From assembly GCF_000695095.2 (NCBI RefSeq), contig NZ_CP011454.1, forward strand, positions 62,001 through 126,000: a DNA stretch of 64,000 nt. Direction: 5' to 3'. Shown one piece after another: positions 1 through 64,000 of this stretch. Both the position numbers and the translations under genes were made by a program. Each line of letters starts with the position of its first letter. Within the stretch, counting starts at the first letter, position 1. Origin of the DNA: Gemmatimonas phototrophica. Its GTDB lineage: Bacteria; Gemmatimonadota; Gemmatimonadetes; Gemmatimonadales; Gemmatimonadaceae. The notes beneath the pieces were generated by a model, which saw nothing but the letters and a program-made list of their open reading frames with translations, searched no databases and had not been told where the DNA came from.

Positions 1-182
1 CGGCGGGCGCGGTCGTGGTCGACAGCGGAGCGGGTGGGGCTTGGAGAGGCGGCGGAAGCGGTGCGAGGGGTGTGGGAGGGGGAATCAGGGGGCAGGTAGC
101 GGGGGGCAGGGAGCAGGTTTTGGGAGCAGGAGGCAGGGGGAAGGCTGTCAGGAGGAAGAGCACTACCGATTAGAATCATCCC
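1..182. other. G-rich leader upstream of the ABC-F gene, with a possible end of a preceding gene
   Basis: One + strand frame is open from base 1 to a TAG at 97-99 and could be the last 32 codons of a gene that starts outside the window; this cannot be confirmed. From about 67 to 137 the strand is a series of G runs (67-70, 74-76, 78-82, 88-92, 101-106, 109-111) that could form a G-quadruplex. An AGGAGG lies at 151-156, about 26 bases before the ATG at 183, too far for a normal ribosome binding site. Confidence 0.35.
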
Positions 183-2156
183 ATGACGCTCATATCCCTT
201 GGGAATGCCGGAGTTGATTTCGGCGCCTCTGAAATTTTCCGCGATATCTCGGTCACCGTCGCCGCCGGCGATCGGTGGGCGATCGTGGGGCGCAACGGCA
301 CCGGCAAAACCACGCTCGTGCGTCTCATTACGGGTACGCTGCAGCCTACCCGCGGCAATGTGGCCCGCATGCCCGGGCTGCGCGTGGCGCTCATGGATCA
401 GCACCGTCGCTTCCCCGACGATCAGAGCCTCTGGGACATTGTGGCCGACGCCTTCGGCGACCTGCGCGCGCTGGAGCAATCGCTCGCGAAACAGGCCGCC
501 AACCTCGAGCATGACCACAGCGAAGGGGCCATGGAAAAGTATGGCCGCGACCTCGAGCGCTTCGAGCGCGAGGGCGGCTACGAAATGGCCTCCAAGGTGG
601 ACGCCATTCTCATGGGCGTGGGCTTCGACCCCGAGATGGCGAAGGTGACGCGCATCGGCACGCTCAGCGGTGGTGAACGGGGACGCGTCGCCCTGGCGCG
701 GCAGCTCGCGACGCCGTCGGACCTGCTGCTGCTCGACGAACCCACCAATCACCTCGATCTCGATACCACCGCGTGGCTGGAGCAGTATCTCGCCACCACC
801 GATCGCACGGTCATTTGCATCAGCCACGATCGCGCGTTTCTGAACGCGATGGCCGACCATGTGCTGCACTTTGAAGGCGGCACCGCGTTTGCCTACACGG
901 GCAGCTACGAAAGTTTTGTGCAGCAGCGCGAAGAGCGTCGGCTCACGCAGCAGCGCCAGTTTGAAAAGCAGCAGAACAAGATCACGAGCGAGATGGACTA
1001 CATCGCGCGCAACCTGGCCGGCCAGAACACACGGCAGGCCAAGGGGCGGCGCAAGCTGCTGGCGCGCATGCCGCGTCTGTCGGCGCCCATTGGCGCTGAT
1101 GGCGTGATGGCGCTGCGCCTCGACGCCGGCAATCGCAGCGGTGACCGCGTGATTGAGGCGAAAGACGTAACCGTGGGGGTGCCCACCCCCAACGGGCCGC
1201 GGACGCTGGTGAACAACGTCACCGTCGTGATGGAGCGCAACGAAGTCGTGGCGCTCGTGGGTCCCAACGGCGCCGGCAAGAGCACGCTCATCAAAACGCT
1301 GCTCGGCGAAATGCCGCCGCTCGATGGCGAAGTGAAGGTGGGCCCCAGCACCACCGTGGCCTACTACCGGCAGGACGTGGGGCACCTGCCCCTCGACAGC
1401 ACCATTTACGACGCCATTGCCAACGAGCGCCCGCTCTGGGAACGACGTCAGGTGCAGGGGCATCTGGGACGCTTCGGCTTCAGCGGTGACGAAGTGCAAC
1501 GCACCGTGGGTACGCTCTCCGGCGGCGAACGCGCGCGCGTGGCCATGGCGCTGCTTACGCTCAGCACCAACAACCTGCTCATTCTCGACGAGCCCACCAA
1601 TCACCTCGACGTCGAAAGCATCGAGGTGCTGGAAGACGCCGTGGAAGGCTACGAGGGCAGTGTGCTCATTGTGAGCCACGACCGTGCCGTGTTGCGCGGC
1701 CTTGCCACGCAGGTGTGGGAGCTGCGGAACAACGAGCTGCAGATCTTCCCGGGCTCCTTTGTGGAGTGGGAAGCGATGCGCGCCGAACGCATTACGCAGG
1801 AAACCAAACAGTCACGCGCCGACGATCGCAAAGACAGCGAGCGGGCCGTGCGTCAGCGCGAACGCGAGAAGGAACAGAAGGAGCGCGAGAAGGCCGCCGG
1901 TGGTGATCCGCGCAAGCTGTTACGTACGGCGGAAAAGGCGCTGGCCGACGCCGAGCTGCGGGTGGCCACGCTGGAGTCCACCATTGCCGACCTCACCGAG
2001 CAGCTCGACGATGCCACCCTCTACGACTCGCCGGCCGGCATCAAAAAGGCTGCCGCGTTGGGCAAACAGCTGGACGAGGAACGCGAGCTGCTGGAAGACG
2101 CGATGCACGAATGGAGCACCGCCGAGGAGTACGTGAGCGTGCTCAAAAAACGGTAA
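183..2156 (+). CDS. ABC-F family ATPase (Uup/EttA-like), translation factor or ribosome protection type
   Basis: Soluble twin-ATPase protein of 657 residues without membrane segments, as in the ABC-F family, whose members act on the ribosome. First nucleotide-binding domain: Walker A GRNGTGKTT near 36-44, signature LSGGE near 160, Walker B LLLLDEPTNHLD near 180-190. Second domain: GPNGAGKST near 360, LSGGE near 445, LILDEPTNHLD near 467. The linker between domains is charged, and the C-terminal 120 residues form a charged coiled coil as in Uup, which in that protein binds DNA. Length and the C-terminal coiled coil favour Uup over EttA (about 555 residues). No strong ribosome binding site sits directly before the ATG. 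Confidence 0.93.
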   Translation: MTLISLGNAGVDFGASEIFRDISVTVAAGDRWAIVGRNGTGKTTLVRLITGTLQPTRGNVARMPGLRVALMDQHRRFPDDQSLWDIVADAFGDLRALEQSLAKQAANLEHDHSEGAMEKYGRDLERFEREGGYEMASKVDAILMGVGFDPEMAKVTRIGTLSGGERGRVALARQLATPSDLLLLDEPTNHLDLDTTAWLEQYLATTDRTVICISHDRAFLNAMADHVLHFEGGTAFAYTGSYESFVQQREERRLTQQRQFEKQQNKITSEMDYIARNLAGQNTRQAKGRRKLLARMPRLSAPIGADGVMALRLDAGNRSGDRVIEAKDVTVGVPTPNGPRTLVNNVTVVMERNEVVALVGPNGAGKSTLIKTLLGEMPPLDGEVKVGPSTTVAYYRQDVGHLPLDSTIYDAIANERPLWERRQVQGHLGRFGFSGDEVQRTVGTLSGGERARVAMALLTLSTNNLLILDEPTNHLDVESIEVLEDAVEGYEGSVLIVSHDRAVLRGLATQVWELRNNELQIFPGSFVEWEAMRAERITQETKQSRADDRKDSERAVRQREREKEQKEREKAAGGDPRKLLRTAEKALADAELRVATLESTIADLTEQLDDATLYDSPAGIKKAAALGKQLDEERELLEDAMHEWSTAEEYVSVLKKR

Positions 2157-2231
2157 CAATTCTTCAGGAATGTGCCGGAAATCCATACTCGACGTGCAAC
2201 TTCGCCTGCACGTCGGGCGTAGAAGCGGGAT

Positions 2232-4436
2232 ATGCGTACTTCTTCCTCAATGATGGTTCGCGCCGTGGCCGGAGTGGCCGTGGCGTTGTGGTTGTCGGCG
2301 CCGGTGCTTGGCGCTCAAACGGCCGCCCCGCTCAGGCAATTGCTGCAGGATGCCAGTTTGCGGAATCGACTTCCCGACAGCCTGATCTCATACAAGGCGA
2401 ACGTGGAAACGGAGATTGCCATTCTGCTCCGCCGCGAAGAGGGGGTGGAAGCGGTAGGGGCCATTGAGCAGGTGGCCAGCCGGCTGCGCTGGAACCGGGC
2501 CGGCGGGTATGAGCAGCGGGTGCAGGGATACCGCGCCCAGCAGCTCGGGGGCAACGTGTCCATGCTCACGCTGTTCCAAACTGGGTGGATCAACCCGGTG
2601 CTGTACGGCAACCGGTTGCGGGTGCGTCCGCGCTCCAGCAACTCGCGTGGGCAGGCGGCGGCCGTGTCACGGAACCGCGATGGCAGCGATACGCTGCCGG
2701 CGGTCCATCCGCTGGCCACCGACCGCGATGCGTACTACACGTATAGCGGCGGCGATACAATCGTCACCATGCGCGCCGGCGACCGGGTCATTCCCATTGC
2801 GCATGTGCGCGTGCAGCCGCGCCCCGATGTGAAGGGCAAGGTCATTCTGTTTGATGGCGAAATGGATCTTGATGCGTCGCGAGGCACGCTCGTGCGGTTG
2901 CGCGGCCATTTTCTGCGCACCGGGGCGTCGCGGTCGTCATTGGGGAGTACGCTGGCCGACGCGGTGGCGTACGTGGAATACGAGAACGGCGAACGCAACG
3001 GCCAGTACTGGTTGCCGGCCACGCAGCGCATTGAGCTGCAGGCCAACTCGCCTCTGCTGGGCGATGGGCGCGCGGTCATTCGCATTGTGTCGCGCTTTGC
3101 CAACATGGAAGTGAACGACACGGTGCTCGATGCCGCCACCCTGGCCAAGGCCGATTCGCTGCGCGCGCTGGCGCGTCGTCCGCTCACGTATGCGTCCACC
3201 GATTCGCTGAACCGCTTCAGTGCCTGGCGCTACACCATTGGGGCCAGCACCAACGGTATGCACGCCGACGATTTTCAGGACATTGCTCCCGACCGCTGGC
3301 GCACCACCGGCCCACCACGGTTTGACCTGTCGGCGCCACGTCCGGCCGACGTGATGCACTTCAACAGAGTGGAAGGGCTGTTTACGGGCGTGGGGGGCAA
3401 ATTCGCGCTGCGCGATCTGGCGCCGGGGGTCGTCGTGCGCGCCAACGCCGGCTACGCGTGGGCCGAACAGACGGTGCGTGGCCGCGTGGCCATTGAACGC
3501 ACCCGCGGGCCGTGGTCGCTGGAGCTCCGCGGCGGCCGCTCCATGGATATCACGAACGACTTCCGCGCGCCGCTCGATTCGGGCAACACCTTCGCCGCCC
3601 TCAGCTCGCTCGATTCGTACGACTACGTGTCGCGCAACTTTACCGCGCTGTCGGCGGTGCGCCGCATTGGGGCCCGTCGCTGGATTCTGCGTGCTGATGT
3701 GGGGTACGGCGACGACCGCTATCGTGCGGCGCAGTATGTGCGCGGGCCGTTCGGTGGCGATCTCTATCGCGCCAACCATGGCGTAGACGAAGGGAGCTAC
3801 ATGCGCTCAGCGGCCGTCGTGGAGTGGCACCCCGATCTCAACGCCGAGTCGCTCAAACCGGGGCTGGGGGCACGTGTTGCCTACGAGCGCGGTGATGGCA
3901 CACTCTCGTGGCAGCGTACGGAAGCGCGGTTGAGTGGGCGTCGTCCGGTGGGGCCGTTCATGCTGCTGGCCCGCGGTGATGTGGGCATGGTGACGGGTTC
4001 GCGCATTCCGTCGCAGCAGCTCTTTGAACTGGGGAAGTATCAGAACCTGCCGTCGTACGAGGACAAGCAGTTCGCCGGCTCCCGTGCAGCGGCGTTGCGG
4101 GCCAGCCTGCAGTACACCAGCAAGTTCTTGCGCAATCCCATTCGGGTGGGGCAGTTCTGGTTGCCGGCGGTGGCCCCGGGGTTGAGTGTGGGGGCACAGA
4201 GCGGGTGGGCCGATGCGCCCACAAATGCGGCGCGTGCGTCGGTGGACCGGCTCACGGTCATTGATCCCACGCTGCTGGCGCTCTGGGCGCCGGTGGCCAC
4301 CCCAACTGGCCGCGTGCGGGCGAGTGTCACGGCAGGGTTCCGCTTCTTTGGCAACGCGCTCTTTGTGGGCGCCACGCGCCCGGTGGATCAGTCGGCCAAG
4401 TGGCGCACCCTGGTTGGGTTGGGGCAGCAGTGGTGA
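2232..4436 (+). CDS. exported protein with probable outer-membrane beta-barrel C-terminus
   Basis: 734 residues. The N-terminus has a signal peptide (hydrophobic AVAGVAVALWLSAPVLG, cleavage near AQT). The middle holds beta-rich sequence. From about residue 330 there are alternating amphipathic strands with many aromatic and glycine residues, ending in GLGQQW, a terminal aromatic typical of barrels inserted by the BAM complex. It follows the ABC-F gene by 75 bases but is probably a separate unit. I do not recognise a named family; it resembles DUF5686-type surface proteins only in layout. Confidence 0.7.
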   Translation: MRTSSSMMVRAVAGVAVALWLSAPVLGAQTAAPLRQLLQDASLRNRLPDSLISYKANVETEIAILLRREEGVEAVGAIEQVASRLRWNRAGGYEQRVQGYRAQQLGGNVSMLTLFQTGWINPVLYGNRLRVRPRSSNSRGQAAAVSRNRDGSDTLPAVHPLATDRDAYYTYSGGDTIVTMRAGDRVIPIAHVRVQPRPDVKGKVILFDGEMDLDASRGTLVRLRGHFLRTGASRSSLGSTLADAVAYVEYENGERNGQYWLPATQRIELQANSPLLGDGRAVIRIVSRFANMEVNDTVLDAATLAKADSLRALARRPLTYASTDSLNRFSAWRYTIGASTNGMHADDFQDIAPDRWRTTGPPRFDLSAPRPADVMHFNRVEGLFTGVGGKFALRDLAPGVVVRANAGYAWAEQTVRGRVAIERTRGPWSLELRGGRSMDITNDFRAPLDSGNTFAALSSLDSYDYVSRNFTALSAVRRIGARRWILRADVGYGDDRYRAAQYVRGPFGGDLYRANHGVDEGSYMRSAAVVEWHPDLNAESLKPGLGARVAYERGDGTLSWQRTEARLSGRRPVGPFMLLARGDVGMVTGSRIPSQQLFELGKYQNLPSYEDKQFAGSRAAALRASLQYTSKFLRNPIRVGQFWLPAVAPGLSVGAQSGWADAPTNAARASVDRLTVIDPTLLALWAPVATPTGRVRASVTAGFRFFGNALFVGATRPVDQSAKWRTLVGLGQQW

Positions 4437-4461
4437 CTTCTGTGTGGGGCTGAGTTGGGTT

Positions 4462-4573
4462 GAAAAGCTCTCACAGAGGACACAGAGGGACGGAGGGCAC
4501 GGAGCCTACTCCCCAAGATCAGCGGGGTCGGCTCCGTGCTCTCCGTCCCTCCGTGACCTCTGTGAGAGCTTTT
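4462..4573. repeat. intergenic palindromic repeat, family A copy 1
   Basis: Imperfect inverted repeat of two arms of about 45 bases with a short centre. The left arm begins GAAAAGCTCTCACAGAGG and the right arm is its near-exact reverse complement (about four mismatches). The centre contains AAGATCAGCGGGGTCGGC, shared with the copy at 5147-5258. It lies just after the barrel protein and could act as a transcription terminator. Confidence 0.9.
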
Positions 4574-4641
4574 CCAAAACACGCCTGCCACCGCCACCAT
4601 TAATTGCGGCAGCACGGCATTCAACTCAGCTTCTTTCCATC

Positions 4642-5148
4642 ATGCAGATCCGCCTCAAACACCACGCTGACGGTGCTGTCTCACTGACGTGCACCCGCGC
4701 TGACGGCAGCACCACATGGCAGCGGTTCACCGGGCCAACCGCCATGGTGATGCCAGTGCACGACCTCACGCATTACGCGGTGGAATCCACGCTGGGGTAT
4801 GCGCGCGGCTTTTACGGCTTGGTTGCAGAGGGGTGGGCCATTCAGGACTTCGCCAAGCCCTGGCCGCGTGGCCCCATTCCCGACGAAGCGCGCGAGGTGG
4901 AGCTCCTTGTGGGGTTCTTTGACGCCGAACGCCGCGAGGGGGTGACGTGGAGCGCCGAGGAGTTTGGGGCGCACGCGGCGGTGTTCATCGCGGCGACCGA
5001 GGCGCGTGGCAAGACCGCGCCCAGTGCGGTGCGACTCCCCTCGGCGGAGCAGTTGGTAGCGGTGCGTGCGGTGTGTGCGGATCTGCTTGCGCGGTGGTTT
5101 GCTACGGAGCCGGGGGGCGAGTTGGTGCTGGAGTTCGGGTTGGTTTAA
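4642..5148 (+). CDS. conserved hypothetical protein, 168 residues
   Basis: Small soluble-looking protein starting MQIRLKHHADG. The frame is open much further upstream, but that stretch crosses the palindromic repeat and the barrel gene, so the ATG at 4642 is the sensible start. No signal peptide or membrane segment. The sequence has an N-terminal beta-rich part with the motif PVHDLTHYAVE, then a helical part with two Glu-rich stretches and a C-terminal beta strand. No family recognised and no catalytic motif evident. Its stop codon lies inside the next palindromic repeat. Confidence 0.7.
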   Translation: MQIRLKHHADGAVSLTCTRADGSTTWQRFTGPTAMVMPVHDLTHYAVESTLGYARGFYGLVAEGWAIQDFAKPWPRGPIPDEAREVELLVGFFDAERREGVTWSAEEFGAHAAVFIAATEARGKTAPSAVRLPSAEQLVAVRAVCADLLARWFATEPGGELVLEFGLV

Positions 5149-5258
5149 CAGCTCTCACAGAGGGCACAGAGGAAATGGAGGCCACGGAGCCTATTCCTCC
5201 AGATCAGCGGGGTCGGCTCTGTACCCTCCGTCCCTCTGTGTTCTCTGTGAGAGCTGTT
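5147..5258. repeat. intergenic palindromic repeat, family A copy 2
   Basis: Arms of about 44 bases (left AACAGCTCTCACAGAGGG, right its near reverse complement ending GAGAGCTGTT) around a centre with AGATCAGCGGGGTCGGC, matching the copy at 4462-4573. The element starts within the TAA stop of the upstream gene. Confidence 0.9.
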
Positions 5259-5343
5259 CAAACCCACCGTCCGCCACGCCAACGCGTGCCGTAGACGATC
5301 CGTCCCTCTGGCGTAGGACTCGCGGCCTTGTGAGTTTACGACC

Positions 5344-6567
5344 ATGGACGCCTCCAATCATCTGCTGCCCACTCGCCGTGACTTTTCCGGCGACGACCTG
5401 ATTTTCACGCTCAACGGCAAGGCGCAGAAACGCGCCGCGGAAGGGGCGTCGGTCATCAACGCCACCATTGGGGCGTTGTACGATGATCAGGGCAAGCTGG
5501 TGGTGCTGGACACCGTGATGGGGCAGTGGCAGCAGCTCACGTCGGGGGAGATTGCGCCGTACGCGCCCATTGGTGGCGACCCCACGTTTCTGCTCAACCT
5601 CGTGCAGCGGCACTGGCCGAACATAAGCAAGCTGTCGGTGGGGGTGGCCACGCCCGGCGGGTCGGGGGCGCTGGCGCTCACGCTCAAGAATCTGCTGGAG
5701 CGCGGCGACACGGTGCTTACCGCCGCGCCGTACTGGGGACCCTACTCGACCCTCGCCGTCGAGGCGGGGCAAAAGCTGGCCACGGTGCCGTATCCCGATG
5801 TGCACAGCGGCATTGATATCGGTGCGTGGGAGGCGGCGTGTCGCGACATTCTCGATGCGCAGGGGCGCCTGCTGGTATGGCTCAACGACCCGTGTCACAA
5901 CCCCACGGGGCGCAGCTTCAGCAAGGCCGATCGCACCGCGCTCATGGATGTGTTGCGCGACGTCGCATCGCAGGGGCCGGTCACGCTTGTGCTCGACCTG
6001 GCGTATCTCGACTACGCGCGCGATCCGCAGGATGTGCGCGACGCGCTTGATGACTACGCGGCCTTTGCCGCCGAGGGCTCGGTACTGGTGGGCGCGTGCC
6101 TGAGCTTGAGCAAGGCGTACACGTTGTACGGAGCGCGCGCCGGGGCGCTGGTGTTTCCGTGGAGCACCGACGCGGCGTTGCAGGGGGCGCTCATTACGAG
6201 TTGCCGCGGCACGTGGAGCAACTGCGCGCGCGGGCCCATGAGCGTGCTCAATCGCATTTCGAAAGATGACGCGCTCAAGGCGTCACTGGAGCAGGAGCAC
6301 GCGCAGTGGCGCACGTTGCTGGCGAAGCGCGCGGCCGCGGTAGACGCCGCGCTCAAGGCCGAGGGTTTTCCGGGTGCGGCGTACGACGGCGGGTTCTTTG
6401 TCACGCTCGATGGCGGTGCCAACCCCTCGGCCACCTGTGACCGCATGCAGCAGCACGATGTGTTTGTGGTGCCCCTGCCTGAGGGGCTGCGTGTGGGCAT
6501 CTGTGCCATGAAGGCGGCGGATGCCCCGCGCTTTGCGGCGGCGTACGCGGCGAGTATGCGCGGCTAG
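5344..6567 (+). CDS. PLP-dependent aminotransferase, class I/II fold
   Basis: 407 residues, the usual length for cytosolic fold-type I aminotransferases. It should transfer an amino group between an amino acid and a 2-oxo acid using pyridoxal phosphate. Visible motifs: NDPCHNPTG near 182-190 (the Asn that contacts PLP), the Schiff-base lysine in SLSKAYTLYGAR at Lys257, and a C-terminal GLRVGIC with the carboxylate-binding arginine near 388. The N-terminal IGALYDDQGKL and the YAPIGGD segment resemble aspartate/aromatic aminotransferases of the AAT1 group, which suggests acidic or aromatic substrates, but the exact substrate cannot be read. It stands alone between two repeat elements. Confidence 0.88.
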   Translation: MDASNHLLPTRRDFSGDDLIFTLNGKAQKRAAEGASVINATIGALYDDQGKLVVLDTVMGQWQQLTSGEIAPYAPIGGDPTFLLNLVQRHWPNISKLSVGVATPGGSGALALTLKNLLERGDTVLTAAPYWGPYSTLAVEAGQKLATVPYPDVHSGIDIGAWEAACRDILDAQGRLLVWLNDPCHNPTGRSFSKADRTALMDVLRDVASQGPVTLVLDLAYLDYARDPQDVRDALDDYAAFAAEGSVLVGACLSLSKAYTLYGARAGALVFPWSTDAALQGALITSCRGTWSNCARGPMSVLNRISKDDALKASLEQEHAQWRTLLAKRAAAVDAALKAEGFPGAAYDGGFFVTLDGGANPSATCDRMQQHDVFVVPLPEGLRVGICAMKAADAPRFAAAYAASMRG

Positions 6568-6580
6568 GACTGGCACCGTC

Positions 6581-6776
6581 AACAGCTTGTCGGAGAGCAC
6601 GGAGGCCGGAGAGCACGGAGCAAAGCAAAGTGGTTCTCCTGACCTCTCGATCTCCCCACCTCCTCCGATCTGGTACGTACCAGATCGAGGGAGCTGAAGA
6701 GCTGGGGAGGTGTAGAGAACTACACTACACGTTGTTCTCCGTGCCCTCCGGCCTCCGTGCGCTCCGAAGAGCTGTT
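6581..6776. repeat. composite palindromic repeat: family A-like arms around a family B core
   Basis: The outer arms AACAGCTTGTCGGAGAGCAC and its near complement form a stem of about 42 bases (6581-6622 with 6734-6776). Nested inside is a second palindrome of CACCTCC-type arms centred on the perfect 20-base palindrome GATCTGGTACGTACCAGATC at 6667-6686. The same 20-mer recurs at 7519-7538. One repeat appears to have inserted into another. Confidence 0.85.
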
Positions 6777-6795
6777 CGGCGGTGTAGCGGCAAAT

Positions 6796-7359
6796 TCACC
6801 GGTCGCCCCAAAGACTCGCCAATGGCAGAACGAATCCTGGCAGTACAGGCGCTCCGTGCAGTGCCTCGTTGGCGCCAACCAGTGTGACCGATCCGTCGGC
6901 GTGATACGCCTGCGCACAGGTGCGAATGGGGTCGATGACCCATACCAACGGCGTGCCGGCGTCGAGCCACTCACCAACCTTCTGGAGCAACGCGCCGGCG
7001 CGATCGTTCGGGGAGCGAATCTCGACGGCCAGATCGGGGACGCTTTTGAGGAATCCCTCGCTGATCGGTCCCCCCTTGAGGCGCTCCTGCGAAAGAAACG
7101 CGAGATCCGGCGCACGCACGGTATCCGGGTCGTGCGCCAGCCAGAAACCGGGGTCGCCAACGAGCACGCGACCAGCCACTGCATTGGTGGAGCGCAGATA
7201 GACCCCAATCGCCACGGTCAGCTCAAAGAGCACGCCGGCGTGCGCGCCGCCCACGGGTTCGCGCACCAGCAATTTCCCTTTCACCAACTCGGTGCGCCGA
7301 CCGCGCGCATCGTAGGTCAGCAGTTCACTGGCCGACATCAACGTGGGTGATGCGATCAT
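6796..7359 (-). CDS. Uma2 family protein (DUF820, PD-(D/E)XK nuclease fold)
   Basis: 187 residues from the chosen ATG at 7359, which has GGAG 10 bases upstream and gives the usual short N-terminus before the first motif; in-frame starts at 7392 (ATG) and 7419 (GTG) would add a non-conserved extension. Family features: early RTELVKGKLLV, central VRAPDLAFLS, then PDLAVEIRSPND with the acidic and downstream residues of a restriction-like active site, and KVGEWLDAGTPLVWVIDP near the C-terminus. Function is not established for this family; many copies occur per genome in some phyla. It is flanked on both sides by palindromic repeats. Confidence 0.85.
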   Translation of the reverse strand: MIASPTLMSASELLTYDARGRRTELVKGKLLVREPVGGAHAGVLFELTVAIGVYLRSTNAVAGRVLVGDPGFWLAHDPDTVRAPDLAFLSQERLKGGPISEGFLKSVPDLAVEIRSPNDRAGALLQKVGEWLDAGTPLVWVIDPIRTCAQAYHADGSVTLVGANEALHGAPVLPGFVLPLASLWGDR

Positions 7360-7489
7360 GGCGGGAACGCTCCGTTGGCTGGTCGAGGTCATGCGGTCCA
7401 CGCTACGACGTCCCGTCACCTCATCGTCAGCGCCCGCACTCTAACGATACGCTCGGCGTTTGGGCCGAGTCCATTCCGCGGACGGATCT

Positions 7490-7570
7490 CTTCACCTCCT
7501 CAGCTCACCACCTCTTCCGATCTGGTACGTACCAGATCGAGGGAGTTGTGGAGGTGGTGAGGTGAGGAGA
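7490..7570. repeat. palindromic repeat, family B copy
   Basis: Arms rich in CACCTC/GAGGTG (left CAGCTCACCACCTC, right GAGGTGGTGAGGTGAG) around the perfect 20-base palindrome GATCTGGTACGTACCAGATC at 7519-7538, identical to the core at 6667-6686. It lies in the 5' region of the Uma2 gene and downstream of the amidase gene. Confidence 0.85.
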
Positions 7571-7600
7571 ACACCTGTTCAGCGTTGCCGGCTCACGACA

Positions 7601-9514
7601 TCACTTTACGATTTCTTCTGCTACAAGACCGGTAGAGGACATGACGGCAATGGATAGCCGCTTCTCGGCGAAGGCGACGCGGTCGGCGTAGGAGAGCGGC
7701 AGCGAGCCGCTGGCGGTGGTGCGGTTGGGGCCCATGAGGCGGGCGACGACGCGCAGCGCTTCGCTGGGGATGGTCATGCGCGCCATCACAGGAGCGCTGC
7801 CGATGGTGCCGGAGGCGGGGCCGGTGAGCGTGCCGCCACCCTGTCGGCGCAGCACCACGGCGGTGATCTGATTGGGCATGCTGGTACGTACGGTCCAGCG
7901 CAGCTCGTTGTGCACGGCATCGATGGTGAGCAGCGTGGTGACCGTGGCGCTGCCGGAACGGGCCGTAATGGTGAGTGGGCGCGTCACGGGTGCCGCGCCA
8001 TTCACCAGCGCTGGTGTGGTGGATGGTGCGCGCCGCCTCGGACCGGCTTGCTCAAAGGCGTAGGCATAACTCACGAGATCCACATCGCTGAACCCTTTAC
8101 CCAGCAGCTCCACGCTGACCGGCAGGCCATCGCTGGTGAATCCGGCGGGCATGGCAATGCTGGGGAGTCCGCTCTGCGCACCGAGCGGACAGGTGCTGCC
8201 GGGTTGCACCTGGCCGGGGAACACCGGCTTCTGGCGCACGGTGGGATAGGCGAACGCGCTGAGCTTGAGACTGTCCAGCAGATACTCCACACGCGCGCGC
8301 AGCGCTTGCTGCCGCGCCAGTGTGGTGGTGTGCGCGGCGTTGGGGAGTGCGGGAAAGGTATCGGCGCTGCGGAAGCGAACTTCCAGTTCGCGATCGAACT
8401 GTCCGCGCCGCACGATGTCACCAATGCTCTTCACGGGCGCGTTGGGCACGCCGGCGAGATACGCGGCGAGGTCACCCTTGGTCTCCATATTGATGACGCT
8501 CGTATTGGCAATGAGCGTGTCAAACTCGGCCATGGGCACCTCCACCACAGTGGCACCGAGCTTGGTCATGACCGCCATGGCGGCGCGCACGCTGTCGGCG
8601 ATTTCGCTGTCGGTGTCGCGCAGATACGGCAGAAAGAGGCCAATACGGGTGCCGCGCAGCGCGTCGCGATTGAGCGCGGGGAGGAACTTTGCGCGTCCGG
8701 TGCGCACGGATTCCGTTGTCGCATCGGCGGAATCGTACGCCACCGAAATATCGAGCGCGATGGCCAGGTCAGTCACGGTACGCGCGAGCGGCCCGCCAAT
8801 GTCCTGCGTGTGCGAGAGCGGGATGATGCCGGTGCGGCTCACCATGCCAATGGTGGGGCGCAGGCCCACCAGGCTGCCAAAGGCGCTGGGAATGCGAATG
8901 GAGCCGCAGGTGTCGGAGCCCCAGCCAATGGTCGCAAAGCTGGCGGCAATGGCGGCACCGGTGCCACCGCTGGAGCCACCGGGGCAGCGCGCGGGGTCGT
9001 ACGGGTTGCGCGTTTGTCCGCCCAGCGAGCTGATGTTGGTAATGCCCGCCGCAAGTTCGTGCATGTTGGCCTTGGCCAGCACAATGGCGCCGGCATCGCG
9101 CAGCCGCTGCACCACAAAACCGTCGCGCGCGGGCTGACTGGTGGCCAGTGCCAGCGACCCGGCGCTGGTGGGCATGTCACCGGTGTCGTAGTTGTCCTTG
9201 AGAATGATGGGCACGCCGTGCAACGGACCACGCACCTTGCCGGCGCGTCGTTCGGCGTCGAGCGCGGCGGCCTGCTGTAACGCGCGCGGATTGAGACGAA
9301 TGATGGCGTTGAGCCGCGGCCCGGCCTGATCGTAGGCGGCAATGCGCGCGAGATAGGCGCGCGTGATACTCACACTCGTCGCACGCCCCTCGGCCATGGC
9401 CTGCTGCAGCTGCGTCACGGTGGCTTCGGTGACTTCGAGCGGCTTGGCGGGCTGCGCGTTGGCGCTGGTGGCGGTGACCGCTGCGAACAGCAGGGCTTGG
9501 CTTAGGTGGCGCAT
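7601..9514 (-). CDS. exported amidase (amidase signature family) with C-terminal extension
   Basis: 637 residues. The frame continues upstream to 9559 through a repeat, but the ATG at 9514 opens a clean signal peptide (MRHLSQALLFAAVTATSANAQ). Amidase signature enzymes cleave carboxamide bonds with a Ser-cisSer-Lys triad: lysine in PIILKDNYDTGD, glycine-serine stretch CPGGSSGGTGAAIA near 180, and nucleophile region GSDTCGSIRIPS. The catalytic domain ends near residue 515; about 130 further residues (TITARSGSATVTTLLTIDA onwards) form a beta-rich domain not usual in the family. A half palindromic repeat sits directly upstream. Substrate unknown; periplasmic or secreted location inferred. Confidence 0.88.
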   Translation of the reverse strand: MRHLSQALLFAAVTATSANAQPAKPLEVTEATVTQLQQAMAEGRATSVSITRAYLARIAAYDQAGPRLNAIIRLNPRALQQAAALDAERRAGKVRGPLHGVPIILKDNYDTGDMPTSAGSLALATSQPARDGFVVQRLRDAGAIVLAKANMHELAAGITNISSLGGQTRNPYDPARCPGGSSGGTGAAIAASFATIGWGSDTCGSIRIPSAFGSLVGLRPTIGMVSRTGIIPLSHTQDIGGPLARTVTDLAIALDISVAYDSADATTESVRTGRAKFLPALNRDALRGTRIGLFLPYLRDTDSEIADSVRAAMAVMTKLGATVVEVPMAEFDTLIANTSVINMETKGDLAAYLAGVPNAPVKSIGDIVRRGQFDRELEVRFRSADTFPALPNAAHTTTLARQQALRARVEYLLDSLKLSAFAYPTVRQKPVFPGQVQPGSTCPLGAQSGLPSIAMPAGFTSDGLPVSVELLGKGFSDVDLVSYAYAFEQAGPRRRAPSTTPALVNGAAPVTRPLTITARSGSATVTTLLTIDAVHNELRWTVRTSMPNQITAVVLRRQGGGTLTGPASGTIGSAPVMARMTIPSEALRVVARLMGPNRTTASGSLPLSYADRVAFAEKRLSIAVMSSTGLVAEEIVK

Positions 9515-9520
9515 GGTGTG

Positions 9521-9565
9521 AACCGCTCTCACAGAGGACACAGAGGAAATGGAGGTCACGGAGCA
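9521..9565. repeat. half copy of palindromic repeat family A
   Basis: Contains only the left arm (AACCGCTCTCACAGAGGACA continuing to GGTCACGGAGC), very similar to the left arms at 4462 and 5147, with no matching right arm. It lies immediately before the amidase start codon, so it forms part of that gene's leader. Confidence 0.75.
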
Positions 9566-9587
9566 AACAGTATCGTGTCGGAACCCT

Positions 9588-9672
9588 GTGCCTGAACGAC
9601 GGAGGTGAAGAGCTGAGGAGGTGAGGAGCGTCTCTTCACCTCATCACCTCCTCAGCTCCATCGTTCAGGCAC
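9588..9672. repeat. palindromic repeat, family B-like
   Basis: Left arm GTGCCTGAACGACGGAGGTG, right arm ending CTCCATCGTTCAGGCAC. The outer 12 bases pair perfectly, and the inner parts are the GAGGTG/CACCTC blocks typical of family B. It runs into a 22-base tandem repeat. Confidence 0.8.
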
Positions 9673-9711
9673 GTGAGCTCCATCGTTCAGGCACGTGAGC
9701 TCCATCGTTCG
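9654..9711 (+). repeat. 22-base tandem repeat, about 2.6 copies
   Basis: The unit starting AGCTCCATCGTTCAGG and ending CACGTG occurs at 9654-9675 and 9676-9697, with a partial third copy at 9698-9711. The units extend the right arm of the preceding palindrome, so this looks like local slippage duplication of a repeat end. Confidence 0.85.
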
Positions 9712-9744
9712 GGAACTCATGAGGCATACGTGAAGCCAGTTGCT

Positions 9745-10041
9745 TCAGTACGGCACGTGCACGTCGCCGTACTTCACGTTCGTGCGCGGCTCGGCCATCA
9801 TGGGCTCCACGGCATCACGCCAGCGGGCGTAGTGCGCGGTGGCCTTGTGAGCGGCGGGGGCATCGTCGGCGATGTACGCTTCAATGAGCGTGAACTTCGT
9901 GGGGTCGTCCTGCTGCTGCAGCACGTCGAAGCGCACGATGCCCGGCTCCAGCACGCTGTTGGTGGCGTTGTCGAGTGTGGCCGCCTTGAAGGCGTCCACG
10001 AACTCGGGCTTCACGTGCACAAAAACCTGAACAATGAGCAT
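9745..10041 (-). CDS. ABM-domain protein (antibiotic biosynthesis monooxygenase / LsrG-like)
   Basis: 98 residues, the length of a single ABM ferredoxin-like domain, a fold that forms dimers and includes quinol monooxygenases (YgiN) and the AI-2 processing enzyme LsrG. It shows the family pattern: N-terminal strand [20 protein letters not shown], central [21 protein letters not shown] followed by [21 protein letters not shown]. The histidine in AHKATAHY matches the conserved position. Single gene; substrate not predictable. Confidence 0.85.
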
Positions 10042-10106
10042 ATAGGGCAGGGTAGAGTGTCTACCAAGAAGCTACGCCCCAAGCGTACCGCCCGCATATT
10101 TGCCGC

Positions 10107-11789
10107 ATGAAATTCTGCTCCCTGCTCCCCGCCGCCTGCCTCCTGCTCCCTGGTCTGCTGGCCGCACAAGCGACAGCTGCCGCGGATGCCGTCTATCTCA
10201 ACGCCCGCGTCTGGACGGGTGACTCGCTCAACCCCGCCGCCGAAGCGCTGGCGGTGCGCGGCGGGCGTCTGGTTGGGGTGGGACGCGAGGCGGATATCCG
10301 CATGCTGGTGGGGCCCGCCACGAAGGTGACCGACCTGGGCGGCCAGCGCGTGGTGCCGGGGTTCATAGACGCGCACTGGCATCTGCCCACGCAGTCGCGG
10401 GCCGATTTGGTAGGGGCCGGTAACGTGCAGGAAATTGTGAAGCGGCTGCAGGCGTGGGCGGCCAGGCTCCCCAAGGGGGCGTGGGTGGTGGGGCGCGGAT
10501 GGACGCCCAGCGACTTTCCGCAGAACGCGGCGCACAAGCAGTATCTCGATGCGGCGTTCCCCAGCCAGCCGGTGTTCATTACCGACCGCGACGGGCATCA
10601 GGCGTTGGCCAACAGTGTGGCGCTACGACTGGCGCAGGTCACCGCGGCCACCAAAGACCCGGCGCAGGGGGTGGTGGAGCGTGGGGCCGGCGGTGTGCCT
10701 ACGGGGCTGCTCAAGGAGAGTGCGAGCGGGTTGGTGAGCCGTCTCATTCCGCCCCCCAGTGCGGCCGACATTTCGCGGCGCATTCACGAGGAAACGCGCG
10801 CGGCGGCGAGTCATGGGATTACCATGGTGCACGAGGCCTCACGTCGCGAGGCGAGTGGGGAGGTGTTTGAGGTGCTCGCGGCGGCGGCCAAGGCGGACAC
10901 GATGCTGCTGCGCTGGTATGTGTCGGTGCCCTTCAACCCCGGCGCCACGCGGGCGCAGCTGGCGAGCTATGTGGCGCTCAAGCAGCGCTTCAGCGGGCCA
11001 TGGCTGCGTTACGGTATTGCCAAGGGGATGCTCGATGGCACCGTAGACGCGCAGACCGCGGCCATGCTGGAACCGTACGCCAACACTGATGCCACGGGGC
11101 TGCCGTTCTGGAGTGCATCACAGCTGAACGGTGGTGTGGTGCGCTACGACAGCGCCGGGCTGCAGGTGGAGTTGCACGCCATTGGTGACAAGGCGGTGCG
11201 TATGGCGCTCGATGCCTTTGCGCAGGCGCAGCGGGCAAACGGCAAACGCGACAGCCGCCACCGGGTGGAGCACATTGAAGTGCCGCACCCCGGCGACTTG
11301 CCGCGCTTCAAGCAGCTGGGGGTGATTGCCAGTACGCAGGCGATATTTGCCACGCCCGACGTGACCACGCTGACCAACTACGCGCCGTTGCTGGGCCCCA
11401 AGCGGGCGGCACTGAGCAACAACTTCAAACAGTTCGACGACGCCGGCGCGCGTCAGGCCTTTGGCAGTGACTATCCGGTCTTTCCCATGGATGTCATTCG
11501 CGGCATGTACACGGCCGTGACGCGCATGACTCCCGAAGGCACACCGCGTGGTGGCTGGTATCCGGCGGGGCGCATTACGGTGGAGGCGGCGCTGCGGCAC
11601 TACACGCGTGATGCGGCCTATGCGGCGTTCATGGAGAACGATGCGGGGATGTTGCGCGCCGGCATGCTGGCCGACTTCGTGGTGCTGTCGGACGATCTGC
11701 TGCGTATGCCGCCCGAGCAGATGCTGCGCGTGAAAGTGGTGCGCACCGTGGTGGGTGGGCGCGATGCGTATGTGGCGGGTGGCGGCTGA
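10107..11789 (+). CDS. exported amidohydrolase, YtcJ/imidazolonepropionase-like metal-dependent hydrolase
   Basis: 560 residues with a signal peptide (FCSLLPAACLLLPGLLAAQ). Composite-domain layout: N-terminal beta sandwich with LNARVWTGDS, then a TIM barrel opened by VVPGFIDAHWH (metal-binding HxH), later ITDRDGHQALANS, HAIGDKAVRMALDAF, HRVEHIEV and GSDYPVFPMDVI (the metal-binding Asp), closed by the return strand GMLADFVVLSDD. This matches YtcJ-like amidohydrolases, which cleave C-N bonds of unknown natural substrates. The signal-peptide codons coincide with a repeated CTGCTCCCTG sequence (see findings). Confidence 0.88.
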   Translation: MKFCSLLPAACLLLPGLLAAQATAAADAVYLNARVWTGDSLNPAAEALAVRGGRLVGVGREADIRMLVGPATKVTDLGGQRVVPGFIDAHWHLPTQSRADLVGAGNVQEIVKRLQAWAARLPKGAWVVGRGWTPSDFPQNAAHKQYLDAAFPSQPVFITDRDGHQALANSVALRLAQVTAATKDPAQGVVERGAGGVPTGLLKESASGLVSRLIPPPSAADISRRIHEETRAAASHGITMVHEASRREASGEVFEVLAAAAKADTMLLRWYVSVPFNPGATRAQLASYVALKQRFSGPWLRYGIAKGMLDGTVDAQTAAMLEPYANTDATGLPFWSASQLNGGVVRYDSAGLQVELHAIGDKAVRMALDAFAQAQRANGKRDSRHRVEHIEVPHPGDLPRFKQLGVIASTQAIFATPDVTTLTNYAPLLGPKRAALSNNFKQFDDAGARQAFGSDYPVFPMDVIRGMYTAVTRMTPEGTPRGGWYPAGRITVEAALRHYTRDAAYAAFMENDAGMLRAGMLADFVVLSDDLLRMPPEQMLRVKVVRTVVGGRDAYVAGGG

Positions 11790-11828
11790 GTTCAGCGTGC
11801 GCCGATGTTGGGATGCGGCATGACCGCG

Positions 11829-12076
11829 CCACGGATTACGCGGATGGGGCAGATTTCCACAGATACAACACCACGGATAGGAACGGTGCATCTCGCCTCT
11901 CCTCTGCACCTCGCCACCTCTGTGCCTCCATCGATCGGGTCCGTACAACCGTGCCCGATTGATGGAGGTGATGGGGTATGGAGGTAAGGAGTCGCCTGCC
12001 CCTGCCGCGAGATGTCAGACGATAGAGAAACCGCACTACGGATAAGAACAGATGGGTCGCAGATGGAACACGGATC
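11829..12076. repeat. ACGGAT-type repeat (family C), interrupted by a palindrome
   Basis: CCACGGATTACGCGGATGGG at 11829 and CTACGGATAAGAACAGATGG near 12035, continuing to GGAACACGGATCC, are related units. The second is about 90% identical to the unit at 43743-43785. Family B palindrome 11896-11991 sits between the two units. Confidence 0.7.
11896..11991. repeat. palindromic repeat, family B copy
   Basis: Left arm CTCTCCTCTGCACCTCGCC to CCTCCATCGATCGGG and right arm CCCGATTGATGGAGGTGATG to GGTAAGGAG are reverse complements with scattered mismatches. The CACCTC/GAGGTG composition matches the copies at 7490 and 14629. Confidence 0.8.
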
Positions 12077-12226
12077 CTGCACCTGTCGACAACTGGCCAC
12101 CGGAATGTTCGACTAGGCACCACGTACCTGCAGATTGTCACATAAGACGTGCATGTGCGGCATGGCAGACGCTATGCATGAAGGCTGTGGCCGGTTGCCA
12201 CCTGTCTTCAGTTCATTGCCTACACC

Positions 12227-13168
12227 ATGCCCAAGACCAAATCCGCAAACCTCCGTGGTATGCCACGCGTGCGCGTGGCCTTGGCCCTCCTGGTCGCGCT
12301 GCTGTCTCCACATTCGCTCATGGCGCAACAGCGCGTGGATACACTCACCCGCCGAGATTCGCTGGCCTCGGTGCGCGACTCCGTGTTTCTCGAGCGGGTG
12401 GAGCGAGTCACCGAGTCGCCCAAGGTGTATCACGCCGAACCCATTGGCATTGATCTCATGCGCGATCTGGGCGCGCGAAAAGGGGAAGCGGAATGGAATG
12501 TGGGATTCGCCCAGAAAGACAAAGGCACCTACGATGAAATTCTCACCTTCGTGGAGTACGAATGGGCACCAGTGAACCGGGTGGGTCTCGAAATCGAAGT
12601 GCCCGTCGTGTTTCATGCCCCACTGGGTTCCGGCGGCGAGCGTCCGCCCAGTGATCAGATTGAGGGGCTCAAACTGGCCGGCATGTACACGCTGCAGGTG
12701 GACACGGTACGACACTGGAGCACCGCGCTTGGTTATCTGCACGAAGTGCTCCTGAACGAAACGAATGCGGTACTGTTGCGAAAGCCGGTGGACGGACAGC
12801 TGTTCAATCCGTTTCTGGTTACGGCTCGTCGGTGGACGGACAACTGGCACACGCTGTTGTACACCGGCCCGCGTCTTGTTCGGCGCAGTGGTGGTGGCTG
12901 GGAGAAGCCGGTGTTCGAAGCCAACTGGAACGTGCACTACATGGTCCCCGGCACCCGAAATTTCGTGGGACTCGAGGTGAATCAGAGCGTGGAGAATCGT
13001 CGCAGCAACTATGTGCTGCGGCCGCAGATGCGGGTCTCCATCAATGACCATTTCCTCATTGGGATTGCCGGCGGCATTCCGGTGAACCGTGAGAAGGAAC
13101 GGGTGGGCACGTTCATCCGTCTCATCTATGAGCCGCGCAGCGGCAACAAGACGTCACGCAAGCACTGA
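12227..13168 (+). CDS. exported protein, probable outer-membrane beta-barrel
   Basis: 313 residues. Signal peptide with charged start and hydrophobic VALALLVALLSPHSLMA before QQ. After it comes the striking block HAEPIGIDLMRDLGARKGEAEWNVG near 75-100, followed by alternating strands (YEWAPVNRVGLEIEVPVVFHAP, ALGYLHEVLLNETN, WNVHYMVPGTRNFVGLEVNQ) and a C-terminal RLIYEPR strand. The layout fits a small outer-membrane barrel. I know the HAEP..RDLGARKGE..WN pattern as a conserved block in uncharacterised membrane proteins but cannot name the family. An alternative ATG at 12260 would still leave a signal peptide. Confidence 0.7.
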   Translation: MPKTKSANLRGMPRVRVALALLVALLSPHSLMAQQRVDTLTRRDSLASVRDSVFLERVERVTESPKVYHAEPIGIDLMRDLGARKGEAEWNVGFAQKDKGTYDEILTFVEYEWAPVNRVGLEIEVPVVFHAPLGSGGERPPSDQIEGLKLAGMYTLQVDTVRHWSTALGYLHEVLLNETNAVLLRKPVDGQLFNPFLVTARRWTDNWHTLLYTGPRLVRRSGGGWEKPVFEANWNVHYMVPGTRNFVGLEVNQSVENRRSNYVLRPQMRVSINDHFLIGIAGGIPVNREKERVGTFIRLIYEPRSGNKTSRKH

Positions 13169-13272
13169 CCACCTCGCCACGTAGGCTGGCGCAGGAACAG
13201 CTAGCTTGCAGCAGTGACCGTGTGCGGGTGGCACGGAGCCACCGCATCCCCGTGTACCCGGAGAGCTGCTGT

Positions 13273-14619
13273 ATGCTGGGCGAAATTGCCATGGAAGTCG
13301 TGGTCATTCTCATTCTGCTGGTCATCAATGGCGTCTTCTCCATGTCGGAGTTGGCGGTCATGACCGCCAAGCGCACTCGGCTTGAACATCAGGTTGAAGA
13401 GACGGGTGATGCTGGTGCACGGGCAGCGCTTACCCTCGCCGCCAACCCCAACGCGTTTCTTTCCACGGTACAAGTGGGCATTACGCTGGTGGGGGTGCTG
13501 GCGGGCGCCTTTGGTGGGGCCGGTATTGCCGAGGTGCTGGCGCTGCAGTTCACACGCGTGACGTGGTTGGCGCCTTACGCAACCTCCATTGCGTTTGCGA
13601 TTGTGGTTACCATCATCACCTTTCTCTCGCTCATCATTGGCGAGCTGGTCCCCAAGAACATCGCGCTCTCCAATCCCGAGCGGGTGGCCGCGTGGGTGGC
13701 GCGTCCCATGGGGGCGCTGTCGCGAGTGGGCGGGCCAATCGTTCGGCTGCTAACGGCCACCACCAACCTGGTGCTGCGTGCCATGGGGTTGGGGACGGTG
13801 GCTGAGGCTGGTGTGACCGAGCAGGATATTCGCGCGCTGGTGGAGCAGGGCGCGGAGTCGGGAGTGGTGGAAGCCGCCGAGCAGGAGATTGTGGAGAATA
13901 CGTTTCGGCTGGGCGATCGCACGGTGGAGAGCATCATGACCCCTCGCCCTGATGTGCTGTGGGTGGACATCAGTGATCCGCCTGAGGTGTTGCGCGAGCA
14001 GCTGGCGCAGGCGGCGCGCGAGCGGTTTCTGGTGTGCGAAGGTGAACTCGATCAGGTGGTGGGCATCGTGTTTGCGGAGGACCTGGTAGTACGCGCAGTG
14101 GCCGGCGACGCCATTCACAATGCTGAGGCGCTGCGCGCGGTGTCGCGTACGCCGGAGTATGTGCCGGCCATGATGCCGGTCTTCAAGCTGCTCTCCACGC
14201 TCCGTGAACGCCGCTCGCACGCGGCGGTGGTCCTCGATGAGTATGGCACCGTGGCCGGGCTGGTCACGCTGCACGATCTGCTGGAATCACTGGTGGGTGA
14301 CGTGCCCGACGCAGCCAACGGTGACGAGGCCAACTTCGTGCGTCACGCCAACGGCAGCTGGCAGATTGATGCCGCCACGTCGTTGGAAGAAGTGGAGGCG
14401 CGCTTGGGCATTGAGGCCGGCGAACGTGAGCAGGCCGAGATTCTCACATTGGGTGGTTTTGTCATGGGTCGTCTCGGTCGTGTCGCGCGCGAGGGGGACG
14501 TGGTGGAGTGGGGAGAGCGGCGTGTCGTGGTAACACGCATGCAGGGACGGCGCATCGTGACCGTCGTCATTGAAGCCGCTCGTCGTAGCGCGGTGGATCC
14601 GTCGCGACTGCTGTCGTAG
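13273..14619 (+). CDS. CNNM/HlyC-CorC family membrane protein with CBS pair
   Basis: 448 residues. ATG at 13273 is preceded by GGAGAG at eight bases, a better start than the upstream GTG at 13222. N-terminal CNNM (DUF21) domain: membrane helices VVVILILLVINGVFSMSELA with the Ser-Glu pair of the ion site, ITLVGVLAGAFGG, ATSIAFAIVVTIITFLSLIIGELVPKNIAL. Then the acidic helix EQDIRALVEQGAESGVVEAAEQEIV, a CBS pair with IMTPRPDVLWVD and DEYGTVAGLVTLHDLLE, and the C-terminal CorC/HlyC domain. Family members are linked to Mg2+ or Co2+ efflux and homeostasis. Single gene, ended by a palindromic repeat. Confidence 0.92.
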   Translation: MLGEIAMEVVVILILLVINGVFSMSELAVMTAKRTRLEHQVEETGDAGARAALTLAANPNAFLSTVQVGITLVGVLAGAFGGAGIAEVLALQFTRVTWLAPYATSIAFAIVVTIITFLSLIIGELVPKNIALSNPERVAAWVARPMGALSRVGGPIVRLLTATTNLVLRAMGLGTVAEAGVTEQDIRALVEQGAESGVVEAAEQEIVENTFRLGDRTVESIMTPRPDVLWVDISDPPEVLREQLAQAARERFLVCEGELDQVVGIVFAEDLVVRAVAGDAIHNAEALRAVSRTPEYVPAMMPVFKLLSTLRERRSHAAVVLDEYGTVAGLVTLHDLLESLVGDVPDAANGDEANFVRHANGSWQIDAATSLEEVEARLGIEAGEREQAEILTLGGFVMGRLGRVAREGDVVEWGERRVVVTRMQGRRIVTVVIEAARRSAVDPSRLLS

Positions 14620-14628
14620 TCACCGGTA

Positions 14629-14729
14629 CCTCTGTATCTCGTCACCTCTTCACCTCCTCCAATCAGGTCCGCACCACCGTGCTATTGTGTCAGATCGGTG
14701 GAGGTGGGGAGCTGTAGAGGTGAGGAGGA
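14629..14729. repeat. palindromic repeat, family B copy, between convergent genes
   Basis: Left arm CCTCTGTATCTCGTCACCTC to CTCCAATCAGG, right arm CAGATCGGTGGAGGTGGGG to AGAGGTGAGGAGG. It fills the space between the CNNM gene and the P450 gene, whose ends face each other, so it may serve as a bidirectional terminator. Confidence 0.8.
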
Positions 14730-14730
14730 A

Positions 14731-15756
14731 TTATTGACTACGCATGGGTAACCGCGTCGGCGCCCGCAAGGCCACACCGTCCAGCCACTCTACTTCACCT
14801 GCCAACGAGAGCACGACGCGCGATGTGGCCAGCGCCTCCAGTACACATTCCAGCAGCAGGCGCACAATGGCTGCGCCACTGCAGTAGTGGGCGCCGGCGC
14901 CAAAGGCCACGTGGCCGGCGCGGCCGAGGCTGAGCTGCAGGGTGTTGGGCTCGTTGAAATGCGTGGCATCACGGTTGGCGGCGTGCAGTTGGATAACCAC
15001 CAAATCGTTGGTGCGAATGTGCCGGTCGTCGATATCCACGTTGGCGAGCGCCTGTCGGTACACCGCCCGTGTAGGCGTGGCGTAGCGCAACAATTCGTGC
15101 GCGGCGTTGGTGGTCAGCGCACCGCTGTGCGCGCGCAGCCAGGCGTATTGCGCCGGGTGCTCCAGCAGCGCCTGCGCCGCACACCCCAGCAGCGCCGGCA
15201 ACGATTGCGACAACGCCACGAATGTTTGTACCGCGGCGGCGCCGTGCTGCACACCCAACGTGCCAAGCAACGTGACCGCCGCCTGCTGCGCCACTGGTGT
15301 TGTGCCACCATTGGACGACTGCGCCGCCGCATGGAAGATCGTGCGCGCCAGCGGCCAGCACTCGCTCACCACACCATCAGAAAGCCCGGTCAGTGCACCG
15401 GTTGCCACCCGCGCCCACGGCTGCGCCACGGCAGTCATGAAGCACGCGCCCTCAGCGTCCACGGCATCCACCAGCGAAAGCGCCTCCGCCACCAGTACGC
15501 CGCGCGCGCCACGCACCACATCCAGCGGGATATGGGCCCGCACGGCCGAGTGCACATCGGCGTGCGCCTCGTGCCCGGCGCTCTGCGTGCCGGGCACCAC
15601 CAGCTGCGGGTGCAGCAGCGCCGCCTGCACATGAGCAAAGCGGCGCAGCTCCACACGCGACCCCGCCACGGCGGGCTCGGTCAGGGGGTGAGTCCCTTGG
15701 CGAAGCTCAGGCACGCCGCGCGTTGTGTCGTCATGGCCGCCGATGGACCGAAGCAC
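14731..15756 (-). CDS. cytochrome P450, short and divergent
   Basis: 341 residues from the first ATG, about 60 shorter than usual soluble P450s, missing the N-terminal region before helix B. The core is clear: ExxR in ELLRYATPTR (Glu221, Arg224), NRDATHFNEP, and the heme loop FGAGAHYCSG with ligand Cys292. The I-helix segment that should read AGxxT-like appears as ALSQSLPA, so the usual acid-alcohol pair is absent. The first 76 bases overlap the upstream secreted-protein gene; GTG codons at 15714 or 15669 (12 bases past the upstream stop) are alternative starts. No ferredoxin or reductase gene is adjacent. Substrate unknown. Confidence 0.82.
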   Translation of the reverse strand: MLRSIGGHDDTTRGVPELRQGTHPLTEPAVAGSRVELRRFAHVQAALLHPQLVVPGTQSAGHEAHADVHSAVRAHIPLDVVRGARGVLVAEALSLVDAVDAEGACFMTAVAQPWARVATGALTGLSDGVVSECWPLARTIFHAAAQSSNGGTTPVAQQAAVTLLGTLGVQHGAAAVQTFVALSQSLPALLGCAAQALLEHPAQYAWLRAHSGALTTNAAHELLRYATPTRAVYRQALANVDIDDRHIRTNDLVVIQLHAANRDATHFNEPNTLQLSLGRAGHVAFGAGAHYCSGAAIVRLLLECVLEALATSRVVLSLAGEVEWLDGVALRAPTRLPMRSQ

Positions 15757-16250
15757 TGGAAGAACAGCGTCCCTTTGGGCGTTTCCGCCACGACGGCCAT
15801 CAAGATGTGATCGGGGCGTGCCGCATCGGCGCTTGAGCCGTTGCCCATGCCACGCGCGTAGGTGCCACGGTACTCGGCGATGGTATACGGCATACCACGC
15901 ACCGTTTCGTGGGCCACCAACTCTGGCACCGCGCCGCCGGCCGGGTTGGAGAACTGACTCTTCCAGCGCTCGAGGTTGGCTTCGGGGCTACCCCCCTGCC
16001 CGGGGCCAAAGAAGTACACCACCACCTCCACCGGCACACTCCCCGCTGCACCCGGCACCTTGTACTCGGCCAGCCGCATGCTCGACGACGGCGTGCCGCT
16101 CACCCAGCCGGCCGGGACGGTGGTCTTGTAGCCCAGGAAGGTGGCCGCGGTCTGCGCCTGCGCCTGGCCGGCCAGCGCGCCGGCGAGCAGGGTGGCCACG
16201 AGGGCTGGGCGAGCAAGATGCCGCACGAGCGGGTGCGTGTTGGTGTGCAT
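15681..16250 (-). CDS. exported hypothetical protein upstream of the P450
   Basis: 189 residues with a clear signal peptide (ALVATLLAGALAGQAQAQ). The mature part reads as one compact domain: FLGYKTTVPAGWVSG, MRLAEYKVPG, VEVVVYFFGPGQGGSPEANLERWKSQF, PYTIAEYRGTYARG and a C-terminal TLFFQCFGPSAAM with one pair of cysteines. The pattern of strands around LERWKSQF is seen in many small secreted proteins, but I cannot name the family. It overlaps the P450 reading frame and probably shares its transcript. Confidence 0.72.
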   Translation of the reverse strand: MHTNTHPLVRHLARPALVATLLAGALAGQAQAQTAATFLGYKTTVPAGWVSGTPSSSMRLAEYKVPGAAGSVPVEVVVYFFGPGQGGSPEANLERWKSQFSNPAGGAVPELVAHETVRGMPYTIAEYRGTYARGMGNGSSADAARPDHILMAVVAETPKGTLFFQCFGPSAAMTTQRAACLSFAKGLTP

Positions 16251-16443
16251 GGCAGGGCGAGTGGTGGGGTGAGCCGGACGGATAGTGGTGACGAGGCGTG
16301 TTCCAAGTATCGCGTGCCAGGGGAAGGCTGCCTAGCACGTAACCTGGAGCGGGGCGTTCCTGCTTGCCAAGGCCGTCGCCGTGCGGTTGTGTACGGGAAT
16401 ACACCGTTTCACCACCTGTTGCTCACTACTGCCCACCATTCCC

Positions 16444-19400
16444 GTGCGAATCACTCCCCGCCGTGCGCTGGCGTCCGCTTTGGGCTGCACCGCACTTCTG
16501 TCGTTGTCTGCGCACACCGCGCAGGCGCAGCGAGGTCAGGGCCGAGTGGCCCCGGCCAACGCCGATACCTCGTTTGATGTGAAGTGGCGCAACATCGGCC
16601 CCAACCAGTCGGGTCGTATGGTTGCCGTGGCCGGCAGTACGTCGCGCCCCGATGAGTACTACATGGGCACCACCGGTGGTGGCGTGTTCAAAACCACCGA
16701 CGGCGGCAAGACGGCGTTGCCGGTAACCGACGCGTACTTTGGCGGCACCATTGGCAGTATTGCGGTGCAGCAGAACAATCCGGATGTCGTGTGGGTGGGT
16801 GGTGGCGAAACGCCCATTCGCGGCAACGTGAGCCATGGTGAAGGCGTGTGGAAGAGCACCGACGCCGGCAAGACGTGGCAGTACATGGGGCTCAAGGAAA
16901 CGCAGTACATCTCGCGTGTGCGCATCAACCCGGACAATCCGGACATCGTGTACGTGGGCGCACTGGGGCATGTCTTTGGCCCCAACAAGGAACGCGGCGT
17001 GTACCGCACCACCGACGGTGGCAAGACGTGGAAGAACATCCTCTTCCGCAACGATTCCACCGGTGTGGCGGACATGATCATGGACCCCACCAACCCCAAG
17101 ATCATCTACGTGAGCTTCTGGCAGGCCGGGCGCAAGCCGTGGCAGCTGGTGAGCGGCGGCATGGGGAGCGGCATCTTCAAGACCACCGACGGTGGTGATA
17201 CGTGGACCGAGATCACGCGCAACAAGGGGCTGCCGCAGAGCGGGCCGTTGGGCGCCATTGGCATTACGGTGAGCCCGGCCAAGCCGAGCCGCTTGTGGGC
17301 CATTATCGAGCACGAGCCCAACGGTGGTGTGTATCGCAGTGATGATGCGGGCGCCACGTGGACGTTCATGACCGGCGACCGCAATCTGCGTCAGCGTTCC
17401 TGGTACTACAGCAAGCTGTACGCCGACCCGAAGGACACGAACGTGGTGTACGGCCCGCAGGTGAGCCCGCTGGTGAGCAAGGACGGCGGCAAGACCTTTG
17501 TGCGCGGCTTTGGTGGTGGCGACAACCACGACATCTGGATTGACCCCACCGACCCCAAGCGCATTGCCGTGGCGCACGACAACGGGTTGATCATTACGAA
17601 GGACGGCGGCACGAACAGTGTGCGTGTCGCGGTGGCCACGGGGCAGTACTACCACGTGCACCTCACGAACCACTTCCCGTACCATGTGTGCGGTGCCAAG
17701 CAGGACGCCGGTTCGAGCTGCGGCCCCGTGCGGGCAGCGGCGCTGGGCGGCCGTGAAGCGATGATGGCGCAGATGATGGGTGGCGGTGCGGCGCCGGCGG
17801 CGCCGGCGAGCCCGTACAGCGCGTTCTACAGTGTGGCCGGCGGTGAGAGCGGATACATCAGCAGCGACCCGCGCGACCCGGACATCACCTACGGCGCCAA
17901 CTACGGCGGCAGCATGGACATGGTGAACCGTCGCACCGGCAAGTCGCTCTCGCTCGATCCGTGGCCGCTCAACCCCATGGGCCACGACGCGAAGGACAGC
18001 AAGTATCGCTTCCAGTGGACGTATCCCATCGTGCATTCGCCGCACGATCCGAACACCATTTACGTGGGCAGCAACGTGGTGTTCCGTTCGCGCGATCGTG
18101 GCATGACGTGGACGCCCATCTCGCGCGATCTCACGCGCAATGATCCGCGCACGCTGGGCGCGAGTGGTGGCCCCATTACGAAGGACCAGACCAGCGTGGA
18201 GTACTACGGCACGGTGTTTACGCTGGCCGAGTCGAAGCTGGTGAAGGGGGTGATCTGGACCGGTAGTGATGACGGGTTGTTGCATGTGAGCCGCGACAAC
18301 GGCGTGACGTGGAAGAACGTGACCCCCAAGGGGCTCCCCGAGTGGATGCGGTGGAGCATCATTGAGGCCGGTCAGCATGCCGCGGGCACCGCGTATGTGG
18401 CGGGCAACCGGTATCAGATGGACGACTTTGCGCCGTATCTGTACAAGACTACGGATTACGGGGTGACCTGGACAAAGATCGTGAACGGCATTGCCGCCGA
18501 TCATTTCACGCGCGCCATTCGTGAAGACCTGCATCGCCCGGGCATGTTGTACGCGGCGACGGAGCGCGGCGTGATGGTGAGCTACGATGCCGGCGCCAAC
18601 TGGACGTCGCTGCAGAAGAATCTGCCGCCGGTGCCGGTGAGCGACATGATGCTGCGTGACGACGACCTGGCCATTTCCACGCACGGTCGTGCCTTCTGGG
18701 TGCTGGAGAATCTCACGAGCCTGCGTTGGGCGCCTGAGGTGGAGAAGGCGGCCGGGAGTGCGCCGTACCTGTACAAGCCGGTGCCGGTGTACCGGTTGAA
18801 CGGGCAGACGCAGCCCACGTTTACGTACCGCCTGCCAGCCGACAGCATGGTGGTGAAGTTCGAGTTCTACGATGCGGCCGGGAAGCTGGTGGGCACCGCG
18901 GCGAGCAACGACACCACGAAGCCGCCGGTGGACCCGCGTTTTGCCGGAATGGGCTTTACGCCGCCCGCGCCGCCCAAGCCGGGCATTCGCAAGGGGGTGA
19001 ACCGATTCACGTACACCATGAAGCACGATGATGCCAAGACGTTCCGCGGCATGATTACGTGGGCCGGTCGTGGCAACGGGCCGGCGATGGCGCCGGGCAT
19101 GTATCGCGTGCGCATGACGGCGGGGAACAGCGCGCCGGTGTCGTATGATTTCCGCGTGCTCCCCGACCCGCGCAGCGACGCGACGGAAGCGGACCTCAAG
19201 GAGCAGGTGCGCTTCGCGCTGCAGGTGCGGGACAAGATCACGGCCGCGAATGAGGGCGTGATTGAAAGCCGCCACATCAAGAACGCGCTGAATGACCGCG
19301 CGCCCAAGATGGCCAGTGTGGCGGCGTTCGCGCCGTTGGCGAAGAGCTTTGCCGATTCGCTGCTGGCGGTGGAAGACTCGTTGTATCAGACAAAAAACCA

Positions 19401-19674
19401 GTCGGGGCAGGACCCGCTGAACTTTCCCATTCGTCTCAACGATCAGCTGGGCGGGCTGATGGGCTTCGTCATGAGCGGCGAGCGTCGGCCGGCGAAGCAG
19501 AGCTACGATGTGTGGAACGTGCTGGCGCCCAAGACCGATGGTGAGCTGGCGCGGTTGGAGCGCGTGATCACGACGCAGCTGCCAAAGGTGAACGCGCTGC
19601 TCAAGGCGGCCGGTCAGCCGGAGATTGTGCGGAGCAAGACCGAAGGCCCCGCGCCGCGTCCCATTACTCCGTGA
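16444..19674 (+). CDS. large exported sortilin/BNR-repeat beta-propeller protein
   Basis: 1,076 residues from a GTG at 16444 that begins an ideal signal peptide (MRITPRRALASALGC to AHTAQAQ); the frame is open further up but without an export signal. Repeated Asp-box/BNR motifs of the type TTDGGKTW, STDAGKTWQ, SDDAGATW and RDNGVTWKN recur through about residues 60-780, giving a VPS10/sortilin-like propeller. The last 300 residues form a beta-sandwich part (FEFYDAAGKLVGTA) and a helical tail with LKEQVRFALQVRDKI. Such proteins are often called glycosyl hydrolases, but no catalytic residues are evident. Probable cell-surface or periplasmic binding role, inferred only. Confidence 0.88.
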   Translation: MRITPRRALASALGCTALLSLSAHTAQAQRGQGRVAPANADTSFDVKWRNIGPNQSGRMVAVAGSTSRPDEYYMGTTGGGVFKTTDGGKTALPVTDAYFGGTIGSIAVQQNNPDVVWVGGGETPIRGNVSHGEGVWKSTDAGKTWQYMGLKETQYISRVRINPDNPDIVYVGALGHVFGPNKERGVYRTTDGGKTWKNILFRNDSTGVADMIMDPTNPKIIYVSFWQAGRKPWQLVSGGMGSGIFKTTDGGDTWTEITRNKGLPQSGPLGAIGITVSPAKPSRLWAIIEHEPNGGVYRSDDAGATWTFMTGDRNLRQRSWYYSKLYADPKDTNVVYGPQVSPLVSKDGGKTFVRGFGGGDNHDIWIDPTDPKRIAVAHDNGLIITKDGGTNSVRVAVATGQYYHVHLTNHFPYHVCGAKQDAGSSCGPVRAAALGGREAMMAQMMGGGAAPAAPASPYSAFYSVAGGESGYISSDPRDPDITYGANYGGSMDMVNRRTGKSLSLDPWPLNPMGHDAKDSKYRFQWTYPIVHSPHDPNTIYVGSNVVFRSRDRGMTWTPISRDLTRNDPRTLGASGGPITKDQTSVEYYGTVFTLAESKLVKGVIWTGSDDGLLHVSRDNGVTWKNVTPKGLPEWMRWSIIEAGQHAAGTAYVAGNRYQMDDFAPYLYKTTDYGVTWTKIVNGIAADHFTRAIREDLHRPGMLYAATERGVMVSYDAGANWTSLQKNLPPVPVSDMMLRDDDLAISTHGRAFWVLENLTSLRWAPEVEKAAGSAPYLYKPVPVYRLNGQTQPTFTYRLPADSMVVKFEFYDAAGKLVGTAASNDTTKPPVDPRFAGMGFTPPAPPKPGIRKGVNRFTYTMKHDDAKTFRGMITWAGRGNGPAMAPGMYRVRMTAGNSAPVSYDFRVLPDPRSDATEADLKEQVRFALQVRDKITAANEGVIESRHIKNALNDRAPKMASVAAFAPLAKSFADSLLAVEDSLYQTKNQSGQDPLNFPIRLNDQLGGLMGFVMSGERRPAKQSYDVWNVLAPKTDGELARLERVITTQLPKVNALLKAAGQPEIVRSKTEGPAPRPITP

Positions 19675-19722
19675 GTCGGCAACGTCAGTCGCACTGAGCA
19701 CTGACAGCTCGAACTGAACACT

Positions 19723-19754
19723 GACAACTCCCCGCCGCCAGCGGGGAGTTTGTC
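19723..19754. terminator. stem-loop terminator downstream of the propeller gene
   Basis: GACAACTCCCCGC, a five-base loop, then GCGGGGAGTTTGTC: a stem of 13 pairs with a single bulge, GC-rich at the tip, about 50 bases after the stop codon. No long T run follows, so intrinsic termination strength is uncertain. Confidence 0.6.
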
Positions 19755-19937
19755 GTTAGCGGGTGCCGCCTTGTTGTGAGAGACGGTGGGTATGTCCCGC
19801 AGACCTGTCTCTCCACGATTTCCGTTTATCCTGCAAGCGCTACAGCAGAACATCGGAGGAGCCATTGGCCGAACTCTCGCGGATGCCGCCGTCCGGCCCG
19901 AAGGTCAGGGACAGATAACGCCCGTCGCTTATGGCAA

Positions 19938-20687
19938 CTAGAAGCTCAATCCCGTCGTGAGCTTGTAGAAGCCACCCGTCGCACCGTCAAGCACATTGCT
20001 GCCCATCGTCATCCGAGCGAATGCATTCGAGCCGGGCAGAGCAAACTGGAGGTATCCACCTACCCACCGGTAGGTGTCACTCGGGCTGCCGTTTACCGCG
20101 GTAGTCCGCGAGTTGCGCAGCTGTTCGAGATGCACACCCGCCGAAGCAATGGTGGCGAACTTCACGCCCGCGTTCGCCCAGTAGTGGAGAAAGTCGAGCT
20201 GCACCGGCCCGACTTCGCGAGCAGCGCGGTAGTACCCTCCGTACACCTCACCCTCGGCACGTTTATCGGCGTAGTTCACGGTCAGGCTTGGCACAATGCC
20301 ATCGAGCACATTGGGGCTACCGCCGGCCGGGGCACCCGACAGCAATGAACCATGCGTGACGCCTAGCTGCGGCTTGATAGCAAGACGATCCTCGGCGAGT
20401 CTGAATCGTGCGCCAACACCAAACTCGGTCCAGAGATTCGCACCGTTCGGCGTACCGCCCACATTGAAGGCGGGAATAGTCCACAATGTGCCATAAAAGG
20501 CAAAGTCTACATTCTTCGCTTTCTTCGGTGTGTAGGTACCAGCGAACGTAGGATAGAAGCCGAAGAAGTTGTCCTGATTCAGCGCGACCGTGAACGAGGA
20601 AGCGCGGTCCTGAGCGACCACCGGAGCGGCGACCAGCGCGGTCAGCATCACCGCACGGCGAACATGTTTCGAGATCAAAGTTGACAT
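19938..20687 (-). CDS. exported hypothetical protein, probable small outer-membrane barrel
   Basis: 249 residues, N-terminal signal peptide (RRAVMLTALVAAPVVAQ). Mature sequence alternates short strands rich in Tyr, Phe and Gly: SFTVALNQDNFFGFYPTF, VDFAFYGTLWTIPAF, LWTEFGVGARFRL, LQLDFLHYWANAGVKF-like segments, ending FYKLTTGLSF with a terminal aromatic. This suggests an eight- to ten-stranded barrel. Family not recognised. It sits downstream of the sulfur cluster on the same strand but 320 bases away, so it is likely a separate transcript. Confidence 0.68.
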   Translation of the reverse strand: MSTLISKHVRRAVMLTALVAAPVVAQDRASSFTVALNQDNFFGFYPTFAGTYTPKKAKNVDFAFYGTLWTIPAFNVGGTPNGANLWTEFGVGARFRLAEDRLAIKPQLGVTHGSLLSGAPAGGSPNVLDGIVPSLTVNYADKRAEGEVYGGYYRAAREVGPVQLDFLHYWANAGVKFATIASAGVHLEQLRNSRTTAVNGSPSDTYRWVGGYLQFALPGSNAFARMTMGSNVLDGATGGFYKLTTGLSF

Positions 20688-21008
20688 TGAAGGGCAGAGT
20701 CAGGAGAAGGCGAGGATGCCGCGTGGAGAGCATGCGTACGCGTCCGGTGGACTTGCCCATATATCGGCACAGTTATGAGCAAACATTAATGACTCGCAGC
20801 GTTCCATTTTTCAAAACGCGATGCCGCTCTGAGGTATCCGCCTGATGTCGCATCCCGCGCGGACGGGTCGCATCCCCGTCGTCGTACCGCGTCGTCACGT
20901 GGCCCTTGTGGGGGATGCGCACGAGCAGCCGGGCGAGGAACAGGAGCGGGTCCGCCGTATCGGCGGCTGACCGTCCCCGTTCCGTTGCGCGACGGTTGCC
21001 ACCGCTCG
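20688..21008. other. intergenic region with nothing recognised
   Basis: 321 bases between the sulfur cluster and the barrel gene. Reading frames here are short and not convincing. No hairpin, repeat or strong promoter was found by eye; the part next to 20760 is AT-richer and could hold the promoter of the barrel gene. Confidence 0.5.
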
Positions 21009-21491
21009 CTACACGAACAGCATATGTGTGCCGTGTCCCGATCCCTGCTGGTAGAAGTCACCCACGGTCAGTACGCCGTCGACACCCGCGTAGAGATCGT
21101 CCTTGGTGTAGTGGAACATGTCCATGGCCAGTTTGCAGGCCCAGAGCTTGACGCCGGACGCGCTGAGAATGTCCAGGAACTCGTGCACATCGGGCATATC
21201 CACGCGCTCCATCTCCCGTTTCATCATGGCCGTGGCAATGGCTTCCATCCCCGGCAGACCGCCCAACATGGTGGGCATGTGCATGGCCGGGTTGCCCACG
21301 GTCGCGATGTGCAGGTGCTCGAGCTTCTCCTTGTGAATGGCCTCCAACCCAAAAAACGTAAAGAAGATCTCTGCTTCGATCCCCTCCATGCGCGCGCCAT
21401 TGGCGAGTACAAAGGCGGCATAGACGTTCTCCAGCGTCGCCTTCGACAGGATGATCATCATCTTGCGAATGGATCCATCATGCTCAGACAT
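21009..21491 (-). CDS. DsrE/DsrF/DrsH-like protein
   Basis: 160 residues starting at the ATG at 21491, which has GGAG eight bases upstream; the longer frame up to 21563 would overlap the preceding gene. It shows the DsrE-type alpha/beta fold: MMIILSKATLENVYAAFVLANGA, EAEIFFTFFGLEA, and the single conserved cysteine in GVKLWACKLAMDMF (Cys119), the residue that carries sulfur in this family. Third gene of the cluster with the quinone oxidoreductase and the TusE-like protein (37-base gap), which suggests cytoplasmic persulfide handling. Confidence 0.85.
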   Translation of the reverse strand: MSEHDGSIRKMMIILSKATLENVYAAFVLANGARMEGIEAEIFFTFFGLEAIHKEKLEHLHIATVGNPAMHMPTMLGGLPGMEAIATAMMKREMERVDMPDVHEFLDILSASGVKLWACKLAMDMFHYTKDDLYAGVDGVLTVGDFYQQGSGHGTHMLFV

Positions 21492-21528
21492 CTGTATCTC
21501 CAGTAAGTGAGCGACGGTCGCCTGGCCG

Positions 21529-21837
21529 CTACAGGCAACTGACCGGTTTGGGAATGCCCGCAATTCTGGCCGCGGTTTTCAGCGGCGCCGTCGGGAAGAG
21601 CTGGTAGAACTCCTTGATGTCCGTCACCCCGCTCTTGCCTATCCGGCGGATGCTTAGCGGCACCTCTTTCTGGAATTCCGACTGGAGGTACGTCAGCACC
21701 TCCCAGTGTCGCGGCGTCAGGGCAAGGCCTGCCTCCCCGGCCAGTGTTTCTCCCACGGTACGCGACCATTGGGCGAAATCCGTCAGATATCCTTCTGCGT
21801 CAACGGTGATGGTCTGTCCATCGATAAGCCGATCCAT
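21529..21837 (-). CDS. TusE/DsrC-family sulfur carrier protein, single-cysteine type
   Basis: 102 residues, the normal length for TusE/DsrC. The family accepts sulfur on a penultimate cysteine at a flexible C-terminal arm, here GIPKPVSCL with Cys101. The second cysteine of true DsrC, ten residues earlier, is alanine here (AARIAGIP), so this is a TusE/RspA-like form that can carry a persulfide but not make the DsrC trisulfide. Other family features: GYLTDFAQWS, LTPRHWEVLTYLQSEF, DIKEFYQLFP. It lies between the flavoprotein and DsrE-like genes with gaps of 43 and 37 bases. Confidence 0.9.
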   Translation of the reverse strand: MDRLIDGQTITVDAEGYLTDFAQWSRTVGETLAGEAGLALTPRHWEVLTYLQSEFQKEVPLSIRRIGKSGVTDIKEFYQLFPTAPLKTAARIAGIPKPVSCL

Positions 21838-21880
21838 GTGTTCCTCCCATCAATGTCAAATCGTGTGGTGTACCCGCCGC

Positions 21881-23128
21881 TCACGTGTAGTGCTTGCCGG
21901 CTTCCTGCATGTGTGTGGAGACGAAGGGCAGATGGTGGCCCGGCAACAGCATGTGCCAGTAGATCCAACGGAACGCCATCTTGCCCATGTGGTTGGTGCG
22001 CGACTCAGAGAGCAGGCGCAGCGGCCCGACACCTGGAAACGGGAAGGTCCCTTCGACTGGCTCGTGGGTGTAGTTGAAGTCGATGAGGATGGCCTTGCCA
22101 TCGCCCGTTTCGATGAAGCAGTTGGCATGCCCATCGAACTCCTCCTGCAGTGGCTCCCCCGCGATGAAATGCAGCACATTCGCGGTCAGGATCTCGGCCT
22201 CGAAGTGCGCCACTGAACCCGCCTTGGACGCTGGCAGGTTGGTGGCATCCCCAATGACAAACACGTTGGCGGCAGCGACCGACTGCAACGTGCCCCGATT
22301 GGTGGGGACATAGTTCAAATCGTCCCCGAGCCCAGAGCGCTCCATCAGCGCGTCACCCTTGTTCAGCGGGACGGTCACCAGGAGATCGAAGGGGATTTCG
22401 CGCCCGCCGTAATCCACCAGGACGCGCCGTTCGTCGTCGATACGCTCGACCGCAAAGTCGGTCTCCAGACGGATGTGCTTTTGCGTCAGCAGGTGGTCGA
22501 GCGCCTCCGTCGCCTTGGGTTTCGTAAAGGCGCCACTGAGCGGCGTGACGAAGACCAACTCCACCTGATCGCGAATACCACGATGCCGGAAGTAGGAGTC
22601 GGCGAGGAACGCGAATTCCAGCGGAGCCACCGGGCATTTGATGGGCATCTCGGTGATGTGCACCACCAGACGCCCTCCTGTCCACGTCCGCAGGTGATCA
22701 CGCAACGCCACCGAGCCGTCGAACGTGTAGAAATCGAAGATGCTCTGCCGCCATTGCGGACCCAGCATGCCTGGTGTTTCTTCTGGCGCAATCTTGCAGC
22801 CGGTCGCGATGATCAGCACGTCGTACACAAGGCTGGTCCCGTCCGCGAGCAGGATCTGCGAGTGCGCCGTGTCGATGCGCTCGACGCTTCGGGTGAGCAG
22901 CTCTACGCCGTCGGGGATGAAATCCGCCAGCGGTTTGACCGTGTCTTCGGGTGCATAAATGTCAAACGGGACGAACAGCCAGCCGGGTTGGTAGTAGTGC
23001 TCGGTGCGCTCGTCGACTATGACAATGCGCCACTCACCATGTTCCCGGCGTTTCGTCAGTTCGCGGTGCAGATGATTTGCCATCATGGTGCCCGCCGTAC
23101 CGGCACCCAGAATCGCCAGCGTTTTCAT
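21881..23128 (-). CDS. sqr: sulfide:quinone oxidoreductase-like FAD flavoprotein
   Basis: 415 residues. N-terminal dinucleotide fold ILGAGTAGTMMANHL, second FAD motif VFVIGDATNLPASKAGSVAHFE near 289-310. Three cysteines sit where SQR enzymes have theirs: Cys111 in IIATGCKI, Cys165 in MPIKCPVAP and Cys337 in HANCFIETGDGK. The C-terminal stretch with FNYTHEPVEGTFPFPG and the amphipathic helix around FRWIYWHMLLPG fits membrane-surface binding near quinone. It should oxidise sulfide to sulfur or persulfide and pass electrons to the quinone pool. First gene of a three-gene unit with TusE- and DsrE-like proteins. Other members of the superfamily (flavocytochrome c type) are less likely. Confidence 0.82.
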   Translation of the reverse strand: MKTLAILGAGTAGTMMANHLHRELTKRREHGEWRIVIVDERTEHYYQPGWLFVPFDIYAPEDTVKPLADFIPDGVELLTRSVERIDTAHSQILLADGTSLVYDVLIIATGCKIAPEETPGMLGPQWRQSIFDFYTFDGSVALRDHLRTWTGGRLVVHITEMPIKCPVAPLEFAFLADSYFRHRGIRDQVELVFVTPLSGAFTKPKATEALDHLLTQKHIRLETDFAVERIDDERRVLVDYGGREIPFDLLVTVPLNKGDALMERSGLGDDLNYVPTNRGTLQSVAAANVFVIGDATNLPASKAGSVAHFEAEILTANVLHFIAGEPLQEEFDGHANCFIETGDGKAILIDFNYTHEPVEGTFPFPGVGPLRLLSESRTNHMGKMAFRWIYWHMLLPGHHLPFVSTHMQEAGKHYT

Positions 23129-23149
23129 AAAAGGAACCTGAGGTATGTG

Positions 23150-23177
23150 AATAGACGCATACTCTCATAGATTCCAA
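23150..23177 (-). promoter_or_regulatory. possible sigma-70 promoter of the sulfur cluster
   Basis: Reading the minus strand: TTGGAA (23177-23172), 16-base spacer, TCTATT (23155-23150), about 22 bases before the start codon. Each hexamer matches consensus at four of six positions. By eye only. Confidence 0.3.
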
Positions 23178-23343
23178 TCCGGCGCCGTCAGGCGATTCCG
23201 CTACCTCTGCCGGAAATCCCCTGACAGTTTGGGGCGGAAATCGATCCTGAGGCTGCGCATCCCCGGTATCGCCGCCTCTCCCGCCCTGGCCTGCCACGTC
23301 GTATCGTGTACATGGAGTTCACTTGATCTCACGGGGATATCGC

Positions 23344-24135
23344 ATGTTTCGTTTTACTTGGACCGCGCTCGTCTTCGGGGCCGTGCTGAGCGGCTGTGCA
23401 TCCACATCGACACCACGCCCCACGGATCTCACAACCCCTCGCCCGACACGCGTGGTCACGCATGTCGTTACGCACGACGCCAAACTCATCGGCTCGGCGG
23501 TGGGCGGCGTGCGGGTGACCATTCGTGACGTCACGACGGATCGTATACTCGCCGAGGGCCAACATGATGGCGGTACCGGCGACACCAAGCGCATCATGCA
23601 GGATCTGCGCAAGCGCGGCGATACGCTCTTCGCCGCGACCGGTGGCGCGCGGTACGAAGCGACCGTCGCGATTGCGGCACCGACGCTGGTGGACATCTCG
23701 GCCGAGGGACCGCTTGGCTACCCCGATCAGTTGACGCGAGCCAGCAAGCGGCTGCTGTTGTTTCCAGGGCGTGATGTGGGCGGCGATGGTATCGTGCTTG
23801 AGTTGCACGGTTATGTCATTGACCTGATGGGTCCCGACACCACTCAGGCACTTCCGGCGTCGAGTGCGCTCCGTGTACGCGCTCGCGTGCGCATGCTGTG
23901 TTCATGCCCCACGCAGCCGGGGGGCATGTGGGAAGTCCGGGATGTCGTGGCGCGGCTGGTGCGCAATGGTGTGGTCGTCCGCGAGGGGGCACTCACGTAC
24001 GGTGGCGAGTCGAGCATCTATACAGGCGAGCTGGCACCGGTAGAATCCGGTGTGTATCAGCTTGAGGTCCTTGCCGCCAATCCAGGGGCAGCGACCTTCG
24101 GGATTGTTCGACGGCGCGTCACGATTGTCCGCTGA
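23344..24135 (+). CDS. putative lipoprotein with carboxypeptidase-like beta domain
   Basis: 263 residues from ATG at 23344, preceded by GGGGAT; the frame opens at 23323 but the shorter start gives a clean export signal. Lipobox LSGC near residues 13-16 predicts lipidation. The mature part has AVGGVRVTIRDVTTDRILAEGQHDGGTGDTKRI, which resembles the start of a transthyretin-like repeat, then beta-rich sequence through VRARVRMLCSCPTQPGGMWEV and ending YQLEVLAANPGAATFGIVRRRVTIVR. No catalytic motif. Divergent from the sulfur cluster, with which it shares the 215-base gap. Function unknown. Confidence 0.7.
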   Translation: MFRFTWTALVFGAVLSGCASTSTPRPTDLTTPRPTRVVTHVVTHDAKLIGSAVGGVRVTIRDVTTDRILAEGQHDGGTGDTKRIMQDLRKRGDTLFAATGGARYEATVAIAAPTLVDISAEGPLGYPDQLTRASKRLLLFPGRDVGGDGIVLELHGYVIDLMGPDTTQALPASSALRVRARVRMLCSCPTQPGGMWEVRDVVARLVRNGVVVREGALTYGGESSIYTGELAPVESGVYQLEVLAANPGAATFGIVRRRVTIVR

Positions 24136-24220
24136 GGCGTGCACAAGCACCAGCGCCATGGCCACGGCGCGCCCTGTGATCGGCACATCGACGCGTTCAC
24201 GGCAGACGCAAACGTGCCAC

Positions 24221-26458
24221 TCAGCGCGCCGCCCCTCCGTTCGCCGCCAGCCGCCGATCAAAAAAGTCGAGCATGCGTTCAAAGGCGTAGCGGGTCTGGT
24301 ACCGCGGCCCGAGGTCCCAGCCGTGCGGCGCGTCGGGCAGGGTCAAGAGCTCCACGTCGCGGCCAAGTTGCATGAGATACTGCAGCAGCCACACGGAGTC
24401 GCGGTACAGCACCACCACATCGCGCATGCCGTGCACCAGCATGAGCGCGTCCTTGAGACCGGCGGCCTTGGTGGACGACGAGGCGCGAGCAAACTCGGAC
24501 GGCCGCTGCTGCGGGGTGTCCATGACGCGCTGTTCGCCGGTGAGCGCGTGGAACACATTGGTGGCGGGCGCCGCGGCAATGCCGGCGCGGAACACCCCGG
24601 GCTTTGTGAAGAGCGACATGCTGGTAAGCAGCCCGCCGTAGCTGCTCCCCCAGATGCCTACGCGCTTCTCGTCGGCGATGCCCTGCGCAATAAGCCACTC
24701 TACACCGCTGTGGATGTCTTCTACATCAATGCCGCCGTAGTCCAGCCGTATGCGGCGGCGGAACGCCGTGCCATGGCCGGAGCTGCCGGCCACGTCGAGC
24801 GCGAACACCACGTACCCTTTCTCCAGCAGCACCCGGTCGAAGCCCCAGAGCGGGTGCGAGTTGCGACCGCCCCACTGGTTGCGCACCGTGTTGCTGTAAA
24901 TCGACCCCACCACCACCGGCCAGCGCCGGCCAGGGGTGTAGTTGGGGGGGAGCAACAGCCGACCATGCACCGTGGCGCCGTCTTTGCGGCTGGTGAACGT
25001 CACATACTTGGGCGCCGGCCACTGGTAGGCGGCAAACTCGGGGCGCGGTGACAGGGTCACGCGCTGTTCGCTCGCCGTACCAGGGTTCTTAGCGGCAAGG
25101 TCGGTGACAAACAGATCTGGCGGTACCGTGTCGCTGGAAAAGAGCACCGCGGCCAGCTGACCGTTGGGCGAAACCACGGGCGTGTGCGTGCCGGGGCGCA
25201 CAGACACGCGCACCGGTGCTCCGCCGCGCAGCGGCACGCGGTACACATGCCGCTCCTCCGCGCGCCCTTCGTTGGCCACGACCATCAGGCCGCGCGGCGT
25301 GACGGTAAAGCCGAACACCGCCCACCCCCCGCTGGTGATGGCGCGCGGCGCACCGCCCGCCGCGTCTACCTGCCACACATGGTAGTCCTGCGCGCGATCG
25401 CTCGTGAAGTACACGCTCTTGCCATCAGGCGACCACGCCGCGCGCCACTCGGCGGACACATTATCGGCCTCCTGCTCGCGCACGAGCAGGCGCGTGGTGC
25501 CCGTGGCCACGTTGGCCACGAACAGCCGCCGGTCCTTCACGAACACATCGCTCTTGTCGATGAGCAGTGATTCTCCACGCGGCGAGTAGGCATACGTGAA
25601 GACAATGTCGGTGGGCTCGCCGCCCAGATCGAGCCAGCGCGGCGTGCCGCCAGTGTGTGCCACGAGCCCCAGGCGGCGGTGCTCGGAGGGTTCGCCGGGA
25701 AGCGCTCGGCGCACCGGCGTGGCGACCACTTCGTCGGGGAGGTAGTCGGGAATGAGCCGCGTGCGGATGGGGGTGCGGTCGGTCTCGACAATAGCGAGCG
25801 TTTGGCCGTCGGGTGCCCACGCAAAGTCTTCCACGCCCACGCCGGAGCGGGCGAGGGTGGTGATTCGCTGCGGCGCGCTGAGCGTGTCACCGCGCAATGC
25901 GGCCACCCAGAGGTCTCCGTCGCGCACAAAGGCCACGCGCGCGCCCGTGGGGTCAAAGGTAGGGCGCTGCACTGCGCCCGGTGGCGTAACCAGACGCACC
26001 GGCGTTTCGCCCGGTGTCACGAACCACAGGCCGCCCTGAAAGGCGTACAGCAGCCGACGCCCGTCGGGGTGCCAGCTGATGCTGCGCACGCCTTCGTCGA
26101 GCTCCGCGCCAATGGCGGTGCGTTGCGCATCCCACGACGAGTCAGGTGTGGCAGGAATGGGTGGGCGAGGCAGGCGCGTGACGCGCTCGGGGCGCAGCGA
26201 TTGCCCCGGTACGACACGCGCCACGAATACATCGAGGAACGGCATGCCTTCGTCGTTCCAAAGAAAGGCGAGTGTGCCCCCGTTGGGCGACCAGGTCATG
26301 CCGCGCGGCTCCGTGCCAATGAGCGACGGCAGCGTATAGAAGCGGTTGATGCTGTAGTCGGGCTTAGGTTGCGCGTTGCCGATGTGCGCGGCGGCCACCA
26401 GCAGAAGCGCCGCGCCGACGCCGCGATATGCGCCACGGCGCAAAAGCTGCGAGGTCAC
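24221..26458 (-). CDS. exported S9 family peptidase (prolyl oligopeptidase / DPP IV-like)
   Basis: 745 residues starting with GTG at 26458 that overlaps the stop of the upstream DUF885 gene in a GTGA arrangement, so translation is probably coupled. Signal peptide GVGAALLLVAAAHIGNAQ. Residues 50-480 form a WD40-like propeller with repeats of the type WSPNGGTLAFLW, WHPDGRRLLYAF, WAPDGQTLAIVE and WSPDGKSVYFTS. The C-terminal alpha/beta hydrolase domain has the nucleophile in GIWGSSYGG near 605, Asp in VHGMRDVVV and His in PDAPHGWD. It should cleave peptides after specific residues in the periplasm; specificity not predictable. Confidence 0.93.
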   Translation of the reverse strand: MTSQLLRRGAYRGVGAALLLVAAAHIGNAQPKPDYSINRFYTLPSLIGTEPRGMTWSPNGGTLAFLWNDEGMPFLDVFVARVVPGQSLRPERVTRLPRPPIPATPDSSWDAQRTAIGAELDEGVRSISWHPDGRRLLYAFQGGLWFVTPGETPVRLVTPPGAVQRPTFDPTGARVAFVRDGDLWVAALRGDTLSAPQRITTLARSGVGVEDFAWAPDGQTLAIVETDRTPIRTRLIPDYLPDEVVATPVRRALPGEPSEHRRLGLVAHTGGTPRWLDLGGEPTDIVFTYAYSPRGESLLIDKSDVFVKDRRLFVANVATGTTRLLVREQEADNVSAEWRAAWSPDGKSVYFTSDRAQDYHVWQVDAAGGAPRAITSGGWAVFGFTVTPRGLMVVANEGRAEERHVYRVPLRGGAPVRVSVRPGTHTPVVSPNGQLAAVLFSSDTVPPDLFVTDLAAKNPGTASEQRVTLSPRPEFAAYQWPAPKYVTFTSRKDGATVHGRLLLPPNYTPGRRWPVVVGSIYSNTVRNQWGGRNSHPLWGFDRVLLEKGYVVFALDVAGSSGHGTAFRRRIRLDYGGIDVEDIHSGVEWLIAQGIADEKRVGIWGSSYGGLLTSMSLFTKPGVFRAGIAAAPATNVFHALTGEQRVMDTPQQRPSEFARASSSTKAAGLKDALMLVHGMRDVVVLYRDSVWLLQYLMQLGRDVELLTLPDAPHGWDLGPRYQTRYAFERMLDFFDRRLAANGGAAR

Positions 26459-28104
26459 TTCAGCACCCCCAGGGCGCGCAGTTCATCCTCGAGACCGGTG
26501 AGCTCCCAGCGAATGAGCGCAATCGGAATGGGGCCCGCCGCCAGGAAGGCGTCGTGGAACGTTCCCAGATCGAACGCATCGCCCAGCTGGCGCTGACGGT
26601 CGGCAAGCAGCTGCTCGAGTTGTGTCTTGCCGATGGTGTAATTCATGCCGTAGGCCGGCCGACGCAGGTAGATGGCGAGGTCGTAGCGCGCGAGGTTCTC
26701 CTCCATGAGCGGCACTTCGCGCACGAGATACTTGATCGCATCGTCGAGCGTCCACTCCCCCGTTTGCATGCGCAGCTCGGCGTGCACCCGGGCGGCGCGC
26801 TTGAGCTGCGCAATCCAGAACAGCTCGCGCCCCTTGGGGCGGTCGTCGAGCAGGCCGGTGTGGAGGTACATCTCTTCGATGTAAAAGGCCCACCCCTCGG
26901 CGCGCGTGCCATCGCTGAAGCCGCGGCGAATGGGGCGTGGCTGCCGCCGCTGCAGCGCGCCGTCAAAGCGGTGGCCGGGAATGGACGCGTGCACATGATT
27001 GTTGAGCGGGTCGCGATACGTGAGCTCTTCCCAGAAGTGCCGCGCCCCGCCCCACGCGCTGCGGTCAATGAAAAAGGCGTCTGTGTCGTACTGCGGTGGA
27101 ATGTCGGTGGGAATGGTGAGCAACCGTTCACGCTGCGTGAACGTGCGAATGTGCGTCTCCGCCTCGCGCGTGCGCCGTTCGTGTTCCTCAACAGTAGTGA
27201 CCGGCACGATGGCCGGCAGCGCGCGGTACTTGTGCCGGTCGAACGCCAGTAGCGAGCGGGCGCGGGCAATCTCGCGTTCGCCAATGAGGCGTACCTGTTC
27301 CACGTTGAGCGGCACGAGGCGCACGTGGCGCAGGTACCAGGCGTAGTCCTCCAGCCCAATGTGCGCGGGCGCCGTCATGCGGGGGCGTTCGGTGGCGAGC
27401 CAACCGGCAAAGGCGCGCAGCGCGGTGAGTGAGGAATCGGCGAGCGGCACGAGTGTCGGGTCGTGCTGCACAAGGCGCGCGCGCAGATCCTCGTACCAGC
27501 CAATGATTCCTGCTGGCGGCGGGTCGCGACGGGGCTCGCCCTGATTCACGCCGTCGGAGCGGGTGAGATGAAAGTGCGCGATGCCGGCCAGCTCACCGGC
27601 CGGTTCGGTGAGGGCGCGGCGCGCGGCCGCGACGGTGCGGGGCACGGCGCGCAGCTGTTGCGTGAGCCGAGTACGCCCGTCGGCAGTAAGTGGCACGCCG
27701 GTGTAAGGGGCACGCGCGAGCAAGTCTACCCAGTGCCCCGGATCGCGCGCCCACGGACGCAACACGCGCAGCTCGAAGTCGAAGGCATCGAGCTGTGTGC
27801 GCACGAGAATATGATCGATGCGGTCGGCCACGGACCAGGTGGCCGTGTTGAACGCGGCGTGGCGGGCGCGGAGTGCGTTGAGGCCAGTACGCCACCGGCT
27901 GAGCGTCTCGGGGGAGTAGACCGGCACGCCGCCCTCAGTTGGCGGCGCGCGCAGGGTGCGCAGCGCCTCGTTCAGCTGGACGAGGCTATCGCGCTGGGCG
28001 TCGCTTTGGGCGGCGGCGTTTCCAGGACGCGCCGCGATGCCGGCGACGAGGAGGGCGAGCGCGCACAGGCGGCGGCGTGTGCGGAGCGGGAGGGATGGGC
28101 GCAT
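26455..28104 (-). CDS. exported DUF885 family protein with altered metal motif
   Basis: 549 residues, signal peptide RRLCALALLVAGIAARPGNAAAQ. The family is helical and thought to be zinc-metallopeptidase-like, with a conserved HExxPGHH block and an EGWAxYxE helix. Here EGWAFYIEEMY is intact but the first block reads HASIPGHRF, so the usual glutamate is alanine and the last histidine is arginine. That may weaken or alter catalysis. The gene leads a two-gene unit with the S9 peptidase, which suggests joint peptide breakdown. The dipeptide Pro-Gly-His is kept, so metal binding could survive. Confidence 0.85.
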   Translation of the reverse strand: MRPSLPLRTRRRLCALALLVAGIAARPGNAAAQSDAQRDSLVQLNEALRTLRAPPTEGGVPVYSPETLSRWRTGLNALRARHAAFNTATWSVADRIDHILVRTQLDAFDFELRVLRPWARDPGHWVDLLARAPYTGVPLTADGRTRLTQQLRAVPRTVAAARRALTEPAGELAGIAHFHLTRSDGVNQGEPRRDPPPAGIIGWYEDLRARLVQHDPTLVPLADSSLTALRAFAGWLATERPRMTAPAHIGLEDYAWYLRHVRLVPLNVEQVRLIGEREIARARSLLAFDRHKYRALPAIVPVTTVEEHERRTREAETHIRTFTQRERLLTIPTDIPPQYDTDAFFIDRSAWGGARHFWEELTYRDPLNNHVHASIPGHRFDGALQRRQPRPIRRGFSDGTRAEGWAFYIEEMYLHTGLLDDRPKGRELFWIAQLKRAARVHAELRMQTGEWTLDDAIKYLVREVPLMEENLARYDLAIYLRRPAYGMNYTIGKTQLEQLLADRQRQLGDAFDLGTFHDAFLAAGPIPIALIRWELTGLEDELRALGVLK

Positions 28105-28178
28105 CCCCCAAGTTGGCGCGCGACGCCACAGGCGGCGAGGGTGGGCAGGCCGTGGGAGCGTCCTGCTGTGTCGCCTCT

Positions 28179-29708
28179 CTACGATTTCGGGACGTTCGCG
28201 CGGTACACCACCAAATTGACGGCTGGCGTACCGGCCCGCGCGAGTGTGATGACGCCGAGCGAGTCGAGTGGGCCTAACCGGTCAGAGAGCGCCACCGAGG
28301 CCGGTCTCCAGCCGCGCTTCCAGGGCTGCGCGTGCTCCACGACGATCGCCGGATAGCCGGCAGGCGGCTCGCGGAACGGCAGATGATGGGGATCATCGCA
28401 GGCACAGACGATCCGCGTGGTGGCGCCGAGCGCAACGCCAAGTTTGCCCGCCTGAATCCAACTGCGCGCCGTCACGCCCCCAGTGACGTCGATGTCACGC
28501 GCCGCGAGCGAGTCGCGGAGTGCGCGCCAGTCGAAGGCGTCGAGCGCGGGATCGGCGGGCGCGCGCAGGGCCACCACTTGGCCACCCAGCCAGCCGGTTG
28601 CCACCTGCGACGTGAGCATGGCGACCAGTACGACCCACGCGCCGGCCACCGCCGGAATCCATCGGCGCGGCCATGGCGCGCCCCGCGCCAGCGCCTGGTC
28701 GAGCGCGCGGCCCAACAGCGGGGCCACGAACAGCCATCCCGGCGCCTGCCAGTGCGGTAAGCCGCGCGCCCCACCCAGCGTGGATGCCGTAAACAGGCCA
28801 ATCGGCAGCACCGCGAGGCAGGCAAAGAACCACCCACGTTCATCTGTTTGGCGCCGAACCAATGCGCGCCCCAGGGCGATGGCCAAGGGAATCGCGATCC
28901 ACGGCAGCAACCACGCTGCCTGGCCACCCACGTTCTCCAGGAACGGCGCAAGCGACCAGTCGGCCGTGGTCGTCGCCCGCGCGCCCTGAAACCGGAACGA
29001 TACCCAGTCGTGCTGCGCATTCCACCACAGCACCGGCGCCGTGCAGCTGATCGCTATGGCCGCTGCAAGCCACGGGCCCGGGGTGCGCAGCTGCCGCCGA
29101 CCTGACGCGGTGGTCAGCAAAAAGAGCAGCAGCCCCGCGCCGTACAGCGCACCATGATATTTGCTGAGCAGCGCCCCACCAAGCAGCAGGCCCGCCAGCA
29201 TCCACCGGCGCGTAGACACCTGCACCGGCCTATCCACCGCCGTGGAAGCCCCGAACAGCATCGGGGCGAGCACGAGCACCGCCAACGACGCACAGAGCAC
29301 CAGCGGGCCGTCGGGCAAAACCCAGGTGCCCGTCGTGAGGCCCAGCACCCCGGTACACGCCAGCGCCAACGCCCCGAGCGTCCCCGCGCGCGCGCCAAAA
29401 GCGTGGTGACCGAGCCGGCCTACGGCCCACAGCGTCACGCTGAACGCAAGCACGAACGGCAGTCGTACCAGCACGGCCTTCGTGTCGCCGGTGAGCCACG
29501 TCATGGCACCGGCCATCCAGAAATGCAGCGGCGGATGATCGAAGTAGCTCCAGGAGAGCGGGCGAGCTACGGTCACCGCATACGACTCGTCGACGCCCAG
29601 TCCCGTGGTGCCTGCCACCAGCAGGCGAATAGCGGTCGATGCCGCAATCACCATCCACAACCGGGTCACCCACCAGGCGTCGGTGCGTGCAGAGGGCGCG
29701 GCGTTCAC
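28179..29708 (-). CDS. GT39-type (ArnT/PMT-like) membrane glycosyltransferase
   Basis: 509 residues from GTG at 29708, which overlaps the upstream stop as GTGA; the frame reaches 29864 but that part lies in the upstream gene. Multi-pass membrane protein with about ten hydrophobic segments. The GT-C hallmark is the acidic pair in the first loop, GLGVDESYAVT, followed by SWSYFDHPPLHFWMAGAM, typical of Dol-P-Man/ArnT family enzymes that transfer sugars from polyprenyl phosphate to protein or lipid. The soluble C-terminal part is short. It is coupled to the PHP-domain protein, an unusual partner. Acceptor unknown. Confidence 0.85.
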   Translation of the reverse strand: MNAAPSARTDAWWVTRLWMVIAASTAIRLLVAGTTGLGVDESYAVTVARPLSWSYFDHPPLHFWMAGAMTWLTGDTKAVLVRLPFVLAFSVTLWAVGRLGHHAFGARAGTLGALALACTGVLGLTTGTWVLPDGPLVLCASLAVLVLAPMLFGASTAVDRPVQVSTRRWMLAGLLLGGALLSKYHGALYGAGLLLFLLTTASGRRQLRTPGPWLAAAIAISCTAPVLWWNAQHDWVSFRFQGARATTTADWSLAPFLENVGGQAAWLLPWIAIPLAIALGRALVRRQTDERGWFFACLAVLPIGLFTASTLGGARGLPHWQAPGWLFVAPLLGRALDQALARGAPWPRRWIPAVAGAWVVLVAMLTSQVATGWLGGQVVALRAPADPALDAFDWRALRDSLAARDIDVTGGVTARSWIQAGKLGVALGATTRIVCACDDPHHLPFREPPAGYPAIVVEHAQPWKRGWRPASVALSDRLGPLDSLGVITLARAGTPAVNLVVYRANVPKS

Positions 29709-30931
29709 GCCGGCACCGGCTGTGCCTTCGGGAGTCGACGGCGACGACGGGCCTGCACCGACGTGAATACCGCCGCATACAGGCAGCAGGCAATCCATCG
29801 AAACGCGGCGGTGCGCGGCGCATCCACGGTGGCGGCGGCTGCCCCCAGGATCACCCCATCCCACCGTACCACGGGGTTGAGCAGCAGAAGCTCCGGCGCG
29901 TCCGATCCTGTTCCGATCACGGTTGCACGCAGGTAGCCATCGTCTGGCCGTGCGACGGCACGCGCGATGGTCACGCCGAGGGAGTCGGTGACATGTGCCG
30001 TTCGTGTTGCGCCATCCTGTCCGGTGAACTCGATGTGCGCAATCGGTCCGCGCGCGCGCACTTCGAGCGTATCGCCGAACAGTTGCTGCGACACGAAGCT
30101 GAGCTGCGCCTGTCCACCGACGCCATGTACACCGATGGTGCGACCGGAACGGATCGCGGAACGTACCGCATGGGTTTCGCGCGAGTGCGTGTACACGAGC
30201 GTCCAGTTCACACCGGTCTCACCGGCGCCGTGAATATCGTGCGAGTCGTCGCTCGCCATCACCCACACTGCGCGCCCCGACGAGAGGGCAGCGTCCCATT
30301 CCGTCGTGGCCGGCGACACGAAGTGGTTGAGCACTTCGAGTGCGTCGTAGCCCGAGAGCTGGCGCAGGTCGGCGACGGAATGTCCTTCGCGTATCGCCGG
30401 ATGGGCGAGTACCACGACGGCCCCGGTGAGCTCGAGCCGGTTGATGATGTCCTGCTTGTGGTGCACGGTTTGGCCGAGCGGATAGTCGCGCCACACCACG
30501 GCATCACCGCCAATCGCGAGGCGATGTGACTTCTGCAGGTTCCAGCCCTGCTCGTACACCGGGAACGTGCCGGTTTGCTCGGCAGCTGACATCGAGTGGT
30601 AGTTGGAGAGCCCCACGATGTCGTAACGCATCTGGGCGTAGGCGGCGGCTACCTGTTCCGCGCTCTGGCCGCCGTGGGTGGCACCGCCCCACGCGACGGA
30701 GTGCGCGTGGAGGCTCGCCTTTTGCCAACGACCGGTGGCGTTGAGATCGCCGTAGGGGTTGTACCAGCGCCCGCCGGCGAATGGTCGCGACTCAGCGAAC
30801 TGATACAGTGGGGCAGTGGCATACAACAGCGAGACGAGGAAGAGCAGCGCCAGCAGCCCCGTCACCGCGTGGGCCGCAGACAACCAGCAACAGCTGACAA
30901 ACATGGATGTCATCGCACGCACAGCGCGCAT
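29705..30931 (-). CDS. membrane-anchored PHP-domain (CehA/McbA-like) phosphoesterase or hydrolase
   Basis: 408 residues. One membrane segment near 22-42 anchors an outside domain, and a second hydrophobic stretch lies near the C-terminus (TAAFRWIACCLYAAVFTSV). PHP features: SLHAHSVAW (His75, His77), YDIVGLSNYHSM, VVVLAHPAI and the late ASDDSHDIHG, which together form a trinuclear metal site in this superfamily. The following beta domain (SFVSQQLFGDTLEVRARGPIAH) is common in CehA-like proteins. GGAG precedes the ATG by five bases. Coupled to the GT39 gene. Substrate unknown; a periplasmic phosphate or carbamate ester is only a guess. Confidence 0.8.
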   Translation of the reverse strand: MRAVRAMTSMFVSCCWLSAAHAVTGLLALLFLVSLLYATAPLYQFAESRPFAGGRWYNPYGDLNATGRWQKASLHAHSVAWGGATHGGQSAEQVAAAYAQMRYDIVGLSNYHSMSAAEQTGTFPVYEQGWNLQKSHRLAIGGDAVVWRDYPLGQTVHHKQDIINRLELTGAVVVLAHPAIREGHSVADLRQLSGYDALEVLNHFVSPATTEWDAALSSGRAVWVMASDDSHDIHGAGETGVNWTLVYTHSRETHAVRSAIRSGRTIGVHGVGGQAQLSFVSQQLFGDTLEVRARGPIAHIEFTGQDGATRTAHVTDSLGVTIARAVARPDDGYLRATVIGTGSDAPELLLLNPVVRWDGVILGAAAATVDAPRTAAFRWIACCLYAAVFTSVQARRRRRLPKAQPVPA

Positions 30932-30951
30932 CGGACTCCAGCTCTTGGGTT

Positions 30952-30979
30952 ACCACATCATCACCGATCGTGATGTGGT
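30952..30979. terminator. hairpin between DUF3108 and PHP genes
   Basis: ACCACATCA and TGATGTGGT pair perfectly across a ten-base loop. The hairpin is about 60 bases after the DUF3108 stop (minus strand) and 20 bases before the PHP start, so it could end the first transcript or sit in the leader of the second. No T tract follows. Confidence 0.4.
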
Positions 30980-31040
30980 GGCCAAGCGCCCGTGCACAGC
31001 TGTGACAGACTGTGACCGGATCGTCGTGCACACACCGCCG

Positions 31041-31856
31041 CTATTGCGGCGGGCCGGCCGTGACGCTCTTGAGCTCCATGGTGAGCGTGGCGATGCTCAC
31101 CTTGGCCCGCACTCTGAGCGGAATATGACGTGCATCGTTCGAGAACCAGACCTCGGCCTCTCCGCCTTCACTGAAGAGACCTTTCGTGCGGATGATGGGC
31201 TTCACCACGACCGCGTCGAACTCACCGGCCGGCAGCATGATGCGCTCCGTGCGCAGGACGCGTACCGTGACCGGGTTGCCGTCGCGCTTGTAGTAACGTG
31301 CCGCTGTGTACTCGTCGCCAACCTTGAGCGGCAATGTGCGAATGAAATAAATGAATGACACGTCGTCGAGCGGAATCGCCGACGCCAGCGTGCCACTGTC
31401 CGCGGGATTCTCCAGACTCACGAAACGCATTTCACCGGGAAAGAACTCGTAGGTGCGTTCCTTCTTGTATCCCGTCTGATCGAGCTTCTGCTCGAACCGG
31501 TGGGAGAACAGCTTGCGCGCGTCGAGCCACGAGCGCTGCGCGTCGTTGATCTTGAACACGGTAATGCCGCCCTTCGTGCGAAACGACAGACGGTAGGTTG
31601 GGTTCCCGCGCAGCGTATCGAGCGCATCGACACTCAGCGACGCCGTACCGTGGCCCCGCACCAGGAACCATTCGGCCTGCAGCCGGAACTCCAACGACTC
31701 GCCGACCTTGAACGGCACCGGGGCGAACGCGGTTCGCGCCGAGGGTGCGCTTCCGGCGTTGCCGGCGTCCTGCGCCGCGCCGGAGTGGGGCAGCAGCATG
31801 GAGGGCGCACTCCACAACAGCGCGCGGATGAGAAAACAGAGCCGAAGTCGTTGCAC
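31041..31856 (-). CDS. exported DUF3108 domain protein
   Basis: 271 residues with a signal peptide (FLIRALLWSAPSMLLPHSGAAQ). The mature part matches the DUF3108 layout: VGESLEFRLQAEWFLVRGHGTASLSV, TYRLSFRTKG, TYEFFPGEMRFVSLENP, VSFIYFIRTLPLKVGDEYTAARYYKRDGNPVTVRV and GGEAEVWFSNDARHIPLRVRAKVSIATLTMELK. This is a periplasmic beta-sheet fold found in many Gram-negatives without known role. It is divergent from the chemotaxis receptor gene; its promoter probably lies in the gap with the tandem hairpins. Confidence 0.85.
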   Translation of the reverse strand: MQRLRLCFLIRALLWSAPSMLLPHSGAAQDAGNAGSAPSARTAFAPVPFKVGESLEFRLQAEWFLVRGHGTASLSVDALDTLRGNPTYRLSFRTKGGITVFKINDAQRSWLDARKLFSHRFEQKLDQTGYKKERTYEFFPGEMRFVSLENPADSGTLASAIPLDDVSFIYFIRTLPLKVGDEYTAARYYKRDGNPVTVRVLRTERIMLPAGEFDAVVVKPIIRTKGLFSEGGEAEVWFSNDARHIPLRVRAKVSIATLTMELKSVTAGPPQ

Positions 31857-31940
31857 GATGCACGATACCCAGCGCGCGTGAATCTGGCCGCTCCGGCATT
31901 TCTTCGGTTCACCCCATTCTCATACTTCCGGCTCACCGAG

Positions 31941-31977
31941 CCGTTACAAGGCGTAACGGTCGGACTCACGAGTCCGA
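31941..31977. other. two tandem perfect hairpins upstream of the chemotaxis receptor
   Basis: CCGTTAC-AAGGC-GTAACGG at 31941-31959, followed at once by TCGGACT-CACG-AGTCCGA at 31960-31977. Both stems are perfect (seven pairs each). They lie between divergent genes, 85 bases after the DUF3108 start and 137 before the receptor start. They could be operator sites, or an RNA leader if transcribed. Confidence 0.5.
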
Positions 31978-31998
31978 ACTTCAGCAATAAGATAAAAA

Positions 31999-32006
31999 GC
32001 CGATAG
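31999..32006 (+). promoter_or_regulatory. possible FliA (sigma-28) -10 box
   Basis: GCCGATAG differs from the FliA -10 consensus GCCGATAA at one position and lies 109 bases before a chemotaxis receptor gene. The matching -35 element is weak (only about three of eight consensus bases at the expected spacing), so this is a suggestion only. Confidence 0.35.
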
Positions 32007-32114
32007 AAACCATCGAGAACGTGGCTCCGGCGCCGACCGGCCCACGCCCTACCCGTCCGCTCCGGCGGCGTCGATGTTGACGCGGCGAGTCGAGGGGTAC
32101 TCGCCCACTGTCCA

Positions 32115-34154
32115 ATGCACCGCATGTTGCAATTTGTCGTCCGCCGCCCGATCAGCACCCAACTGTGGCTCGCGGTCGCGGCCGCGCTGCTGGCGGGGAT
32201 CAGTGCCGCTGCCGTGGCCCTCCAGGCGCTGCGCTCGACTGCTACCGATGCCGCGGCACTCGACCAATCCGTGGTTACCCCGCTCGCCGACGTGGGCCAG
32301 CTCCAGAACGAAGTGCAGAAGGTCCGCGTCGCGTACCGGGATCTGGTGTTCGACGACACCCAACGCGCGGATGCCCTGACCCGCATGCGGGCCTCGCTCG
32401 CCGAAATCGATTCGCTTGCCCCGAAGCTCGTTGCCTCGGCACGAGCCCCGGAGGTGAAGGTGCTGGCGGACTCCTTTGTCACGCGATTCCGAGCGATCCA
32501 GCCGCAGCTTGACGCGCTTGTTGCCGCCGCCAGCTCCGATGATTCCCTCGCCCAGGCGCTGATGCGTGGGACACTCCGTCGCGACATGACGGGCGTTGAG
32601 ACGATCCTTGGCGCGCTGGCCGTGGCGGAGGTCAAGGAAGCCCGGCGCTACTCCGCCCGGGCCATGGCGAGAAGCCGCTCGAGCCTGTTTCTCGTGAGCA
32701 GCGTGCTCATTGCGGGGCTCCTGCTGGCGTCCGTCCTCGCTGCCGCCATCGTGCGCCGCACCACGACCGCCCTCGTGCAGGTCCGTGAACGACTGCAGGC
32801 TCTCGAATCGGAGAGCATGGTCACTCTGCAGCACGCCACCGAGAACCTGGCGCGCGGCCGGCTTGATGCGCTCAACACCACAGAATCGTTGCCGCTCGCG
32901 ATTGACGGCGCGGATGAACTGGCGGACGTGGCAACAGCCCTCAACGGCACCCTGGCGCGCTCCGAAGCCGCGATGGCCTCCTACGCCGCGGCTGTCCGTT
33001 CACTGCAGCGCATGCTGGGGGAAACCCAGCGCGTGGTAAGCGCCACCCAGCGCGGTGAGGCCAATGTACACGCCAACAGTGACGGGTTCGATGGCGCGTT
33101 CCGCGACCTCCTCGACTCCTTCAACGATGCGCAGGATGCCGCGCGACGCCCCGTGCAGGCTGCCTTGACCGTGCTCGAACAGGTCGCCGCACGCAACCTC
33201 GCCGTTCGTGTGACCGGGGAGTTTGTCGGCGAGCACGCCCGGCTCACGAGTGCGGTCAACACGGCTGTCGCCAATGTGGCCAACGCGCTGCATGAAGTGG
33301 AGACAGCCGCGGAGCAGATTGCGGCGGCGGCCCAGCAGGTGAACTCGGGAAGCCAGAACATGGCTGATGGTGCGTCCACGCAGGCGGCGTCGGTCGAGGA
33401 GATCACTGCCGCCGTACAAGAACAGGCGTCAGTCACCTCGCGCACCGCGGGACGGCTTGACGAAGCTCGCCAGCTTTCACGTCAGGCCCGTGACCGGCTC
33501 CGCACCGGTACGGACAGCATGCATGAGCTGTCTGCAGCAATGACGCGGCTGAACGGGTCGGCCCAGCGGACGGCCCAGATCGTGCGCACTATCGACGAGA
33601 TCGCGTTCCAGACAAATCTGCTGGCCCTCAATGCAGCCGTCGAAGCCGCGCGGGCCGGGGATGCAGGAAAAGGGTTCGCCGTCGTCGCCGATGAGGTCCG
33701 TCAGCTCGCCATCCGTGCCGCCGCGTCAGCGCGCGAAACGTCGGCGCTGATCGACGACACGGTTGCGTCCACGCATGAGAGTCTGGGCATCACCGAACAG
33801 GTGCGGGCACAGCTCGGCACCGCGGACACCGATGTGGAACGCGTTACGGCTCTGGTCGAGCAGGTCACGGTTGACTGCGGTGCGCAGCGGGATCAGATCC
33901 AGGAGGTCTCGCGCGCCGTCGAGCAGGTCAGTGCGCAGACCCAGCGCGCGGCGGCCAATGCCGAGGAATCGGCGAGCGCTGCCGAAGAGCTGAGCGCACA
34001 GGCATCCACCATGAAGGAGCTCGTGAACCGCTTCGAGATTACCGATGCTCGTGGTACGCCTCAAGTCCTCGCCCGGCGAGGCCCGGCCATCATTGCACGA
34101 TTGGCCACCGCCGCTACGGCCGTATCCCCGTCACCACTGGCAGCACGATCCTAG
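32115..34154 (+). CDS. methyl-accepting chemotaxis protein
   Basis: 679 residues. Membrane segment 1 near 17-38, a periplasmic four-helix-bundle sensor of about 150 residues, membrane segment 2 near 192-215 ([24 protein letters not shown]), then HAMP-like and linker helices, and the cytoplasmic signalling hairpin whose tip [20 protein letters not shown] (about 495-514) contacts CheA and CheW. Adaptation helices with paired Gln/Glu precede and follow the tip. The C-terminus (PSPLAARS) lacks the NWETF-type pentapeptide for CheR. No other chemotaxis gene is adjacent. The 3' end overlaps the convergent hydrolase gene by 41 bases. Confidence 0.95.
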
Positions 34155-35991
34155 AGGCCTGCCCCTTGCTGCGATAAATGCGCTGCGTGGCGGCGCGGAA
34201 GTCGCTGGGTTTCGCTTCGAAAATATTCGGTACGAACGTTTGCGGGTTGCGATCAATGAGCGGAAACCACGTGCTCTGCACCTGGATCATGACCCGATGC
34301 CCTTTCTTGAAGGTGTACGCCTGGGTGTGCAGGTCGATGGTGATGGCTTCCGGCACGTTGGGCGTGAGCGGCACCGGCTTCTGTGGATCCTTCCGATAGC
34401 GTGCCCGAAACACATCGTTGGCGACCATGAACTGATAACCATTCATCCGCAGCTCTTTCATGCCGGTATCGGGGTACACATCAATGAGCTTCACCACGTA
34501 ATCGGCATCGGTGCCACTCGTGGCGGCGTGCAGCGTCACGGTGAGATCACCCGCGATGGTGAGATCGTCGGTGAGGGTGGGGAGCTCCCAGCTCAACACA
34601 TCGGGACGGTTGTGCACGAAGCGCTGGTCTTCGGTGAGCCACGTTCTCCAGGTGGAGCCCGGTCCGTAGGTCATCTGCACCGGACGCTGACGGTACGGCA
34701 CCGGCTTGGCCGGGTCGGACACGTACGCGTCGTAGGCGGGGGCCGTCGTGGTGGGTGGCTCCCACCCCAGCGCGCCCCCTTCGCGCATGTACAGACTGCG
34801 TGGTGACACGGCCGTTTTGGGCGGCCACGTGTCGTAGCGCTTCCACACGTTGCTGCCGGCCTCGAAGACCAGCGCTTCCGGGAGCGTCCACCCAGCCACG
34901 TCGCGCTGCTCGGGGTGCAGATGGCGCGCGAAAAACGGCGCCATGATGGAATCGCGGAAGAAGCGCGCCGTGGGTTGCCCAAACTGGATGGGGCCCAGGG
35001 ATGCGCCTTCGCCGCCCATCCAGCCGCCATGATTCCACGGCCCCACCACAAGGAAGTTCTTGTTCTCGCGATCGTGTTTCTCGAGTTCGCGGTAGATGGT
35101 GACCGGACCGTAGAAGTCTTCCTGGTCCCACCATCCTGCCACATGCAGGGCGGGCACGGTGACCTTGTTGAGATACCCAGCCATCGCCTGACGCTGCCAG
35201 AACGCATCGAAGTTGGGATGCTGCGCGAAGTCATTCCACGTAGGAATGGTCCCCTTGAGGAACTTCTCGTTTACCGTTTTGAGCGAGCCGAGTTTGAGGT
35301 ACCACTCGTAGGTGTCGAATGCGTCCATATTGAACTGCTTCACGTCCTTGCCGCTTTCCATCATGGTGGCGTATTCGAATCCGTAGCTCAGACGGAACGC
35401 CCCGTTGTGATGGAAGTCGTCGCCCTTCCACATGTCGGCCGGTGAGGCCTGCGGCGAGCCGGCTTTCAGGGCCGGGTGCGGATCGAGCATCGCCATGGCC
35501 GTTGTCCAGCCGTCGTATGACACGCCCGTCATGCCCACGCGGCCGTTGTTGTTGGGCACGTTCTTGAGCAGCCACTCGATGGTGTCGTACGCGTCGGTGC
35601 TTTCGTCAATGGCCTTTGCATCTGCGCGGTTGGCGCGCGGGGGCCGTTGCATGACGAACTGTCCCTCCGACTTGAACTTGCCGCGAATGTCCTGGAAGAC
35701 GAACACGTAGCCGTTGCGGGCAATGTCGCGCGCCATGAAGCCCCAGCGGGCTGCCACACTCGCCGCCGTGTTGCCATCCACGCCATACGGCGTGCGCACG
35801 AACATGATGGGCAGGGGTCCCGCTGCATTGGTGGGGGCGAGGATGCGCGTGTATAGTTTGGCCCCGTCGCGCATGGGGATCATTGACTCGGTGAGCGAGT
35901 AGCTCGCCGCGGCGGGCGCGGCTGTGGCCGGCTGGGCGGAGACGGCGCGCCCCCACAGCAGCAGCACCGGAAGGATTCGAGAGAGTCGCAT
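34114..35991 (-). CDS. exported CocE/NonD family hydrolase (X-Pro dipeptidyl-peptidase S15 fold)
   Basis: 625 residues from ATG at 35991, which starts a signal peptide ([20 protein letters not shown]); the longer frame has no export signal. Family blocks: [16 protein letters not shown]-like opening ([14 protein letters not shown]), [23 protein letters not shown] (oxyanion Tyr/Arg region), nucleophile in [15 protein letters not shown], Asp in [13 protein letters not shown], and His in [15 protein letters not shown]. The C-terminal jelly-roll ([27 protein letters not shown]) is typical for CocE. It should cleave esters or amino-terminal amides in the periplasm. Convergent overlap of 41 bases with the receptor gene. 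Confidence 0.93.
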
Positions 35992-36133
35992 GCGATAGCT
36001 TGCAGCAGGGTCGGCCGATGCGCTACCTGCGGCCATCCCGGGGTGGTTGTGGTCACCCGCTCTCCACACCCAAATCCCTTCATCTGATCGGTGGTTCCGC
36101 TGACCGGCCGTTCCGCACTGCTATAGATGCCAT

Positions 36134-36139
36134 TATAAT
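36134..36139 (+). promoter_or_regulatory. TATAAT -10 box directly before higB
   Basis: A perfect TATAAT ends eight bases before the GTG of higB, within the self-complementary ATTATAAT. A transcript from this box would begin at or within a few bases of the start codon, which would leave no room for a ribosome binding site. The -35 region is not obvious. The palindrome overlapping it could also be the HigA operator. Confidence 0.5.
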
Positions 36140-36146
36140 AGATAGC

Positions 36147-36440
36147 GTGATACGCTCCTTCGCTGACCTGGCCACCGAGGACCTGTTCAATGGGGTCGAT
36201 AGCCGCCGCGCCCGGCACGCGTGCCCCGTCACGCTCTGGTCCGTGGTGGCACGCAAGCTGACTCAGCTCAATCGGGTGCGCGACCAACGGGAACTGGCGG
36301 TGCCGCCTGCCAATCGTTTGGAAGCGCTGAAGGGCAGTCGACGCGGGCAGCACAGCATCCGCATAAACGATCAGTACCGGATCTGCTTCCGGTGGGAGGA
36401 GGGCTATGCCGACGATGTCGAAGTCACGGACTACCACTAA
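36147..36440 (+). CDS. higB: HigB toxin (RelE/ParE-fold mRNA interferase)
   Basis: 97 residues from GTG at 36147. The frame is open to 36000, but homologous sequence begins here (VIRSFADLATEDLFNG), and there is no in-frame ATG after the upstream gene's start region. Family pattern: ARKLTQLNRVRDQRELAVPPANRLEALKG followed by RRGQHSIRINDQYRICFRWEEGYADDVEVTDYH, with the basic and aromatic residues that contact mRNA on the ribosome. HigB toxins cut mRNA during translation. HigA overlaps it by 35 bases in the higB-higA order typical of the family. Confidence 0.93.
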   Translation: MIRSFADLATEDLFNGVDSRRARHACPVTLWSVVARKLTQLNRVRDQRELAVPPANRLEALKGSRRGQHSIRINDQYRICFRWEEGYADDVEVTDYH

Positions 36441-36777
36441 GCCCGCGAAGGGCTCCCCGCTGGTGCAGCGCCGCCTGCCCACCCATCGGCCACCGACGCA
36501 TCCGGGTGAGATGCTGCTGGAGGAGTTCCTCAAGCCGCTGGGCATCTCGCAGTCCGCGTTCGCGATCCAGCTGGGGGTTTCTTTTCCGCGGCTGAACGAG
36601 GTGATCAACGCCAAGCGGAGCGTCACGCCGGATACCGCGCTGCGCCTCGCCCAGGTGACGGGCATGAGTGCCGACTTCTGGCTCGGCCTGCAACAGGATT
36701 GGGATCTGTGGCACGCGCTCCGATCGAAGGAGGCCGCTGCGATCGCGCGCCTGAAGCCGTTGCCCCGCGCCGGATGA
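36406..36777 (+). CDS. higA: HigA antitoxin (HTH, addiction module)
   Basis: 123 residues. The HTH block HPGEMLLEEFLKPLGISQSAFAIQLGVSFPRLNEVINAKRSVTPDTALRLAQV is the HigA hallmark; the rest is a short helical tail. It should bind and neutralise HigB and repress the operon by binding the palindromic promoter region. The start is 36406 or 36415 (both ATG); the first gives a 35-base overlap with higB. The N-terminal 25 residues are basic and longer than usual for HigA. Confidence 0.93.
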   Translation: MPTMSKSRTTTKPAKGSPLVQRRLPTHRPPTHPGEMLLEEFLKPLGISQSAFAIQLGVSFPRLNEVINAKRSVTPDTALRLAQVTGMSADFWLGLQQDWDLWHALRSKEAAAIARLKPLPRAG

Positions 36778-36896
36778 TCGGGCGCTGCAAGGTGAAGCTA
36801 ATCCGTTGATTATTGGTGCGGAGAGCGCGTCCGCGCGACATCTTTCTCCACAGCTTCGCGCAACAGCCACACTCGTCACGAACTCCTGGAGCGATC

Positions 36897-37388
36897 ATGG
36901 GCAAGTACACACTCAACGTGAACGGCACATCCCGGAGCGTCGAAGTCGAACCCGACACGCCACTGTTGTGGGTGTTGCGCGATTCGCTGGAGCTCACCGG
37001 CACCAAGTTTGGCTGCGGGATTGCCCAATGCGGCGCCTGTACGGTGCACGTGAACGGCGTGCCCACGCGCTCCTGTCGTACGGCCGTTTCCACCGTGGGC
37101 GCGGCGGCGGTGACCACCATCGAAGGCATTGACACCCCGCAGGCGCGCGCGCTGCAGGATGCCTGGTGCGAACTGGACGTGCCGCAGTGTGGCTACTGTC
37201 AGGGCGGACAGATTCTGGCCGCGGCCGCCTTGCTCAAGGCCAAGCCGCACCCCATCGACGCTGACATCGACTCGGCCATGGCGCGCAACGTGTGCCGCTG
37301 CGCGTCGTACACGCGCATTCGGGCCGGCATCAAGCGCGCCGCCGAGTTGGCTGCGACCACCACTCCAGCCAACGGGAAGCGCGAATGA
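36897..37388 (+). CDS. 2Fe-2S subunit of a molybdenum hydroxylase (IorA/CoxS-like)
   Basis: 163 residues from ATG at 36897 with GGAG seven bases upstream. Plant-type 2Fe-2S domain with Cys40, Cys45, Cys48 and Cys60, then the second helical 2Fe-2S domain with CGYC (Cys98, Cys101) and NVCRC (Cys133, Cys135). This is the small electron-transfer subunit of xanthine dehydrogenase-type enzymes. Its stop overlaps the start of the large subunit as ATGA. No FAD subunit gene (CoxM-like) follows, as in two-subunit isoquinoline 1-oxidoreductase enzymes that pass electrons onward to a cytochrome. Confidence 0.93.
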   Translation: MGKYTLNVNGTSRSVEVEPDTPLLWVLRDSLELTGTKFGCGIAQCGACTVHVNGVPTRSCRTAVSTVGAAAVTTIEGIDTPQARALQDAWCELDVPQCGYCQGGQILAAAALLKAKPHPIDADIDSAMARNVCRCASYTRIRAGIKRAAELAATTTPANGKRE

Positions 37389-39511
37389 GCCACCAACAGA
37401 TCGATCGGCGCCAGTTCATCAAGATCAGTGGACTGGTGGGCGGTGGGTTGCTGGTCGCGAGTGCGCTGGAGACGGCCGAGGCGATGGCCTCGAGCACGGC
37501 GGCACTCGCACCCGCTGCAGACTTTGCCCCGAATGTGTTTGTGAGTATCGCGCCAAGCGGCACCGTCACGCTCATTGCCCCCAACTCGGAGATGGGGCAA
37601 GGGATCAAGACGTCGTTGCCTATGATCATCGCCGAAGAGCTCGATGTGGCCTGGGAGCAGGTGACCGTGGTGCAGGGTGACCTGAACCCGGCGTATGGTC
37701 GTCAGTTCAGCGTGGGGAGCGGAAGTACGGTGGCGAACTACATGGCCATGCGACGCGCCGGTGCCGCCGCACGGGCCGTGCTCGTGGAGGCCGCGGCCCA
37801 GGAGTGGGGCGTAAGCGCGAACGAATGCGCGACGGCCAACGGCATGGTGATACACGCCGCGTCAAACCGACAGGCATCGTACGGCGCCCTCGCCACCAAG
37901 GCCGCGCAGCTGCAGCCCCCGGTCAACCTGACCCTCAAAGATCCGAGCACCTTCAAATTGCTCGGCACCCGCATTGCGGGCGTGGACAACAGGCAGATCG
38001 TGAAGGGTGCGCCGCTCTTTGGTATTGATGTGAAGCTGCCCGGCATGCTCTACGCCACGTATACCAAGTGTCCGGTGTTTGGTGGTGAGGCAGTGAGTGC
38101 GAACCTCGATGAGGTAAAGGCCAAGCCCGGGGTACGCGATGCGTTTGTGCTGAGTGGCATTGCGGGGCTGCCCTCGGGGGTGGCGGTGGTGGCGGACTCC
38201 ACGTGGAATGCGTTCAGCGCCACGAAGGCGCTCAAGGTGCAGTGGAACGAAGGGGCGCAGGTTTCGCAGAGCAGCGCAGATATGGCCGCACAAGCCGTGA
38301 CGCTGGCCAAGGCCAACGGGGCGGCATCGCTCCCGCAAGGCGCGAAGGCGGTGGAGGCGGTGTATCACTATCCGTTTCTCGCCCACGCCACGCTCGAACC
38401 GCAGAACTGCACCGCGTGGTTCAAGGACGGCGTGATGGAGATGTGGACGCCCACGCAAATTCCGGCCACGGGACAGGGGCTGGTGTCGAAGGGGCTGGGA
38501 ATTGCCGCAAAGGATGTGAAGGTGCACATCACGCGGCTGGGCGGTGGCTTTGGTCGACGCGGCAGCAACGAGTTTTCCCTCGAAGCAGCGGCAATCGCTA
38601 AGCGCCTGGCGGGCACGCCCATCAAACTCACCTGGACGCGCGAACAGGATTTTGCGCACGACAACTATCGCTCCAACGGCTGGCACTTCTTCTCGGCGGG
38701 GCTCGATAGCGCGGGTAAAGTGGTCGCGCTCAACGACGAGTTTGTCAAAATGCAGGGCGGGCCGGGTGACATGACGGCCACCGGCTTCCCGTTCAATGCC
38801 ATTCCGGGATCGACGGTGCGGTCGAGCAAGTTGCGTGGGGGCATCCCCACGGGGTATTGGCGGGCGCCCGGTGATAACGGCAACACGTGGGCCACGCAGT
38901 GCTTCATGGACGAACTGGCGCACGCGGCCGGCAAGGAACCGCTTGCCTTTACGCTGGACATGCTGGCCACCGTGCCGGCATCGCCGCGCTTTGACGCTGG
39001 CAAGATGACGGCGGTGTTGAAGCTCGCCACCGAGAAAGCGAACTGGGGGCATAAGCGTCCGCGCGGTGAGGGGCAGGGCTTCGCCATCTGCTTCGCGAAC
39101 GGTGCGTACGTAGCCATTGTGGCCGATGTGGCGGTGAGCAAAGCGGGCGAGCTCACCATCAAGAAGCTCACCGCCGCCGTGGATGCCGGCACGATTGTGA
39201 ACGTGAGTGGCGCCGAGGCGCAGGTGCAGGGCTCGATGCTGGATGGCATCAGCGCGGCGTGGTTTCAGAAGGTCACCATTGAGCGTGGCGCGGCGGCGCA
39301 GACGAACTTCAACAAGTACCCGATGCTGCGCATGCAGCATGCACCGCCAGTCGTGGATGTGCACTTCATCAAGTCATCGGCACCGCCAACCGGGCTTGGT
39401 GAACCGGCACTGCCGCCGGCGGCGCCGGCGGTGTGCAACGCGATTTTTGCTGCGACGGGGAAGCGCATTCGCACGCTGCCCATAGCCGACGAGGCGCTCA
39501 AATGGGCATAG
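37385..39511 (+). CDS. Mo-cofactor subunit of isoquinoline 1-oxidoreductase/aldehyde dehydrogenase type, Tat exported
   Basis: 708 residues. The N-terminus [15 protein letters not shown] is a twin-arginine signal, so the folded complex is likely exported to the periplasm. Family blocks: [58 protein letters not shown] (cofactor loop) and [18 protein letters not shown] with the catalytic glutamate. It hydroxylates a heterocycle or oxidises an aldehyde using water-derived oxygen. Start overlaps the 2Fe-2S gene (ATGA). No maturation factor is visible nearby, so cofactor insertion genes must lie elsewhere. Confidence 0.93.
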
Positions 39512-40860
39512 CCGCTGCCGTAGCCGTTATGTCGATGGTCGTGGCAGCGCCTTTGGTGGCGCAATCACAGCCGGCCGACAGCACGATCCAGCGCTGGCTC
39601 ACCGAGCGGGTGACCAACGGCTACGCCACAGGGATCGTGGTTGGTGTGCGAGACGGGGGCCGCGACCGAGTCGTGGCCGTTGGCGGGGCGCAGCGCGACG
39701 GCCGCCCGGTGGGCGCGACGTCGTTTTTCGAGATTGGCTCCATCACCAAGGTCTTCACGAATATCCTTCTGGCCGACATGGTGCTGAAGGGAGAGGTGGC
39801 ACTCGAAGACCCCGTGCAGAAGTACCTCCCGGCCGGCGTGACCATGCCCAGCCGCAATGGCAAGGTGATCACCCTGCTTGACCTCGCGACCGCGAGCTCA
39901 GGGCTTCCCTCGCTCGGCAGCAACATGACGCCGAAGGATATCCGGAATCCGTACGCTGACTACAGCGTGCAGCAGATGTATGAGTTTCTCTCAGCTCACA
40001 CACTCCGGCGCGACCCTGGCGAGCGATACGAGTACTCGAATATTGGTATGGGACTGCTCGGGCACGTGCTGGCACTGCGCGCGGGCAAGTCGTATGAGAT
40101 GCTGCTGCGCGAGCGTGTGCTGGAGCCGCTCGGTATGCGCGAGACGTTCATTGTCATGCCGTCTGACAAAGCGGCGCGCTTTGCGGTCCCGCACGATGCC
40201 GACCTCGAGGAGGTGCTCCCGTGGGACATCCCAACGCTCGCGGGCGCGGGCGCCCTCCGGTCCACCACGCGCGACATGCTCCGGTTCGCCGATGCGGTAA
40301 CGCATCGCGACCGCGGACCGTTAGGCAAGGCCATCGCCTTCTCCATCGAACCACGGCGCCCCACGACGAACCCCAACATGCGTATTGCCCTGGGGTGGCA
40401 CGTGCGCGAAGCCAACGGGCGCTCCATCGTGTGGCACAACGGCGGGACCGGAGGTTTCCGAACCTTCTTCGGTTTCGACCCCGCGACGGGCGCGCATTCC
40501 ATGGTGTGGTCCAACACCTCCAACGGCGTGGACGATCTTGGTTTGCACCTGATTGATTCGACCGTCGCCCGCATGCGCACGCTGCCGCGGCTCAACGTGG
40601 CCGTACCGGCGGAGACATTGCGTGCATATGTTGGGTCGTATGTGCTCGCGCCCGGTGCGGTGATTGCTGTGAGTGAGGCACAGGGCAAGCTGTTCGTCCA
40701 GATCACCGGTCAGCCGCGCTTCAGGCTGTGGCCGGAATCGGCGACCAACTTCTCTCTGCGTGCCGTGCCGGCGAAGGTGCGCTTTGGCGCGGACTCTACT
40801 GGCGCAATGACCCTCACGCTGGACCAGGGCGGGCGGGAGCAGCGGGCGAGGAGGCAGTAA
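39502..40860 (+). CDS. exported class C beta-lactamase-fold serine hydrolase
   Basis: 452 residues; ATG at 39502 overlaps the end of the oxidoreductase gene by ten bases. Signal peptide [18 protein letters not shown]. SxxK in [10 protein letters not shown] (Ser80, Lys83), YSN in RYEYSNIG, and the third motif HNGGTGG in the place of KTG. A C-terminal lipocalin-like extension ([34 protein letters not shown]) is common in DUF3471-bearing relatives. It is more likely a peptidase or esterase than a drug-resistance enzyme. It is cotranscribed with the molybdenum hydroxylase, but no functional link is evident. Confidence 0.9.
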
Positions 40861-41343
40861 ATGACGGGAAAGGCATTGGCGCTGGCCGTCATCCTCGTAG
40901 TCGGCTGCGGTGGCGAGCCTGCCGCCGCGAGTGGTACCGATGCACCAGCCTTCGATCTCGAAGCCGCGCGTTCCACTATTGCACAACAGAACAAGCAGTT
41001 CACCGACGCGCACGTTGCGGGCGACGTTGCTGCCATTGATGCGATGTTCCTGCCCAATGCGCGGTCGTACCCGCCCGGCGCACCGGCGGCGATCGGCATT
41101 GCCGCGATCCACACATTGACCGTGGACTATCTCAAGTCCGGTATCACTGAGTTTCGCGAAGAGACGACGGCCTTGTATGGAAACGCCGAGCAGATCGTGG
41201 ACGAAGGCACGTACGTGCTGACCTACGGAGCGGGCATTACGGAGCGCGGTAAGTACATCAATGTGTGGAAGCAGGTGAACGGGAGCTGGCGTATTCAGGC
41301 GAACATCTGGAACAGTGACCCGCTGCCGACGACATCGAAGTAG
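40861..41343 (+). CDS. lipoprotein with SnoaL/DUF4440 NTF2-like domain
   Basis: 160 residues, starting directly after the preceding TAA with no gap, so translation is probably coupled. Lipobox VVGC near residues 13-16. The mature part is a single NTF2-like cone: AARSTIAQQNKQFTDAHVAGDVAAIDAMFLPNARSYPPGA, AIHTLTVDYLKSGITEFREETTALYGNAEQIVDEGTYVLTYG, GKYINVWKQVNGSWRIQANIWNSD. Such domains bind small molecules or act as isomerases; no catalytic residue can be assigned. Last gene of the molybdenum hydroxylase operon. Confidence 0.82.
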   Translation: MTGKALALAVILVVGCGGEPAAASGTDAPAFDLEAARSTIAQQNKQFTDAHVAGDVAAIDAMFLPNARSYPPGAPAAIGIAAIHTLTVDYLKSGITEFREETTALYGNAEQIVDEGTYVLTYGAGITERGKYINVWKQVNGSWRIQANIWNSDPLPTTSK

Positions 41344-41384
41344 CGTGCATTCCGCGTAACAACACCATACCAGGGAGATATCAG

Positions 41385-41471
41385 ATGGCTCAGGACAACA
41401 AGAAGTTCGGTCTCGGAATGGTACTCGGATTGGCTGTTGGTATGCTGCTCTACCGGTTGCTCTTCAGCTAG
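41385..41471 (+). CDS. 28-residue single-span membrane peptide
   Basis: ATG at 41385 with GGGAG eight bases upstream; translates to MAQDNKKFGLGMVLGL followed by AVGMLLYRLLFS and stop at 41471. A short charged N-terminus precedes one hydrophobic helix of about 19 residues. It lies 41 bases after the NTF2-like gene and 33 before the next membrane protein, in the same direction. The good ribosome binding site and clean hydrophobic design support a real small protein, but there is no homology evidence. Confidence 0.55.
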   Translation: MAQDNKKFGLGMVLGLAVGMLLYRLLFS

Positions 41472-41504
41472 CCAACACGGGCGCCACCGTACATCCAAAC
41501 GGAT

Positions 41505-41906
41505 ATGCTGCGCGTCGCGCAGCTTCTGGTCGCTGCCGCGGGGGTCTATCTCATCAGTCTGGGTGTGACAGCCGCGATCGCTCCACCGCGCGCGAAGCGC
41601 TTTCTGGAGGCGCATGCGAGCACGGTGCGGGCACACGTTCTGGAGCTCGCGCTGCGCCTGGTGGTGGGGCTTGCCATGATGCTCGCCGCCCCCGCGATGC
41701 TCGGCACGGAGCTCGTGCGCTTTGGGGGCGGTGTGCTGGTGGCCACGACACTCGTGCTCGCGGTCTTGCCGTGGCGGCTGCATCAGCGATTCGCCGCGTG
41801 GGCGGTCCCGATGGCCACACGCACCATGTCGCTGGTCGCGGTTGGCGCGCTGGCGGGAGGCATCGCGGTCCTGGCAGCGCTCATGCTCGGACCGCGAACG
41901 ACGTAG
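41505..41906 (+). CDS. four-helix integral membrane protein
   Basis: 133 residues, nearly all hydrophobic: LLVAAAGVYLISLGVTAAIA, ALRLVVGLAMMLAAPAML, GGVLVATTLVLAVLPW and MSLVAVGALAGGIAVLAALML. The charged loop APPRAKRFLEAHASTVRAH follows helix 1. This layout is seen in small uncharacterised inner-membrane proteins; function unknown. It ends ten bases before the convergent esterase gene, so the two transcripts must meet here. Confidence 0.72.
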   Translation: MLRVAQLLVAAAGVYLISLGVTAAIAPPRAKRFLEAHASTVRAHVLELALRLVVGLAMMLAAPAMLGTELVRFGGGVLVATTLVLAVLPWRLHQRFAAWAVPMATRTMSLVAVGALAGGIAVLAALMLGPRTT

Positions 41907-41916
41907 CGCAGACGGT

Positions 41917-43593
41917 CTATTGGTTCCGCCACCACGGCGTGGTGGTGCCTTCGGGTTTGTGGCGCAGTCCGTGCTCCGCCATATCCATGAGGCGCGCAAT
42001 GTTGCCGCCCGGGCCTGCGTAGCAATGGCCGCGCTGATCGCCCCACACGAAGTAGCCCTCATTGCGGGGGTTGGAGGTGGTCTTCATCCACGCCTCCAGT
42101 TCACGCGTTGAACGATCCAGATGGAAGTTGTCCATGTCTCCCATGTAAATGTGAATCTTGTCATTCAGCTTGGGACCCACGGTGGACCAGTTCTTCTTGA
42201 GATACTCGAGAATGTCGTAGTTGTCCTTCCAGTACATGGCCACTGAGCGATCGATCACCCCCGTTTTGGGATCAAAGACCGGTTTGAAGTAGCCGTCGGT
42301 GCCGATTGGTCCGAAGGTGGCACTCCAGATATCCAATTGGCCGGTGCCGCTGCGCCCTTTGGTGCCGTTCACCAGCTCCATCCACGCCCGCTGCTGTGCG
42401 GTCTGACGCACCTCGCCGTTCACCTCGCGCGAATTGATGGTGGGTGTGCGATGCCATTCGGTGACCTGCTTGAAGAAGCCATTGTCATCCTTGTAGAGAT
42501 TCATCCCCTCCACGTCGGTGAAGGTCACGGGATCGGGACAATAGCTCCAGGTTCCACCAAAGAAGTCGGGGTGCCAGACTTGCAACGCGAGTGACTCCCA
42601 CCCTCCCGTTGAGCCGCCGGAGAGCCAGCGCGCCCAGGGCTCCTTGATGATGCGGTAGCGCTTCTCCAGCTCCGGAATGAGCTCCTGCATGAACGCATCA
42701 CCGTACGGGCCGTTGTTCACGGAGTTCACCGCGTACGAGTCGTCGAAGTACGGCGTGGGATGCTGGAACGTCACCGCAATCATGCGCGGTGTGGTCTCGG
42801 CCAGCCACCAGGCGCGAAACACCGAGTCGCGATCAAAGCCGTACGGCGCAGCTATGGAGAAGTGCCCCTGCTGATGATTGACCGGGTACTCGATGGTGCT
42901 GGTGGCGTACCCCTTGGGCAACAGCACGGTGGCGCCGAGGTAGATGGGCCGCCCCCAGAACTTGGTGAGCATGGGGGATTGGAACTTGAATCGCTGCACG
43001 TACTCGTTGTCGGCCGGGACAACAATGGGCGGAATCTTCTGTGTCACGGCCAGCTTCACCACGCCCGCCGCGCGAGGATCAATGCGCAACTTCTGCGGCG
43101 TGCTGTACAAGTTTCCCGGAGACCTATTCCACGCCTGCCCTTCCCACTGGTCATCGTGCATCCAGAGCGTGTGTCCGTCGGCGCGCTTGAACTCGCTGTA
43201 CACATTCACGAAGGCTTGCACCCAGTACTCGCCCGCCGGCACATCGGCCATGTCGGCGACCGGTGTGCCGAGGTCGGTGCCGTCCACGACAATGGGACGG
43301 TTGGGCGCCACGGCCGAAAAATCACGCGCGAACATGGGGGCGCCCACGCGCCCAATCTGCAGACGCGGTTCGGTCTGGTTGGACCGCGAAAGAATCACGT
43401 AGGCGCGACCGGTGGTCGCTTCGTTGCGCACGGACGCGGGAATGGTAATCTCGAAGCGCGCCTTGGCTTTGCCCGACGGCCAGTCCAGCAGCGGGGCGCG
43501 CTGGGCGACCGCCAACGAGGCGAGCGCCGGGATAGCGGCCAGTACGATGGCCGCGCGCACGGCGCGTGCACGACACCACGCAAATGTGTTCAT
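41917..43593 (-). CDS. exported alpha/beta-hydrolase, esterase D-like
   Basis: 558 residues from ATG at 43593, which starts a signal peptide (AAIVLAAIPALASLAVAQ); the frame continues upstream to 43791 through unrelated sequence. An N-terminal beta-rich domain of about 200 residues precedes the hydrolase. Nucleophile elbow LSGGSTGGWESLA with Ser in GGSTG, then VWHPDFFGGTWSYCPDPV, acid region IYMGDMDNFHLD, and catalytic His in DQRGHCYAGPGG. The arrangement resembles the putative esterase family (enterochelin esterase/ESD), which cleave acyl esters outside the cytoplasm. Substrate unknown. Confidence 0.85.
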   Translation of the reverse strand: MNTFAWCRARAVRAAIVLAAIPALASLAVAQRAPLLDWPSGKAKARFEITIPASVRNEATTGRAYVILSRSNQTEPRLQIGRVGAPMFARDFSAVAPNRPIVVDGTDLGTPVADMADVPAGEYWVQAFVNVYSEFKRADGHTLWMHDDQWEGQAWNRSPGNLYSTPQKLRIDPRAAGVVKLAVTQKIPPIVVPADNEYVQRFKFQSPMLTKFWGRPIYLGATVLLPKGYATSTIEYPVNHQQGHFSIAAPYGFDRDSVFRAWWLAETTPRMIAVTFQHPTPYFDDSYAVNSVNNGPYGDAFMQELIPELEKRYRIIKEPWARWLSGGSTGGWESLALQVWHPDFFGGTWSYCPDPVTFTDVEGMNLYKDDNGFFKQVTEWHRTPTINSREVNGEVRQTAQQRAWMELVNGTKGRSGTGQLDIWSATFGPIGTDGYFKPVFDPKTGVIDRSVAMYWKDNYDILEYLKKNWSTVGPKLNDKIHIYMGDMDNFHLDRSTRELEAWMKTTSNPRNEGYFVWGDQRGHCYAGPGGNIARLMDMAEHGLRHKPEGTTTPWWRNQ

Positions 43594-44158
43594 GGGAGTT
43601 TGGTGAGCGGTGAGCGGTGCCTCGGCGTACGGCCAGGCCGGACGTGCACAGGGGGCTGGTCGAGTATACGGTGCAAACGCGGCTCGCGTGGCCGCCGACT
43701 CCCTTCCGCAGCGCCGGAGCCTTGGCACAGGACGTGAACAGGACCACGGATAGGAACAGATGGGTCGCGGACGGAACGCGGATCCAGCCAAGTCCTTCCT
43801 GTCGCTGGACTTCAGTCAATCAGTGGTAAGAAACGGCTGTATCCGCGTGGAATCTGTGGCTTATCTGTGCCAGGTATTGCCGCACCGGGTCGTTCGTCAC
43901 CGAATCATATGCGGATTGTGATGCTAACGCACTATACCACAACAGGTTAAGCGATAATCAAGACCCCTCAGCACCGCCGTTGCTACAGCCGCTTCTCTTC
44001 GTTCAGTTACAGCTTGAGCGAACCGATGGTGGTTATTGGCCAAAGACCGGATGATCACATCGTGGGAGCCGCAGATGCCAGGCGGGCGCCTGAGTTCGCG
44101 TCGATGTTGAGGAGTGGCGTGAGCTGCCCGTCTGCCAGTGAGACGGTAGATTGCAGGC
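43594..44158. other. long intergenic region with a family C repeat
   Basis: 565 bases between the divergent esterase and mntA genes. A family C repeat occupies 43743-43871. The part from 43890 to 44158 is AT-richer around 43910-43965 and should contain the promoter of the toxin-antitoxin pair, but no clear -35/-10 pair was found. Reading frames here overlap nothing convincing. Confidence 0.55.
43743..43871. repeat. ACGGAT-type repeat, family C copy
   Basis: The left unit, ACCACGGATAGGAACAGATG through GGAACGCGGATCC, is nearly identical to the unit at 12035-12076. The right part, GCTGTATCCGCGTGGAATC to CTTATCTGTGCC, is a diverged inverted counterpart. The 50 bases between contain TGTCGCTGG. 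Confidence 0.65.
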
Positions 44159-44476
44159 ATGACGGCCCAACCCCTCACCCGATGCGATGTGCAGACACGC
44201 CTCGCCGAGGCCCAAGCGGAGATCTTCCGATTGGGTGTGCAGCGCTTGGCGCTGTTCGGGTCAGTCCAACGCAACGAAGCGCGCAGCGACAGCGACGTCG
44301 ATGTGCTGGTCGAGTTCCTGCCTGGACAGAAAACATTCGATCACTTGCTGGCGCTCGGGGAGCTGCTCGAGCAGACTCTTGGTCAAACGGTCGAGCTCGT
44401 CACAGTCGAGTCGCTCTCGCCGTATCTGCGCCCCTATATCCTCGCCGAAGCCCAGGATGTCCTTCGCGCCGCGTGA
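44159..44476 (+). CDS. mntA: MntA-type nucleotidyltransferase antitoxin
   Basis: 105 residues. Minimal nucleotidyltransferase domain with [20 protein letters not shown] at 34-53: the GS motif and the DxD pair (Asp46, Asp48) that binds Mg-ATP, plus a later helical part. In characterised MntA/HepT pairs this protein adds AMP units to a HepT tyrosine and blocks its RNase activity. It overlaps hepT by 20 bases, as usual for the module. Confidence 0.93.
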
Positions 44477-44795
44477 GTACCTACGTCACATTGCAGACGA
44501 AGCGGCCTACCTGGAACTCGCTACCGCTGGGGTGAGTCGCGAGGCATTCCTGGAAGATCCGACCCTTCAGCGAGCCTGCGTGCGGAGCTTCGAGATTATC
44601 GGTGAAGCCACAAAGAAGGTGCCGGCCGAATTGCGCCAAGCGCATCCCGAGGTCGCATGGCGCGCGATGGCCGGCATGCGTGATCGACTGATTCATGACT
44701 ACTTCGGCGTAGACCTCGATCTCGTGTGGGATGTAATCCAGGAGAAGATTCCCACGCTCCGTAGACAGATCGCACAGATCCTCGCCGCGGACTAG
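44457..44795 (+). CDS. hepT: HepT toxin (HEPN RNase)
   Basis: 112 residues from ATG at 44457. All-helical HEPN protein with the Rx4-6H active motif in [13 protein letters not shown]: Arg75, His80, and Tyr82, the residue AMPylated by the partner. The helix [14 protein letters not shown] is a family mark. It should cleave RNA (reported targets include tRNA) unless modified by MntA. The frame is open further upstream but that part is the mntA gene in another frame. Confidence 0.93.
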
Positions 44796-44907
44796 CCGTG
44801 GGTCACTTCTGGCATGGCGATTGGAGCTGCATCCATTCTTCGTCATGTCCCATAGGCTCCATGTGGCCAACCGGCCTGTGGAATTTCATTGACGCTCAGG
44901 CATTTAG

Positions 44908-44971
44908 TGACAGGTAGAAGTCATCGCGACATAAATGCCGCTTTCGCGACAAAAAAATCTAATTCGCGACA
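44908..44971 (-). repeat. four TGTCR repeats at 20/20/19-base spacing, possible solitary transposon end
   Basis: On the minus strand TGTCGCGAA starts at 44971 and 44951, TGTCGCGAT at 44931 and TGTCACTAA at 44912. The first three are exact for the eight bases TGTCGCGA and sit two helical turns apart. Multiple spaced TGTCG/TGTCA sites are typical of the ends of Tn7-, Mu- and Tn552-like elements, where the transposase binds. No transposase gene and no matching opposite end were seen in the window. An operator for the gene starting at 44988 is the alternative. Confidence 0.6.
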
Positions 44972-44987
44972 ATAATTACCCGCCGAT

Positions 44988-45494
44988 ATGAGCAGTCTTA
45001 CGCGCTTAGCCCTCGCCCTCGCCGCTCTGCTCGCCTGGGCCTGCACCAAGCCAGCGCCCGGCGCTGACGCAGAGACGGCACTCATTGCCGGTGAGGACTC
45101 GTTGCGCGCGCGCTATGTGCGGCAGTTTACTTGCCCTGCCAGTGTGCCACGTGAATGGCGGCGGCGTGACGGGGTGCCGCTCGCTGATTGGGAGTGCAGC
45201 GCCCTGGTGGCTACGGCGGCCGCGCTCAAACGCGCTGAAGCACAACCCGGGTATGTGAGAGACTGGGCGCGCTTGCCGCTCCGGTGCGCTCACGTGATTG
45301 CTTTTCGATACCCGGAGCTGCGCCCCGATGGTACCTTCTCGCCGCTGCAAGGCTATTGGTCTGTTGAATTCCTGAACAGTCGAGCGCAAGGGGCGCGGGG
45401 TATTGTGTACGTGCCGAGTGGTACACTTGAGGTGCAGCCACTCAACAACGAATTCGTTGCGCCACTCGAGGAATTATGCCGCGCAGGGCTCTGA
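44988..45494 (+). CDS. putative lipoprotein, 168 residues
   Basis: Lipobox LAWAC near residues 15-19 after a hydrophobic stretch (LALALAALLAWAC) predicts lipid attachment and outer- or inner-membrane localisation. The mature part has four cysteines (FTCPAS, DWECSALV, PLRCAHV, LEELCRAGL), perhaps two disulfides, and the segment AHVIAFRYPELRPDGTF. No domain recognised. It starts 16 bases after the repeat array at 44908-44971, without a visible ribosome binding site. Confidence 0.65.
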   Translation: MSSLTRLALALAALLAWACTKPAPGADAETALIAGEDSLRARYVRQFTCPASVPREWRRRDGVPLADWECSALVATAAALKRAEAQPGYVRDWARLPLRCAHVIAFRYPELRPDGTFSPLQGYWSVEFLNSRAQGARGIVYVPSGTLEVQPLNNEFVAPLEELCRAGL

Positions 45495-45516
45495 CGATGG
45501 GCGGTGAAGGAGAGCA

Positions 45517-45675
45517 ATGGGATTCACGATGCTGCTGATCGTCGGCATCCTGGCTTTCTATTGCCTCTTGGCATCGCCCGGTGTCACCGCCGTCAACTGC
45601 GGGGGCATCATGTACGTGGTTCACCGGCGCCTGTCCTTACAGCGAGCGAAGCGACGCGAACGCCCTATCGCGTAG
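45517..45675 (+). CDS. 52-residue membrane peptide
   Basis: ATG at 45517 with AAGGAG four bases upstream. The product MGFTMLLIVGILAFYCLLAS continues to VNCGGIMYVVHRRLSLQRAKRRERPIA. One hydrophobic helix at the N-terminus is followed by two cysteines and a very basic tail, so a positive-inside single-span protein is likely. It follows the lipoprotein by 22 bases in the same direction and may share its transcript. No homology claim. Confidence 0.5.
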   Translation: MGFTMLLIVGILAFYCLLASPGVTAVNCGGIMYVVHRRLSLQRAKRRERPIA

Positions 45676-45894
45676 GCACCACGACCACGGCGGAGCGTCG
45701 TGATCTGACGGCGCGCGGCGCCCTCCAGCCCCGACTGCGCGTCTCTGAGGGGGCAGCGCCCCCGAAGCAACGCGCCAAGGGGCTGGAGGGGGTCGCGTGA
45801 CGGAGCGCTCACCGTTCCCCCGTCGTAGCCAAACCCCGCCCTGTGGCGCACCTTTGCCAAACGGTCGGTCTTCGTTTGGCAATCACTCCCCCGC

Positions 45895-48201
45895 ATGCAT
45901 CGTCTCGCGCTCCCGGCCCTCTCCCTGTTCACCCTGCTCACCCTGGCGCCCACCGCCAAGGCGCAGGGCCAGGTCGCAGCGCCGGCGCAAAACACCGTCT
46001 CCATCCGCGGCACCGTCCGCGACGACTCCACCAGCGCGCCGCTGCCACGGGTGACCGTCTCGGTGGAGGGCATTCCGCAGGTGGTGCTCACCGACAGCAC
46101 CGGGCGCTTTGCTTTTAGCCGAGTGCCGCGCGGTACCGTGGTGGTGCGGGCCAGGCGGGTGGGATACGCCGCGGTGGAACGGCCGGTGCGCGTACGCGAC
46201 AACGCCACCGCCGACGTGGAGCTGCGGCTACGGGTCACCGCCGCCACGCTGGTACCGGTACGCACGCAGGCGCAGCTCACCGAGCGCGAACGGTTTGAAG
46301 GCGCCCCGGCCACCTCCACCATTTCCCTCAACGCCGCGACACTCTCGGCGCTCCCGGCCATTGGCGAGGCCGACGCCATGCGCGTGGTGCAGCTGCTCCC
46401 CGGGGTGGTGGCGCGCAACGACTTTACCGCGGGGCTCAATGTGCGCGGCGGCGAGCAGGATCAGAACCTCGTGCTGCTCAATGGCATTCCGCTGTACCAG
46501 CCGTTTCACCTGGGCGGGGTGTTCAGCACGTTCATGGACGCCACCGTGGGGAGCATTCGCCTGCACGCGGGCGCCCCGCCGGTGGAGTATGGCGGCCGTC
46601 TGTCGAGTGTGCTCGAGGTGACCAGCGCCGAAGAAGCGCGGCGCGGCGTGCACGGTGAAGTGCAACTGTCGCTGCTGGCCGCCTCGCTGAGTGTGGGGGG
46701 CGCGAGTGCCAACGGACGCACGAGTTGGCAGGTGGCCGGGCGACGCACCTACGCCGACCAGATCGCGCAACGGGTGGCCCAACGCGACTTTCCGTACGCC
46801 TTTTATGACGGGCAGCTGCACGTAAATCGGCAGCTGCCGCGCGGTGGCACGCTGTCGCTCACGGCATACCACGGCCGCGACGCGCTGCGCGAAGACTTTA
46901 CGCAGCGCGAAGACACGCTGGGGCTGGACGGCGCCTACGCACTGGATTGGGGGAACGACGCCGTGGGGCTCACCTGGTCGCAGCCGCTGGGCGCCCGCAG
47001 TGCGTGGGTGCAACGGGCCAGCGTGTCGCGCTTTAGCAGTACGCAAGACGAAGGGGCCGGCGCCCTGCGTGCCTCCAACGATGTGCGCGAATGGCGCGCC
47101 AGTGGCCTGCTGCGCACGGAGCGCGGGGCGCACGTGGTGGGTGTGGGGTACGAGGCATCGCAGCACGATGTGTTGTTCAAGGAAACCTCCCCGCAGCTGG
47201 CGGCGGAGCTGCAGCGGCTTACGCAGCGTCCGGTGTCGGGGGCGCTGTTCCTCGACGACACGTGGCGCGTAGGGCGCCGGCTTACGGTAAGGCCCGGGGT
47301 GCGCGCCGAGTATGTGAGGAGTGCCCAGTGGGTGGGGGTGTCGCCGCGGGTGGCGGTGCGGTGGGCGCAGGGGGAGGATATGGCCTTTACCGCGACGGTG
47401 GGGAACACGGCGCAGTGGGTGCACGCACTGCGCGAAGAAGATGACGCGCTGCGCTTCTTTGACCGCTGGGTGCTCTCCGACTCCAACATTCCCGTGGCGC
47501 GCGCCACGCAGGCGAGTGTGGGGGTGGAGCGATGGCTGTCCAGGAGCCGGTTTGTGCGCATTGAGCCGTTTGCCAAGCGCTACGGCACGCTGGTGGAGCG
47601 CAACGGGCTGGACGATCGCGGCATGGTGGGCGACGAGTTTCGCCCCATCACCGGCACGTCTACCGGTGTGGACCTGTTTCTGCGGCAGGTGGAAACGGGG
47701 CCGCTGAGCGGGTGGATATCGTACACCTACACCAACAACTCACGCACGGATGGCGTGGACAGCTGGCGACCGGCGCAGGATAGGCGACATACGCTGAATG
47801 CGGTGGGCACGTGGCGCGTGGCCAATGGTACCGTGCTCTCCGGCCGGCTGGGCGTTGGCTCCGGCGTGCCGTATACCGGGGTGGAGGCGCAGCTGGTGCG
47901 CCGGCTGGCCGACCCGCGCAACAGCCAATGGGACCGCGGCGTGGTGGAGGGGGACGTGCAGAGCATTGCGGGGGCGCGCAACGCACAGCAGCTGCCCCCC
48001 TTCGTGCGCCTCGACTTCTCGGCGCAGCGCAGCTTTGTGCGCGGGCGCACGACGCTCACCCCGGTGCTGGGGGTGATCAACGCGACCAACCGCCGCAATG
48101 TGTTTGCCTATCGGTTTGACTATACCGCGGTGCCGGCGACGCGTGAGAGCCTGTCGCAGTTGCCCATTGTGCCCACCATTGGACTCACGGTGGCCTGGTG
48201 A
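45895..48201 (+). CDS. TonB-dependent outer-membrane receptor with N-terminal carboxypeptidase-like domain
   Basis: 768 residues. Signal peptide PALSLFTLLTLAPTAKAQG; CarboxypepD_reg-like domain about 37-115 (SIRGTVRDDSTSAPLPRVTVSV, GRFAFSRVPRGTVVVRARRVGY); plug domain with LPAIGEADAMRVVQLLPGVVARNDFTAGLNVRGGEQDQNLVLLNGIPLY; then a 22-strand-type barrel of about 540 residues ending PTIGLTVAW with terminal aromatic. It should import a large or chelated ligand using TonB energy. It is the first gene of a coupled three-gene unit with two lipoproteins. The ligand cannot be read from sequence. Confidence 0.93.
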   Translation: MHRLALPALSLFTLLTLAPTAKAQGQVAAPAQNTVSIRGTVRDDSTSAPLPRVTVSVEGIPQVVLTDSTGRFAFSRVPRGTVVVRARRVGYAAVERPVRVRDNATADVELRLRVTAATLVPVRTQAQLTERERFEGAPATSTISLNAATLSALPAIGEADAMRVVQLLPGVVARNDFTAGLNVRGGEQDQNLVLLNGIPLYQPFHLGGVFSTFMDATVGSIRLHAGAPPVEYGGRLSSVLEVTSAEEARRGVHGEVQLSLLAASLSVGGASANGRTSWQVAGRRTYADQIAQRVAQRDFPYAFYDGQLHVNRQLPRGGTLSLTAYHGRDALREDFTQREDTLGLDGAYALDWGNDAVGLTWSQPLGARSAWVQRASVSRFSSTQDEGAGALRASNDVREWRASGLLRTERGAHVVGVGYEASQHDVLFKETSPQLAAELQRLTQRPVSGALFLDDTWRVGRRLTVRPGVRAEYVRSAQWVGVSPRVAVRWAQGEDMAFTATVGNTAQWVHALREEDDALRFFDRWVLSDSNIPVARATQASVGVERWLSRSRFVRIEPFAKRYGTLVERNGLDDRGMVGDEFRPITGTSTGVDLFLRQVETGPLSGWISYTYTNNSRTDGVDSWRPAQDRRHTLNAVGTWRVANGTVLSGRLGVGSGVPYTGVEAQLVRRLADPRNSQWDRGVVEGDVQSIAGARNAQQLPPFVRLDFSAQRSFVRGRTTLTPVLGVINATNRRNVFAYRFDYTAVPATRESLSQLPIVPTIGLTVAW

Positions 48202-48686
48202 AGCGCGCCCTGTTTATGCGATGGCGTGGCTTGGCCCTGGGTGCGGCTGTTGTGGCGCTGGCGTTGGGGTGCACTGAAGACCCGCCCGTGGCTCCGGAGT
48301 CTCCGTTTACCGGCACCTGGGTGCTGGAGACGGTGAATGGCGCGCCACTGCCGCGTGTGTTTGCTGTGTTGCTGGATGGAAGTCGCCGAGCCGTTATTGG
48401 GGGCGAGATTATCGTGCGTACGCGCGGGCGGCTGGACGATACCAAACGGGTGATCTGGGAGCGGCCCAGTGGCGCGCGCCTGGAAGACGCGGTGGACACG
48501 CTCACCGCGCCGTTCAGCTCCACGCCCACGCAGCTGTACATTCGCCGCTATTCGCTGCTGGCCAACAACGATTGGGTAGACACCGGCACCGTGAGTGGTG
48601 AGTCGTTGCAGCTGCGGGCGCGATTGCTGGAGGAGCGCTTTGGTACGCAGCGCAATGTGGTGCTGGGCTACCGGAGGGTGCGATGA
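48198..48686 (+). CDS. lipocalin-like lipoprotein in the TonB receptor operon
   Basis: 162 residues starting with GTG that overlaps the receptor stop (GTGA). Lipobox LALGC near residues 21-25. The mature part looks like a small beta barrel: FTGTWVLETVNGAPLPRVFAV, RRAVIGGEIIVRTRGR, TQLYIRRYSLLANNDWVDTGTVSGESLQLRAR. The opening GTWVLETVNGAPLP is the pattern of lipocalin-like or META-type domains. It likely sits at the outer membrane next to the receptor. Its end overlaps the DUF4249 gene by four bases. Confidence 0.75.
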   Translation: MKRALFMRWRGLALGAAVVALALGCTEDPPVAPESPFTGTWVLETVNGAPLPRVFAVLLDGSRRAVIGGEIIVRTRGRLDDTKRVIWERPSGARLEDAVDTLTAPFSSTPTQLYIRRYSLLANNDWVDTGTVSGESLQLRARLLEERFGTQRNVVLGYRRVR

Positions 48687-49900
48687 CCCGCCGAGATGTG
48701 CGCGTTGTGCGCAGTTGGGGGATGGGTGCGGTGGCGCTGGTGGCCGCGCTGAGTGGCTGCGTGTTCGACCGCATCACACTGCCGTTGGCGGCCAATGTGG
48801 TGGTGGTGCACGGCGTGCTCAACCCCGGGGTGACGGACCAGGTGGTGCTGCTGGAGCGCGCGCTTGATGGGCAGGGGAATACGGTGCGTGTGCCCTACGA
48901 CTCGCTAAACCCCATTGTCTCCAACGGCGGCACGCCCATACGCGACGCGCGTGTGGTGGTGCGCAACAGTCGCGGTGATTCGGTGGTACTGCGCGAGGAG
49001 CGCAGCTATCGTGCGGACGGCAAAGGTGCGGGCGTCTATCGCTTTGCGAACATTGAAGGCGTGGGGGCGCCCTTCGCCCTTGTGCCAAGCTTTGTGGTGG
49101 CGCCCGGTGAGCGCTACGAGCTGCGTGTGGCCACCACCGATGGCGCAGTGGTAACCGGAGCTACTACGGTGCCATTGGCCACCGGGCGCACCGTGCCCAC
49201 GGTGCCGCGCCAGTTCTATCGCGATCGCGACTCAGTTTTTGTGGGCTGGCAGCCCGTGGCCAACGCCGCGCGCTTTGAAGTGCGCATTGAAAGTGTGAGC
49301 GGCCCCTTTGTGGCGTTTGTGGATTCGCTGGAGTATCTCGTGGCCGGTTCGCTCACGCATACCAGTCGTGCCGGGCGGCCGCGGGTGTTCTGGCCGGGCG
49401 TTCGTCAGCTGGTAACAGTGAGTGCCGTGGACGCCAACTACCACGACTACTACCGCAGCGGCAGCGACGACTTTGGCACGCGCGGGCTCATCACGCGCCT
49501 GGCCGGCGGGGTAGGCGTGTTTGGCAGTATGAGTCGCGTACGCGAGCGCACGCTGGACGTAACCGCCGATAATGCAGACGCCCCCGCCGGGCGCTGGGAA
49601 GCCACCACCACCGTGGCATCGCCGCTGCCGCAAACCTTTCAGCTCTGGCCGGAGAGTGAGTCGTTGGGGGCTACGCGACTGTCGGGGCAGGTGCTTGGCT
49701 TATCCATCTCGGCGCCACCGCAGACCGTGGTGGCCACGCAGACCGGAGTGCAGATCACAGTCAGCGTATTGGCGCGGCAGTCGCTGCGCGATACCGTGGT
49801 GACGATTGACGGCCGACTGGAAGGACTGGGCAGCGGCGAGGTGCGGTTGACCGGAACGGTACGTGGGACGGGGCAGGCGGTGGTGTATCGGCGGCGGTAG
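48683..49900 (+). CDS. DUF4249-like lipoprotein
   Basis: 405 residues, ATG overlapping the upstream stop (ATGA). Lipobox ALSGC near residues 22-26, then NVVVVHGVLNPGVTDQVVLLERAL, PIRDARVVVRNSRGDSVVLREE, YELRVATTDGAVVTGATTVPL and late barrel- or Ig-like strands, the layout of DUF4249 proteins that accompany TonB receptors in Bacteroidota. They are thought to be surface-exposed ligand-binding or processing partners. Together with the lipocalin-like gene it forms the second half of a receptor unit. Confidence 0.78.
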   Translation: MTRRDVRVVRSWGMGAVALVAALSGCVFDRITLPLAANVVVVHGVLNPGVTDQVVLLERALDGQGNTVRVPYDSLNPIVSNGGTPIRDARVVVRNSRGDSVVLREERSYRADGKGAGVYRFANIEGVGAPFALVPSFVVAPGERYELRVATTDGAVVTGATTVPLATGRTVPTVPRQFYRDRDSVFVGWQPVANAARFEVRIESVSGPFVAFVDSLEYLVAGSLTHTSRAGRPRVFWPGVRQLVTVSAVDANYHDYYRSGSDDFGTRGLITRLAGGVGVFGSMSRVRERTLDVTADNADAPAGRWEATTTVASPLPQTFQLWPESESLGATRLSGQVLGLSISAPPQTVVATQTGVQITVSVLARQSLRDTVVTIDGRLEGLGSGEVRLTGTVRGTGQAVVYRRR

Positions 49901-50353
49901 TAGGGGGCGCTGCGCTAAATGCCGGAAGAACTGGGGACGAGTCGCGCCGACCGCATGTGCTTAGTAGACTGACTACTCCGCCAAGAGTTTGTCGTCTCCG
50001 GTTACTGAATGCTGATCGAGGAAAGTTGAAGTGAGGGAGGTTTTTGGCGTGTTGTCAGTCGGTCCGGCGCCTGCGGCTTTGTTTTCCCTTCTCAGATCCC
50101 GCAAACCCTTCTCAGTATCGGTGGCCCTGACAACGTCGAGCCTGCCGAGTAGCTCTCAGCTTCAACCACGCGATATCGATAGAGAGCCAGATCCGCCTCC
50201 GCAAACGCCGACTACAAGCCCTTCGTAGTAATGCCGTTCACAGGCTGAATTAACATGTTGCGCAACATCACTCCGTTTGACTCAGAACAAATGACTACGT
50301 CGGTGTCACGCGTGCCCTGTCGCTGACTCTAAAGCACTGCTGCTACACCACAT
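49901..50353. other. junction between host DNA and the methyltransferase island
   Basis: 453 bases with no convincing gene; a 65-codon frame at 50031-50228 has low-complexity Ser/Pro sequence and is probably not real. GTTGTCAG (50051-50058) and CTGACAAC (50127-50134) form a distant inverted repeat, CCCTTCTCAG occurs twice 19 bases apart near 50088, and a perfect 14-base palindrome ATGTTGCGCAACAT lies at 50255-50268. Base composition falls toward the island. No integrase or tRNA was seen. Confidence 0.55.
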
Positions 50354-51625
50354 TTATCCCGACAGTCTTACCGTTTTTTCAACAATCTGTGCGATGAGAT
50401 AGGGGGGGACACTCTCACCGATTGCATGCGCGATTAAGGTACGAGACGCGTCCTTCCCACGAATTATCCAACGATACTCGTATCTACTGACAGTCTGAAT
50501 CACCAACGCTTCATAAGTTGAAAGTACTCGATTCTGCGACGGGTGAATCTTATTGTCTGACGCCTCAAATGGGAAATTGCTTGTTAGGGCACGCGCCGGC
50601 TTGTCCCACTCCATGCGCCGATATGCGGAGTGGAATCCACGAATCAAACGACGAGAGAGTCCGTCCGCTTCGGCAAGGCTCGGCCTAGGGAGAAGTTCTC
50701 CGCAGCGCTCACAGTAGATCGGAGTACTCTTGCTTGATTGCCATCGACCATCTTCGATAAGATCCGAATGCCGACGGTTACCCTGATATCCACAGAATGG
50801 ACTTACGCACTGGTTATTAAATGCGGTCTCCCCCTCTGGAGTGTGACTTACCCACCAGTACTTCTCGGGCTTCATTACGCCGACACGGTGGAGTGGATGA
50901 AACCACGGAGCAGCATTCTTTCCAACACTGGCGTCAATTTCCGGAAAATTACTAATCGCATGTCGGAGCGTTACTGGCATCCGGCGCTCACTGCTGGGGA
51001 AAAATGACATACCGTTCGATCGGTAGAACTCTGCGCCTTTTGGCTCTCTGGTAAAAATGGTAATGAGGCGTTTCCTCAGCTGTGGGATACCGAAATCAGA
51101 GCATGAGATGACTTCGCCACCGCCGACATACTCTTGTCCCAGGCGTTCCCGTATGTAGTCAAGGATAAGACGCGGTCCGTACTCAGTGCGAATCTCGGTG
51201 TAACGCATTCCTGGTACGTTCTCAAGCACTAACCACTTCGGCCGAAGCTCACAGATAACGTCCATAGCCGGAATGATAAGACGATTTCGAGCGTCTTCCT
51301 CTTCGCGAACGCCGGATGCAACTAAGGATTTCAACTTACCCGCACCGTTAGTTGACATTCCCTGGCATGGGGGTGTCCCATATACCATGAACAGTTCTTC
51401 GCCAGCAAGTATTTGCTTGGTTGTTTCGATGATTGTGCTTCGACGATCCCAAATGTCCCCCCGAAACATTTTCGTAGAGGGAAAATTCTCTTCGTAAAGG
51501 TCGCAACGATCTGAAAGTAGTTCGTTCGCAACGAGCACCTCTACACCGGCGGCGACCATTCCCAATTCCCCTAAGCCGGCGGAGGAAAAGAGGCTGATTC
51601 CGAGCTTTCGGGAAGCAGTGTTCAT
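50354..51625 (-). CDS. C5-cytosine DNA methyltransferase with zinc-ribbon-like insert (island methylase 1)
   Basis: 423 residues. Motif I SLFSSAGLGELGM, motif IV GTPPCQG with catalytic Cys87, motif VI LENV, motif VIII GIPQLRKRLITI and the late motif IX-X region with ALTSNFPF and IAHAIGESVPPYL. The target recognition part (about 240-330) contains CVSPFC and CERC (Cys273, Cys278, Cys305, Cys308), spaced like a zinc ribbon, unusual for this family. It should methylate cytosine C5 within a specific site. It is the downstream partner of a second C5 methylase (79-base gap). AT-rich codon use differs from neighbours outside the island. Confidence 0.9.
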   Translation of the reverse strand: MNTASRKLGISLFSSAGLGELGMVAAGVEVLVANELLSDRCDLYEENFPSTKMFRGDIWDRRSTIIETTKQILAGEELFMVYGTPPCQGMSTNGAGKLKSLVASGVREEEDARNRLIIPAMDVICELRPKWLVLENVPGMRYTEIRTEYGPRLILDYIRERLGQEYVGGGEVISCSDFGIPQLRKRLITIFTREPKGAEFYRSNGMSFFPSSERRMPVTLRHAISNFPEIDASVGKNAAPWFHPLHRVGVMKPEKYWWVSHTPEGETAFNNQCVSPFCGYQGNRRHSDLIEDGRWQSSKSTPIYCERCGELLPRPSLAEADGLSRRLIRGFHSAYRRMEWDKPARALTSNFPFEASDNKIHPSQNRVLSTYEALVIQTVSRYEYRWIIRGKDASRTLIAHAIGESVPPYLIAQIVEKTVRLSG

Positions 51626-51704
51626 CGTAGGCTGATCGTATGGGATAGCGGGCGAACCATATTACCAAGAAAAGAGCCATCCAATTGTTTGAACGGCAAA
51701 TGGC

Positions 51705-52838
51705 TCAGTTGAGCATGGAAAGCACGGTCGCTGCGATAGCGCTACCCAGAAGAGGAGGAACTGCATTTCCTATCTGCGAAGCGATTTCAGTGTAAGGTCC
51801 GACAAACAGATAGTCATCATCAAAGGACTGAAGCCTAGCCGCTTCCCTGGGAGTGATCGTTCGATGCTGGGTCGGATGAATGCATTTGTTCGAAGCCGGG
51901 CTTTGGAACTTTACGGTAATAGTTGTTGAGGGCTCGCTTGCTGAAAGACGCGAGTAACATGAACTGAACCCACTACTGATCAGATGCTTTGGAATACTCG
52001 AAATGTTTGGCCCCGCATGCTTTATAACTTCGAGCATTCGATCTGAATGATTTGCGGCGCGATGGAGAGTCAGAGATTTTGCACGCGCTCTTCGAGCCCG
52101 CTGATAGTCATTCTTCGGATCTTGATCGTAGCAGACCAATTCCTGTCCGCGCTCAAGTTGTGGCAACTCCCCGATCGCATCCTCAACCGAAACGGCTCTA
52201 AGAAGACCTGATCCACCAAGCAAGTATCGAGAGCGATCCTTGAATCCGATCACCTTTCCGTCAAAAAAATGCGTAGGCGAAGGAAAGTGAACAGCGCGAT
52301 TATCCCGAGCTGCGATCATAATGAAACGTTCACGCTTCTGCGGAACGCCATAGCTCGCCGCGTTGAGGATTCGCCAGTCCACCGAATAGCCAAGCTTGGT
52401 GAAAGACTCAAGTAGTTGATCGAGAGTTCTTCCCCCCTGGTGAGTGAGCAAGCCGACTACGTTCTCGAGAACGACTACCTTTGGTCGAAATGCCTCGACG
52501 AACTGCGCAAACCTAAGATACAGATTGTTGCGATCGTCCTCTCGCTTGTTCGATCTATTCGGCCTTAGCGATGAGAATCCTTGACAGGGCGGCCCCCCAA
52601 TAACGACATCAACTCTTTTCCGTCGGATCGCCGACTGAACACTTTGCGGTGATACCGAACGTATGTCATTCGTCTCTACTAGTATACCGGGATGATTTCG
52701 ACGGGCTGTTTCGCTCGCTGAGGCATCTAGGTCTATAGCGTACTTGAGTGCGAATCGCGTGGAGAAGTTAAGGAACCCCTGCGAAAAGCCGCCCGTGCCA
52801 CAGAAGAGATCGATAATTGAGAGGTTGTTGGCTCCCAT
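51705..52838 (-). CDS. C5-cytosine DNA methyltransferase (island methylase 2)
   Basis: 377 residues with the full motif set: I IIDLFCGTGGFSQGF, IV IGGPPCQGFSS with catalytic Cys85, VI VVLENVVGLL, VIII AASYGVPQKRERFIMI, IX-X RTITPREAARLQSF and IGNAVPPLLG. This is the common Dcm/HhaI-type domain order. The target recognition region lies about 190-300. With methylase 1 it could protect the two strands of an asymmetric site, as in type IIS-like systems with two methylases. First gene on the minus strand, divergent from the regulator gene at 53030. Confidence 0.93.
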   Translation of the reverse strand: MGANNLSIIDLFCGTGGFSQGFLNFSTRFALKYAIDLDASASETARRNHPGILVETNDIRSVSPQSVQSAIRRKRVDVVIGGPPCQGFSSLRPNRSNKREDDRNNLYLRFAQFVEAFRPKVVVLENVVGLLTHQGGRTLDQLLESFTKLGYSVDWRILNAASYGVPQKRERFIMIAARDNRAVHFPSPTHFFDGKVIGFKDRSRYLLGGSGLLRAVSVEDAIGELPQLERGQELVCYDQDPKNDYQRARRARAKSLTLHRAANHSDRMLEVIKHAGPNISSIPKHLISSGFSSCYSRLSASEPSTTITVKFQSPASNKCIHPTQHRTITPREAARLQSFDDDYLFVGPYTEIASQIGNAVPPLLGSAIAATVLSMLN

Positions 52839-52873
52839 GCTTGATTGACTCCCTAACAGAACGGTTACCTGAC

Positions 52874-52892
52874 GAAAGTAGATGTCACTTTC
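52874..52892. promoter_or_regulatory. possible operator between methylase and regulator genes
   Basis: Inverted repeat GAAAGT-AGATGTC-ACTTTC lies 36 bases before the methylase 2 start on one side and 138 before the regulator on the other. It has the size expected for a dimeric Cro/CI-type repressor site. It does not match the classical C-box of restriction controllers. Suggested by position only. Confidence 0.35.
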
Positions 52893-53029
52893 ATCGCGTG
52901 CACATCGATATTGTAGTCGGGCAGGACGAAATCGAAGTGCGAATCAACTTCTCAACCTCAAACTAACTGAATGGCACCCAACACGCCATGCTAGGGCGTG
53001 GTAGGGATGGCGGAGGGTGCATTAGCCTG

Positions 53030-53284
53030 ATGACTATGGGCAACAGCAAGCGACTCATTAGTGCCGAATCTATCCAGCGAAGCCTAGGCAGAGCGGTTCG
53101 AGTAACACGTAACGCCAAGGGGTTAACTCAAGAGGAAGTTGCGCGTCGCTCTGGATTTGGGTGGAGGCACATTCAAAAGATTGAGGCGGGAGAGGTGAAT
53201 GCCACTCTTCGAACTATTTGTCGCGTTGCGCATGCATTAGATGTTGACCCCGGGGATTTGCTCAAGGAAATCAGGGTGGATTGA
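53030..53284 (+). CDS. Cro/CI-type HTH regulator (controller-like)
   Basis: 84 residues from ATG at 53030 (or 82 from ATG at 53036; the frame is open to 52988). One helix-turn-helix domain: LGRAVRVTRNAKGLTQEEVARRSGFGWRHIQKIEAGEVNATLRTICRVAHALDVDPGDLL, the size and form of restriction-modification controller (C) proteins. It is divergent from the methylases and upstream of the nuclease, so a role in timing their expression is plausible. No strong ribosome binding site was seen. Confidence 0.85.
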   Translation: MTMGNSKRLISAESIQRSLGRAVRVTRNAKGLTQEEVARRSGFGWRHIQKIEAGEVNATLRTICRVAHALDVDPGDLLKEIRVD

Positions 53285-53474
53285 AGTGCCCACCCAGGGG
53301 CAGTCATCTTCGGGAAGTCAAAAGTGGCGGATGGTTCAAAAATACCGCGAACAACGCCACACTTACCCGCTCTTCATCGCTTCGCATTGTCGCACCTGCT
53401 ACTCTCGTTGGCAGGGATAATCGACAGCCAACAAACAGGCGCGCTTTCGGATCACTCCCACAGAAGACACGCAG

Positions 53475-54014
53475 ATGTTAGCAAATACAGAACTGATAAT
53501 TCTTCCCTACTCAAGTAAAGAAGGTCGAAGCATTCTTCAGATACTTGTGTGGGAGCTTGAGAATGGTGGCTGGACATCTTTCCGCGGCGCCGTTGCTTTT
53601 GCTAGGCATTCAGGCAACGATGTTCGACTTCTCAGTGCCCTTTCGTCGTTTGTTGAAAGGGGTGCTTCAATCGCTCTGACCTTAGGAGCTGATACTTTCG
53701 GTACGACTGGTCGTGGGACCGAGTATCACGCCGTAGAAACTCTTCTTCGACTGTTTGCTCCGTATCCGAACGCTGAACTCTTTCTATATCATGAGCCCCG
53801 AAGAACATTTCACCCTAAAATCTATCTCTTCGCGAATGAGCAAGAGGGGCGAGCGTTGTCAATTATTGGATCCTCAAATTGGACAGAAGGGGGGCTTGCC
53901 GAGAATGTAGAAGCAAACGTCTTGATAACGTTTGATTTGACCATTGCAGACCACCTATCCAATTACCAAAGTCTCAAGGGCCACTTTGAACGCTATTGGA
54001 GCGAGATGCAATGA
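53475..54014 (+). CDS. phospholipase D-fold nuclease, probable restriction endonuclease subunit
   Basis: 179 residues with one PLD half-site: RTFHPKIYLFA (His113, Lys115) followed by IIGSSNWTEGGLAENVEANV with Ser133/Ser134 and Asn135. The single HxK motif means two subunits must pair to form one active site, as in the BfiI and NgoFVII restriction enzymes and Nuc. The rest (SFRGAVAFARHSGNDVRLLSAL) fits the same fold. The absence of a DNA-recognition domain in this chain suggests that the coupled next protein supplies it. Low-GC codon use matches the methylases. Confidence 0.82.
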   Translation: MLANTELIILPYSSKEGRSILQILVWELENGGWTSFRGAVAFARHSGNDVRLLSALSSFVERGASIALTLGADTFGTTGRGTEYHAVETLLRLFAPYPNAELFLYHEPRRTFHPKIYLFANEQEGRALSIIGSSNWTEGGLAENVEANVLITFDLTIADHLSNYQSLKGHFERYWSEMQ

Positions 54015-54781
54015 GCGAGGGAGAAGGATTCGCGCGACGCGTAACACTTGAGACTCTTGAGCAATACGCACCGCTTCTTGGAAGGAAATCTGGCGAGATA
54101 AGTGCCCGTCTCGGCAGTGGTTCGACAGACGGAAGCACTGTATTAGAGCCGAATGGACAACCCTCTCCGCCAGATGCTGCCCTTATAGCTGCAGAGGCCC
54201 TGTTCGTGGGAGAGTCGGTAAGGACGGGAATGACCTATCGTCGGCCTACGGTTAAACCCCCAGCTATCGTTTGCGGCGGCCAGCCTCAGACACCGTATGT
54301 CCCAACGGTATCCATCGAGGGTGATGGAGCTTTCCTGCTAATGAGAGTCCGACCACGTCGTACCGGTACTCAAGTACAAGTTTCGCTAATCATTCATCAG
54401 TCACCATTCATGAATCATGCAACCGAGGTTGTCTCGGGTGAGGACCATTCGGTACGTCCTATTGGCTACGACTTTGTCAAACGGGGGAATAACAGAGTGC
54501 CCAATCTCGCAAGGTTCGAGGCCCCAGAAATGAGAGGAATGACCAACCCCGTCGCGATCTTTGAGTGGGTAAGTACCGGTACACTAACAACTGACAGAAT
54601 ACTTAGGTATAAGCTCTTGGACGCAGATACAAGCATCCTTGGCTCGAGGGTTTTCGAGAAGCTCAAGCTTGGAATTAGTACTAGCCCGTTGACGGACTTG
54701 AGCCAATTGAGCGATAGTCATACAGTTGTTTCCAAGTCCGATATCGAGAGTGCACAGTGGTACAGACTAGATCGTAAGTAG
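54011..54781 (+). CDS. unknown protein coupled to the PLD nuclease
   Basis: 256 residues from ATG at 54011, overlapping the nuclease stop as ATGA; a second ATG at 53996 is also in frame. No domain recognised. It begins with a short acidic helix and LETLEQYAPLLGRKSGEISARLG, then mainly strands: VPTVSIEGDGAFLLMRVRPRRTGTQVQVSLIIH, GYDFVKRGNNRVPNLARF, VAIFEWVSTGTLTTDRILRYKLLD. I infer that it is the specificity or accessory subunit of the nuclease, from coupling alone. A restriction effector of a new type or a sensor are alternatives. Confidence 0.6.
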   Translation: MSEGEGFARRVTLETLEQYAPLLGRKSGEISARLGSGSTDGSTVLEPNGQPSPPDAALIAAEALFVGESVRTGMTYRRPTVKPPAIVCGGQPQTPYVPTVSIEGDGAFLLMRVRPRRTGTQVQVSLIIHQSPFMNHATEVVSGEDHSVRPIGYDFVKRGNNRVPNLARFEAPEMRGMTNPVAIFEWVSTGTLTTDRILRYKLLDADTSILGSRVFEKLKLGISTSPLTDLSQLSDSHTVVSKSDIESAQWYRLDRK

Positions 54782-55097
54782 AACCGATGGGGCGTGCGCG
54801 ATCTGCTCTGGGCTGTACTTGCTGGTCCGCATCTGCTGTCCTCTCCGCCCGCACTCGGGGCTTGGGCCAGCCTCTACACTACCGCCAAAATGTGAGTCGC
54901 GCTGGGTCAAGACATTGGGTGCAGACCCAAGGGGTCAGCAGGAAGTTGGTCGGTCTACGGAGACCAACCAGATCATGGTGGCCGTTGCACAAGTGGGAAG
55001 CGGGGGCGAAGCTTGTCTGACAAACGTTGAGACGCGCCCTTTCCCGATGCCCTCGTAGAGTTGAGCCAGAACATGCGATGCTGCCCCGAACCGACTG
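54782..55097. other. island right edge, no convincing gene
   Basis: 316 bases between the end of the island operon and the convergent TY-Chap-like gene. GTTGGTC at 54945-54951 and GACCAAC at 54962-54968 form a hairpin that could end the island transcript. Two overlapping frames of 77-79 codons are low-complexity and probably not genes. GC rises again toward 54800, which marks the right boundary of the island. Confidence 0.5.
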
Positions 55098-55652
55098 TCA
55101 ATCAAAGCCCAGCTCCATGTCGCTATCATGGTCCAATTCCAGGTCGTCACTCTCCTCGGACCAACGTTCAATCCTCGGTGTCACCGGCTCCGGTACTCTC
55201 CGCTTGATCAACAGCGTAGGAAACCGGATTGACGTGCCTTGAGAGTGGAAGGCCTCGTAGTGCAGCATTCCCGGGTGCGCCACGCCGTACACCGTCCGAA
55301 AGGTTTGCGTAGTGCGCCTGGCCAGCTCACGTAGACCAACCTCTGTCGGGAGCATCTGGGTGAAAAAATTCGGCGAACCCAGAGCGCATGGTTCGTCAGG
55401 AAGCGCCGTGGGCCGACTCCAACCCAGGCGTTGCATCCGTGCATACTGCCGTTCATCCAACAGCAGTTCGGGTGGCTCGATGTATCCATTGCCTGCCGCC
55501 TCGGCGCGGATGCCGTAGGCGCCCTGCCCGGCAAACTGCACGTACTGATTCGCCCCCTTGCGCGCGATGATGAGGTACTCGTCTTCGCTCAACGCCCCGA
55601 TGCAGGCGGCGAGGTTTTTCGTGAAGTCGCGCCAGTGCTTGTTTACAGCCAT
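55098..55652 (-). CDS. TY-Chap N-terminal-domain-like protein
   Basis: 184 residues from ATG at 55652 (MAVNKHWRDFTKNLAAC); the upstream open frame is low-quality. The core resembles the YbjN/TY-Chap type chaperone-like fold: SEDEYLIIARKGANQYVQFAGQGAYGIRAEAAGNGYI and ERQYARMQRLGWSRPT, then a helical part with GLRELARRTTQTFRTVYGVAHPGMLHYEAF and an acidic tail. Its molecular role is not established. It lies just outside the low-GC island and has intermediate base composition, so I cannot tell whether it belongs to the island. Confidence 0.6.
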   Translation of the reverse strand: MAVNKHWRDFTKNLAACIGALSEDEYLIIARKGANQYVQFAGQGAYGIRAEAAGNGYIEPPELLLDERQYARMQRLGWSRPTALPDEPCALGSPNFFTQMLPTEVGLRELARRTTQTFRTVYGVAHPGMLHYEAFHSQGTSIRFPTLLIKRRVPEPVTPRIERWSEESDDLELDHDSDMELGFD

Positions 55653-55780
55653 GGGACCTTCCGCGGTTGAAGTGCGGCGAGCATTCGGTTCACAGCAAAA
55701 ACTACGCGGAGGGTCTGACAATGCCGGCGGTGCCCAGGAACCATCGAGACCTACCATTAGCAGGCAATTCACCCAATTTC

Positions 55781-56512
55781 ATGCGCATGACTCGCTCGAA
55801 TACACGCATCTCTGCTAGGCTAGGCGTCCTACTCGCACTCTCCGCCCTGGCATGCGCCAGCCCACTATACGCCCAGCGTGTAGTGCCAGTCCACGAAGAA
55901 CCCCGCCACCGACTCATGTTCGAAGGCGGTGGCCTGCGCGTGCTCGATGTGCAGATCGCGCCGGGTGACACGTCGCTCTATCATCTGCACGCCACGCCCA
56001 TTCTGTACACCAGCGTATCGGTGTCACGCACCATCGAACAGCTCGTGGGCGGTGACTGGCCACCACCAGGCACGCCGCCCATTCTGCAGTGGGTGGTGGG
56101 GCGCACGCTGTCCGACACCATCTATCCGGTGCGTCCCAAATCGCACCGGGTCACGAACATTGGCACCACGCTCTTTCGGCTCATTGCCGTGGTCACCACC
56201 GACGGCACACCGCGGCCGTTTACCACACCCATTGGCAACGAGCTGCTCGGTGCGCCGGAGCTGTCGAATTCGTGGTTCAGGCAAACGCGCGTGACCCTCG
56301 CCCCCGGCGATACGTCGCCATATAAGCAGGCCACGCGCACGGTAGTAGCCATTCTCCCCATGAGCGGCAGCGCCACCATTGAGCGCGACGGCGGCCCCGC
56401 CACACTGCTCTCCACCCCGGGCGCGTTCACGGTCATCGCCGCCGGCACCCGCTACCGGCTGCGCCATAATGCGGGGTCAACCGCGGAAGTGGTGCTGGTG
56501 CAGCCGCACTGA
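55781..56512 (+). CDS. exported cupin-like protein
   Basis: 243 residues from ATG at 55781 (MRMTRSNTRIS) or ATG at 55787, both opening the same signal peptide (LGVLLALSALACASPLYAQ). Two cupin-like units: the first with VLDVQIAPGDTSLYHLHATPILYTSVS (His pair), the second with QTRVTLAPGDTSPYKQATRTVVAILP, GAFTVIAAGTRYRLRHN. Only part of the metal-binding histidines is evident in the second unit. Bicupins of this kind bind metals or small ligands; function unknown. Ended by a strong hairpin shared with pgi. Confidence 0.75.
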   Translation: MRMTRSNTRISARLGVLLALSALACASPLYAQRVVPVHEEPRHRLMFEGGGLRVLDVQIAPGDTSLYHLHATPILYTSVSVSRTIEQLVGGDWPPPGTPPILQWVVGRTLSDTIYPVRPKSHRVTNIGTTLFRLIAVVTTDGTPRPFTTPIGNELLGAPELSNSWFRQTRVTLAPGDTSPYKQATRTVVAILPMSGSATIERDGGPATLLSTPGAFTVIAAGTRYRLRHNAGSTAEVVLVQPH

Positions 56513-56565
56513 CCTGGGTTGTTGCACACACCGGCGGCCAGCACCCTCTCCTTTACGAATGCATG

Positions 56566-56590
56566 ACCGGCCCACGCTGGGTGGGCCGGT
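56566..56590. terminator. bidirectional terminator between cupin gene and pgi
   Basis: ACCGGCCCAC, loop GCTGG, GTGGGCCGGT: a perfect ten-pair GC-rich stem between two convergent genes, followed by GTTGTG on the plus side. It suits both strands. Confidence 0.7.
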
Positions 56591-56604
56591 GTTGTGCCCA
56601 TGGG

Positions 56605-58248
56605 TCAGGGCGCGGTGCGCAGTCTACGGTACTTATGGATAAGCGCGTTGGTGGAACTGTCGTGCGCCAACGCAGGCGTTGACGCGGACTCGAGCTCCGG
56701 CACAATGGCCTGCGCCAGCGCCTTGCCCAGCTCCACCCCCCACTGATCGAACGCGTTGACGTTCCAGATCACGCTCTGCGTGAAGACGATGTGCTCGTAC
56801 AGCGCAATCAGCGCCCCCAACACCGCCGGCGTCAGTGTATCCGCCAGCAGCATATTCGACGGGCGGTTCCCCTCAAACACCCGGTGCGGCACCAGCGCCG
56901 CTGCGGTGCCCTCGGCGGCCACTTCCTCCGCCGTTTTGCCAAAGGCGAGCGCCTCCGCCTGGGCCAGCACATTCGCCACGAGAATGTCATGGTGTCGGCC
57001 TAGCGGCGTGAGCGCGTTGGCAAACACAATGAAGTCGCAGGGAATGAGGCGCGTGCCCTGGTGGATGAGCTGGTAGAACGAGTGCTGTCCGTTGGTACCG
57101 GGCTCGCCCCAGTACACGGGGCTGGTGTGGTAGTCCACCGCGACCCCCTCGCGCGTGACGCGCTTGCCGTTGCTCTCCATGGTGAGCTGCTGGAGGTAGG
57201 CCGGAAAGCGACGCAGATAGTTCTCGTACGGCAGCACGGCAATGGACTGCGCCCCGAGAAAGTTCGTGTTCCACACACTCAGCAGCGCCATGAGCACCGG
57301 CAGGTTCTGCTCAAACGGGGTGCGGCGGAAATGCTCGTCCATCTGGTGAAACCCATTAAGCAGGGCGCGGAAATGCTCCGGCCCCACCGCGATCATCGTG
57401 GACAGGCCAATCGCCGAGTCCATGGAATAGCGGCCGCCCACCCAATCCCAGAAGCCGAACATGTTGGCCGGATCAATACCAAAGGCAGATACCTTGTCCG
57501 CATTCGTCGAGACGGCCACAAAGTGCTTCGCCACCGCGTTCGTGTCGCCGCCCAGTCCGCGCACGCACCAATCCCGCGCGCTCTGCGCGTTGCTCATCGT
57601 TTCGAGCGTGGTGAACGTCTTGGAGGAAACGATGAACAGCGTCTCCGCCGGGTCGAGATCGTGCGTGGCTTCCACCAGGTCGGCGCCATCGACATTCGAC
57701 ACGAAGCGGATGGTGAGTGACCGGTCGCTGTAGTGGCGGAGCGCTTCGTAGGCCATCACCGGGCCGAGGTCGGAACCGCCAATGCCAATGTTGACCACGT
57801 TGCGGATCCGTTTCCCCGTGTGCCCCGTCCATTCGCCACCTCGCACGCGGGTGGCGAAATCCGACATCCGGTCGAGCACCTCATGCACGGCCGGCACCAC
57901 GTTCTTGCCGCCCGTCGTGAGGACCGCCGAACGCGGTGCCCTGAGCGCCACGTGCAGCACGGCGCGGTCTTCGGTGTTGTTGATGTGCTCGCCGCCAAAC
58001 ATGGCGTCGATGTGCGCTTGCAGCCCGCACGCCTGCGCCAGCTGCACCAGCAGGCCAATCGTTTCGTCGGTAATCCGATTCTTGGAGTAGTCGAGAAAAA
58101 GCCCTGCCGCTTCGGCCGTCAGGCGCTCACCGCGACCTGGATCGTTGGCGAACAAGGCGCGCAGATGCGCGGCCTGCAGCATTTCATGATGTGCGCCGAG
58201 CGCCCGCCAGGTGGCGCGTGCGGTGAGAGATTCATCAAGAGCGGTCAT
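56605..58248 (-). CDS. pgi: glucose-6-phosphate isomerase
   Basis: 547 residues, the length of classical PGI (549 in E. coli). Start chosen at ATG 58248 ([21 protein letters not shown]); a longer frame has no conserved sequence. Sugar-phosphate binding loop [26 protein letters not shown], and the PGI signature region [23 protein letters not shown] with the catalytic histidine. The catalytic lysine lies in [14 protein letters not shown]. It interconverts glucose 6-phosphate and fructose 6-phosphate in glycolysis and gluconeogenesis. Single gene. Confidence 0.97.
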
Positions 58249-58306
58249 CGGTGCGTTCCTGTTCGTGCGAATCCTGCCAGCCCGGCGCGCGTGCACGCAC
58301 GCGGGC

Positions 58307-58340
58307 GACGCCATGCGGGTGACGCCATGCGGGTGACGCC
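58307..58340 (+). repeat. 14-base tandem repeat, about 2.5 copies
   Basis: GACGCCATGCGGGT occurs at 58307-58320 and 58321-58334, followed by a partial third copy (GACGCC). It sits between the pgi start and the end of the preceding gene, in the pgi leader region. Slippage repeat with no obvious role. Confidence 0.8.
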
Positions 58341-58426
58341 AATCGTCAGTCCTGCATCTCGCTCGAAGTATGGTGGGACGACGAGTGCCCGTACAGCGGG
58401 AACCGGGAGTCGTTTACGGAGCGGCC

Positions 58427-59122
58427 TCAGCCCCCGCCCGGCATGCGGCATAGCAGGAAGCACCGCTCCAGACGCGATAGCTCCGCCCCCGAGAGCGTCA
58501 GGACGCGGACCCGGCTGGCCGCAAGATTCGCGTCTACCAGACGGCCGATCTCCTGTGCCTGCTGCAGTACGGTGGAGTACTCCGCAAACACCGTCCCGAC
58601 CTTTACTTCAAACAACAGGTCATCACTGCGTTCACGGAAAAACTGCACCCGCAACGACTCGTGGAGCGCAGACATCACCACCTGCTGGGTGTCGGCCTCG
58701 CGCAGGATTACGCGACGACCCATGATCCCTTCGGTGCTGCACTGGTAGCGCCGCCCATCCAACGTGAAGGTCTGCAACACGCCCTGCATGGGCACGGCGT
58801 GTGTCGTGGCCTGTGTCATCAAGGCCCCGTTGGCATCGTGCACGTTGAGCGTAAACGTGCCGGCCGACAGCCGCCCCTGCAGCAAGACGTAGGCAAAATC
58901 TCGCCCACTGATATGGCGCGCCGCGGCGGCCCGCACATCATGCACCGTGGCCGCCGCATTCTCCCGCTCCGCGCGCCTGGCCAGACGGATCCCCCACCAG
59001 GCCATCAACGCCATCAAGACCGCAAAGAAGGCCAGGAGGCCAAAGACGGTGGTGTCGGTCGCTGTCATGACCATAAAGAACGGCCCGGGGCGGTTTTCGA
59101 CAATACGGCGCGTGCTCGCCAT
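58427..59122 (-). CDS. membrane-anchored protein of unknown function
   Basis: 231 residues from ATG at 59122, which has a very strong AGGAGGGG six bases upstream. One N-terminal membrane helix (TVFGLLAFFAVLMALMAWWGI), then a helical linker rich in Arg/Ala/Glu, and a beta-rich domain (FAYVLLQGRLSAGTFTLNVHDANGALMTQATTHA, RYQCSTEGIMGRRVILREADTQQVVMSA). A C-terminal helix with AEYSTVLQQAQEIGRLVD follows, and the tail holds two cysteines. The cytoplasmic or periplasmic side cannot be decided. Divergent from the homocysteine methyltransferase gene with a 70-base gap. Confidence 0.7.
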   Translation of the reverse strand: MASTRRIVENRPGPFFMVMTATDTTVFGLLAFFAVLMALMAWWGIRLARRAERENAAATVHDVRAAAARHISGRDFAYVLLQGRLSAGTFTLNVHDANGALMTQATTHAVPMQGVLQTFTLDGRRYQCSTEGIMGRRVILREADTQQVVMSALHESLRVQFFRERSDDLLFEVKVGTVFAEYSTVLQQAQEIGRLVDANLAASRVRVLTLSGAELSRLERCFLLCRMPGGG

Positions 59123-59192
59123 ATTCCCCTCCTGTTCGACCCGCCCCGCCGGCACGTACGGACAGACATTTTGCCACCGTGGAGTGTCACCC

Positions 59193-60104
59193 ATGTCTCA
59201 CCCGACCACCGGTCTGCTGGTCCTTGATGGAGGACTCGCCACCGAGCTGGCGCGGCGCGGTCATGACCTGTCAGACGCGCTCTGGTCAGCCCGTGTGCTC
59301 GCCGATGCCCCCGAGGCTATTGAGGCGGTGCATCGCGAGTATTTCGAGGCCGGCGCCAACGTGGCCATCACGGCGAGCTATCAGGCGAGCTTTGCGGGGT
59401 TTGGTGCGCGCGGGTATTCGCACGGCGATACGGTGCGGTTGCTCCAGCAGTCGGTCACCCTCGCGCAGGCCGCGCGGGCGCAGGTTGCCGCCAGCGACTC
59501 GGCGACCACCCGCGATATGTGGGTGGCCGCATCGGTGGGGCCGTACGGGGCCACGTTGCACGACGGCTCGGAGTATCGCGGTGACTACGGGCTCACCGAA
59601 GACGAACTCGTGGCCTTTCACCGGCCACGCATGGAGGCGCTGCTGGGTGCGGGCCCCGACCTGCTGGCCTGCGAAACGCTGCCGTCGCTGCTGGAGGCGC
59701 GGGCCATTGTGCGGGTGCTCCGTGAGCATCCCGACGCGCGCGCCTGGGTGACGTTTACCTGCCGAGACGGCGCGCATACGTGTGCGGGTGATGCCATTGC
59801 CGAGTGCGCAGAGATGCTGCACGCGGAAGCGCAGGTGGTGGCCATGGGGGTCAATTGTGTGGACCCGGTGCTGGTGACCCCGCTGGTACGCATCATGGCC
59901 GCTGCGACCAACAAGCCCGTGATTGTCTACCCCAACTCGGGGGAGCTGTGGAACGCCACCGCGCGCTGCTGGGAGGGGTCGGCCACGCGCTTCACCGGCT
60001 ATCTGCACGAGTGGATAGAGGCCGGAGCTTCGTGGATTGGTGGCTGTTGCCGCACCACGCCGGAGGATATCAAGGTCGTGCGTGCGGTGGTTGATGGCGG
60101 GTGA
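59193..60104 (+). CDS. mmuM: homocysteine S-methyltransferase
   Basis: 303 residues from ATG at 59193 with GGAG upstream; the long upstream frame is antisense to the membrane protein gene. Family features: LLVLDGGLATELARRG, ETLPSLLEARAIVRVLREH, the zinc cysteine in VAMGVNC and the late pair IGGCCRTTPEDI. This is the fold that makes methionine from homocysteine with S-methylmethionine or S-adenosylmethionine as donor. MmuM of E. coli is the nearest named example; other betaine-type members are possible. Single gene. Confidence 0.9.
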   Translation: MSHPTTGLLVLDGGLATELARRGHDLSDALWSARVLADAPEAIEAVHREYFEAGANVAITASYQASFAGFGARGYSHGDTVRLLQQSVTLAQAARAQVAASDSATTRDMWVAASVGPYGATLHDGSEYRGDYGLTEDELVAFHRPRMEALLGAGPDLLACETLPSLLEARAIVRVLREHPDARAWVTFTCRDGAHTCAGDAIAECAEMLHAEAQVVAMGVNCVDPVLVTPLVRIMAAATNKPVIVYPNSGELWNATARCWEGSATRFTGYLHEWIEAGASWIGGCCRTTPEDIKVVRAVVDGG

Positions 60105-60222
60105 GGCTGGCCGTCATGCACCCGCGTTTTGGGGTATACTGAACCCATAGACCCGCTGGCGTTGCGCGTTGACACCATGCGGACGATCCGCCGCTGCACA
60201 CACACTCCCCATCGTACTGCTC

Positions 60223-60411
60223 ATGCAAAAGAAAAAAGCCACCGAGCTCCAACGCGCGTGGGGCGACAAACCGTGCCCGCATCCCGCGTTCTCGCGGGAG
60301 TACGATATGGGAGAGCGCACCGGCAACTATTGCTGCACGCAATGCGGCGCGAGTGTGAGCTTTCGCGAGAAGGCGGAAATCATGGCGGCGCGCGCGGAGC
60401 AGGACGCATGA
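60223..60411 (+). CDS. 62-residue zinc-ribbon protein
   Basis: ATG at 60223; product MQKKKATELQRAWGDKPCPH through ERTGNYCCTQCGASVSFREKAEIM. Four cysteines and a histidine in KPCPHP and YCCTQCG could bind one zinc, as in small ribbon proteins. No good ribosome binding site, but the start of the following gene overlaps its stop (ATGA), which supports translation. Function unknown. Confidence 0.65.
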   Translation: MQKKKATELQRAWGDKPCPHPAFSREYDMGERTGNYCCTQCGASVSFREKAEIMAARAEQDA

Positions 60412-60950
60412 GTCACGCGTCCAGAACCCTCGCCCTGACGCTCACAACGCTCATGGTCGCCGCCTGCGCCCGCGCGCCCAAGTACGCCGCGCCCATCCCT
60501 GCCGTCAGCGAAAAGCCGCGCGCGCTCTTCACGTTGCAGGCCGTGGATATGCGTGTGGGTACCGGCGCACCGGTAACACCGGGCAGCTGCATCTTTGCGC
60601 ACTACACCGGGTGGACCACCGACGGCAAACAGTTCGATTCGTCGCGCGACACCACCAACGCCGGGGCGGCCAAAAATCCCATCAGCTTTCCGCAGGGCTT
60701 TCGGCGTGTGATTGCCGGCTGGGACGTCGGCTTTGACGGCATGCGCGTGGGCGGCACCCGTCGGCTCATCATTCCGTATCAGCTGGCGTACGGCGAAAAG
60801 GGGCGTCCGCCCGTCATTCCGCCCAGTGCCACGCTGATTTTTGACGTGGAGGTGATGCAGGTGGCCGATACCCTGCCGCGCCCACAAGGCGCGCCGCGAG
60901 GGGCGGGGACAGCGCCGCCGTGTCCGGCGTGGAGTGCGGTGAAGCCGTAG
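60408..60950 (+). CDS. FKBP-type peptidyl-prolyl isomerase lipoprotein
   Basis: 180 residues, start overlapping the zinc-ribbon gene stop. Lipobox MVAAC near residues 16-20. One FKBP domain: SCIFAHYTGWTTDGKQFDSSRD, PISFPQGFRRVIAGWDVGFDGMRVGGTRRLIIPYQLAYGEKG, PPSATLIFDVEVMQV, with the family aromatics that line the proline pocket. A Pro-rich tail follows. It should assist folding of exported proteins, anchored to a membrane. FKBPs of this type are often single-copy periplasmic foldases. Confidence 0.9.
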   Translation: MSHASRTLALTLTTLMVAACARAPKYAAPIPAVSEKPRALFTLQAVDMRVGTGAPVTPGSCIFAHYTGWTTDGKQFDSSRDTTNAGAAKNPISFPQGFRRVIAGWDVGFDGMRVGGTRRLIIPYQLAYGEKGRPPVIPPSATLIFDVEVMQVADTLPRPQGAPRGAGTAPPCPAWSAVKP

Positions 60951-61151
60951 GGGGCAACAGCGTTGAACGCGACGGACGTGTGACGGGTCCCCGACGTGTC
61001 GCGAACGGAGCGAGCGGCCGTCCCGAAACGTGTGCTGAATCTGGAGTCGAATTCACAAATGTTTACTGGCGATGCGTGGGGTCAGTCGATAGCATAAACG
61101 GGATTGGCCCTGGCCTCCGCAGTTATTGACGCCCTCACGCACATCACGTCT

Positions 61152-64000
61152 GTGGACGATCTGCTCCCGAGATTGCAGCGCTCATTCGATGCCACACATT
61201 CCATAGAGCGTGAGCTCGGTGGCGGTGGCATGTCTCGCACCTATCTCGCGACCGAACGTGCGCTCAACCGTCGTGTCGTCATCAAGGTGCTTGCACCCGA
61301 GCTGCTTGCCGGTGTGAGTGTGGAGCGCTTCAAGCGCGAGGTGCTGCTCGCTGCCCAACTGCAGCATCCGCACGTGGTACCGGTGATCGCGTCGGGTGAT
61401 GCGGAAGGTTTGCCGTGGTTCACCATGCCGTTCGTGGATGGGCCGTCCCTGCGGCAGCGGCTCACGGCGGGGGCGATGCCCATCGGCGAGGTCATCGCGG
61501 TGCTGCGCGATGTCGCCCGTGCCCTGGCGTTCGCGCATGGCCGTGGCGTGGTGCATCGCGACATCAAGCCTGACAACGTGCTGCTGTCGGAAGGCAGCGC
61601 CACCGTGACCGACTTCGGGATCGCGAAAGCCATCTCGGCGTCGCAGAAGGCGGCGCCGGTCGGTGCGACGCTCACCAAGGCCGGCATGTCGGTGGGCACC
61701 CCCGCGTACATGTCGCCGGAGCAGGCGGCGGGGGATGCGAGCACCGATCATCGGGCCGATCTGTACGCGTTCGGCGCGATGGCGTACGAGATGCTGGCCG
61801 GCCGTCCGCCGTTCGTGAGCGAGTCGCCGACACGATTGCTCGCCATGCAGATGACTGAGCCGCCGAGGCCGGTCACGCAGTTGCGGCCGGATACGCCACC
61901 GGCGCTCGCGGACCTGGTCATGACGTGCCTGGCGAAAGAGCCCGACGCGCGTCCGAAGGCCGCTGCCGATCTCTCCCGCGTACTCGATGCGGTCGTCACG
62001 ACGGGATCGGGGGCGGCTGCGCCGGTGGTGCTGCGCGGAGGTGCCGTGCCGTTCGCTCACATGCTGGCGATGTGGGGAGCCGCGACAACCGTGGTCCTGG
62101 CGGTGACCTGGGCGGCGACTGTGACTGTGGGGCTGCCCACCTGGGCCATGACCGGTGCCTCCCTGCTGATGGGGATCGGACTCGTCGCGCTGCTATTCAC
62201 GGGCTGGGTGCAACGCGCGAGCTATCGTCAGCTCACCACCACGCCGACGCTGACGCCGGGCGGCGGCGCGATGCCAATGGGCACGATGGCCACGCTGGCG
62301 ATCAAGGCCAGCCCGCACGTGTCGTGGCAGCGCACGTGGAAGGGCGGGGTGGTGGCGGTGACCTCGTTCGTGCTGCTGCTGGGCGGGTTCATGACCGCGC
62401 GCGCGTACGGAATCGGCCCCGTGGGCTCGCTGATTGCCAAGGGCGCGCTGGCAGCAAACGAGAAACTGATCCTCACCGACTTCAAGAGTCCGGCGAGTGA
62501 TACGTCCCTTGGCGTCACGATCACCGAAGCGCTGCGCGCCGATCTGGCGCAGTCGCGCAGTATTCGCGTGCTGTCACGGGCGAACGTGCGTGATGTGTTG
62601 CGGTTGATGCGGCGCAGCAACGATGCCGGCGTCGATTTGTCGCTCGCGCGCGAAGTGGCGACGCGCGAAGGCATCAAGGCGATCGTCGACGGAGAGATCG
62701 TACAGCTCGGGAACGGTTATGTGGTCGCCGCACGATTGCTCACGACGCAGACCGGGGATGAACTTGGCGCGTTTCGGGAGACCGCGTCGAACCTTGACGA
62801 GCTACTCCCGGCTGTTGAGCGCATGTCACGGGCACTACGTGAGCGTATCGGCGAATCGTTCAAGGATATTCGCGCCGCCGCGCCGCTCGAGCGGGTCACT
62901 ACCTCCAGCGTAGAAGCGCTGAAGCTGTACGTACGCGGCATGCGGGCCATCGAGGAGCAGGATGACATCGGCACGGGCGGGCCGCTACTCGAGGAAGCCA
63001 TACGGCTCGACCCGGGCTTTGCCATGGCCTATCGCAAGTACGCGGTATCGCTCGGCAATCGGCGAACCGCGGATCGCTCAAAGATCGTACAGATGTTGGT
63101 GAAGGCGTATGAGTTGCGCGACCGCCTGAGCGAAAGCGAACGGCTGTTGACGACCGCTTCGTACTGGAGCACCGGTCCTCGGGAAGACATCCGTCAAGCG
63201 GTCGCCGCGCTCGAGGCGCTCCGTCAGCGCGATTCCACCTACTTCCCGGCCATTAACAATCTTGGCGTTCTGAAAACCGGCATCGGCGACTTCAGGGGGG
63301 CGGCTGACGATTTTCGCGCGGCGGCCCGACTGGAGCCCGGTATCGTAACCGGATGGACGAACCTTGCAGGCCAGCTGGTCGAGCTGGGTGAGTTCACGCA
63401 GCTCCTCGCCGCGGCCGATAGCGCCGAGAAGGCGTTGGGCGAGAACTCCGATGCCCCGTGGCGCATGCGAGCGTGGACGTTGGGGCGGCCAGAACAGGCG
63501 GCGGAAGCAGAAGCGTTCTTCACCAAGGCGCTCGGGCGCTTTGCCGATCGAATGACGTTGCGGATCGATTTCTCGCGGGGATTGTCCTCCGCGCTTCGTA
63601 GGCAAGGCCGTGTGCGTGAAGCCCAGCGGCTGCAGGCGTTGGCCGACAGTGGCGTCGCATCACAGGGGCAGACGCCAGACGGGCTGCAGACGACGCTCGA
63701 GCGTGCGCAGGATGCTGCCGTCCTGGGGAACGACACGGCATCAGCGCGCCGTCTCGCGCAGGAGGCAATCAAGCGGTACGACTGGCGAGCCGCCAACGAT
63801 GCCGATCGTCAATATGGTCGGTGGGGCGTGTCGCTTCTGCGGGCGGGCCTCCCTGATCTGGCGCGGCAAATGGCCGACTCGCTCGGGAAGCGCTTCGCCA
63901 CGTCCAATGTTCGGGACGACGGTCGCATGCTCGCCCTGCTGCGTGGTGAACTCGCCATGCACGAGAAACAGTTCGATACCGCCATCAATACGCTGCAGGC
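61152..64000 (+). CDS. Ser/Thr protein kinase with membrane anchor and sensor-like C-terminus (cut by window end)
   Basis: At least 949 codons, running off the window. GTG at 61152 chosen; a TTG at 61104 is also in frame and no strong site separates them. Kinase domain: RELGGGGMSRTYLA, ATP lysine in VVIKVLAPE (Lys45), catalytic HRDIKPDN near 134-141, DFGIAK near 154, GTPAYMSPEQAAG and ADLYAFGAMAYEMLAGRPPF. Then two membrane stretches near 301-350 and 396-415, an FlgO/TolB-like segment (LILTDFKSPASDTSLGVTITEALRADLAQ), and repeated helical units of TPR type to the end. This is the standard receptor-kinase layout of this kind of bacterium; its targets are unknown. Confidence 0.9.
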   Translation, partial: MDDLLPRLQRSFDATHSIERELGGGGMSRTYLATERALNRRVVIKVLAPELLAGVSVERFKREVLLAAQLQHPHVVPVIASGDAEGLPWFTMPFVDGPSLRQRLTAGAMPIGEVIAVLRDVARALAFAHGRGVVHRDIKPDNVLLSEGSATVTDFGIAKAISASQKAAPVGATLTKAGMSVGTPAYMSPEQAAGDASTDHRADLYAFGAMAYEMLAGRPPFVSESPTRLLAMQMTEPPRPVTQLRPDTPPALADLVMTCLAKEPDARPKAAADLSRVLDAVVTTGSGAAAPVVLRGGAVPFAHMLAMWGAATTVVLAVTWAATVTVGLPTWAMTGASLLMGIGLVALLFTGWVQRASYRQLTTTPTLTPGGGAMPMGTMATLAIKASPHVSWQRTWKGGVVAVTSFVLLLGGFMTARAYGIGPVGSLIAKGALAANEKLILTDFKSPASDTSLGVTITEALRADLAQSRSIRVLSRANVRDVLRLMRRSNDAGVDLSLAREVATREGIKAIVDGEIVQLGNGYVVAARLLTTQTGDELGAFRETASNLDELLPAVERMSRALRERIGESFKDIRAAAPLERVTTSSVEALKLYVRGMRAIEEQDDIGTGGPLLEEAIRLDPGFAMAYRKYAVSLGNRRTADRSKIVQMLVKAYELRDRLSESERLLTTASYWSTGPREDIRQAVAALEALRQRDSTYFPAINNLGVLKTGIGDFRGAADDFRAAARLEPGIVTGWTNLAGQLVELGEFTQLLAAADSAEKALGENSDAPWRMRAWTLGRPEQAAEAEAFFTKALGRFADRMTLRIDFSRGLSSALRRQGRVREAQRLQALADSGVASQGQTPDGLQTTLERAQDAAVLGNDTASARRLAQEAIKRYDWRAANDADRQYGRWGVSLLRAGLPDLARQMADSLGKRFATSNVRDDGRMLALLRGELAMHEKQFDTAINTLQ

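Follow-up and report, generated by a model that had tools for sequence, protein, structure and literature searches.

What is the short array of direct TGTC repeats that lies between the MntA/HepT pair and a lipoprotein gene in Gemmatimonas phototrophica? The site is a relatively AT-rich gap, bounded by the end of HepT at 44795 and by a lipoprotein-like gene that starts at 44988, in the window analysed here, a continuous stretch of 64,000 nucleotides. The original prediction took the repeats for a relic transposon end and offered an operator as the alternative. The minus strand has copies of TGTCGCGA beginning at 44971, 44951 and 44931, and TGTCACTA follows at 44912, giving steps of 20, 20 and 19 bases; the prediction of three exact repeats at 20-base steps with a related fourth at 19 is thus confirmed on this strand. 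Read on the plus strand, the units extend from 44905 to 44971 as TCGCGACA. The stated distance of 16 bases between the array and the lipoprotein start also proved correct, the start being the ATG of the gene at 44988. The four units and the presumed target are listed below, with ranks from the operator matrix described later.

44964–44971, minus strand: unit 1, TGTCGCGA, then AATTAGA; matrix rank 7 of 127,974 positions
44944–44951, minus strand: unit 2, TGTCGCGA, then AAGCGG; matrix rank 1 of 127,974 positions
44924–44931, minus strand: unit 3, TGTCGCGA, then TGACTT; matrix rank 264
44905–44912, minus strand: unit 4, TGTCACTA, 19 bases from unit 3; matrix rank 171
44988–45494, plus strand: lipoprotein-like gene of 168 residues, with signal LLAWAC and no Pfam family; presumed target of the array

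The octamer by itself is not unusual, as the window has nine occurrences of TGTCGCGA where 5.34 are expected; its regular spacing is unusual. Identical 8-mer triples with an equal spacing of 12–60 bases are found at two places in the window, one being the array and the other a tandem repeat of 22 bp at 9654; an equally spaced 8-mer triple appeared in one of 100 windows simulated with an order-3 Markov model. For runs of three TGTC(A/G) units at a spacing of 17–24 bases, the array is the sole example in the window. Across the whole genome, searched as one contig of 4,716,552 bases, three-unit TGTC runs at 20 bp occur, apart from the array, at three places that belong to a different tandem repeat, TGTCAGTT; the array is the only one of its kind in these 4.72 Mb.

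The window holds several further repeats and gene groups. A perfect 22-bp tandem repeat of 2.6 copies, AGCTCCATCGTTCAGGCACGTG, occupies 9654–9710, and a 20-bp tandem repeat at 19689–19730, TCGAACTGAACACTGACAAC, resembles TGTCAGTTTGAGTTTTCAGT repeats at three other places in the genome (L002–L006). The short repeat at 43733–43789 is dispersed, being 78–89% identical at eight other genome places, and part of it pairs with 43835–43871 as an imperfect inverted repeat. At 36147–36777, the gene for a HigB-like toxin precedes one for an HTH_3 protein, and the two are a probable higBA toxin-antitoxin pair. The region 50354–54781, whose codon use is unlike that of its surroundings, is likely to be a restriction-modification island; it encodes two C-5 cytosine methylases, together with a protein that has a PLD domain and matches the NgoFVII type weakly.

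Related motifs occur elsewhere in the phylum. The sequence TGTCGCRA is present twice at 20 bp in four of 395 genomes, that of G. phototrophica included, against three for the reversed control. Pairs of TGTCGCGA separated by spacers of 8–18 bases are found in 32 of the 395 genomes, at 34 places; because the control gives about 15 matches, many of these pairs are due to chance. At one locus (L334, genome G234), TGTCGCGAATT occurs twice at 22 bp and carries the same octamer as the array. The repeats there sit between the minus-strand gene for a 269-residue HTH_18 protein (E 2.5e-14) and a gene for a 50-residue lipoprotein-like product.

Used as a query, the L334 regulator has matches in 284 of 366 genomes, and 50 AraC-type loci were examined, 30 returned by the search and 20 chosen from the list. 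Direct pairs of GCG(A/G)CA, 18–24 bp apart and nearly all at exactly 21 bp, were found in 30 of the 50 within a stretch of up to 220 bases upstream of the regulator; the controls gave none of 50 on the antisense strand, none of 50 inside the gene and a rate of 0.0009 in shuffled sequence. The looser form G(C/G)G(A/G)CA brings the number of loci to 35, which include many close relatives and so do not represent 35 independent events. Even this looser pair is missing from the remaining 15, which include the closest relative in the G. phototrophica genome itself (L368), and some of the 15 show other repeats by eye, for example TTTTAGGACA in L383. The operators of these AraC-type loci lie 0–33 bases before the start of the regulator. 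A divergent lipoprotein-like peptide of 39–53 residues, typically MSRRIR...ACADATGP, is encoded at 32 of the 35 loci; L340 and L360 have none, and the one at L351 looks spurious.

The loci L334 and L338–L379, mostly from one other family of the same order, share a conserved cassette composed of a gene for a 39–53-residue lipoprotein-like product, a 21-bp tandem operator of TGTCGCAAAA type and a divergent HTH_18 regulator. We know of no published name for these tandem-repeat loci. The parts of the literature consulted on AraC operators of Gemmatimonas or Gemmatimonadota gave nothing relevant, and for papers that contain TGTCGCGA, the titles and beginnings of abstracts inspected describe no relevant operator.

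The fit of the array to this class was assessed with a 14-base operator matrix, built from 34 of 49 loci with the seed locus left out. In the window it places units 2 and 1 first and seventh of 127,974 positions, and units 3 and 4 264th and 171st. Scored as a tandem pair, the array reaches 26.1, and the next pair in the window outside the array 11.4. Among 1,727,558 control positions in other loci of the phylum, a set that includes overlapping copies of some loci and many loci fetched for containing TGTCGC, no pair reaches 26.1 and five reach 15. When the matrix is rebuilt from random thirds of the loci, the array scores 18.1–28.5. Two further loci flagged by the matrix, L329 and L337, were rejected, as the sites lie within a coding gene or overlap the end of a gene.

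Part of this match is circular, since it was the octamer that pointed to the AraC-type class, and for this reason the bases after TGTCGC were scored separately. On these bases only, units 1 and 2 rank first and second of the 59 TGTCGC sites in the window, and unit 3 ranks 16th. With the octamers fixed and the rest of the array shuffled, 60 of 20,000 sequences reach the array score; with genome-like spacers the number is 76 of 20,000. On these scores the resemblance to AraC-type operators goes beyond the octamer alone, yet it is moderate.

Structural comparison reveals both likenesses and differences. As in AraC-type operators, the direct repeats are about two helical turns apart, at 20/20/19 bases against 21–22 in the class, and in sequence two of the four units fit the class. 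The HTH_18 tandem repeats of the phylum (L334, L339, L347 and others) are likewise TGTC-based and end a few bases upstream of a start codon. They consist, however, of two units at 21–22 bp, placed between the regulator gene and a divergent gene for a lipoprotein of ∼42 residues, whereas the array has more units, a shorter spacing and a 168-residue lipoprotein gene where the class has its regulator. The half-sites I1 and I2 of AraC are spaced about 21 bp apart. In the araBAD promoter of E. coli these adjacent half-sites are described as bound by AraC monomers (PMC4486848, PMC10547716). The array shares with them the tandem arrangement, and differs in having three to four units at 20/20/19, another sequence and no adjoining regulator gene.

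The neighbours of the array are HepT and the 168-residue lipoprotein gene, and no HTH_18 gene adjoins it. Nor is there a divergent gene for a ∼42-residue lipoprotein among the listed open reading frames, all of at least 60 residues; the sole minus-strand frame listed near the array, 44481–44870, is antisense to HepT. A search of 31 window proteins, a part of the predicted genes, with the HTH_18 profile gave no match, and tblastn of six AraC-type regulators against the window gave no convincing one. An RNA family search returned one match, far below the gathering score. Because it has neither a regulator gene beside it nor a divergent gene for a small lipoprotein, we do not class the array as a member of the cassette.

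Among 201 genomes of the order, 7 have a homologue of the gene at 44988, that of G. phototrophica included, and the homologues are weak in all except G073, another genome of the genus, in which the identity is 51–53%. The array is absent upstream of the G073 homologue, where a single TCGCGAC stands 26 bases before the ATG; none of 46 predicted genes in the window has this heptamer within 100 bases upstream. The isolated TCGCGAC is a hint and no proof. The predicted structure of the lipoprotein, with a mean pLDDT of 46, is unusable. Orthologues of the TonB receptor encoded at 45895, 65–80% identical in four genomes, are preceded by neither a lipoprotein gene nor HepT nor an esterase gene, in stretches of unequal length (about 1 to 13 kb), and a conserved neighbourhood around this receptor was rejected.

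Our preferred reading, to which we would give about even weight, is that the array is a putative cis-regulatory tandem operator for the gene at 44988, functioning in the manner of the phylum's AraC-type operators. The operator alternative in the original prediction is strengthened in one respect, the likeness to promoters of AraC-type regulators, and weakened in another, in that the array does not precede the one good homologue found, that of G073, which has a single TCGCGAC instead. We infer that a protein binds the array and that it is most likely a regulator of AraC/XylS type (HTH_18), recognising the direct TGTC repeats; with the repeats about two turns apart, it would be bound on one face of the helix. 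The control, whose sign we likewise infer, would probably consist in occluding or shaping transcription of the 44988 gene, because 16 bases separate the last site from the start codon.

A more specific proposal can be put forward only tentatively. The array may be a stand-alone, expanded operator of three to four sites, belonging to a phylum-specific AraC-type system whose usual form is the compact cassette of ∼42-residue lipoprotein gene, 21-bp tandem TGTCGCAAAA operator and divergent HTH_18 regulator; here it would have been recruited to a larger lipoprotein gene and would be served in trans.

The location of the array before the 44988 gene would also suit an operator of some unrelated regulator, such as a response regulator or a repressor of phage type, which uses direct TGTC repeats to control this gene and has no link to AraC. 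That no AraC-type gene was found nearby is consistent with such an origin, as are the TGTCGC arrays of viral contigs (L196 and L197, for example), which lie in gaps before phage genes. We nevertheless judge this unlikely, as the bases outside the octamer match AraC-type operators better than chance. In one of these viral contigs, four TGTCGC units ∼20 bp apart (L197:8674–8743) occupy the gap before a small gene and are a possible phage operator array.

A functionless origin, in which slippage produced a small number of 20-bp copies and these later drifted apart, would find parallels in the other 20–22 bp tandem repeats of the genome and the window, and would account for the lack of conservation before the one good homologue of the 44988 gene. 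We regard such a decayed or short tandem repeat as rather improbable, however, since units 1–3 have kept identity at 8 of 8 bases while their 12-base spacers have diverged, and since such a triple arose in only one of the 100 simulated windows. The position before a start codon and the match to operators would, moreover, both have to be coincidence.

The reading that survives least well is that of a solitary end of a Mu/Tn7/Tn552-like transposon, its transposase-binding array remaining once the other parts had been lost, which is very doubtful because the genome contains no second copy or partner of the array and no PF09299 domain. The attraction of this idea is that several TGTC sites in one orientation and ∼20 bp apart do resemble transposase-binding arrays. 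Mu/Tn7/Tn552-like elements are described as carrying arrays at both ends (PMC8649781, PMC9527255), and in type V-K Tn7-like elements one transposase monomer is reported per short site (PMC9527255). The array is like those of Tn7-like elements in having several short sites in the same orientation, and unlike them in having no partner end, transposase, copies or known target duplication.

The genome search for the same array or an inverted copy, as proposed with the original prediction, yielded no second copy or partner. Allowing up to two mismatches, TGTCGCGA-N12-TGTCGCGA occurs at nine genome places besides the array, all with two mismatches, against ten for the reversed control; the window contains no inverted partner on either strand and no occurrence of ATAATTGTC. 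The Mu/TnsB-type domain PF09299, unmatched in the G. phototrophica genome, is found in 13 of the 395 genomes of the phylum, at 14 places, and the stretches around all 14 lack a comparable array; one of them (L248) has a single TGTC triple, dissimilar to it. PF00665 has four matches in the G. phototrophica genome, one of them within a gene pair that we take to be IS21-like, and this element is flanked by AAGTGTGCAATTCT repeats, so that its ends are unlike the array. By eye, no transposase was recognised in the open reading frame lists of L042, L121 and L195–L197, inspected as transposon candidates, and BLAST against plasmids and phages gave matches at chance level only.

The array had also been proposed as the trace of the arrival of the MntA/HepT pair, which the boundaries of that module do not bear out. 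In the family, 29 of 179 genomes have a HepT homologue. In all seven of the other loci aligned, similarity to the MntA/HepT module is confined to 44142–44806, the shared segment ending ∼100 bases short of the array; in G351, identity is 90% over 44147–44806, with unrelated flanks on both sides and nothing beyond. The array is absent from all 29 other HepT loci, so that the G. phototrophica locus is the only one of 30 scanned to carry it, and it was rejected as a part of the module; a TGTCG triple at one of them (L273) is dissimilar to it. Because the shared segment stops before the array, and the other HepT loci lack it, the MntA/HepT pair appears, on the evidence of these loci, to move by itself, bounded separately from the array, and the array would not be its scar. 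The MntA/HepT segment of G351 has the same gene fragment on both sides.

With the array read as a putative operator, the guess of a transposon end is replaced by a regulatory site that can be tested. The array also points to a conserved cassette of regulator and tiny lipoprotein in a poorly studied phylum, and the sequence rule that emerges, of direct TGTC repeats at about 21 bp, could be used to map regulons across the phylum.
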